Shown here piece after piece: positions 1 to 27,391 of a stretch of DNA of 27,391 nt (position 1 is the first letter of the stretch; each line of letters opens with the position of its first letter). This stretch comes from a virus. The DNA is taken from positions 1 to 27,391 of IMG/VR virus record IMGVR_UViG_3300037246_000736; one strand, written 5' to 3'. Under the pieces are notes generated by a model. It had not been told where the DNA came from and did no database searches. It worked only from the letters and a program-made list of their open reading frames with translations. The position numbers and the translations under genes were made by a program.

Positions 1-673
1 CTGAACACCTTATATTATTAGTGTCTGTCACAGTCGTTACTTGTGCAATTTTACTGGTGAACCCTGTACCTGAAACACGAGCCAACATACCAACCACTAC
101 ACCATCAAAAGCTTCGTTGGTAACTGTGAATATTTTATTAGCGTGCGTGTAAGCTACTGAAGTTTCTGATACGAGTTCACCTAAAGCGTCACCACCGTCA
201 GGATAAATAACAACTGCCTGAGTGCCCAAAACACAATCACCTTCTGCAATATTCTGTAGCATGCCATTTGTTTTGCTCCAGCCAATGAGATTGAAGCTGA
301 AAGTATCATTGGTATCGTTGTAATTCTTACCGCAGAAAGTAAACATCCACTCATTAGACTCCCATCCTTCAGGATTGAAACCCGTTTCGTAAGACAAAAT
401 CCTGTACGGCCCGCCGTTGGCTACCGTAGAACTGTCCTTACTTGCAAAATTGCCAAAACTACTCGATGTTATACCTACGCTGGTTAAATCATATACCGCA
501 GCAAAAGAAGCTCCATCCTCATCCGCTGTTTCACGTATCAACTGCCATGACGAATGATAAGTATCTCTCGGCTCTGCCTTTGCGGGCAATATTACTGAAA
601 CAATTACAGCAGCGATCACTAAAAGCAGTAAGGCCGACAGAACTGTTCGCCCTGCTCTGATAAACTTTTTCAT
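1..673 (-). CDS. Exported protein of unknown function, 3' end cut by window edge
   Basis: An open frame of 224 codons runs off the left edge without a stop. It starts at an ATG at 673 preceded by AGGAGA with 7-nt spacing. Residues 1-33 look like a Sec signal peptide: a charged start with two Lys and two Arg, a long hydrophobic core at about 10-29, and an AKA cleavage site at 31-33. The rest is rich in Thr, Ser, Asn, Gly and aromatic residues, as in beta-rich surface proteins. I do not recognise the family. It is the last visible gene after the head genes and follows another protein with a signal peptide, so it may belong to the particle or be a secreted accessory. A terminator-like hairpin sits just upstream. 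The gene call is firm; the role is unknown. Confidence 0.85.
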   Translation of the reverse strand, partial: MKKFIRAGRTVLSALLLLVIAAVIVSVILPAKAEPRDTYHSSWQLIRETADEDGASFAAVYDLTSVGITSSSFGNFASKDSSTVANGGPYRILSYETGFNPEGWESNEWMFTFCGKNYNDTNDTFSFNLIGWSKTNGMLQNIAEGDCVLGTQAVVIYPDGGDALGELVSETSVAYTHANKIFTVTNEAFDGVVVGMLARVSGTGFTSKIAQVTTVTDTNNIRCS

Positions 674-692
674 TTCACTATCTCCTAAAAGT

Positions 693-718
693 GGGGTGGG
701 CTATTTAAAGCCCACCCC
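693..718 (-). terminator. GC-rich hairpin, terminator or attenuator between two exported-protein genes
   Basis: A perfect 10-bp stem (GGGGTGGGCT paired with AGCCCACCCC) encloses a 6-nt loop. On the minus-strand transcript it is followed after two bases by UUUU and then directly by the Shine-Dalgarno site of the next gene. The stem is very stable but the U tract is short, so partial termination or protection of the upstream mRNA's 3' end is more likely than a full stop. It lies just after the stop codon of the beta-helix gene. Confidence 0.7.
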
Positions 719-733
719 TTCCCTTAATTCAGT

Positions 734-3349
734 TTATTGTGGTGTTACTGTAACGCCGTCAATGAGTGGGATATAAGTCATGAACCATTCTATATCACCA
801 TTTGAAGCACCAGGCCCCTCAACAAGCACCTCTATCGTGCCTATTGGACAGAACCAGGGACTCATTAACGATGAAGCACCGATATTGGCACCGGCTCCCG
901 CCAAGTCGGTATGCAACGCAGGGTTCGCATTTGTAAAAATGATTCTGTCTCCAACCGTGTACCCGTTAATATCAACAGAATCAGTAAACTCAACATCTTG
1001 ATCCCCTACTGTATCAGCATCGCACCACCATGTACGAGTTAGAGCACCATCGTAAGCAGTCGTTATCTGACCTACTAAACTTGTTATCAGAATAGGGCCA
1101 CCTGCTACTATCCAGGCATTATCACTAAGGTAGGTAGTTTCATCCCATGTCGTCGCGTAAGTGTCACCAGCTCTTTTGCTGACAACCGGCACAAGATAAG
1201 CCGATACGTTGATCGCATTTGTAGCGTAGTTCTCACTACACTTTGCAGAACCAGGGTCAAGTATCGAACCGAATGTATCTGAGTACAGTACATTACCGGA
1301 AATAACACCAGTAGCTGCATTTGCAAACTCGATAGCAAGTTGACCAGTCTGGGTATTACTGATCACATTGTCTTTAATCAAGATGTTAGTCGGAACAGCA
1401 GCACCACCCCAAATAGGAGCTTCGGCAAAATCACCAAATACCGTACATCCTATCACAGAGGCGTTAGAAATAGTGGCCGCACTAAGGTCAACAAAAGAGT
1501 TGACATGCCCTGACGACTGGGTGTTATAGTAAGTACAATTCTTGATGGTAACACCTACCGCAGTAGTGGGGACAACGATAACATCGACCCACTCATCGGT
1601 TCCAGTAGCAACACCCTCGATAAATGAAACATTCTCAATAGTTACACCGTCGCCGTTAGCTCCGAGAACAATACAAGAAGTTTCCGCCGTTGCACTGGAC
1701 TGAAAACGTACATTTTTCAGCGTAATACCGGCAGCGTTAAGGGTAAGTTCATCACTGGAAGCATCCTGAATGAATACCGGCCTTGTATCGCCGTTGCCCA
1801 TACCGATAATACTAACACCGGCTAAGGCTAAAGTATCACCGCCGTTAGTAAGACTCTCGGTATGACTTTCGCCGACATAGATAGTATCTCCGGCAGAAGC
1901 AGCAGCAATAGCTAAAGCTAATGTAGTTTTAGCTGTCGTCCATGTTTTACCCTCACCGTCTGAACCACCGTCATCACAGTAGATAACCCTACCGTAATCT
2001 TTAGGAATCATAAGCGTTGGTATAAGAAGGACGTAATCACCTGCTGTCATCTCAGCTGTAAAATCAGGGTCAACAGTGAATATTCCACCGGTTGAGGTAT
2101 AAGCCTCAACGTCCCTGACCTCACCTGATGGAGCTACACCTACCGTGCCACCGGTATCAAATATACAGATCAAAGACCAGCCTTCGATAAAAGCACTATC
2201 GCCGTAACCGCCTAAAGTGGCACTAACGACCTGCTCTCCAGCGCCGGAATTTGCCTGGCAAAGTCCAACCATACCGATACCATTCAAAGCATCTACCGCA
2301 TTAGTGATAGCCGTTATCGTCGTCGCGTTAAGCTGTGTCAAACCATCATCGTGAACAGGAATAGGCATACCACTAAGGTCGGTATCCGTTGTTACAGTGT
2401 TCCCAAAGCATGACAACGAACCAGGGTCAAGAGCAGTAGCTTCGGCGGCGGCAAACATCCTGTTAAACTCAAGAACACCCGTCGCTGCGGCATTGAAGTA
2501 AAAACAGTAATCAGCAGCGTTGAGGTTGGTAATTACATTGAAACCCCAATAGCCTACTGTATGTGCCCTGGCAGTTGCATTAACAACCGCTGTGGAGTAA
2601 TCACCGTAAATCTCGTTACCGTAAACAGAGAGATTATCACAAACACCGGCAGCTACATCGAGCCAACTTGCCGCACCAGCGGTAGTCTCGGTAGCTTTAT
2701 TGAAGCGAATGATCAGGTCGTCGGCAGCAGAAGCGACCTCGATGCAGTCAACGAACTCATAAGCATCGGTTGTGCCACTCAAAAACTCACAATACTCAAT
2801 TACAGAGCCATCGGCGTCCGCCTCGACCTCAATAGCATGAACAACATTAGCTATTCCAGACTGAAATACAAGGTTGCGTATTGTTACATTCGCAGCTGCA
2901 ATAACCAACTCACCGCCAGTGCCGGTAGTATAAGTAAAGGTGGGCCTGTCTGAGCCGGTTCCAATTCCCTCTACAGTAATACCGATAACGTCAAGGTAGG
3001 CGGAATTAATTGCCGTCCATGTCTCAGTGTGGCCTTGAGCGATTTTAATAACATCGCCTCGATTGTCGCTACAAAGGTCCACGGCTTCGTCTAAGGTGTC
3101 TTTAGCTTTTGCCCACGATGTGCCATCGCCTTCGTTAGATACACCGCTATCGACATAAAACGCACTGCCTGTACCACGCTGACCCATGCCGCTATTGGCG
3201 AAATCCTGCATGTGCAGATACATCGGATCGAGTGTTTTGTTGCCGGAGCCGAAATACGTCCTGCCTCGAACATAATCGTCAGGGGTATAAGCCTGAGCCG
3301 ACAATGCTAATGTAAGCCCTGTCAGCATTATTAAAATCAACTTTTTCAT
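734..3349 (-). CDS. Large exported right-handed beta-helix protein with internal duplication
   Basis: The frame is open from 3379, but the ATG at 3349 has AAGGAG upstream with good spacing and puts a signal peptide at the very N-terminus, so I choose it (871 aa). Residues 1-20 are a textbook Sec signal: two Lys, a Leu/Ile-rich core, and AQA cleavage at 18-20. The mature protein holds two related halves, at about residues 40-320 and 460-740. Each begins with a YxDxG and TW-A-K type segment, then GDTIYVG or GDVIKIA strands, a GxGxGxxRP turn, and repeated short beta strands with NVxFxxG or NLVFQSG turns. This is typical of pectate-lyase-like solenoids with a duplicated helix. The C-terminal 110 residues form a separate Trp-rich beta domain. 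It could be a spike, a head fibre or a secreted enzyme; no catalytic residues can be assigned. Confidence 0.85.
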   Translation of the reverse strand: MKKLILIMLTGLTLALSAQAYTPDDYVRGRTYFGSGNKTLDPMYLHMQDFANSGMGQRGTGSAFYVDSGVSNEGDGTSWAKAKDTLDEAVDLCSDNRGDVIKIAQGHTETWTAINSAYLDVIGITVEGIGTGSDRPTFTYTTGTGGELVIAAANVTIRNLVFQSGIANVVHAIEVEADADGSVIEYCEFLSGTTDAYEFVDCIEVASAADDLIIRFNKATETTAGAASWLDVAAGVCDNLSVYGNEIYGDYSTAVVNATARAHTVGYWGFNVITNLNAADYCFYFNAAATGVLEFNRMFAAAEATALDPGSLSCFGNTVTTDTDLSGMPIPVHDDGLTQLNATTITAITNAVDALNGIGMVGLCQANSGAGEQVVSATLGGYGDSAFIEGWSLICIFDTGGTVGVAPSGEVRDVEAYTSTGGIFTVDPDFTAEMTAGDYVLLIPTLMIPKDYGRVIYCDDGGSDGEGKTWTTAKTTLALAIAAASAGDTIYVGESHTESLTNGGDTLALAGVSIIGMGNGDTRPVFIQDASSDELTLNAAGITLKNVRFQSSATAETSCIVLGANGDGVTIENVSFIEGVATGTDEWVDVIVVPTTAVGVTIKNCTYYNTQSSGHVNSFVDLSAATISNASVIGCTVFGDFAEAPIWGGAAVPTNILIKDNVISNTQTGQLAIEFANAATGVISGNVLYSDTFGSILDPGSAKCSENYATNAINVSAYLVPVVSKRAGDTYATTWDETTYLSDNAWIVAGGPILITSLVGQITTAYDGALTRTWWCDADTVGDQDVEFTDSVDINGYTVGDRIIFTNANPALHTDLAGAGANIGASSLMSPWFCPIGTIEVLVEGPGASNGDIEWFMTYIPLIDGVTVTPQ

Positions 3350-3381
3350 AACAAAACTCCTTAATTTTTTAACTTTCAATT

Positions 3382-3418
3382 CAAAGACTACGCTGACCTA
3401 CAAAGACTACGGCTGACC
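3382..3418. repeat. Short tandem repeat at the 3' end of the cement gene
   Basis: Two near-identical units lie side by side: CAAAGACTACGCTGACC at 3382-3398 and the same with one extra G at 3401-3418. They straddle the stop codon of the cement gene, which ends at 3407. A small replication-slippage duplication is the simplest explanation. Confidence 0.7.
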
Positions 3419-3892
3419 AACATCACTTTTGATTACCTGACTGCCCCGGAACGTGGAAGCAGGACCATCACTGAGCCACGCATCGATGTGAAAATGTCCG
3501 GTAGTTGCTGAATTATTGAAATACAACTGGAGGTATCGCAAAGTTACACCATAAGGAAGTTGGCCCCTATACAACCATTGACCAGCAGCAAGTTCTGCAT
3601 CATCGGCACGAACTTCTGCGCCGACCGCATCAGAAAAAACCATCGTATAGGTCTTAATTGTCCCACTCAAATCACTGCCGCTTTGGGTTGCCGAACCCTG
3701 TAACTCGATACTAATAGTATCAGCAGCAGTTGTTGAAGGAATGACAGACCTGATACAAAGATATGGAGAATGTTGACCGACGCCGATTTTCGGTGTGGTA
3801 ACACCCAAATCAATCATATTTTCCGAAAGACCCGCAGCATCAATTTCAGTTGCGGCATCCTGGAAAATGCCTAAATTTGAGTATGCACCCAT
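3407..3892 (-). CDS. Bbp16-like capsid cement protein
   Basis: This 161-aa protein lies directly downstream of the coat gene, the usual place for a head decoration or cement protein. It starts at an ATG after AAAGGATAAACTT. The layout matches the Bbp16 family named after Bordetella phage BPP-1: an N-terminal segment with a xENMIDLG turn near residues 24-30, a central beta-rich part with a SIELQG strand, and a RYLQLYF strand near 120-126 followed by a C-terminal FHIDAWL strand. Such proteins bind the outside of the HK97-fold shell and stabilise it. Assignment rests on this pattern and gene order; I give moderate confidence to the family and high confidence to the gene. A short tandem repeat covers its last codons. 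Confidence 0.75.
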   Translation of the reverse strand: MGAYSNLGIFQDAATEIDAAGLSENMIDLGVTTPKIGVGQHSPYLCIRSVIPSTTAADTISIELQGSATQSGSDLSGTIKTYTMVFSDAVGAEVRADDAELAAGQWLYRGQLPYGVTLRYLQLYFNNSATTGHFHIDAWLSDGPASTFRGSQVIKSDVGQP

Positions 3893-3943
3893 AAGTTTAT
3901 CCTTTCATCAAAATTTCTTATTTACTTATTAAACGACCGCAAC

Positions 3944-4954
3944 TTAAACAGCCGCTACAGCAGTCTCGGTGATTGACAGAGCATCCATCGTACGAATTAA
4001 AATCTTGCCGATGCGATATAGCAGGATGCCGTAGATGTTATTTTTGTCGTAAATGACATTCTGCTTGGCCTCGGCCATAATGTGCAGGAATGTCATCATA
4101 CGCTTCGGGACGTAGGCGAAAATCTGGTCACTGCCCCTGAAAATCTCTTCCTCCGCCTGGAAAATCAGTTGAAGGAAACTTGCATCGAGATTTGCTACAA
4201 CGGACTCAATATTTCTGATGCGAGCAACTGAACGAAGGTCAACGATATTCAAGCCAATTTTCCACTCGAACTCGGTACGATGCTCCTGTCTTTCTTTACT
4301 ATTTTCAGCCGTTGCATAAACTAAGCCGGCATCCATCTTTTGAATACCCATCATTGGGTCATTGGCGGGGGAAATGCCGTGAATCTTGTCAACTCCGTGC
4401 TGAATCAAAAAGACCGACATCGTATCGTCACCGGAACCACCGGCATCAAATACGCCGAAGTCGGCACTTGCGCTCGAGGGATTGGTCGGGTCGGTTGCGT
4501 CCGGCACAGAATACCTGACACTAAGACCGTCAAACTTCTCAGGTGTCGCTACGGATGTACCATAAATGAAGTGGTTTGTGACGCCCTGACCCATACCTTC
4601 CATATGCCTATCTTCTACCTTAGCGCGGAAAGCCCCTTTGTCTGGCTGTAAATCCAATGTGTGTTTGGGAATACTGGCCCTGTCCACGAAAATACTGATT
4701 TCTTCTTTGAACTTATCCCACCGGACAGTGCTCGAATCGTGACCATCGCCAACCTTGATAATCTGCGGCGTAGGAAGTGATACTTCCCTCGATCCCTCAT
4801 TGCTCAGTATTCCATTGGCTGGCAATACAGCGAGGTCAAAGAGAAAAGGATTATCTTCTGTGAGGACTTCACCCCAGGGCACAAACTTGCCGTCAAAGAC
4901 AAGCTTGAGATTGTCAATCAGGTTATACCTTGTATCTAATCCTAATTCACTCAT
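3944..4954 (-). CDS. Major capsid protein
   Basis: A 336-aa protein placed between scaffold and cement genes, with a strong AGGAG site 7 nt before the ATG. Features expected of podovirus-type HK97-fold coat proteins are visible: an N-terminal LTEDNPFLFDL segment, a central WDKFKEEISIF region, a GVDKIHGISP motif around residues 187-196 followed by DAGLVYAT, and a C-terminal stretch (about 230-330) with the spine-helix-like ARIRNIES and a KRMMTFLHIMA segment. It assembles with the scaffold into the procapsid. Its long leader contains four hairpins and may control the high expression needed. The call is based on motifs and the unbroken portal, scaffold, coat, cement order. Confidence 0.88.
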   Translation of the reverse strand: MSELGLDTRYNLIDNLKLVFDGKFVPWGEVLTEDNPFLFDLAVLPANGILSNEGSREVSLPTPQIIKVGDGHDSSTVRWDKFKEEISIFVDRASIPKHTLDLQPDKGAFRAKVEDRHMEGMGQGVTNHFIYGTSVATPEKFDGLSVRYSVPDATDPTNPSSASADFGVFDAGGSGDDTMSVFLIQHGVDKIHGISPANDPMMGIQKMDAGLVYATAENSKERQEHRTEFEWKIGLNIVDLRSVARIRNIESVVANLDASFLQLIFQAEEEIFRGSDQIFAYVPKRMMTFLHIMAEAKQNVIYDKNNIYGILLYRIGKILIRTMDALSITETAVAAV

Positions 4955-4966
4955 AACTATTCTCCT

Positions 4967-5121
4967 GAAATTAAATTTGACTTCTTCTATTTAATTTCGG
5001 AAGAGGTGTCTCTTTCGAGGCTCTGCCTACCGCAACGGACAGCGGTGTGTCACCTTACTTTCAGGTAAGCACTTAGGTCCAACCGTAGTTAGAGTGTCTA
5101 AGATTTTTTCATATTTTAGAC
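4967..5121 (-). promoter_or_regulatory. Structured untranslated leader of the coat gene
   Basis: The 192-bp space between scaffold and coat genes is by far the largest gap in this part of the map and carries no credible reading frame. Four inverted repeats can form on the transcript: GTCTAA/TTAGAC (5096-5101 with 5116-5121), CTTAC/GTAAG (5054-5058 with 5065-5069), ACCGC/GCGGT (5029-5033 with 5042-5046), and a 9-bp GAAATTAAA/TTTAATTTC stem (4967-4975 with 4990-4998) directly before the AGGAG site. They may protect the coat mRNA, mark a processing site, or host a promoter I could not identify. No U-tract follows any of them, so they are not obvious terminators. Confidence 0.5.
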
Positions 5122-5146
5122 GGTATCCTTTTCAGGGCGTTTTTGT

Positions 5147-6019
5147 TTATTTGAAGCCAGCTAATTTCCTTAACTGGACAGATTGCCCATCCCAAGTATC
5201 ACTTTCTTGGCCCCATTCACTTGGAGATTTGGGCCATCTCTCTTTTTTCCATTGATGAGGTGTTTGTTTTTGGCCTTCACCACCACCTCCTTCTCCGGCA
5301 CCGCCACCGCTCTCCGTAGTGCCTTCAGCCGCCAACGGAGCAATTAGTTTCAATAGCGCTCTTGCCATAACGGCATTTGTAGTCAATCCAGCCTCGACCA
5401 TTGCATCACCCACTTCCTCGTATTCATCCGCTGTTAAACCCGCTTTGTTCTTGATGGCTCTGCGCATAAGTTCCGATTGTTCTTTGAGCTTTTCTTCACT
5501 TCCGACATCAGAGTGTGCTATCAGGGCTTCATTGACAGCCTTTGCCGTGGCCACTTTATCATCGTTAGCCTTAGTATCCTTAGCAGCAGAAATCTCTTTA
5601 GCGTATTCAGTCAATGGCCCGTTATAAAGAGTGATAATGTCCTGCACTACCGATTTGGGCCACTTCTTTTCGATGGCAAGTGTTTTAATCATAGTTGTAA
5701 GTTTCTCATCCGGTTGTACTTCACTGCCTTCAGCCATTCCGGCCTTGAGGTCAATATCGCCTAATGCCTCGATATTCTCAGCGTGTTCGATTCCGAGCAG
5801 TTTGTGGGTCTGTGAGGTAAACTCACCCCTTGAGGCGTCGTCAGGCAGCTTGTCAAGCGACTCAGGCAGCCTGAACGGCTTACCAGCTAATTTCTGAGCA
5901 TTAAACCCACCAACAATAGCATCGTTCGGGGTTGCATACTTACTCATCCCTGTATTAAACGATTCCCTGTTCTCCTCCGTTATCGATTCGTGTTCAAATC
6001 CATCAATCCAATCTGGCAT
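5147..6019 (-). CDS. Scaffold protein for head assembly
   Basis: The ATG at 6019 (290 aa) is chosen over one at 6043 because AAAGGA lies just before it. The protein is acidic and rich in Ala, Glu and Lys, predicted mostly helical, with a Gly/Glu-rich flexible segment near residues 239-252 and a basic C-terminal tail ending in KLAGFK. This composition, with a charged C-terminus that could contact the coat, is typical of phage scaffold proteins, as is the position directly before the coat gene. There is no sign of a protease domain. Its first codons overlap the last 17 nt of the homing endonuclease gene, which has been inserted just upstream. Function rests on position and composition more than on motifs. 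Confidence 0.75.
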   Translation of the reverse strand: MPDWIDGFEHESITEENRESFNTGMSKYATPNDAIVGGFNAQKLAGKPFRLPESLDKLPDDASRGEFTSQTHKLLGIEHAENIEALGDIDLKAGMAEGSEVQPDEKLTTMIKTLAIEKKWPKSVVQDIITLYNGPLTEYAKEISAAKDTKANDDKVATAKAVNEALIAHSDVGSEEKLKEQSELMRRAIKNKAGLTADEYEEVGDAMVEAGLTTNAVMARALLKLIAPLAAEGTTESGGGAGEGGGGEGQKQTPHQWKKERWPKSPSEWGQESDTWDGQSVQLRKLAGFK

Positions 6020-6356
6020 AATTGTCCTTTCTCTGCGCAACAAAAAAGGCGGCGTGGCCTTTATTTTGCCCGCTTATCCATTTTTGGGCTTTCGCCCTTT
6101 TACTAACTAAATAAGGTTCAATCTCCGTTAAAAAGATAATACATTTTTGCCCACAAAGACGCCAATACCAGCACGGTTTTGCTTTTGGCCTTCCCTTTCT
6201 TTGATTAAGATATATTGTACCATCATAACGATCTACCAACTTTTGCAAAATTCGTACATCTGTGTTATCTATTCTTACAACAGGCCGTTGCTTTCCAATA
6301 TATCCTTCACCATCTACTATTCCTGCACACCACGCTTTTGTTGTTTCAGCTATCAT
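6003..6356 (-). CDS. Free-standing LAGLIDADG homing endonuclease
   Basis: A 117-aa protein with one LAGLIDADG motif near the N-terminus (WCAGIVDGEGYI, residues 9-20), where the Asp/Glu end of the motif supplies the metal-binding acid. Downstream are the typical VVRIDNTDVRILQKL strand-helix and a WYWRLCGQKCIIFLTEIEP segment followed by KRAKAQKW. Single-motif members of about this size act as homodimers that cut a specific site and spread their own gene. It sits between head-assembly genes, overlapping the scaffold start, which is typical for a mobile free-standing endonuclease in phage. Its start follows AAAGGAGG, but that site is partly folded into a hairpin, which may hold expression down. 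Confidence 0.85.
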   Translation of the reverse strand: MIAETTKAWCAGIVDGEGYIGKQRPVVRIDNTDVRILQKLVDRYDGTIYLNQRKGRPKAKPCWYWRLCGQKCIIFLTEIEPYLVSKRAKAQKWISGQNKGHAAFFVAQRKDNYARLD

Positions 6357-6358
6357 AT

Positions 6359-6386
6359 TAGGAGCCTCCTTTTCTTATGGCTCCTA
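6359..6386 (-). promoter_or_regulatory. Hairpin overlapping the homing endonuclease ribosome-binding site
   Basis: An 8-bp perfect inverted repeat (TAGGAGCC with GGCTCCTA, 12-nt loop) ends 3 nt before the ATG at 6356. On the transcript the 3' arm contains the last bases of the AAAGGAGG ribosome-binding site, so folding would limit ribosome access. Hairpins hiding the start site are known for phage T4 homing endonuclease genes; the same role is inferred here. Confidence 0.55.
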
Positions 6387-6409
6387 CACAGCCGCCTTGT
6401 TGTTGCTAT

Positions 6410-6441
6410 GTTACCCTCGAACTGGCCGGTTGTCGGGTAAC
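6410..6441. other. Hairpin between small gene and homing endonuclease
   Basis: A 7-bp stem (GTTACCC with GGGTAAC) encloses a second, near-palindromic stem (AACT and GGTT around GGCC). It lies upstream of the endonuclease start, outside any accepted gene. No U tract follows it on the minus transcript. It may be an insertion scar, a weak terminator for the opposite strand, or a further regulator of the endonuclease gene. Confidence 0.45.
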
Positions 6442-6466
6442 CCCTTTATTTAATTATAAAAAACGC

Positions 6467-6706
6467 TTACGGTCTCAAGTTAATAGTAAACTCCGTTACA
6501 AGCATCCCATTTTCATCTGGTTCTATATGCTTGATAGTCTGAATTGTGTCGATTTCCCTTGTGCCGCACACTTTTTCTATCACCTCAGCTAACCTGTCGG
6601 CTGCAATAGTATCCCTGCTGAAAAATTCGCAATATCCAACAGGTAATTCACTGGTAAATCTAACGGGATTTTGCACATCTGTCTGTATTAGACTATTTAC
6701 AGGCAT
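6467..6706 (-). CDS. Small protein of unknown function, paralogue of the next gene upstream
   Basis: A 79-aa product starting after AAGGGATGAATCT. Its C-terminal half (IKHIEPDENGMLVTEFTINL) resembles the C-terminus of the neighbouring 134-aa protein (TTVKEMEVSKDGFWVTEFVIDL): both follow a helix with an LAEVIEK or KLRAEIGK pattern and end in a VTEFxIxL strand and a basic residue. The two genes therefore look like tandem relatives sharing a small helix-plus-beta domain. It shows no signal peptide, membrane segment or known motif. It precedes the scaffold gene, so a minor virion or assembly role is possible but unproven. Confidence 0.7.
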   Translation of the reverse strand: MPVNSLIQTDVQNPVRFTSELPVGYCEFFSRDTIAADRLAEVIEKVCGTREIDTIQTIKHIEPDENGMLVTEFTINLRP

Positions 6707-6710
6707 AGAT

Positions 6711-7115
6711 TCATCCCTTCAAATCAATCACGAACTCAGTTACCCAGAAGCCGTCCTTGCTGACTTCCATTTCCTTGACTGTTGTGATTCGCTTTATCTT
6801 GCCCTTGTGCTCACGTTTACCTATCTCGGCACGGAGCTTTTCGGCGTCCCGTTCGTCTCTGACCGAATCAGCCAGGAAGGTGTTACGCTTCGGTATCTTG
6901 TTGACTATCGTGATTTGGTTTCCTTTCCGGCAAACCGGAGTATCACCTCGTTTTTCCGCGCGTTCTTTTGAAATCGTGGGCTCTGGCAGTGACGATGGTG
7001 CCGAAGACACAGTTCTCAATAATTCGCACAAATCCTTGTACTTCGCCTTCGGGTTAAACTCAATACCTATCGCCTTGAGTTCCTCAATTACTTGCTTTTT
7101 TCTTTTCTTTGCCAT
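6711..7115 (-). CDS. Unknown protein with SAP-like N-terminus and a VTEF C-terminal domain
   Basis: Two ATGs lie side by side at 7118 and 7115; the second has better spacing from AAAGGA (134 aa). The first 35 residues are Lys-rich, then form a helix-turn-helix-like unit (VIEELKAIGIEFNPKAKYKDLCELL) resembling SAP or LEM-type domains that bind DNA or act as Lys-rich tails. A Ser/Pro linker at about 40-50 leads to a C-terminal domain shared with the gene just downstream. The start overlaps the stop of the holin-like gene. Function unknown; the basic N-terminus suggests nucleic-acid contact. Confidence 0.72.
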   Translation of the reverse strand: MAKKRKKQVIEELKAIGIEFNPKAKYKDLCELLRTVSSAPSSLPEPTISKERAEKRGDTPVCRKGNQITIVNKIPKRNTFLADSVRDERDAEKLRAEIGKREHKGKIKRITTVKEMEVSKDGFWVTEFVIDLKG

Positions 7116-7117
7116 CA

Positions 7118-7288
7118 TTATCCTTTCTTCTTGTAATCAATCCAGCCCTGTACGAGCTTATAAACCACGCAAATCACGCCGACTACAATAGCATACGGAA
7201 TCTTATCAGGGGCATCCTGCGCCAACTGAGTTATAGCCAGAATACTCGCCGCGGTTATGCACACTTTTTTGCTTACACCATTATCCAT
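7118..7288 (-). CDS. Small two-segment membrane protein, holin candidate
   Basis: A 56-aa product whose ATG at 7288 overlaps the preceding stop codon (TAATG) and follows GAGGTGG. It has a short charged N-terminus, a moderately hydrophobic stretch at about residues 9-23 (VCITAASILAITQLA), a polar turn with DAPDK, a stronger transmembrane segment at 32-48 (YAIVVGVICVVYKLVQG), and a basic tail ending in DYKKKG. Small size, two hydrophobic segments and a Lys-rich C-terminus fit class II holins, which make holes in the inner membrane at lysis. No endolysin is recognisable beside it, so the holin role is a guess; the gene itself is well supported by tight overlaps on both sides. Confidence 0.65.
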   Translation of the reverse strand: MDNGVSKKVCITAASILAITQLAQDAPDKIPYAIVVGVICVVYKLVQGWIDYKKKG

Positions 7289-7509
7289 TACGCCACCTCA
7301 ACTGAATATTGTTTTTTAATATGTTCTAATTTTGCTTTTGCTACAGGATGTTCATTGTACCAACTTTTGATTATTGAACGTGCAGCCTTATCTTCGAGTG
7401 GCACATCCTCAAGACCTTCAATCCCTTTGATAAAAATAGTCCCGAACCTAATATCAAGATAAACAGGTATGTTAGCCTTAAATATTTCTCTTGGAATATC
7501 AATAGGCAT
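7288..7509 (-). CDS. Small protein of unknown function
   Basis: A 73-aa product beginning after GAGGTAGCGTA and ending in a TAATG overlap with the holin-like gene. It has an N-terminal beta-rich part (IPVYLDIRFGTIFIKGIEGL) and a C-terminal helical part with SIIKSWYNEHPVAKAKLEHIKKQ. There are no cysteines, signal peptide or membrane segment. I do not recognise it. The good ribosome-binding site and gapless packing support it as a real gene. Confidence 0.65.
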   Translation of the reverse strand: MPIDIPREIFKANIPVYLDIRFGTIFIKGIEGLEDVPLEDKAARSIIKSWYNEHPVAKAKLEHIKKQYSVEVA

Positions 7510-7518
7510 TACGCTACC

Positions 7519-7914
7519 TCATTCTTTTTCTAAAACCTTTATCACCTGTGGGTGTTTCAGAGCCTTACTCCATCCCTGCTTTGGCTCAGATAATTCATTC
7601 TCATCACAAAACCGACTTACTAAATCAGCAACAATACCAGCATCATCAAACGCAGACATAACTACCCGTTCCTCACGAGTAAAAAGCCAACCGCAAAAAC
7701 CATAAAGAGCCTCTGATGCCGACAACTCTTCTATGCCCTTTCTGTTATTTAAGGCATAACACTCAATATCAACCCATCCTAATAAAATACGCCAAATCAA
7801 CCAACAACAACCTTTTGTCTCTGACCGTTTGTAATATCGCCAAAAATGGAAATCCCATTTTCTTTTGGATACAATTCTGTAAAACGACTTTTTTGTTGTT
7901 ATTTCTGCTTTCAT
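7519..7914 (-). CDS. Conserved-type phage protein of unknown function
   Basis: A 131-aa product. The N-terminal half is Trp-, Lys- and Arg-rich. The C-terminal half carries ELSASEALYGFCGWLFTRE and then VVMSAFDDAGIVADLVSRFCDENEL followed by HPQVIKVLE. That second pattern, a helix with a YGFCGWL-TR motif and an alpha-helical FC-EN segment, recurs in unassigned proteins of many phages in my experience, but no function is known to me. It starts after AAGGTGGCGTAATT and is followed, 9 nt after its stop, by the next gene. Confidence 0.68.
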   Translation of the reverse strand: MKAEITTKKSFYRIVSKRKWDFHFWRYYKRSETKGCCWLIWRILLGWVDIECYALNNRKGIEELSASEALYGFCGWLFTREERVVMSAFDDAGIVADLVSRFCDENELSEPKQGWSKALKHPQVIKVLEKE

Positions 7915-7916
7915 AA

Positions 7917-8261
7917 TTACGCCACCTTATTATCTTTCTTTACACTGTTATGTCGTACAAACCAACAGACTTTCGAAACATTCTCGTTATAGGTGAAATA
8001 CGAGTTCAAATGCCCGATATGAAAATGACAGTCCTTACACAAGGCTATCAGGTTTGAGAACACCAGTACCAATAATGGAAATAGATGCCGAGGTTTTATG
8101 TGATGAACTTGTATTTTCTTCTTTGAACCACAACAAACACATTCTTTGCCAACCTGCTTCAAAAAGGCTCGGCGGCATCGCTGCCAAGACCAGGTAAAAT
8201 TACACCCGTCAGGTGCTCTTAAATTCAAATATAGTCTCTGTAATCGTCCTAAACCTAACAT
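7917..8261 (-). CDS. HNH endonuclease
   Basis: A 114-aa protein with the complete small HNH fold: a zinc pair CVCC at residues 41-44, the HH catalytic pair in VHHIKP at 53-54, the central Asn at 70 in SNLIALC, and the second zinc pair CKDCH at 75-79. The metal-binding histidine cluster continues to H84. Such enzymes nick or cut DNA; in phages they act as mobile endonucleases or assist packaging when next to the terminase. Here it is about 6 kb from TerL, among small genes, so mobility or a defence-type role is as likely. It starts after TTGGAGTAAA, 2 nt after the previous stop. Confidence 0.88.
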   Translation of the reverse strand: MLGLGRLQRLYLNLRAPDGCNFTWSWQRCRRAFLKQVGKECVCCGSKKKIQVHHIKPRHLFPLLVLVFSNLIALCKDCHFHIGHLNSYFTYNENVSKVCWFVRHNSVKKDNKVA

Positions 8262-8262
8262 T

Positions 8263-8580
8263 TTACTCCAATCTCATTATATCACTAATGATACGGCTCA
8301 CATCGTTCATCACGCTCGAAAATTTTTCGTGGTCTCCAACAAAAACCATATCATTAGCTTCGTGTTGAATCGTATCTTTTGTTGCTCTAACTCCACGTTC
8401 AACACAACTAATTTCGCTAACTTCGTGTATAAAACCTCCGAGAATTTCTCTCTTGCTATTTTTGTTAGTTCCTATATTGATTTTCATATCTCTATAACTA
8501 AAACTGCAATTACTGGTTTTTTTGTTCTTAATCACCATCCAAGGTCGATTATTTATACACACTTTCTTAGGTAATCTCAT
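8263..8580 (-). CDS. Small zincin-like protein with HEVxE motif
   Basis: A 105-aa product with an N-terminal beta sheet (MVIKNKKTSNCSFSYRD, then MKINIGTN) and a helix carrying REILGGFIHEVSEISCVERG at residues 44-63. The layout copies small phage proteins of the minimal metallopeptidase type, in which the helix holds HExxH, but here the second histidine position is Glu (HEVSE). A later NDMVFVGDHEKF strand-helix matches the same small family. It may be an inactive or altered zincin, or only a structural relative. It starts after GAGGTAAACTA and overlaps the previous stop by TAATG. Confidence 0.62.
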   Translation of the reverse strand: MRLPKKVCINNRPWMVIKNKKTSNCSFSYRDMKINIGTNKNSKREILGGFIHEVSEISCVERGVRATKDTIQHEANDMVFVGDHEKFSSVMNDVSRIISDIMRLE

Positions 8581-8909
8581 TAGTTTACCTCGTTCGAGTC
8601 AATGTCTATAGGGGTTGGTTCGAGCCTAATTGCTTCCCTTCCTATTTCCAACTCCGCAACCTTGCCCTCAAGCGCCGCGATTCGTGCCTCCTGCTTCTCG
8701 TAGCGTTCCTTAAGCGCAACCACGTTCCAATACAAGAATGTTTCTTCGCTGTATCCGAACTCCTGATATACGCTATTTGGTGTTTGCCATAGAAAATCTC
8801 GTAAGTTGCGGGGTGGCTGCGGTAGGTCGCTATGCTGCACGGCAAAGATAACTGTTACCATCACCAGCACTATGAATACTACAATCGATGTCTTCAATTT
8901 TTCTATCAT
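8580..8909 (-). CDS. Membrane-anchored coiled-coil protein
   Basis: A 109-aa product. Residues 8-24 (SIVVFIVLVMVTVIFAV) form one N-terminal transmembrane segment with Lys before it, so the body should face the periplasm. Residues 67-95 (LKERYEKQEARIAALEGKVAELE) form a clear coiled coil. This single-pass plus coiled-coil plan is shared with inner-membrane spanins (Rz-like), but also with many unrelated small anchors, and no Rz1-like lipoprotein gene is nested in it. It starts after AAGGGTAAGAGTA. The spanin idea is a low-confidence inference. Confidence 0.68.
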   Translation of the reverse strand: MIEKLKTSIVVFIVLVMVTVIFAVQHSDLPQPPRNLRDFLWQTPNSVYQEFGYSEETFLYWNVVALKERYEKQEARIAALEGKVAELEIGREAIRLEPTPIDIDSNEVN

Positions 8910-8914
8910 TACTC

Positions 8915-9187
8915 TTACCCTTTCGCAACTGACAATATAGAATCTACAACCTTTCTGTATAGGCTTTTCTTCGCCTTACTTTCCTTCAATAAGATACTAT
9001 GTGCTAAAACTCGATAGAACTTGACCGGCTGGTCGCCAATCATCGCTATCACCTCTTTAAGTATGACATTATGCAAGGCAATGTCTTCGGGTGTTTTAAT
9101 CTCCCTGAACATACCCTCTAAACGATTGGCAAGGAAGTCACTACCCGCCCGTCCGTAAGCCGCCGATATTGATTTGCCATCCAGCAT
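8915..9187 (-). CDS. Small helical protein of unknown function
   Basis: A 90-aa product, almost all alpha-helical by composition, with SISAAYGRAGSDFLANRL near the N-terminus and VILKEVIAMIGDQP in the middle, ending in a Lys-rich helix. No cysteine pair, membrane segment or known motif is visible. It starts after AGGAATTAAAG and stops 5 nt before the next gene. I do not recognise it. Confidence 0.66.
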   Translation of the reverse strand: MLDGKSISAAYGRAGSDFLANRLEGMFREIKTPEDIALHNVILKEVIAMIGDQPVKFYRVLAHSILLKESKAKKSLYRKVVDSILSVAKG

Positions 9188-9189
9188 CT

Positions 9190-9411
9190 TTAATTCCTAT
9201 CCAGTGTAATTATCCTTTTAATTGGAGTCGCAATCCGACTGTTAATGACGGCTCTGATTTTTACCTTGTCCGTACCTGGTATATTATCAATCTTTAGCCC
9301 GGCCAGTGGTGGCATTTTAGCAATGTATGGAAGCACTATTTCGCCACCTTGATTCATAGTAATTCGCCACAACAATCCATTGATTATTTCTTGGTCACTT
9401 GATTTTGGCAT
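9190..9411 (-). CDS. Small protein of unknown function
   Basis: A 73-aa product starting after AAGGGTAAGGCG. The N-terminal part (SSDQEIINGLLWRITMNQGG) is helical, the rest beta-rich with repeated Val/Ile strands and a basic end (PIKRIITLDRN). No known domain is visible. It sits in a run of small genes after the portal and ends 2 nt before the next start. Confidence 0.63.
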   Translation of the reverse strand: MPKSSDQEIINGLLWRITMNQGGEIVLPYIAKMPPLAGLKIDNIPGTDKVKIRAVINSRIATPIKRIITLDRN

Positions 9412-9425
9412 CGCCTTACCCTTCT

Positions 9426-9500
9426 TTATTTCCTCTTGCCCTTTTTCGGCCTTTTATGCCCCGGCTTACTCTTATACGGGCCCTTGCTTTTGTGTGGCAT
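9426..9500 (-). CDS. Very small Lys/Arg-rich protein
   Basis: A 24-codon frame (MPHKSKGPYKSKPGHKRPKK, then GKRK) fills the gap between two accepted genes. It has AGGTAAGGA directly before its ATG, and its stop leaves room for the next ribosome-binding site. Half of its residues are Lys, Arg or His and it has no acidic residue, which suggests binding to nucleic acid. The strong composition bias and packing argue for translation, but the length leaves real doubt. Confidence 0.5.
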   Translation of the reverse strand: MPHKSKGPYKSKPGHKRPKKGKRK

Positions 9501-9510
9501 TCCTTACCTT

Positions 9511-9792
9511 TCAATTAGCATGGACACTCATTCTAAAACCTGTACAGTTGACTGGCCCATTCTTAACCCACGCCCTAAAACAACCCATTGTTCCGTGATA
9601 CACCAAGTTATGTACACAAACTCGACATTCAACCTTTTTGTTCTTCTGGCCACGCAACATAATGTTATAAAGAATAGTCGATAGACTTATCTTACTCAAG
9701 TGCCTTTCGGATATTCGTAACCATCTACTGACCGCTTTCCATTGTTCGCGTGTCCAAGTCCGAGGTACATCTTTAAGGTTTAATTCAATCAT
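9511..9792 (-). CDS. Small Cys-containing protein with helical N-terminus
   Basis: The ATG at 9792 is chosen because it overlaps the previous stop as TAATG and follows a GGTGGCAGGA site (93 aa); an earlier start at 9810 is possible. The N-terminal 45 residues hold a WTREQWKAVSRWLRIS helix-turn-helix-like unit. The C-terminal half has ECRVC, then GC and NC spaced to form a four-cysteine zinc site at about residues 55-85. It may bind nucleic acid or protein. No family is recognised. Confidence 0.66.
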   Translation of the reverse strand: MIELNLKDVPRTWTREQWKAVSRWLRISERHLSKISLSTILYNIMLRGQKNKKVECRVCVHNLVYHGTMGCFRAWVKNGPVNCTGFRMSVHAN

Positions 9793-10055
9793 TATCCTGC
9801 CACCTTCCAATCCTTATCCCAAGAATGTTCTTTATAGATTCTTTTACTGCATTTAACGCATCTATAAGTTACATACTTTACTGAGCCATCTTGGTGTGAT
9901 ACTACTGGCGCATCTGGCTCTATATAAAAATTGGTTTGGTGTTTACATTCTATCATCCTGCTTCTCCTGTATTCGCCACGACATTTAGTACAAAAACTTT
10001 GATTGATTGATATATTCGACCGACACAATAAGCAATTTCCACCACAACTTGCCAT
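9792..10055 (-). CDS. Zinc-ribbon protein
   Basis: An 87-aa product with several cysteine knuckles: CGGNCLLC at residues 4-11, CTKC at 22-25, and a C-terminal CVKC near 68-71, after a single Cys at 37. The first two make one treble-clef or rubredoxin-like site and the others a second. The overall design resembles double zinc-ribbon adapters, with no enzyme domain. It overlaps the following gene by TAATG and the preceding one by its start. Role unknown. Confidence 0.7.
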   Translation of the reverse strand: MASCGGNCLLCRSNISINQSFCTKCRGEYRRSRMIECKHQTNFYIEPDAPVVSHQDGSVKYVTYRCVKCSKRIYKEHSWDKDWKVAG

Positions 10056-10240
10056 TATCCTGCTTCCTTAACCCAACTTTCGTGTATCTGCATATCAATA
10101 CCTGATAATCGGGGATTGCTGTCAGGAGTAACTAACCATAATCTACCGAATATATGACGCTTTATTATGCCAGTACACTTTATGACGTCCTTAACTAAGT
10201 TATCCTTTATCGTAAAAGTTATCCTATCGCCTATATTCAT
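10055..10240 (-). CDS. Small beta-rich protein of unknown function
   Basis: A 61-aa product beginning MNIGDRITFTI, with strands typical of an SH3-like or OB-like barrel (KCTGIIKRHIFGRLWLVTP) and a terminal helix. Its ATG overlaps the previous stop (ATGA) after GAGGCGGCAGT. The barrel-like pattern suggests a small binding module, but no family can be named. Confidence 0.64.
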   Translation of the reverse strand: MNIGDRITFTIKDNLVKDVIKCTGIIKRHIFGRLWLVTPDSNPRLSGIDMQIHESWVKEAG

Positions 10241-10437
10241 ACTGCCGCCTCTTTGAATTTCATTGAATTAACGAGGTAAACATTATATTCATCCCAATGC
10301 CCTGGTTTTCTGTCTTGGTCTTGCTTTCCACATATAGGACACAAACAAAATTTACCATAATCCATTATGTACCAATGGTTTCCTTTTGCACAATTTTTGC
10401 GACCCTTCTTGAGCCATCTGTCAACTTGTCTGCTCAT
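10237..10437 (-). CDS. Small zinc-knuckle protein after the portal gene
   Basis: A 66-aa product with a basic N-terminus (QVDRWLKKGRKNCAKGNHWY) and a CLCPICGK knuckle at residues 32-39 that, with the earlier Cys-16 and His-21, could hold one zinc. Its start overlaps the portal stop as ATGA, which implies translational coupling to the portal. It could be a small assembly or DNA-binding factor; nothing more can be read from the sequence. Confidence 0.66.
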   Translation of the reverse strand: MSRQVDRWLKKGRKNCAKGNHWYIMDYGKFCLCPICGKQDQDRKPGHWDEYNVYLVNSMKFKEAAV

Positions 10438-12182
10438 CCTGCCGTACTCGCTAAAATACTGCTTTCGTCAACTGGGCCTGATACGCTCTGTGAAGCCTTG
10501 GCTAATTCAGCAGCCATCAACAACTGCTTCTCTTGCTGTCGTGACTCAATCAAAGCCTCCTTGATTACCTTAAACTCGTCCTCCGGTACGAAATTCTTGA
10601 GTGGGAAGCCCGTCGCTGCGAAAATATCCTCTAAAGTATTATGCCCACGAATAGCGTGGACAAGGTCTTCATCCATCTCAAATAGCCCTGATTCCCTTGC
10701 CGCGAATAGCCCATCAAGTATCGGGTCGAGCTCCTGTTTGACCTTCTGCGCTCGAGCCAGCGGCCCTACGAAAATAGGAATGAGCTGAATCCGGTCTATC
10801 TCCGATTTTACATTGCTTAATACAATGTCCGAGATATTCTCCATTGTTTGAGGGTCGAATGGACCTCTTCCCGCTCTTGACTCAATTTCTATCACTCTTT
10901 CATCTACCCCCTGAAGAAACCCGCCTGTGTAGGTTACTACCGCTGGCGTGACCTGTACGGCTATCTCGGCAGCCATTTTGATTATTTGAGTGGCTGTAGG
11001 CTGTTGTTTCAACGTGGTGGTAAGGTCGGTGAATTTCATAAACTTGTCCGTGTGGAACCACCGTTTAATCCTCTCGGCGCTGGCCTCCAACTCTTCCCTG
11101 CTTATGCGTATGTCGCCAATCACATCTATCATCTTGGGAAGAAATTCCCAATCCCCTTTTTCAACCTCAGTCAAACCCTCCGGGCCAAAGTCCATAATGT
11201 TTCGATGGTCGGCTAAAACGCCTCTCGGCGGCCGGTTCTTTAACTTCCAGTTCTCTAACTGCTCTTTACAAGCGTCCGTATGACCTATTACGTCATATAT
11301 CGCATCAAAGGCCGGCGTACGGGATACCGATTCCCACGGCTTCTTATCATAGTCCCATACAACCATCGGACGTGAGAAATAACCTAAAGACTCAAGCGGG
11401 GTATTCTTCCTGTCCTCCTCGGTCTTCTGCTCGAAATAAACGCTTATCCATTTCCTGTCGGGCTTTTTGAAGCCTGGCACCTTCCATATAGGGTCAGTGT
11501 TCTTGAATACAGCCCGAATGATTGTATGCTCTTTATGAAAATGGCCTTCCTTTATCTCGTTATTTACTGATTTCGACAGTTTCTTTTCAGCCTCTTCTAT
11601 TGATGGTGCGAACTTGTCGAAAATGTGCTTCGTTGTCCATTTCTCATCTTCTATGATAACGCCTTCCAAGCGATTGAATTTATCATAGAACGCTACCACT
11701 GTCTTGTAATGCTGAGGCAAAAACTGTATTGTTCTCGTCTCAAGGTCTTCTTCAATGAACATCAGCGGAGAACCTATGGTAATGCCATCTTTCGTAAATG
11801 AGGGCAAAACTCTATAGAAGTTGCTTTGTTGATATACGCCCGTGATGTGATCCTTAATGTTTTGTAACCATATATCAAGCTCATCTAAACCCCTAAGCTC
11901 TGATTGTTTCATCATGTGGGTTATCCAGTCAGCCTCAGCGCTTACCAGACCGCCTTGGAAGCCCCTTGACATAACGCCTACGGCCCAGGGACCGGTCCCC
12001 TCGTAGCTACTACTACCGAAAAACGAACCATCTCCATCAGGACTCAAATCAGCACCTAAATCAGGTCGGAGGTATTCTACGATATTATCTCTTGCCGCAT
12101 TAAACTTAACGTACTTTCTCTTGCCCTGTGCTAATCGGTCAAATATCCGGTCGAACAGCTTTTTATCAGTCCATAAAGCCAT
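10434..12182 (-). CDS. Portal (head-to-tail connector) protein
   Basis: A 582-aa protein two genes after TerL in transcription order. It has the layout of the head-to-tail connecting protein family used by podoviruses: an N-terminal RxKYVKFNAARDNIVEYLRP helix, a GPWAVGVMSRGFQGGLVS segment at about residues 64-81, a long wing with DGITIGSPLMFIEED near 130-145, and a C-terminal stem and crown (IDRIQLIPIFVGPLARAQK, then a helical tail). A dodecamer of this protein forms the vertex through which DNA is packed and ejected. The length fits the family. It starts after AAGGGGATTTGATTTAAT, slightly far from the ATG, with 16 nt of non-coding DNA before it. Confidence 0.85.
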   Translation of the reverse strand: MALWTDKKLFDRIFDRLAQGKRKYVKFNAARDNIVEYLRPDLGADLSPDGDGSFFGSSSYEGTGPWAVGVMSRGFQGGLVSAEADWITHMMKQSELRGLDELDIWLQNIKDHITGVYQQSNFYRVLPSFTKDGITIGSPLMFIEEDLETRTIQFLPQHYKTVVAFYDKFNRLEGVIIEDEKWTTKHIFDKFAPSIEEAEKKLSKSVNNEIKEGHFHKEHTIIRAVFKNTDPIWKVPGFKKPDRKWISVYFEQKTEEDRKNTPLESLGYFSRPMVVWDYDKKPWESVSRTPAFDAIYDVIGHTDACKEQLENWKLKNRPPRGVLADHRNIMDFGPEGLTEVEKGDWEFLPKMIDVIGDIRISREELEASAERIKRWFHTDKFMKFTDLTTTLKQQPTATQIIKMAAEIAVQVTPAVVTYTGGFLQGVDERVIEIESRAGRGPFDPQTMENISDIVLSNVKSEIDRIQLIPIFVGPLARAQKVKQELDPILDGLFAARESGLFEMDEDLVHAIRGHNTLEDIFAATGFPLKNFVPEDEFKVIKEALIESRQQEKQLLMAAELAKASQSVSGPVDESSILASTAG

Positions 12183-12198
12183 ATTAAATCAAATCCCC

Positions 12199-12462
12199 TT
12201 AAAGGAAATCTTTAGGAACTCTTGGAAAATCTTCACCATACAACGCTCTATAAAAAGGCAAGGAAGGATTTTTGAACTCATATCGCTGTTTGACTTCATC
12301 GCTATTCATATTATGCAGTCTAAGCCTGTATGGATGTGGTATGCGCAGGTATGCGCAGGTATGCGCAGGTATGCGCATCCTTTGAGCTTCACATTGTTTT
12401 AGCCATTTTCTAAATGATGGAATGAGATTCCACCACCATTTTCTAAATCTTAATTTAATCAT
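12199..12462 (-). CDS. Small Trp- and Arg-rich protein containing a 10-bp tandem repeat
   Basis: An 87-aa product whose ATG overlaps the TerL stop (TAATG) after AGGAG. The N-terminus is strongly basic and aromatic (RFRKWWWNLIPSFRKWLK), like a DNA- or membrane-binding helix. Residues 29-42 are encoded by the tandem repeat at 12341-12377; because the repeat unit is 10 bp, each copy is read in a different frame, so the protein shows no simple peptide repeat. The C-terminal part ends with PSLPFYRALYGEDFPRVPK. Position between TerL and portal suggests a packaging or assembly role; there is no recognised family. The repeat may have been inserted into an older gene. Confidence 0.62.
   Translation of the reverse strand: MIKLRFRKWWWNLIPSFRKWLKQCEAQRMRIPAHTCAYLRIPHPYRLRLHNMNSDEVKQRYEFKNPSLPFYRALYGEDFPRVPKDFL
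12341..12377. repeat. Tandem 10-bp repeat with palindromic TGCGCA core
   Basis: Three full copies of ATGCGCAGGT and a fourth partial copy (ATGCGCA) lie head to tail. Each unit carries the palindrome TGCGCA, and the 10-bp period places the four palindromes on the same face of the helix. The tract is GC-rich in an AT-rich neighbourhood. It looks like a short iteron or operator array rather than random slippage, but lies inside a reading frame. Confidence 0.85.
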
Positions 12463-13937
12463 TAAGCTAATCTCCTTCTCCTGTCAGGGTAAGGGCTTTT
12501 CTTCTTTGCGCCAAACGGCACCGCCTGCTTCGAAGCTCCGATCCGCTCACCCATAATACTCAGATTGCGATACACAAGAGCTATATTACTAAAAGCATCT
12601 CCGACGTGCCTTGTCCAGTCTTTTACGGCTTCCGCAAAGTAAACAGGTTTGTCTGGGGTACTCAATGCTTCGTTTTTGCGTTGTCGCCAATTCTTTAAAC
12701 CGTTAAATCCCTCCCTTGCCACCTCAGAGAACCAGCATTTATGAACTATGCCCCGGGCAGTTTCAATCCTTGTCTTAAAAGAAACATCCGGCACCATCTC
12801 CCATTCTATCCCCAATGCCTTTGCTACATCTGCCGTATTTTCGCCGGTCTGGCCGCTCTTTGCATTTGAACCCCACACATCAGGTGGAGCGTATTGGTCG
12901 CCGATGATGTATGGCTTATTCTTGAGCATTAAAGCGTATTTAGGCAACCCCAGCCCCTCACCATCAAAGTAGAAATCAATCAGCCGTATTTGCTCTTTTA
13001 TGAATTGAACGAACCAAATCGCGTTATATACATTGCCGTAGTCCCAGAAAGTGTGAACCTTTGCGATTGTTTCGTGTACTATAGAGCCAACTTGACCCTT
13101 TTCCTCAATCTCACTTAGCCACTTGCCAAGGTACGTCCCTGCTGTATATTCAGGCTTTCTACCATCAACTCGTATCCCATACTCACTTGACTCTTCTCCG
13201 TATTTTCTGCGCATCTCCGCCTCAAAAGCACGTCCTGATACCTCAGGGATAACCTCTCTGTCCTCCTTGTAGTTTGGGGTGTCCTTTACGCTAATACGGA
13301 TAAAATACCAAGTTGGGTCATCCTCGCAATCAGCAAACGAACCGGCTGAACTCGTTGGATTACCAACAACCACTATTTTGCAATTCGGGTTTGTCAATAA
13401 GAAATCCGCGGCCTTCCAAATAGCAGAGGGTATTCCAGCCGCCTCATCGAATATAATCAGTACATATTTATTGTGGTAGCCTTGCATCCGCGTTGCTTCC
13501 CCTGTGACAGTATCAGGTCTTGTGCTAAATCCATAGGCAAACCACTTCTGCTCAATATCAAGGTCAAGTTGGGTCTTGGTCATATTGCCGCCGAGTGGGA
13601 TTTTAGCCTGGCTATGGGCGGTATGTATCTCCTTCCAAAGTAATTTCTCCACTTGGTCAAATATCGGGGCTGTTGTTATCACTGTACTCGGCTTATGGGT
13701 GTATAAAAACCATAAAGCGATCCTGGCAAGTTCAAACGTCTTAGATACCCCGTGGCCGGCAAAGACACATGTTTTCTGATGATCCCTTACTCCTTCAGCG
13801 ACTTCAACCATTTTGTGCCAAACGTGCTTTGGTTTAACATCCAGAACATCACACTGGAATCCTATCGGGTCTGGTTGATATTTGTCGATAAATACCCTTT
13901 GTTTGCTCTTTCGTGGCTTCGTAGCTGTTTTAATCAT
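12462..13937 (-). CDS. terL: Terminase large subunit
   Basis: A 491-aa packaging motor. The N-terminal ATPase has a P-loop at residues 60-67 (AGHGVSKT), Walker B with catalytic carboxylates at 158-165 (YVLIIFDE), and the coupling motif VGNPTS at 191-196. The C-terminal RNase H-like nuclease shows acidic residues in FWDYG (D299), in a GDQYAPPD segment (D347) and in GDAFSN (D447), as expected for headful or cos cleavage. The P-loop is unusual: Ser replaces the Gly before Lys-Thr. The C-terminal tail is very basic. It overlaps TerS by 8 nt, and its ribosome-binding site lies unusually close to the ATG, so translation may be coupled to TerS. Confidence 0.93.
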   Translation of the reverse strand: MIKTATKPRKSKQRVFIDKYQPDPIGFQCDVLDVKPKHVWHKMVEVAEGVRDHQKTCVFAGHGVSKTFELARIALWFLYTHKPSTVITTAPIFDQVEKLLWKEIHTAHSQAKIPLGGNMTKTQLDLDIEQKWFAYGFSTRPDTVTGEATRMQGYHNKYVLIIFDEAAGIPSAIWKAADFLLTNPNCKIVVVGNPTSSAGSFADCEDDPTWYFIRISVKDTPNYKEDREVIPEVSGRAFEAEMRRKYGEESSEYGIRVDGRKPEYTAGTYLGKWLSEIEEKGQVGSIVHETIAKVHTFWDYGNVYNAIWFVQFIKEQIRLIDFYFDGEGLGLPKYALMLKNKPYIIGDQYAPPDVWGSNAKSGQTGENTADVAKALGIEWEMVPDVSFKTRIETARGIVHKCWFSEVAREGFNGLKNWRQRKNEALSTPDKPVYFAEAVKDWTRHVGDAFSNIALVYRNLSIMGERIGASKQAVPFGAKKKSPYPDRRRRLA

Positions 13938-14334
13938 CCTTCATTGCTTTCAGAAATTCAGCGAGGGTCTGTGCTATTTGCCGATTATCCTTCTCATAAA
14001 TCCCTAAATGCTTTGCTAAATTCTCTAAAGCCCTGAGCTTGTGCTTGTTCGTTAGGGTTTCACTTATTATCCCAAAGGCTATTTTCTTGAACCCATCTAC
14101 CACCATTTTAGCTGTAACGCCTGTTGCTTCTGATATTTGAGCCTGAAGATATGCAACTCGTTTACGAATCCCCACTATCCCCCACAGTGTTGCCCCTCTC
14201 GAATCTGCCCTTTTTTCGCTGTAACCCGCCCTTATTGCAGCTTGGGTCTTGTTATTATCAATTATGTATTCTTGACAGAATCGCTCATATTTGCTGTTTT
14301 TCAGTGGTTTGCTGTAATCAACTTCATCAGCCAT
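13930..14334 (-). CDS. terS: Terminase small subunit
   Basis: A 134-aa protein of the Terminase_2 type. The N-terminal DNA-binding part has RFCQEYIIDNNKTQAAIRAG, whose NKTQAAIRAGYS (residues 28-39) is the signature helix-turn-helix that recognises the packaging site. A central LQAQISEATG helix then leads to an oligomerisation domain (KIAFGIISETLTNKHKLRALE) and a C-terminal helix that contacts TerL. It heads the late packaging operon after the 442-bp non-coding region, which is a natural site for its DNA target. The start follows AAGGGAATGTCTAT, and a TATAAT box lies 27 nt upstream. Confidence 0.92.
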   Translation of the reverse strand: MADEVDYSKPLKNSKYERFCQEYIIDNNKTQAAIRAGYSEKRADSRGATLWGIVGIRKRVAYLQAQISEATGVTAKMVVDGFKKIAFGIISETLTNKHKLRALENLAKHLGIYEKDNRQIAQTLAEFLKAMKDD

Positions 14335-14776
14335 ATAGACATTCCCTTTTGATTATCGGTATTATAGCAGCCAGACAAGAAGGCGTGAGCTAAACTTATC
14401 TGGCTATAAAAACAGTATAAAACCCTTTTTACTCCTTATTTTTTAGATGTCAAACAAAATCTTAATTATTTTAGTTATTTATCTAATAAAATATGTAAAA
14501 CAGTTTTCTAAGGGATTAACCTTTAAATTTAATATTTCAACAGTAGAGGCAAAGGGTATTTATACCACAACCATATTTCGGTCAATTATTAGATAAAAGC
14601 CCTTTGTGTATCCCTTTTGGGCACAGACACGCATCCGGGTCGGCTGCGCTACTGTTGTGTCTGTTGGTTTTATCATCTTTGACCCACGCCTTTTTTATAC
14701 TGTTTTTGCATATGGTATATCTATCGGCTAAATGAGGAATGAAACTTTAATTGAGGTAGTAATGAGGGTAAATTGC
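14335..14776. other. 442-bp non-coding region with nested inverted repeats (possible packaging or control site)
   Basis: No credible gene lies here. The region is AT-rich with a GC-rich core. Inverted repeats seen: AAAAACAGTATAAAA at 14408-14422 with its exact 15-bp complement at 14693-14707; TTTATCTAATAA at 14478-14489 with its complement at 14586-14597; ACAGACAC with GTGTCTGT closing a GC-rich hairpin at about 14622-14665; and GATAAAA (14592-14598) with TTTTATC (14668-14674) enclosing that hairpin and a CCCTTTTGGG palindrome. Lying directly before TerS, it is the usual place for a pac or cos site and for the late promoter. Confidence 0.6.
14361..14369 (-). promoter_or_regulatory. Extended -10 promoter candidate for the terminase operon
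   Basis: On the minus strand the sequence TGCTATAAT gives a perfect TATAAT box with the TG extension that can replace a -35 element; no good -35 is visible. The predicted start of transcription lies about 20 nt before the TerS ATG. Late phage promoters often depend on an activator, which would fit a missing -35. Not tested beyond this match. Confidence 0.45.
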
Positions 14777-15007
14777 TTATTTTAGGGCTTGCTCTATCAT
14801 ATCTTGCATACATTTGTCAAATCCAGCGAGTTTTTTGAATATAGCATTTGTTTGGCGGAAATGTTGTTCAAACATCATACTAATTCTCTCTTTCAGCCGC
14901 TTGTTCTCAGCCTTTACCTTTTCAAGCTCGGCTTTGAGTTGCTCAATTGCACATTTTGGGCAATCAGTAAACTCACCGTGCGTTATACAAAATCCACATT
15001 CTTCCAT
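14777..15007 (-). CDS. Zinc-finger and coiled-coil protein, intact copy of a duplicated C-terminal segment
   Basis: The ATG at 15007 has AAAGGAG before it and gives 76 aa; a start at 15031 is less likely. The N-terminus holds two knuckles, CGFC (residues 4-7) and CPKC (17-20), likely a zinc ribbon. A coiled coil follows, EQLKAELEKVKAENKRLKER at about 23-42. The last 40 residues, including MMFEQHFRQTNAIFKKLAGF, are encoded by a 128-bp stretch repeated almost exactly at 21758-21885 in a second coiled-coil gene. The shared tail may be a multimerisation or partner-binding unit. Role unknown. Confidence 0.75.
   Translation of the reverse strand: MEECGFCITHGEFTDCPKCAIEQLKAELEKVKAENKRLKERISMMFEQHFRQTNAIFKKLAGFDKCMQDMIEQALK
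14781..14908. repeat. 128-bp direct repeat, copy 1
   Basis: This stretch matches 21758-21885 at 127 of 128 positions in the same orientation; the single difference changes Ile to Thr in the encoded tail. It lies inside the C-terminal coding part of the zinc/coiled-coil gene. Similarity outside the stretch drops sharply, apart from a matching AGGAGAATGAAATG start context at both genes. Confidence 0.95.
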
Positions 15008-15008
15008 T

Positions 15009-15149
15009 TCATTCTCCTTTCCGCCATTCATTCAAAATTAAGGGTATTTCTCCCGAACTTACCTGTTCTTCAGTATAGTCCGTATAATCAAGCAGTTCAT
15101 TATAAAGCAAAAATTGAGTTTCTTGTTCTGGCTCTAATCTGTTTGCCAT
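15009..15149 (-). CDS. Small acidic protein of unknown function
   Basis: A 46-codon frame with AAAAGGAG 7 nt before its ATG, ending just before the start of the zinc/coiled-coil gene, whose ribosome-binding site overlaps its last codons. The product (MANRLEPEQETQFLLYNELL and a tail ending NEWRKGE) is acidic and helical. A good start signal and tight packing support it; no family is known. Confidence 0.6.
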   Translation of the reverse strand: MANRLEPEQETQFLLYNELLDYTDYTEEQVSSGEIPLILNEWRKGE

Positions 15150-15241
15150 TTTCATTCTCCTTTTACCACATTATACCACAATTCCTTTGATTTCGCCCTT
15201 TTCACTTGCGTTCTAAGCAACGAACTCAAGGCGACCCGATG

Positions 15242-15739
15242 TCAAGTACCCTGTTTATCAGCTTTGGCGATGGCTGCTTCGGCTAATTTTAGGGCTTTTT
15301 TATCTGGACACTCCTCGCCAAGTTTGCATATTTCTTGGTGATTTACATAGTGCATTGTTACACGCAAGAATAATGCCTTACACGCTGCCAGCAGGTCGTC
15401 ACGTTCTTGCTTTAGCTCTTTGTTCCGAGCCTGAATAGCATTAAATCCTTGCATTTCCTCACCAGCTAAATGTTCAAATTTGACAAGAACAGCCTCTGCC
15501 CTATTTGCACGCTCTAACAAACCTTTGTTCTGAGCCTGTAGCTCGTCCCAGCCATTGACGCATTGACAGATACGCTGGGCGTTGGCTCTGGCTTCTATTG
15601 CAAAATCGGTTTTGCTTTTACTATCAAAAATACGAGCTATAAGAGGCTGGCGATTAGAAACATTTATTAAGTAATCGTTGAAATACTTGACCGCATCATC
15701 ATCTTTACGAAATAACCATTTTCCTTTTGTATAACTCAT
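15242..15739 (-). CDS. Phage protein with N-terminal globular and coiled-coil parts
   Basis: A 165-aa product starting after AAGGAGTAGAATT. Residues 1-60 form a beta-rich globular unit with an EARANAQRICQCVNGWDELQ segment at 49-68, resembling the EANARLIA-type segment frequent in unassigned phage proteins. A long coiled coil follows (KGLLERANRAEAVLVKFEHL to about residue 118), then a Cys-containing C-terminus (EICKLGEECPDKK). It is the first gene after the pseudoknot-bearing leader and its promoter, and may be controlled by that RNA. Function unknown. Confidence 0.75.
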   Translation of the reverse strand: MSYTKGKWLFRKDDDAVKYFNDYLINVSNRQPLIARIFDSKSKTDFAIEARANAQRICQCVNGWDELQAQNKGLLERANRAEAVLVKFEHLAGEEMQGFNAIQARNKELKQERDDLLAACKALFLRVTMHYVNHQEICKLGEECPDKKALKLAEAAIAKADKQGT

Positions 15740-15756
15740 AATTCTACTCCTTAATT

Positions 15757-15841
15757 AAAAGACCCCAGCCAAAGCGGAACAGCGGGAACTGGACGTGCTT
15801 TGACTGAGGTCGTTAATTCGGATTGTGTTCCCGCATTCCAT
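15757..15841 (-). ncRNA. Promoter-proximal pseudoknot RNA ending in a terminator-like stem
   Basis: The predicted transcript starts near 15841, 7 nt after a strong -10 box. Stem 1 is a 15-bp helix (GACCTCAGTCAAAGC at 15811-15797 with GCTTTGGCTGGGGTC at 15775-15761, two G-U pairs) followed by UUUU. Its 21-nt loop contains GTTCCCGC and TTCC, which pair with GCGGGAAC (15834-15827) and GGAA (15839-15836) at the very 5' end, giving an H-type pseudoknot whose two 3' arms are contiguous. It could be an independent small RNA of about 85 nt or an attenuating leader of the gene starting at 15739. Structure is drawn by eye; the function is unknown. Confidence 0.62.
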
Positions 15842-15847
15842 AACTAT

Positions 15848-15876
15848 ATTATCGGCGATTTATTCAGAGAAGTCAA
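15848..15876 (-). promoter_or_regulatory. Sigma70-type promoter driving the pseudoknot RNA
   Basis: On the minus strand TTGACT (15876-15871) and GATAAT (15853-15848) are separated by exactly 17 bp, each matching the bacterial consensus at five of six positions. It lies in a 241-bp non-coding gap. It is the best promoter match seen in the window and places the RNA start two bases before the 5' arm of the pseudoknot. Confidence 0.75.
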
Positions 15877-15980
15877 GTAAATTCTCAGATTTCTTGTATA
15901 TTCTTTTCGCTGCCTTTTAGCCTTAAAAGACAGGTTTATGAACTTTTATTGAATAAGGGTAATTGGCCGACCTTCTGTTC

Positions 15981-16562
15981 TTACCCCCACTGTTCTGCCA
16001 TAGCATCTGCTATACCTTGGTAAGTTATACTTCTAAGTTTTCCTCTGTCGACAGTTTTTGCCATTTTGTGTATTCTCGCCTCTCGGCCTGCTACAAGTTT
16101 TGTCATTCCTAATTTCCGCAGGTTTTTCAACCATAAGCAAGTTGCTTTTGTTTCTCCGTGCCCAAATTGCCACGGCTGAATTATCTGGTCATATTTACGT
16201 CTTATCCCCTCTATGGCGTATTTATGCGGAATTGGGTTTTCTACAGCTATTTTGCTGACCCCTGAATGTAACAGTTTCCAGAAGAATAAAGCTGCCTCTT
16301 CCATCTTTGCCCATCGTTCGTGGTCTTTTGTGCCATCAGGTTTATATAGCCATCGAACACCGCTGTTACATAGATAAGTACACGGCGGGTGTGCTATCAT
16401 CAAATCCCAGCCAGTATCGATTATATCAAGAACATCGGCCTGAATATGATAAAAATAATCTGCTTCACAGGGCAATAAATCACAACTCCAAGCATCGTGG
16501 CCTTTGGCTCGGAAGGCATCTCGGACTATTCCACTAAACTCACAAGCTACTAAAACTCTCAT
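15981..16562 (-). CDS. Small C5-cytosine-methyltransferase-like protein
   Basis: A 193-aa Rossmann-type protein. The N-terminus has the S-adenosylmethionine-binding pattern (RVLVACEFSGIVRDAF, residues 2-17). The catalytic loop reads HPPCTYL with the PPC nucleophile at 59-61, and the ENV-type motif appears as VENP at 107-110. A GHGETKATCLWLK segment (134-146) is typical of a compact phage family often annotated as cytosine methyltransferase. It lacks the target-recognition domain and late motifs of full enzymes of over 300 aa, so it may act on free DNA with loose specificity, modify something else, or need a partner. A sigma70-like promoter lies just upstream, making it start its own unit. Confidence 0.8.
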   Translation of the reverse strand: MRVLVACEFSGIVRDAFRAKGHDAWSCDLLPCEADYFYHIQADVLDIIDTGWDLMIAHPPCTYLCNSGVRWLYKPDGTKDHERWAKMEEAALFFWKLLHSGVSKIAVENPIPHKYAIEGIRRKYDQIIQPWQFGHGETKATCLWLKNLRKLGMTKLVAGREARIHKMAKTVDRGKLRSITYQGIADAMAEQWG

Positions 16563-16578
16563 TTTTCACCTCACTTAA

Positions 16579-16607
16579 ACTATAATAACTATCGAACCAA
16601 TCGCCAA
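16579..16607 (-). promoter_or_regulatory. Promoter candidate for the C5-methyltransferase-like gene
   Basis: On the minus strand TTGGCG (16607-16602) and TATAGT (16584-16579) are 17 bp apart, matching consensus at four and five of six positions. It falls in the only gap between the coiled-coil gene and the methyltransferase-like gene, 17 bp before the start codon region. Moderate support only. Confidence 0.45.
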
Positions 16608-16616
16608 GTGACTTAA

Positions 16617-17030
16617 CTACTTTTCCAGCTTTCTTGCAAGTTTTTCAGGAATATCAAGTCCTATAATTGCAACCTCAGCCTCGGCCTTATTGAGCTTTTC
16701 CTGAATATCAGTAGCCAGCCTGCTCTTTCTTCCTGCACGTTGTTTAAGAATACCGATTATATGACGAGCTTCTCTGCGACTAATTAGTACGCCAGCAATA
16801 GGTCTTTTTTTGTCTGTGTTACTGCGAATCTCTTTATACATTCTTGCTGTGGCATCTTGGAGGGTATTAACAGTCTGTGCTAATTCATTATTGGTTCGCT
16901 CCAAAACATCTATTGTTTTCTGAAATTCTCTTTCTTTTTCCTCACGTCCGTGTTTACAGCCAGTGTGATACCAATATCTTTCACCTGCCGTAAATACTCG
17001 GTCTTTTCTCCTCTGAACTTCCTTGCCCAT
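16617..17030 (-). CDS. Basic coiled-coil protein of unknown function
   Basis: A 137-aa product after AGGAG. It has a basic N-terminus with a possible GCKHGREEKER turn, a coiled coil at about residues 33-70 (TIDVLERTNNELAQTVNTLQ), then SRREARHIIGILKQRAGRKS and a terminal helical hairpin. The overall charge is strongly positive. It may bind DNA or the product of a neighbouring modification gene. No family recognised. Confidence 0.7.
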   Translation of the reverse strand: MGKEVQRRKDRVFTAGERYWYHTGCKHGREEKEREFQKTIDVLERTNNELAQTVNTLQDATARMYKEIRSNTDKKRPIAGVLISRREARHIIGILKQRAGRKSRLATDIQEKLNKAEAEVAIIGLDIPEKLARKLEK

Positions 17031-17033
17031 TTT

Positions 17034-17156
17034 TCACTCCTCTTCTTCAGTACAATCACTATATTCCCCGGCTATCCAGTCAGAAATATAGATGAATCCT
17101 ATAGCTATAAACACTGTTGGTAATGATAAATAGAATCTAATGTCTTTAAGGCTCAT
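17034..17156 (-). CDS. Single-pass membrane peptide
   Basis: A 40-codon frame with ACAGGAGT before its ATG, overlapping the end of the DUF5131 gene by 11 nt and ending just before the next start. It has one transmembrane segment at about residues 11-25 (LPTVFIAIGFIYISD) and a highly acidic tail (CTEEEE). Such micro-proteins often modify host membrane functions. Strong start signal and packing; the role is unknown. Confidence 0.6.
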   Translation of the reverse strand: MSLKDIRFYLSLPTVFIAIGFIYISDWIAGEYSDCTEEEE

Positions 17157-17928
17157 TTGGGTACTCCTGTCTCTGTGCCCACTTCGGGAACTTGTCTATG
17201 TCTTTGGGATATTTGAGAAGTTTACCGTTTAAGTGGATTTGCTTAATGAAAATCTTTACGCCGGCAGCCACACATTGTATTGCAATACTTTTCACCCAAT
17301 CCAGTTCACACTTGCGCCCGGGGTGACTGCCGATAGATTCAGCACCGATGATGACCCAATTGATACCTTCTAAATTCAATAAACCCATATCCGCCAGTAG
17401 CGGCTCAAAGCTGACAAACTTTACTGCTGCTGGAATTTGACGAAGTATATCAATCTTGTCCTTTTCGTCCGGTGTGCAGACTGATACGCCCGCCCAGATA
17501 TTTTCTCGATTTCCGTCAGTAAACCCTTTTCTTAATCGATGTTGCCAATATTCTAAATATCTTTCGGGTCGTTTCGTTAACACTTGAAAGGTGTGTTGCC
17601 TACTCACGGACATTGTCCACCAAACACCATCAATAAACTCAAACGGCACTTTCGGATGGAATAAATCAGACATTGAGCAGACAAAGATTTTGCGGGGATT
17701 ACGCCAGTGACGAGGTTTGTCGAGAGCGGATTCATCACAGAAAACTTTGCCATTCCAGCCTCGCATCCAACCCAGCATCCCAATTGTCGCCATATATTTC
17801 TTTTGCCCCATACAGGCTAACCGATACGCCATCCTCTCTGCATAGCAATTCAAACAGCCGGTGCTGCATTTCGTACAGCCGACAACTGGATTCCAGCTTT
17901 CTTCTGTCCACGCTATTTTTGTTGGCAT
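17146..17928 (-). CDS. DUF5131 (phage Gp37/Gp68) radical-SAM-type protein
   Basis: The ATG at 17928 has AAAGGATAACG before it and gives 260 aa; an upstream ATG would overlap the previous gene. The signature WNPVVGCTKCSTGCLNCYAE at residues 12-31 includes the CxxxCxxC triad (C21, C25, C28) that holds the 4Fe-4S cluster of radical SAM enzymes, with an extra Cys-18. Later segments fit the TIM-barrel of this family: RKIFVCSMSDLFH, QVLTKRPERY, a WAGVSV strand and VSFEPLLADM, then WVIIGAESIGSHPGR. The family is related to spore photoproduct lyase; its chemistry is not established. It is encoded downstream of a folded RNA with a B12-box-like strand and beside a methyltransferase-like gene. Confidence 0.88.
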   Translation of the reverse strand: MPTKIAWTEESWNPVVGCTKCSTGCLNCYAERMAYRLACMGQKKYMATIGMLGWMRGWNGKVFCDESALDKPRHWRNPRKIFVCSMSDLFHPKVPFEFIDGVWWTMSVSRQHTFQVLTKRPERYLEYWQHRLRKGFTDGNRENIWAGVSVCTPDEKDKIDILRQIPAAVKFVSFEPLLADMGLLNLEGINWVIIGAESIGSHPGRKCELDWVKSIAIQCVAAGVKIFIKQIHLNGKLLKYPKDIDKFPKWAQRQEYPNEP

Positions 17929-17938
17929 CGTTATCCTT

Positions 17939-18130
17939 TCAGGGCTTGTCAACATCTACCCATTCTACCTCTTGTATATTGCCTGCACACAGCTTGTCAT
18001 CAAGTCCTTTATGTCGGCGAGGAAAACGAGCACTCCCATCACCAACACCTTCAAAGTATGTCCCTCTTGAAATCCGACCAGCCGTTAGCTTGCCACATAC
18101 AACGCATTTGAAACAAGTCTTGCGTGCCAT
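17939..18130 (-). CDS. Small zinc protein ahead of the radical-SAM gene
   Basis: A 63-aa product; the second ATG (18130) is correctly spaced from GGAG, the first is too close. It has CFKCVVCGK at residues 5-13 and a lone Cys near 50 in a LCAGN turn, with the GTYFEGVGDGSARFPRRHKG middle and EWVDV end found in small phage zinc proteins of unknown function. It is the first gene after the structured RNA at 18152-18236 and lies 10 nt before the radical-SAM gene, so the two are probably co-translated. Confidence 0.72.
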   Translation of the reverse strand: MARKTCFKCVVCGKLTAGRISRGTYFEGVGDGSARFPRRHKGLDDKLCAGNIQEVEWVDVDKP

Positions 18131-18151
18131 AATCATTCTCCAATAACACTA

Positions 18152-18236
18152 AGACCGGCGGGCAGGTCTTCTGGATTTACCTTCCCTTTTGGGGATGAGG
18201 CGAACCTGCTAAAAGCTACCACGCCGCCGCCGGTCT
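18152..18236 (-). ncRNA. Folded leader RNA with a B12-box-like 3' strand
   Basis: An 85-nt GC-rich element lies between the DUF1353 stop (5 nt upstream on the transcript) and the next ribosome-binding site. The outer 10-bp stem is AGACCGGCGG with CCGCCGGTCT; an inner 6-bp stem is GCAGGT with ACCTGC, its 3' arm contiguous with the outer one; inside is a hairpin of CCC and GGG around CAAAA. The 3' strand AATCCAGAAGACCTGCC (18177-18161) matches 15 of 17 positions of the B12-box consensus of cobalamin riboswitches as I recall it, and AAAAGGGAA and GGTAAATCC recall that riboswitch's core. The conserved CCGCAAC part is missing, so it may be a minimal, degenerate or unrelated RNA. Confidence 0.5.
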
Positions 18237-18240
18237 GTTC

Positions 18241-18669
18241 TTAACTTATCAACGGTACTGACGGTACTTCAATCACTCTGCCCTCATCTTTACGGGGGTA
18301 AATATGTTTTTTCCGAAGCCTCACGCCTAAGTAATAATACCACGCCCTGAATTTGCTCATACCACATTTGAGTAAGTGCAACCGGAATAATTTGTCAACG
18401 TAAAGATGGTGCTTGCGGTCGAGTAACCCTTCTCGCATAAGTTGGCACAAACCATCGTGGAATAGCGAAGGCGTCATATTGGTTTTGCCATCTTTGGTGG
18501 GGCCAGAGGGGCCGTCCCACGCATATCCAGGCTTGACTGTAAATATCCCATCCCACAAAGTAACAAACTTGTTTATGTTCCAATTATTAAGGTTTCCAGG
18601 CAGGTCAACCTTGCACTTTTCTACTGTGTCCAGCTTGTACTTGTAATACTTTTGTTTGTGATATTTCAC
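18241..18669 (-). CDS. DUF1353-family phage protein
   Basis: A GTG start at 18669 gives a 4-nt GTGA overlap with the lipoprotein stop and lies 9 nt after GGAG; a TTG at 18684 is possible but less likely (142 aa chosen). The family hallmarks are present: VKPGYAWDGPSGPT around residues 46-58 and FHDGLCQ at 70-76, followed by a DKLFRLHLLKCGMSKFRAW helix and a VRLRKKH segment. DUF1353 proteins are common in phages and near lysis or membrane genes, without a known activity. Next to a lipoprotein here, it may belong to an envelope or lysis set. Confidence 0.85.
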   Translation of the reverse strand: MKYHKQKYYKYKLDTVEKCKVDLPGNLNNWNINKFVTLWDGIFTVKPGYAWDGPSGPTKDGKTNMTPSLFHDGLCQLMREGLLDRKHHLYVDKLFRLHLLKCGMSKFRAWYYYLGVRLRKKHIYPRKDEGRVIEVPSVPLIS

Positions 18670-19070
18670 GATTTCGCTCTCCAATTCTTAAAGATATTAA
18701 CTCCTGTACCGCCAACAAGTAGTGACCACACAATTTTGTCCCAATCAATCTTGCCCTTTTCGTCTTTGAATGTTTCAGCTTTTGCAGCCAGTGATTTTGC
18801 GTTGACTATAAACTCGTTCAAGGCCGTGCCTAAATTCGGGTCGATAGCTGTAACTAAAGCTACTGGATTATCCGACAAAACTTCCATCTCTGTACCGGCT
18901 GCGTTCATCGCCTCGATTTTCTCATCCAAAAACTTCATCGCTTCGTTGCCTTCGTTCAGCTTCACCGCCACAGCCGTCCCGAAGCCAGCTAAAAAGTTCT
19001 CTGCGGGGCTACCGGCACTACATCCTGACAAACCAATTATCAGGGCACACACAATAATTAGAGTTTTCAT
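18666..19070 (-). CDS. Phage lipoprotein
   Basis: A 134-aa product starting after AAAAGGAGACAGA, with an ATGA overlap to the gene before it. Residues 1-17 form a lipoprotein signal ending in the lipobox LSGC (14-17), so Cys-17 should be acylated and the protein anchored in a membrane. The body is helical (NFLAGFGTAVAVKLNEG, then LDEKIEAMNAAGTEM) with a hydrophobic C-terminal KIVWSLLVGGTGVNIF segment. Phage lipoproteins often act in superinfection exclusion or as outer-membrane spanins; the length is greater than a typical Rz1. It precedes the DUF1353 gene, which is translationally coupled. Confidence 0.82.
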   Translation of the reverse strand: MKTLIIVCALIIGLSGCSAGSPAENFLAGFGTAVAVKLNEGNEAMKFLDEKIEAMNAAGTEMEVLSDNPVALVTAIDPNLGTALNEFIVNAKSLAAKAETFKDEKGKIDWDKIVWSLLVGGTGVNIFKNWRAKS

Positions 19071-19225
19071 TCTGTCTCCTTTTTACATTCGTGAACAGCA
19101 ATACTATTGATAAAAATTACAAAATCCTCATCACGTTCAGAAGGTATAATTAAACGTTCCATCATTGTCTCTACAGGATTACATTTACCTTCGACTTCAA
19201 TATCAAATTCCAAAATAACTTTCAT
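19067..19225 (-). CDS. Small acidic protein coupled to the lipoprotein gene
   Basis: A 52-codon frame starting after GGTGAAGGA and ending in a 4-nt ATGA overlap with the lipoprotein start. The product (MKVILEFDIEVEGKCNPVET followed by MMERLIIP and an EDFVIFINSIAV strand) is acidic, with a beta-helix-beta pattern. Its first strand resembles small ferredoxin-like folds. No family recognised. The coupling overlap is good evidence for expression. Confidence 0.62.
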   Translation of the reverse strand: MKVILEFDIEVEGKCNPVETMMERLIIPSERDEDFVIFINSIAVHECKKETE

Positions 19226-19238
19226 TCCTTCACCGCCT

Positions 19239-19307
19239 TTACCAATTTCTATGCAACCACACGAGTAATCTGCTTAACAACTCAGCTATTATTTCCCGCA
19301 ACTTCAT
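19239..19307 (-). CDS. Possible 22-aa leader peptide
   Basis: A 22-codon frame (MKLREIIAELLSRLLVWLHR then NW) begins after AAAAAGGAA and ends 13 nt before the next start. It is amphipathic and hydrophobic. It lies in the 262-bp stretch between the exported protein and the lipoprotein, otherwise filled by the 52-aa gene. The good ribosome-binding site is the only support, so it may be chance. Confidence 0.3.
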   Translation of the reverse strand: MKLREIIAELLSRLLVWLHRNW

Positions 19308-19332
19308 TTCCTTTTTATCCCAAACTACAATA

Positions 19333-19719
19333 TTACTCTACCAACTCAAACTCTACCACAGGTACTTCCGGTGCAGGTATTGAATCCACCACAGAATAAG
19401 GCCCGAACTTCACCATAGCTGTTCGCGGTTCTACGCACATATTCGGGTCGAAGGTAACAAGAGCCTCAAAGGTTATCTCTGGAAGGGTGTTTGCGTCCGG
19501 CATAAATTCGATAACATACATACCAGGATAGCTGTTGGCATCAAATACAGCCCCTTCCGGCATATTCATAGGTATTGCCGTAAGTGATATTTGCACACCA
19601 TTTTGTGTCGCCGTCTTGAGTATTGCCGCTCGATATAACCTGTTCCTGCACATTGTCGGGCCGGCACAGGCTACAGAACTAACTAACAACAGTAAACAGA
19701 TTGTAATTTTGGTTCTCAT
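19333..19719 (-). CDS. Exported protein of unknown function
   Basis: A 128-aa product starting after AAAAGGAGAAACACA and overlapping the methyltransferase stop (ATGA). Residues 1-19 form a signal peptide with core ICLLLLVSSVACA; cleavage could be after ACA or, less likely, at Cys-18 as a lipoprotein. The mature part has a beta-sandwich-like pattern with PEGAVFDANSYPGMYVIEF and ends in alternating hydrophobic strands with Pro (APEVPVVEFEL). It should act in the periplasm or on the cell surface. No family recognised; nearby genes for a lipoprotein and a DUF1353 protein suggest an envelope-directed set. Confidence 0.78.
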   Translation of the reverse strand: MRTKITICLLLLVSSVACAGPTMCRNRLYRAAILKTATQNGVQISLTAIPMNMPEGAVFDANSYPGMYVIEFMPDANTLPEITFEALVTFDPNMCVEPRTAMVKFGPYSVVDSIPAPEVPVVEFELVE

Positions 19720-20435
19720 TGTGTTTCTCCTTTTCTGAATAGTGCTAATTGGCCTTTGTTCTGCTCTTTGACCGGAACCCCAGTCTCTACAGCCTCAAGC
19801 CTCTGCCTTGCAATTTGGCAGTATTTCTCGGATATGTCTATGCCGATGTATTCCAAGCCCATTTCTTTGGCGGCTATACAAGATGCCCCTGCCCCGCAAT
19901 ATGGGTCAAGTATAGTTTTGCATTTAGGAAACCAACTTAAACACCACTTAAATAATTCTATTGGTTTTTGGGTGGGATGTAGGTGTTTTTGCCCTACTTC
20001 ACTGTCTCTCTGAAATCCTACCCATAAATGCCTAAATATTCTTACGGTCTTATACGGCAATCCTTTAACCCAAGCTAATTCAACATCAGTGGAGTCATTC
20101 TCTGCACCTCGTCCACATTTCCTATCCCACGCAAACCAAAAATGGCTATCTGGTAAACGTGAAGCGTAATGGTTTGCACCCCACAAAACTATATTGCGAT
20201 ACCCAAGTAGATGTGAGGGCTCAAATGGCTTTTTGTCGCCAACAACCACCGGCCAATCTACTGACCTGCAATTTGGGTCATAAGACCGAAAGCCTCTACC
20301 TCGCTCAAGATTACTATGGTTTAGCCCTATCCCATACGGCGGGTCAGTCAGCACCAAATCCACGCAGTTATCAGGCCAGTCCTTCATAACATCTAAACAG
20401 TCGCCATATATAATCTGATTAACGGGTAATTTCAT
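19716..20435 (-). CDS. DNA adenine-N6 or cytosine-N4 methyltransferase, beta class
   Basis: The ATG at 20435 overlaps the previous stop as ATGA and follows GGGGG (239 aa). Catalytic motif IV is TDPPYGIG at residues 30-37; HPTQKP precedes motif I, which appears late as DPYCGAG at 177-183, followed by EYIGIDIS for cofactor binding. This order (motif IV first, I last) defines the beta class, whose members methylate exocyclic amino groups of adenine or cytosine. No paired restriction gene is visible, so it is probably an orphan phage enzyme protecting the genome or altering regulation. Motif I has Tyr for the usual Phe and Ala for Ser, which should be tolerated. Confidence 0.92.
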   Translation of the reverse strand: MKLPVNQIIYGDCLDVMKDWPDNCVDLVLTDPPYGIGLNHSNLERGRGFRSYDPNCRSVDWPVVVGDKKPFEPSHLLGYRNIVLWGANHYASRLPDSHFWFAWDRKCGRGAENDSTDVELAWVKGLPYKTVRIFRHLWVGFQRDSEVGQKHLHPTQKPIELFKWCLSWFPKCKTILDPYCGAGASCIAAKEMGLEYIGIDISEKYCQIARQRLEAVETGVPVKEQNKGQLALFRKGETQ

Positions 20436-20659
20436 TTTCGCCCCCATTTTATCCAGCCTTCGATAGCAAGAATGAAGAAAACGGTATCTCTAAGCAAAAG
20501 ACTCCATATCTCAGCGTGGGCGTGAATACCAGCAGTTAGGGCGTTTGATGCTAACCATAGAAGAAAACACACCCTGAGACGCCTGTTGTTCGCTATAACG
20601 CCTATGACAGCGAGCACCGTAGCCACCAATCCTATTATCTCGTTTATAGGTAAATTCAT
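20432..20659 (-). CDS. Three-segment membrane protein, PnuC-like fragment
   Basis: A 75-aa product with an ATGA overlap on each side. It has hydrophobic segments at about residues 8-24 (IIGLVATVLAVIGVIAN), 30-45 (VCFLLWLASNALTAGI) and 55-68 (LLRDTVFFILAIEGW), with basic residues between the first and second and at the C-terminus (KWGRK). The LWLASNALTAGIHAHAE pattern resembles the small PnuC-like or SWEET-like three-helix units seen in phage genomes, which may transport NAD precursors as oligomers. A holin is an alternative. The role cannot be settled from sequence. Confidence 0.72.
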   Translation of the reverse strand: MNLPINEIIGLVATVLAVIGVIANNRRLRVCFLLWLASNALTAGIHAHAEIWSLLLRDTVFFILAIEGWIKWGRK

Positions 20660-20874
20660 ATTTCCTCTACAAAATGTAAGAAATTAGGGTCTGTCTCAAT
20701 AGCCTCATATTTGCTATATTCACCGTTTGGCCTAAAAGATATTCGCACCCAGCCGTTTTTGTTGTTCCAGCTATGGATGTGACCTAACCGTCCAGGAGTC
20801 TTTGGGTTGGTCGGTATAAACGCAACTGACTTGCCGATGTGCTTTCTTTCCAATTCGATATTGTCTATTTTCAT
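20656..20874 (-). CDS. Small basic beta-rich protein
   Basis: The ATG at 20874 overlaps the previous stop as ATGA (72 aa). The product has strands VAFIPTNPKTPGRLGHIHSW and NGWVRISFRPNGEY, resembling an SH3-like barrel with an acidic C-terminal helix. No known family. Its overlap on both sides supports it being translated as part of the operon. Confidence 0.68.
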   Translation of the reverse strand: MKIDNIELERKHIGKSVAFIPTNPKTPGRLGHIHSWNNKNGWVRISFRPNGEYSKYEAIETDPNFLHFVEEI

Positions 20875-21095
20875 ACCAAATCTACATCCCTTCGGTGAAC
20901 TCTGCTTATTCTTATCCGCACACCACAATGCTCGCAGGGCTCAGAAGTTAAATTAAAACCCTGATATTTTCGTGTTATTGTGCAGATAGAGCCTTCTGGT
21001 ATAACCATAAAGCCATTCTGCATCTTTATAAGCGTTCGTACTTTCTTTCCCATAAAAACCTTTTCTATAGTTTTTTTGTAAGTCTTTGCATCCAT
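20871..21095 (-). CDS. Small Cys-containing protein
   Basis: Two starts are possible: the ATG at 21110 overlaps the previous stop (ATGA) but has little ribosome-binding site, while the ATG at 21095 lies 6 nt after AAAGGA and is chosen (74 aa). The first part is Lys-rich (YKKTIEKVFMGKKVRTLIK), the middle beta-rich with MVIPEGSICTITRKYQG, and near the C-terminus EPCEHCGVRI provides a CxxC pair. A small DNA- or RNA-binding role is plausible. No family recognised. Confidence 0.66.
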   Translation of the reverse strand: MDAKTYKKTIEKVFMGKKVRTLIKMQNGFMVIPEGSICTITRKYQGFNLTSEPCEHCGVRIRISRVHRRDVDLV

Positions 21096-21106
21096 TACAG
21101 TTCCTT

Positions 21107-21589
21107 TCATAATCCAAACTGCTTTAACATTTTACTGCCATCAATTACTCTATAACAATACTTGCGGGCATTATCAATACGCCTTACCTTTTCTGCACTC
21201 TTTCTTGTATATGTGTAAGGTATCCGTTGCATTGCCAATATAATTTTCTCGTCAGGATAATACTTTGCCATTCTCTTTTGTTTTACAACATCTCTCTGAG
21301 TCAAGTGCCCTTTACACTCATACCAATAATGACTGTCCTCTTCAATCACCTTGAAGTCAGGTGTATAAAATACCGTACCGCTGCGGATGTCCTCAAATTC
21401 AAACTTGTACGGTTCATATTCCCAATCAGTAATTGCGCCTGTAGTCTTTAATAATTCCAGGTATTTAGCCCATCGCATTTCAAAGCCAGACTTGAAATAA
21501 TGTGTTTTCCCACCAATAGTAAGCCAGCCTTTTTTGACGCCAACATACTCGACATTCAAAGGAATGTTCTCATATCCCATCTTAACCAT
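21107..21589 (-). CDS. DUF1064-like PD-(D/E)XK nuclease
   Basis: An ATG at 21589 (160 aa) is preferred to the longer TTG start at 21643 because it avoids a 107-nt overlap with the small zinc gene, leaving an 8-nt one. Motifs of this endonuclease-like family are present: SGFEMRWAKYLELL with Glu at residue 37, YTPDFKV with catalytic Asp at 78, then YECKG with Glu-91 and Lys-93, followed by a KQKRMAKYYP helix. This is the fold of phage T7 endonuclease I-type and related recycling or junction nucleases. It should cut branched or host DNA during recombination. It is separated from the main recombination set by the coiled-coil genes. Confidence 0.85.
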   Translation of the reverse strand: MVKMGYENIPLNVEYVGVKKGWLTIGGKTHYFKSGFEMRWAKYLELLKTTGAITDWEYEPYKFEFEDIRSGTVFYTPDFKVIEEDSHYWYECKGHLTQRDVVKQKRMAKYYPDEKIILAMQRIPYTYTRKSAEKVRRIDNARKYCYRVIDGSKMLKQFGL

Positions 21590-21749
21590 TCTTAAACACC
21601 TTTGTCCTTTTACAGTTCCCGCAGGTAACTTGAGTTCGGTCAAAAGTTGCGTGTTTGCCTATTACTCTTCTGCCACAAACTGTAGTATAAAGAGCACCAG
21701 GAAATATTACTCCACATTGAGTATAATGTATCTCTTTAGCTTTGGTCAT
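21582..21749 (-). CDS. Small zinc-knuckle protein
   Basis: A 55-codon frame starting within the last codons of the frameshifted coiled-coil gene, after AAGGTAAGCA. The product has single cysteines at 12 and 25 and CGNC at 43-46 (TCGNCKRTKVFKNG), enough for one zinc site, and a basic C-terminus. It bridges the space to the DUF1064 gene, which it overlaps by 8 nt. No family recognised; packing and composition support it. Confidence 0.6.
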   Translation of the reverse strand: MTKAKEIHYTQCGVIFPGALYTTVCGRRVIGKHATFDRTQVTCGNCKRTKVFKNG

Positions 21750-22126
21750 TGCTTACCTTTAGGGCTTGCTCTGTCATATCTTGCATACATTTGTCAAATC
21801 CAGCGAGTTTTTTGAATATAGCATTTGTTTGGCGGAAATGTTGTTCAAACATCATACTAATTCTCTCTTTCAGCCGCTTGTTCTCGGCTCTTAATCTTCG
21901 TATTTCAGTGGTAATATATTGTGCGTTCTTTTGTTTCTTGCGAAGTGTGTTTTTTTCTCTTTTTCGAGCATTAGATAGTGTTTTTATTTCCGCTTGAAGT
22001 TGATTGTCTTTTCTGGATATAGCTTTTCAGTTTGTCAATCTCGGCTTGGAGTTGGATATATTCTTTTTCTGGTGTGCATACATATTTAACACCAGTTACT
22101 ATATTACCTTCCATTCTCATCCACAT
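21736..22126 (-). pseudogene. Coiled-coil gene interrupted by a frameshift
   Basis: From the ATG at 22126 (after ATAGGAGAATGAA) a frame runs 51 codons to a stop at 21971. A second frame, +1 relative to it and with no start of its own, continues the same coiled-coil pattern to a stop at 21736. The join fits in CCAGAAAAGAC at about 22007-22017: removing one A restores a protein of about 129 aa. The first part has CTPEKEYIQLQAEIDKLK, the second QLQAEIKTLSNARKREKN and then the 128-bp duplicated tail. It may be a mutation, an assembly error or a programmed +1 shift. It is a paralogue of the zinc/coiled-coil gene at 14777-15007. Confidence 0.75.
21758..21885. repeat. 128-bp direct repeat, copy 2
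   Basis: This copy matches 14781-14908 at 127 of 128 positions in direct orientation. It encodes the C-terminal tail of the frameshifted coiled-coil gene. Near-identity across about 7 kb, with divergent flanks, points to recent copying or recombination between the two loci. Confidence 0.95.
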
Positions 22127-22127
22127 T

Positions 22128-22574
22128 TCATTCTCCTATTTCCTTCTGTCCTGCTGGTAACAAATTAGGCATATCACCTGTTTGTAACATTTTTTCAATT
22201 TGAGGATGTAGTGCTTCGCCAACGGTTCTGCCCCCAGTTAAACAAGTTTGAGCTAAAAACTCATCTTCAAAAGTTGTAAGACCAATATCAACCATTTCCA
22301 ATTTTGATTTTAAGGCAATAACCAACACGCGATAACGCTGACGCAAGGCTCTCTTGTAATCCTGCTCTCCTGTCTGAATAGCTTTGAAATCATTTCTTTT
22401 CGGCAAAGGAATCCCAAATTTTATAGTACGACCATTGTATTCAAAACCAATCCCATCGCCGCGAGGGCTTGTGCCAAAAAAGAAATTGTTTATGCCATAC
22501 CGCTTGAGGATTTTTTCAATCTCTATCCTTGACCGTTCTATTGGGACTTTTGTGTTTTTCGCATATTTTGCCAT
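22128..22574 (-). CDS. Conserved-type phage protein of unknown function
   Basis: A 148-aa product starting after GGGAGAATAAG. Typical pattern: an N-terminal KVPIERSRIEIEKILKRYGI helix, then GTSPRGDGIGFEYNGRTIKF and GIPLPKR strands, a YKRALRQRYRVLVIALKSKL helix with basic residues, and a C-terminal EIEK-type end. Proteins of this layout (NTKVPxExSxxEIE start, F-x-LPLP segment) recur in replication regions of many phages without known function. It ends 1 nt before the frameshifted gene's start. The role is probably replication- or recombination-associated by location only. Confidence 0.75.
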   Translation of the reverse strand: MAKYAKNTKVPIERSRIEIEKILKRYGINNFFFGTSPRGDGIGFEYNGRTIKFGIPLPKRNDFKAIQTGEQDYKRALRQRYRVLVIALKSKLEMVDIGLTTFEDEFLAQTCLTGGRTVGEALHPQIEKMLQTGDMPNLLPAGQKEIGE

Positions 22575-22575
22575 C

Positions 22576-23055
22576 TTATTCTCCCAATTCCTTAACCTGC
22601 TTGTTTGTCCTTACGCCAAACTGTCGGCTTGACATACCTTTGGGTACACTTTTAAGTACAGGAAGAATTTTCTGAATTAAAGGTGGGGGAAGTCTCTTTT
22701 TCCGTTCTTCCCGTCGCCGTCTCTGCAAATAAGGCTGTAGCCATCCTTCTTCATCAAAATCACCTGGCAAGAAACGACATAGCTGTAATTCACTTCTGTT
22801 GTCTGGTCGAGTTCGAGTCAGAAATTCTCTTAATGTCCAACGATGTGTCCAGATATAATCAGTGCTTAGAAAAACCAAAGCAAAATTATCTATTGCAGTA
22901 ATCAAGTTCTTTAACCCGACTTGTTTTATTAGCCGCCGAATAGTTATTGCTGTAGGCTTAGACATTTCTCGGTGCGAAACCCAATTTCCTCGGCCTTTAT
23001 ATAAATTCCAGTGGTCAAAAACCTGCTGGATTTCCTTATCTGTAACTCTTTTCAT
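22576..23055 (-). CDS. Replication-associated protein with C-terminal phage motif
   Basis: A 159-aa product starting after AAAGGTATTTAA. Residues 1-75 are helical with a MSKPTAITIRRLIKQVGLKN region. The segment ITAIDNFALVFLSTDYIWTH then RWTLREFLTR (residues about 53-82) matches a pattern found at the C-terminus of phage replisome-organiser or helicase-loader proteins, where the order is an AIxNYA helix followed by W-x-x-x-WTLxEFL. The remaining part is very basic (YLQRRRREERKKRLPPP). No N-terminal DNA-binding domain is obvious, so it may be a partial or accessory form. It sits next to the nuclease gene. Confidence 0.68.
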   Translation of the reverse strand: MKRVTDKEIQQVFDHWNLYKGRGNWVSHREMSKPTAITIRRLIKQVGLKNLITAIDNFALVFLSTDYIWTHRWTLREFLTRTRPDNRSELQLCRFLPGDFDEEGWLQPYLQRRRREERKKRLPPPLIQKILPVLKSVPKGMSSRQFGVRTNKQVKELGE

Positions 23056-23069
23056 TTAAATACCTTTGT

Positions 23070-23738
23070 TTACATATAAGCTAATCCGCCACACGCCTCC
23101 ATCGCTTTACGCGACCGCCGCAATAATTCCAGCCTTGGCTTATCTCCAACTATCGCTCGGTGAACATCACTAACGGTTTTGGCCATATCTATCATTCGGT
23201 AATACTGACTGGTGCGAAAATTCATTGTTAGCCAAAGCATATCAAATGCCATTGCGTGTATAGTGCTATCTGGCAGAATATTTAGTTTTGGTATCTTTTT
23301 TTCCGTTAGACCTGTACCATAAGGAGTTAGTAGTCCCCAAAAATCAGGTAATTCCTTCGGCTCACAAATCCCTTTTTCGGCGACTACCCAATGAGCGGTT
23401 CCGACAGGTTTCATTCGTGCTTTCGCGTGGGGTGTACTTCTATTGCCAAAAGTATTCAAAAAATCAGCACGCGATATTTTAACTTCAAAAACACACACAT
23501 ACCACCTATCAATATCACCTTCTATCCTGCGTTCCGGCCAGCCAAAAAAAGTCTTTTTCTTCAAGCCTGAAAAATTGGTATATCTTGCGTGATGCTCTTC
23601 GTACATTCCTGCAATTGCTACAAAATCAGCAGGATAACCCACAAAATCTGCTTCTGGATAACCACACCTCTTGAAAGAACGATTAGTAATCCATCGCACA
23701 AGCATATTTTGTAGTTCTATATGTCTTTTACTTGGCAT
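23070..23738 (-). CDS. PD-(D/E)XK nuclease-like protein (MmcB type)
   Basis: A 222-aa product after AAGGGATTGCT. The nuclease core is visible: RxPEADFVGYPADFVAIAG-type strand with Asp at 38, then VCVFEVKISRADFLNTFGN with Glu-85 and Lys-87 forming the ExK pair, followed by AHWVVAEKGICEPKELPDFW, the conserved strand and PEGL-like turn of MmcB-type proteins. The basic C-terminal helices (RLELLRRSRKAMEAC) may bind DNA. It probably processes DNA ends or joints with the recombination genes; a restriction-like role is an alternative. It overlaps the small gene upstream. Confidence 0.78.
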   Translation of the reverse strand: MPSKRHIELQNMLVRWITNRSFKRCGYPEADFVGYPADFVAIAGMYEEHHARYTNFSGLKKKTFFGWPERRIEGDIDRWYVCVFEVKISRADFLNTFGNRSTPHAKARMKPVGTAHWVVAEKGICEPKELPDFWGLLTPYGTGLTEKKIPKLNILPDSTIHAMAFDMLWLTMNFRTSQYYRMIDMAKTVSDVHRAIVGDKPRLELLRRSRKAMEACGGLAYM

Positions 23739-23866
23739 AGCAATCCCTTGCTTCTTCTAATCCTCATAAAATCTCTTATATCCCCACTATGCACCGCCTT
23801 ACGGGCAGCGTCGGCATAGTCTTTACCGAACATATCCTTTAGCTCTTGGTATTGTTTATCTTGCAT
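23717..23866 (-). CDS. Small protein between NinB-like and nuclease genes
   Basis: A 49-codon frame beginning inside the end of the NinB-like gene and ending inside the start of the nuclease gene. The product (MQDKQYQELKDMFGKDYADA and ARKAVHSGDIRDFMRIRRSK) is helical and basic at its C-terminus. Overlaps of 11 and 22 nt are typical of the region, but its ribosome-binding site is weak (GGAAAAATA). Probably real; function unknown. Confidence 0.52.
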   Translation of the reverse strand: MQDKQYQELKDMFGKDYADAARKAVHSGDIRDFMRIRRSKGLLCQVKDI

Positions 23867-24323
23867 TATTTTTCCAGTCTGGATCCGCCGGAGGGATTTG
23901 GCAGTTAAAATATTTAGCCAGCCACATTATGCACCAGTCCATAAAAGCAGCACATTCCGCCATACTCATATCGCCTTTGTTTTTGTACTCTCCGTTCCAT
24001 TTGCCGTACCGGCTCTTCAAAAATATGTCTGTAGTCAATTTATCAAGTGGTAGCTCATAGCTTTTTTCCCTTGCCGCTATTGTCAGAGTAAACTCCCCAC
24101 TTTCCTTAAATGCTTCAAACGCACAAGGTAAGATAACAGCGTAATAATAACCGAGCTCTTCAGGCGATTTAGGCTTGCCTTGTTTGGTAATAGTTAGGTA
24201 TCCTGCCTGCCCTTCTTTCCACGCATCCATAATCGAAGCCAGTTCGTTCCAATCCAAACCTCCGAACCGCTCAAACACGCTTACTCTATTGCGCTTCGTA
24301 AATGATAGTTTTGCCTGTTTCAT
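23856..24323 (-). CDS. NinB-like recombination protein candidate
   Basis: A 155-aa product directly after SSB. It has a TITKQGKPKSPEELGYYYAVILPCAFEAF segment (residues about 42-70), a TTDIFLKSRYGKWNGEYKNKG turn, and a C-terminal SMAECAAFMDWCIMWLAKY helix followed by IPPADPDW. This resembles the NinB/Orf group in the way an E-Q-x-YYW-type helix pairs with an S-x-E-F/MxxI-xxW helix; NinB-like proteins bind single strands and help load recombinases. The fit is approximate, so the family is tentative, but the recombination-cassette position is clear. No good ribosome-binding site is seen, so translation may be coupled to the SSB gene, which ends 2 nt before. Confidence 0.65.
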   Translation of the reverse strand: MKQAKLSFTKRNRVSVFERFGGLDWNELASIMDAWKEGQAGYLTITKQGKPKSPEELGYYYAVILPCAFEAFKESGEFTLTIAAREKSYELPLDKLTTDIFLKSRYGKWNGEYKNKGDMSMAECAAFMDWCIMWLAKYFNCQIPPADPDWKNNAR

Positions 24324-24325
24324 AA

Positions 24326-24706
24326 TTAAAAGGGTACATCTTCTTCGGGTGTTTTATTATCAGAGGCGGTGTTTCTGTTGGCTTGTTTAAGGAACTGAAA
24401 GCTCTCAATAGTAACTTTGTGCTTGCTCCGCTTCGTACCGTCTTGAGCTGTCCACGAATCAAGCGTCAACCTACCTTCAATGAAAAACGGGTCGCCCTTC
24501 GTAACGTACTTATTGATATTCTCTGCTGTTCTTCCAAAGGCCACACAATCAACAAAACAGATTTCGCTCTTTTCTTCGCCACCCTTGCTTCTCCATCTAC
24601 GATTTACGGCCAATCCGAAATTTACAACAGCCGTTTGGCTCGGCAGATAGGATAACTCTGGCTCACGAGTAAGATTGCCGGCCAAAATTACTTTGTTATA
24701 GTTCAT
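24326..24706 (-). CDS. ssb: Single-stranded DNA-binding protein
   Basis: A 126-aa OB-fold protein with the full pattern: NKVILAGNLTREPELSYLP at residues 4-22, VNFGLAVNRRW, then FVDCVAFGRTAENINKYVTKGDPFFIEGRL, a TWTAQDGTKR-type strand and a KHKVTIESFQFL strand. The acidic tail ends in EEDVPF, the peptide through which SSBs recruit partner enzymes. It coats single strands during replication and annealing. Its ATG overlaps the ERF stop, after AAGGAAAAAAAGA, so the two are translated together. Length and motifs match phage SSBs. Confidence 0.94.
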   Translation of the reverse strand: MNYNKVILAGNLTREPELSYLPSQTAVVNFGLAVNRRWRSKGGEEKSEICFVDCVAFGRTAENINKYVTKGDPFFIEGRLTLDSWTAQDGTKRSKHKVTIESFQFLKQANRNTASDNKTPEEDVPF

Positions 24707-25329
24707 TTCTTTTTTTCCTTCATAATTAGCTTTTGCGGCATATTTTTGATAATGTTTCGCATATCTCCTAATGTTTTAGGGGCACCCTCCAAAACTATTC
24801 TTGTAAACGCTTCTTCATTAAACTCAAAGCCCTCAGCTAAATCGTCTTTGTGTTCTGTAGTGTAGTTGAAAAATTCTTGACCTATTAACTCCAACCGCTT
24901 TTCGTCTTGACTTTGCCTCTCTGGTTTCGGCTTTGGCTTTGGTTTATCATTATTTTTGGGATGGTTAGGGTCATCGGGGTCTTTGGTGTCGTCAATACAG
25001 AACAGACCGTTAAGTGCATACTTGCGCGCATAGCTACTTGCCGCCCCCGTTATCTGTGCAACATCCATACCCTTTTTATCAAGGGACTCTCTGGCATAAG
25101 CTGATACGGATTTTGTTACATCCCCAGTTACAAGATGTACGGTAGCTTTAACGTAATACCTATCGCCAATTAGCACAATCTCGTCCGTTATCAATAACAC
25201 GGAATCGCCCAATAGCGGCTTGACAGCTTCGAGTATGTCCTCACAGCTACGGTATTTATATTTACCAAAAGCATTAAACTGCCCTTTGGGGGCTATTAGT
25301 TTCTGTTGAATTTCTGCTAACTTGTTCAT
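24703..25329 (-). CDS. erf: ERF-family single-strand annealing protein
   Basis: A 208-aa recombinase. The conserved core is residues 1-116: a FGKYKYRSCEDILEAVKPLL helix, then VSAYARESLDKKGMDVAQIT and GAASSYARKYALNGLFCIDD, the family signature, followed by a DPDDPN acidic turn. A Lys/Pro-rich linker (KPKPKPKP, about 129-136) joins a C-terminal helical domain. ERF proteins anneal complementary single strands in a Red-like pathway with an exonuclease, here the YqaJ protein two genes away. It starts after AAAGGTAGGTTAAA. The C-terminal part is not conserved in the family and may bind partner proteins. Confidence 0.93.
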   Translation of the reverse strand: MNKLAEIQQKLIAPKGQFNAFGKYKYRSCEDILEAVKPLLGDSVLLITDEIVLIGDRYYVKATVHLVTGDVTKSVSAYARESLDKKGMDVAQITGAASSYARKYALNGLFCIDDTKDPDDPNHPKNNDKPKPKPKPERQSQDEKRLELIGQEFFNYTTEHKDDLAEGFEFNEEAFTRIVLEGAPKTLGDMRNIIKNMPQKLIMKEKKK

Positions 25330-25344
25330 TTTAACCTACCTTTC

Positions 25345-26037
25345 TTACCTCGAAGCAATTATATCTTCGGAGTATATTTCGATACCTGCAATTTGTTTTT
25401 TACCTTTCGACGCTCGAACGATTTGGCCAATAAATTTTTCATCTGGTATCATATATTCTCTTGGGATGTCATCCGCGTTAATTACCTTAAACTTCCATAT
25501 TTTCCTTGTTGATATACCTGCAACCTCCTCGATACTACTTTCGACAACTGGGGTTATGGACGTAACTGCCACAGCTTCAGCTTCGAGTTTTTCAGCTTGG
25601 GCTTTTGCAGCAGCCTTAGCCTTGTCTGTCTTAAGCGATTCTGCTCTTGCTGCTTCTCTTGCGGCTTGTGCTTGTAGCTTCTCGGCTTCTTTACGCTGTA
25701 TCTCGGCAAGTCTCGCTTCTTCGGCTCGTCTTATTTTTTCCTGTTCCGTTTGCCAACTAACCATAGCTTTCTTTACAGCCTCTTCGGCCCGCTTAAGAAA
25801 GTCCAGAGGAGACTTAAAAAGAGCTATGATTTTCTTTTTACTCTCCTCTATTGGTGCAGTTAAACTTTTTCTGGTATCATCAAGCTCTTTATACTTTGCC
25901 TTGATAGCTTTTACATCATCCGCCGACGCTCGATACTTTTCTATACTGTCGATGATGTAATTGTCATAAACACTCAGCGACTCTGTGGTTTCTTTGATTT
26001 TTGCTTGCACTTCTACCGACACAATTGCAGTTTCCAT
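25345..26037 (-). CDS. Coiled-coil accessory protein of the recombination cassette
   Basis: A 230-aa product with a long Ala/Glu/Lys-rich coiled coil at about residues 80-155 (EKIRRAEEARLAEIQRKEAE and beyond), preceded by a DTRKSLTAPIEESKKKI helix. A compact C-terminal domain reads KIWKFKVINADDIPREYMIP, then FIGQIVRASKGKKQIAGIEI, a pattern I associate with proteins sitting between exonuclease and annealing genes in many phages. Its exact activity is unknown; it could tether exonuclease and recombinase on the DNA. It starts after AAAGGAAGATT, 11 nt after the YqaJ gene. Confidence 0.8.
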   Translation of the reverse strand: METAIVSVEVQAKIKETTESLSVYDNYIIDSIEKYRASADDVKAIKAKYKELDDTRKSLTAPIEESKKKIIALFKSPLDFLKRAEEAVKKAMVSWQTEQEKIRRAEEARLAEIQRKEAEKLQAQAAREAARAESLKTDKAKAAAKAQAEKLEAEAVAVTSITPVVESSIEEVAGISTRKIWKFKVINADDIPREYMIPDEKFIGQIVRASKGKKQIAGIEIYSEDIIASR

Positions 26038-26048
26038 AATCTTCCTTT

Positions 26049-26654
26049 CTAAAATTCAGCACCTTCAGTTATTTTGGTAATCATTTCTTTTAGTTCATTT
26101 ACGAATTGCTCAACGGCTATTTCTAAAACCTTGATATACTTCTCATCCCTGAATACTCGAACACTGAAAAACGGCCTGTCTTTTATAGTAGGACAATAAC
26201 TTATCCAATCACACCATTTACGTTCTGTTACCCACAATTGACCTTGAACCTGCGAGCGATAGAAAGTAGGCATTTTAGCTTTTAATATGTTCTCGATATG
26301 CGTTGAAGGTATCGGGCATTTAATCTCTATCTGTCCATCATTACTAACTAAACCATCCGGACTTGTCCCAACCCAATCGTCTCGCTTAATAAATCCGACC
26401 TGTTCAATTGAGTAACCCTTCAAGCCTTCGTAATACTCTCTGGCTTGCGGCTCTATATCCAGCCCGTTCTCCATATTTTCGTTTGAATATCCCACCTGAG
26501 TAATGCCTGTCAATCTTTCAGCAGCCAGTTTACGCATATAAAGTCCTCTGCCAGAGCCTGTATTCAGAACCTTGTCAAAGTTGCTCGTACTCACTACGCC
26601 GAGCTTAGCTTCATACCACGCTTCGCTGCCTTGCTCAACCTTAAGGATATTCAT
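26049..26654 (-). CDS. YqaJ-type viral 5'-3' exonuclease
   Basis: A 201-aa member of the lambda-exonuclease/YqaJ family. Motifs: GSEAWYEAKLGVVSTSNF at residues 9-26, a GLDIEPQAREYY segment with Glu-69, DDWVGTSPDG with metal-binding Asp-100, QIEIKCP with catalytic Glu-110 and Lys-112, and SQVQGQLWVT with the Gln helix at 135-139. These enzymes degrade one strand of double-stranded DNA ends, leaving single strands for the annealing protein. Its ATG overlaps the preceding stop by ATGA. With ERF and SSB it completes the recombination set. Confidence 0.93.
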   Translation of the reverse strand: MNILKVEQGSEAWYEAKLGVVSTSNFDKVLNTGSGRGLYMRKLAAERLTGITQVGYSNENMENGLDIEPQAREYYEGLKGYSIEQVGFIKRDDWVGTSPDGLVSNDGQIEIKCPIPSTHIENILKAKMPTFYRSQVQGQLWVTERKWCDWISYCPTIKDRPFFSVRVFRDEKYIKVLEIAVEQFVNELKEMITKITEGAEF

Positions 26655-27088
26655 TCTTGCTTCTCCATCAATTTTGTGTCATCGTGTATAGTGCCGATAA
26701 CTTCCATCCAATCGCCTATATTTTGACATTCCCAAGTTGGAGCTTCTCCCAACTTGCCTTTGCACTCAACATAATAAGCCAAGTAAGTGCAAACGCAGTC
26801 TCCTGATTTATCAAGAGGCAGTTTCCCAAAACGCACAATCCCGATTTCGTCACAATCATCTTTGAGTATATCCCCTTCATATATTGGTTGGCCATCAGGA
26901 AATTCTTTTGTTCGCTTCTTGTCGCAGAGGCCGGTACTCTGCCCAACTGTTTCAGGGATGATTTCAGCAATATATCCTTTTAGACCGTACATTCTGGCCA
27001 TTGGTGGTTTATCGCCAAAAGTTATGCACCCATACACCCATTCGCCATTATCTTTTCGCTTGCCTCTGAATTTTATCTCTCTATTCAT
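26651..27088 (-). CDS. YopX-family protein
   Basis: The ATG at 27088 has AAGGAG before it; the longer frame to 27136 would overlap the previous gene too far (145 aa chosen). The family signature is clear at the N-terminus: MNREIKFRGKRKDNGEWVYG, followed later by the IPETVGQSTGLCDKK strand-turn, a KEFPDGQPIYEGDILKDD turn and a C-terminal WMEVIGTIHDD. YopX proteins are common in phages of many hosts; their biochemical role is unknown. It is coupled by ATGA to the exonuclease gene and overlaps the Cys-rich gene by 8 nt. Confidence 0.9.
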   Translation of the reverse strand: MNREIKFRGKRKDNGEWVYGCITFGDKPPMARMYGLKGYIAEIIPETVGQSTGLCDKKRTKEFPDGQPIYEGDILKDDCDEIGIVRFGKLPLDKSGDCVCTYLAYYVECKGKLGEAPTWECQNIGDWMEVIGTIHDDTKLMEKQE

Positions 27089-27371
27089 TTTCTTTCTCCT
27101 TACATTCAAGACACAAATTACTAAAAGTGTCGTCAACTTCTATTCCACAATTAGGATTCTCTGTTTTCATAAGCTCCCAACATTGCTTGCAATGCCTTTT
27201 CCCGCAAGTATCACAGGCCGGAGCGCATTCCAAGCAAACAATCTTGCCACAATCGCACTCGTGATATTCATATTCGCAATCTGTGCCGCAAATAGTACAG
27301 TTATTATCCCTGCATTTAGAAACACCTATATCACAGTATTTTGAGCAGCTTTCACAGTCAGGGTCAGACAT
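27081..27371 (-). CDS. Cysteine-rich zinc protein
   Basis: A 96-aa product containing 18 cysteines, most in CxxC pairs (for example CESC, CTIC, CLEC, CDTC, CKQC), plus two histidines, so it should hold four or more zinc ions in a RING/B-box-like array. It starts after ACAGGAG. There is no helix or enzyme motif. Such small zinc clusters may serve as adapters or bind nucleic acid; similar Cys-rich proteins accompany recombination genes in some phages. It is the rightmost gene, and the sequence continues beyond the window. Confidence 0.78.
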   Translation of the reverse strand: MSDPDCESCSKYCDIGVSKCRDNNCTICGTDCEYEYHECDCGKIVCLECAPACDTCGKRHCKQCWELMKTENPNCGIEVDDTFSNLCLECKEKENE

Positions 27372-27391
27372 CTTATGTTCTCCTGTTCCAC

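Follow-up and report, generated by a model that had tools for sequence, protein, structure and literature searches.

The window analysed was the whole of IMG/VR virus record IMGVR_UViG_3300037246_000736 (27,391 bases), which carries a phage gene set including genes for a portal-type head-tail connector, a GP7-family major capsid protein, the small and large terminases and methyltransferases, with all main ORFs on the minus strand. The element described here was found in the intergenic stretch between the end of a methyltransferase gene at 15981 and the start of a 165-codon gene at 15739, ~1.5 kb upstream of the small terminase gene. The 165-aa protein matched nothing in Pfam or PADLOC. Its N-terminal sequence, MSYTKGKW, is common to short proteins in phage records L008-L010, and no leader element was found upstream of the genes for these relatives.

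An imperfect inverted repeat (CTGCCTTTTA-GCCT-TAAAAGACAG, 15911-15934), perhaps a weak terminator or the 3' hairpin of the upstream gene, lies past the methyltransferase stop (15981) and ahead of the element's promoter. Elsewhere in the window, a phage-borne gene at 17146-17955, close to two methyltransferase genes, matches DUF5131 (PF07505) very strongly (1.7e-72). The small protein encoded at 6003-6356 includes GIVDGEGYIG close to its start, and we take it to resemble a LAGLIDADG homing endonuclease (putative).

Structure of the window element

The original prediction, made from the sequence of the window, was of a TTGACT-17-GATAAT promoter pointing at a transcript whose 5' end pairs with the loop of a 15-bp stem, with contiguous 3' arms followed by UUUU. 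Each of these parts was found on the minus strand (Table 1). The promoter has 10 of 12 matches and is the best on the minus strand within 14-18 kb; its score is reached by ~1% of random positions, and similarly strong promoters are present in five other members of the family described below. On the minus strand, TTGACT-17-GATAAT is followed by six bases (ATAGTT) and then by ATGGAATGCGGGAAC..., which places the leader ATG 6 nt from the -10 box and the predicted transcript start at ~15841.

Table 1. Features of the element and of the adjoining gene in the window
Feature	Position	Strand	Sequence or remark
Promoter	15848..15876	-	TTGACT 15876-15871, 17-bp spacer, GATAAT 15853-15848
Leader ORF, 28 codons	15755..15841	-	MECGNTIRINDLSQSTSSSRCSALAGVF; ATG at predicted 5' end (leaderless), TAA at U-run
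S1 5' arm	15827..15839	-	GGAAUGCGGGAAC; its G overlaps leader start codon
Linker L1, 15 nt	15812..15826	-	ACAAUCCGAAUUAAC
S2 5' arm (predicted terminator stem)	15797..15811	-	GACCUCAGUCAAAGC
Linker L2, 7 nt	15790..15796	-	ACGUCCA; would cross S1
S1 3' arm, within S2 loop	15776..15789	-	GUUCCCGCUGUUCC
S2 3' arm	15761..15775	-	GCUUUGGCUGGGGUC; no gap after S1 3' arm
U-run after S2 (predicted intrinsic-terminator tail)	15757..15760	-	UUUU; relatives also U-rich after S2
Shine-Dalgarno of downstream gene	15747..15752	-	AAGGAG
Downstream gene	15242..15739	-	165 aa, begins MSYTKGKW

S1 is formed by GGAATGCGGGAAC and GTTCCCGCTGTTCC and consists of 13 pairs and one bulged U, and the 15 pairs of S2 include two G-U pairs, which argues for pairing in RNA rather than in DNA. 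RNA folding gave S1 as the minimum-energy fold at transcript lengths of ~60 to 76 nt, with S2 taking over from 78 nt, and a value of -24.7 kcal/mol for the S2 hairpin stem alone. The two pairings were found to be compatible as a pseudoknot and, as their 3' arms abut without overlap, they can form together. The parts fit a single RNA of ~85 nt, as had been proposed; such a product depends on termination at S2, and with read-through the same sequence becomes the 5' leader of the message for the gene that starts at 15739. The leader ORF extending from the ATG at 15841 to the TAA at 15755, and the existence of a multi-copy family, had been missed.

Together, S1 and S2 are the strongest interlocked stem pair in the window, with a summed stacking of -47 compared with -42 for the best of 40 dinucleotide shuffles. 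When the first 30 nt were dinucleotide-shuffled and the hairpin taken as given, 39 of 5000 sequences paired with the loop no worse than the actual 5' end (p ~0.008). Judged from the window sequence alone, the pseudoknot is therefore suggestive and not overwhelming. A single sequence would not settle the matter, and among the sequence evidence it is the recurrence in relatives that is decisive.

Related elements in other phages

Relatives were gathered from IMG/VR records via the terminase and portal protein, and the full records of several were fetched. The annotated phage and prokaryote genomes in the collections searched included no close relative, and no relative of the element or of the 165-aa protein was detected among phage isolates by DNA similarity or tblastn. 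The terminase matched only distant isolates (~25% identity for the best among the matches listed), and two scans of genome collections revealed no prophages or hosts. In Rfam (release 15), no family scored above the gathering threshold and only a chance miRNA match (E 2.2) was returned.

When records were scanned for the layout alone (interlocked stems and a U-run, later also an RBS with a start), elements of this type ranked highest. Related records contained about a dozen of them, which differ in sequence but not in layout, with no more than three confident copies per genome. Besides the window element (W), the members are in G003, G004 (two), G002 (three that stand), G013 (three), G016, G021 and G024/G025, and two outlying phages, G001 (L135) and G005 (L028), also carry an element. 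The three confident leader elements of G013 are located in L279 at plus 7607, plus 14715 and minus 16280. Each counted member has a U-rich run and directly precedes the RBS of a gene, and the downstream genes are unrelated. In sequence comparisons the elements match only themselves and there is no sequence common to the members, hence the module cannot be seen by sequence-profile methods such as Rfam. The same layout built from unrelated sequences is indicative of selection, not of a chance fold.

The element in G003 (L003/L238) occupies the same position as that in the window, again ~1.5 kb upstream of the small terminase gene. Its S1 is formed by TATGCGGTCAGAA/TTCTGATCGCATA (13 bp) and its S2 by AAATCAACCAAG/CTTGGTTGATTT (12-14 bp), the latter followed by a long U-run. 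Arms changing without compensation had been named in advance as evidence against the structure, and here both arm pairs differ from those of the window yet pair. The only recognisable homologous pair is G013a and G016, with 62% identity, in which S1 remains paired through a C-G to U-A replacement on both sides and a U-G to C-G replacement on one side; these changes were read in register by eye, as a MAFFT alignment misplaced the 5' end.

The layout was also examined in hairpins that were not selected on pairing or on an ORF, namely all strong U-tailed hairpins with an RBS behind and a loop of 12-45 nt, by comparing the best pairing of the loop with the 50 nt upstream against that with shuffled upstream sequence. 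In this phage group (525 kb), 13 of 57 hairpins reached p<=0.01 where 0.6 were expected, one of the 13, at L303 minus 4479, being similar to coding sequence and left out of the members. In other phages (1.68 Mb), from which two records already known to hold an element were left out, the corresponding figures were 2 of 122 and 1.2. This difference indicates that the layout is real and concentrated in this phage group.

Several other candidates and approaches were set aside. Two elements, G002c and G024b, were dropped as they lie in or at coding frames. A scan for the exact arms as DNA patterns returned only chance inverted repeats, apart from L028, which was later found by structure, and duplex-energy scans were discarded as too permissive and replaced by contiguous-stem scans and the unselected hairpin test. 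A U-tailed hairpin in L125 (992-1085) and L215 (minus 17982-18076) has a loop that contains AGGAGGTG, complementary to an upstream CACCTCCT that is the anti-Shine-Dalgarno end of 16S rRNA; the stem layout is as in the family, but no gene start was recognised behind it. The long L2 linkers of members in L003/L238, L135, L285 and L279 contain a small hairpin of their own (e.g. GGACtcattGTCC), suggestive of a shortened bridge over S1.

Leader start codon and open reading frame

Almost all members have an ATG at the very beginning of S1, though they were partly collected by rules requiring an ATG, a bias that is limited by the frame test and the unselected hairpin test. In the latter, an ATG no more than 6 nt from the start of S1 was present in 11 of the 13 significant hairpins versus 4 of 37 group hairpins without a significant S1. 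The distance from a good -10 box to this ATG is exactly 6 nt in W, G003, G004b, G013a and G024, and seven in G021, and with only six bases between them the message is predicted to be leaderless. Most of the members with no visible strong promoter have a Shine-Dalgarno-like run before the ATG (G002a, G002b, G002d and G005).

In 12 of 14 members no stop interrupts the frame set by the ATG across the two stems (P ~0.001 relative to random frame choice), and over the 14 members this frame contains three stops whereas the other two contain 13 and 24. The stop codon of 10 of these 12 members falls between -6 and +16 nt relative to the S2 end, in the interval from the predicted terminator to the gene start or just at that start, and adjoins the RBS of the next gene; in the window it lies 3 nt after the 15-bp hairpin. 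The frame from the first ATG is interrupted in G016 and G021, and G013b has a perfect 12-pair S1 but no ATG leader. By inspection, the leader peptides were found to have no conserved sequence, shared codon run or common regulatory codons. In L242 (G005; minus strand, from 15884), the leader frame continues in frame into the downstream gene, such that an N-terminally extended protein would result if translation began at the leader ATG.

Possible modes of action and known systems

From its form, S2 together with the U-run is likely to be an intrinsic terminator placed between the promoter and the gene. The element may well be a cis-acting, translation-gated transcription attenuator with a pyrBI-like logic, in which the leader start codon is masked by S1; we infer both this mechanism and the direction of control from sequence and predicted structure. 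The leader would set the level of transcription into the gene at 15739 and possibly into the packaging genes that follow it. A ribosome loading on the 5' AUG before S1 forms would follow RNA polymerase and, as it must pass through S1 and S2 to translate the leader, would keep both stems open and allow read-through, and translation would end at the leader stop, next to the gene's RBS. If no ribosome arrived in time, S1 would close over the start codon, S2 would stack on S1 and transcription would terminate after ~85 nt, the abutting 3' arms allowing the two stems to close together and stack. Termination would leave a compact RNA whose 5' and 3' ends are both paired, and expression of accessory or late phage genes would be coupled to prompt translation initiation. 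Ribosomes usually fail to suppress terminators that lie within 100 bp of the start of a coding region unless the polymerase pauses; a leaderless 5' AUG could, on this model, be bound very early.

Three roles were originally offered, namely a phage small RNA, an antitermination or anti-host RNA, and a leader attenuating the gene at 15739; the last of these is the best supported, and a trans-acting RNA with a conserved target is unsupported as the members share no sequence. A free-standing, stable phage small RNA of ~85 nt acting in trans, with the gene behind it reached only by leaky read-through, would fit the combination of a strong promoter with a strong terminator-type hairpin and of a 5' end sealed by S1 with a 3' end sealed by S2 and the U-run. 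However, with no sequence common to the members there is no common target, every member directly precedes the RBS of a different gene, and the start codon and open frame would play no role, making this explanation unlikely and less likely than the cis-acting attenuator. The same paired 5' end could instead serve to stabilise the message, S1 and S2 shielding it from 5'-end-dependent decay with termination and leader translation being secondary. S1 does start a few nt from the predicted 5' end in leaderless members, and architecture is kept while sequence is not, but a stabiliser needs neither a U-run nor an open leader frame, and S1 may not be at the 5' end in the several members that have no strong promoter just upstream; this possibility is considered distinctly unlikely.

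The roles of the two stems may also be opposed. Since both are longer than one helical turn, S1 could hinder S2 topologically and reverse the logic: S1 would act as an antiterminator that keeps the S2 5' arm confined to a closed loop, read-through would be the default, and a ribosome on the 5' AUG would block S1 and lead to termination. This is consistent with S1 being the predicted fold before S2 is complete, and full co-formation of both stems behind a moving polymerase would be difficult. On the other hand, the arms abut but never overlap, unlike those of known antiterminators, the linkers appear long enough for both stems in most members, and no reason is apparent for a frame that stays open through S2, and an antiterminator role for S1 is unlikely. 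Late-gene control of the lambda pR'-tR' kind, in which a promoter and an immediate terminator are read through via a Q-like antitermination protein or a put-like RNA, is very unlikely. The elements in W and G003 do lie ~1.5 kb upstream of the small terminase gene. The genes behind other members, however, are unrelated and located elsewhere, on either strand, and no antiterminator protein was detected among those window proteins that were tested, from a record that is itself a fragment.

With the translation-gated attenuator as the preferred reading, the family might, more tentatively, represent a new modular class of phage cis-regulatory RNA, in which a leaderless start codon is folded into the terminator loop of its own gene, a race between the first ribosome and RNA closure decides transcription, and the architecture alone is kept and reused before unrelated genes. 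If so, this would be an attenuator that senses translation initiation itself and requires neither ligand nor protein, and two interlocked stems and a start codon would be reused several times per phage genome with no conserved sequence. This would illustrate how phages link the expression of accessory or late genes to the condition of the host's ribosomes as a pool. Other genomes can be searched by a simple rule, namely a start codon, an arm, the terminator 5' arm, the arm complement, the terminator 3' arm, a U-run and an RBS, in that order. No description of such a layout was found in the literature searched, which is limited evidence of absence.

Partial likenesses to several known systems are evident. 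The short pseudoknotted RNA and terminator directly before a gene of ~170 codons recall the ToxI RNA of type III toxin-antitoxin systems, but the window element has no tandem repeats, the 165-aa protein has no toxin match, and other members precede unrelated genes. The pseudoknots of T4 gene 32, the alpha operon and rpsO lie over translation start sites, bind the protein they regulate and are not known to contain a terminator. The family shares with these a pseudoknot at a translation start close to the 5' end of the message, but its downstream genes are unrelated and its second stem is a predicted terminator. In W and G003, the order of promoter, immediate terminator, short RNA and then packaging region resembles lambda pR'-6S RNA-tR'. 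However, the family has an interlocked pseudoknot and a leader ORF, no Q gene was recognised, and most copies are located away from late operons.

On this comparison, the nearest working analogue is the pyrBI leader. In E. coli pyrBI (pyrL), a promoter-proximal leader ORF extends through an intrinsic terminator before the structural gene, and in attenuators of this type a ribosome close behind RNA polymerase would prevent formation of the terminator hairpin (PMC4824070, PMC5021804). The window family likewise has a putative leader ORF that runs through a predicted terminator before a gene. Unlike in pyrBI, no pause tract was identified, inspection of the leader peptides revealed no regulatory codon run, the copies have neither conserved sequence nor a conserved leader peptide and occur as multi-copy phage modules, and the start codon lies at or near the 5' end, where S1 is predicted to pair it into the terminator loop.
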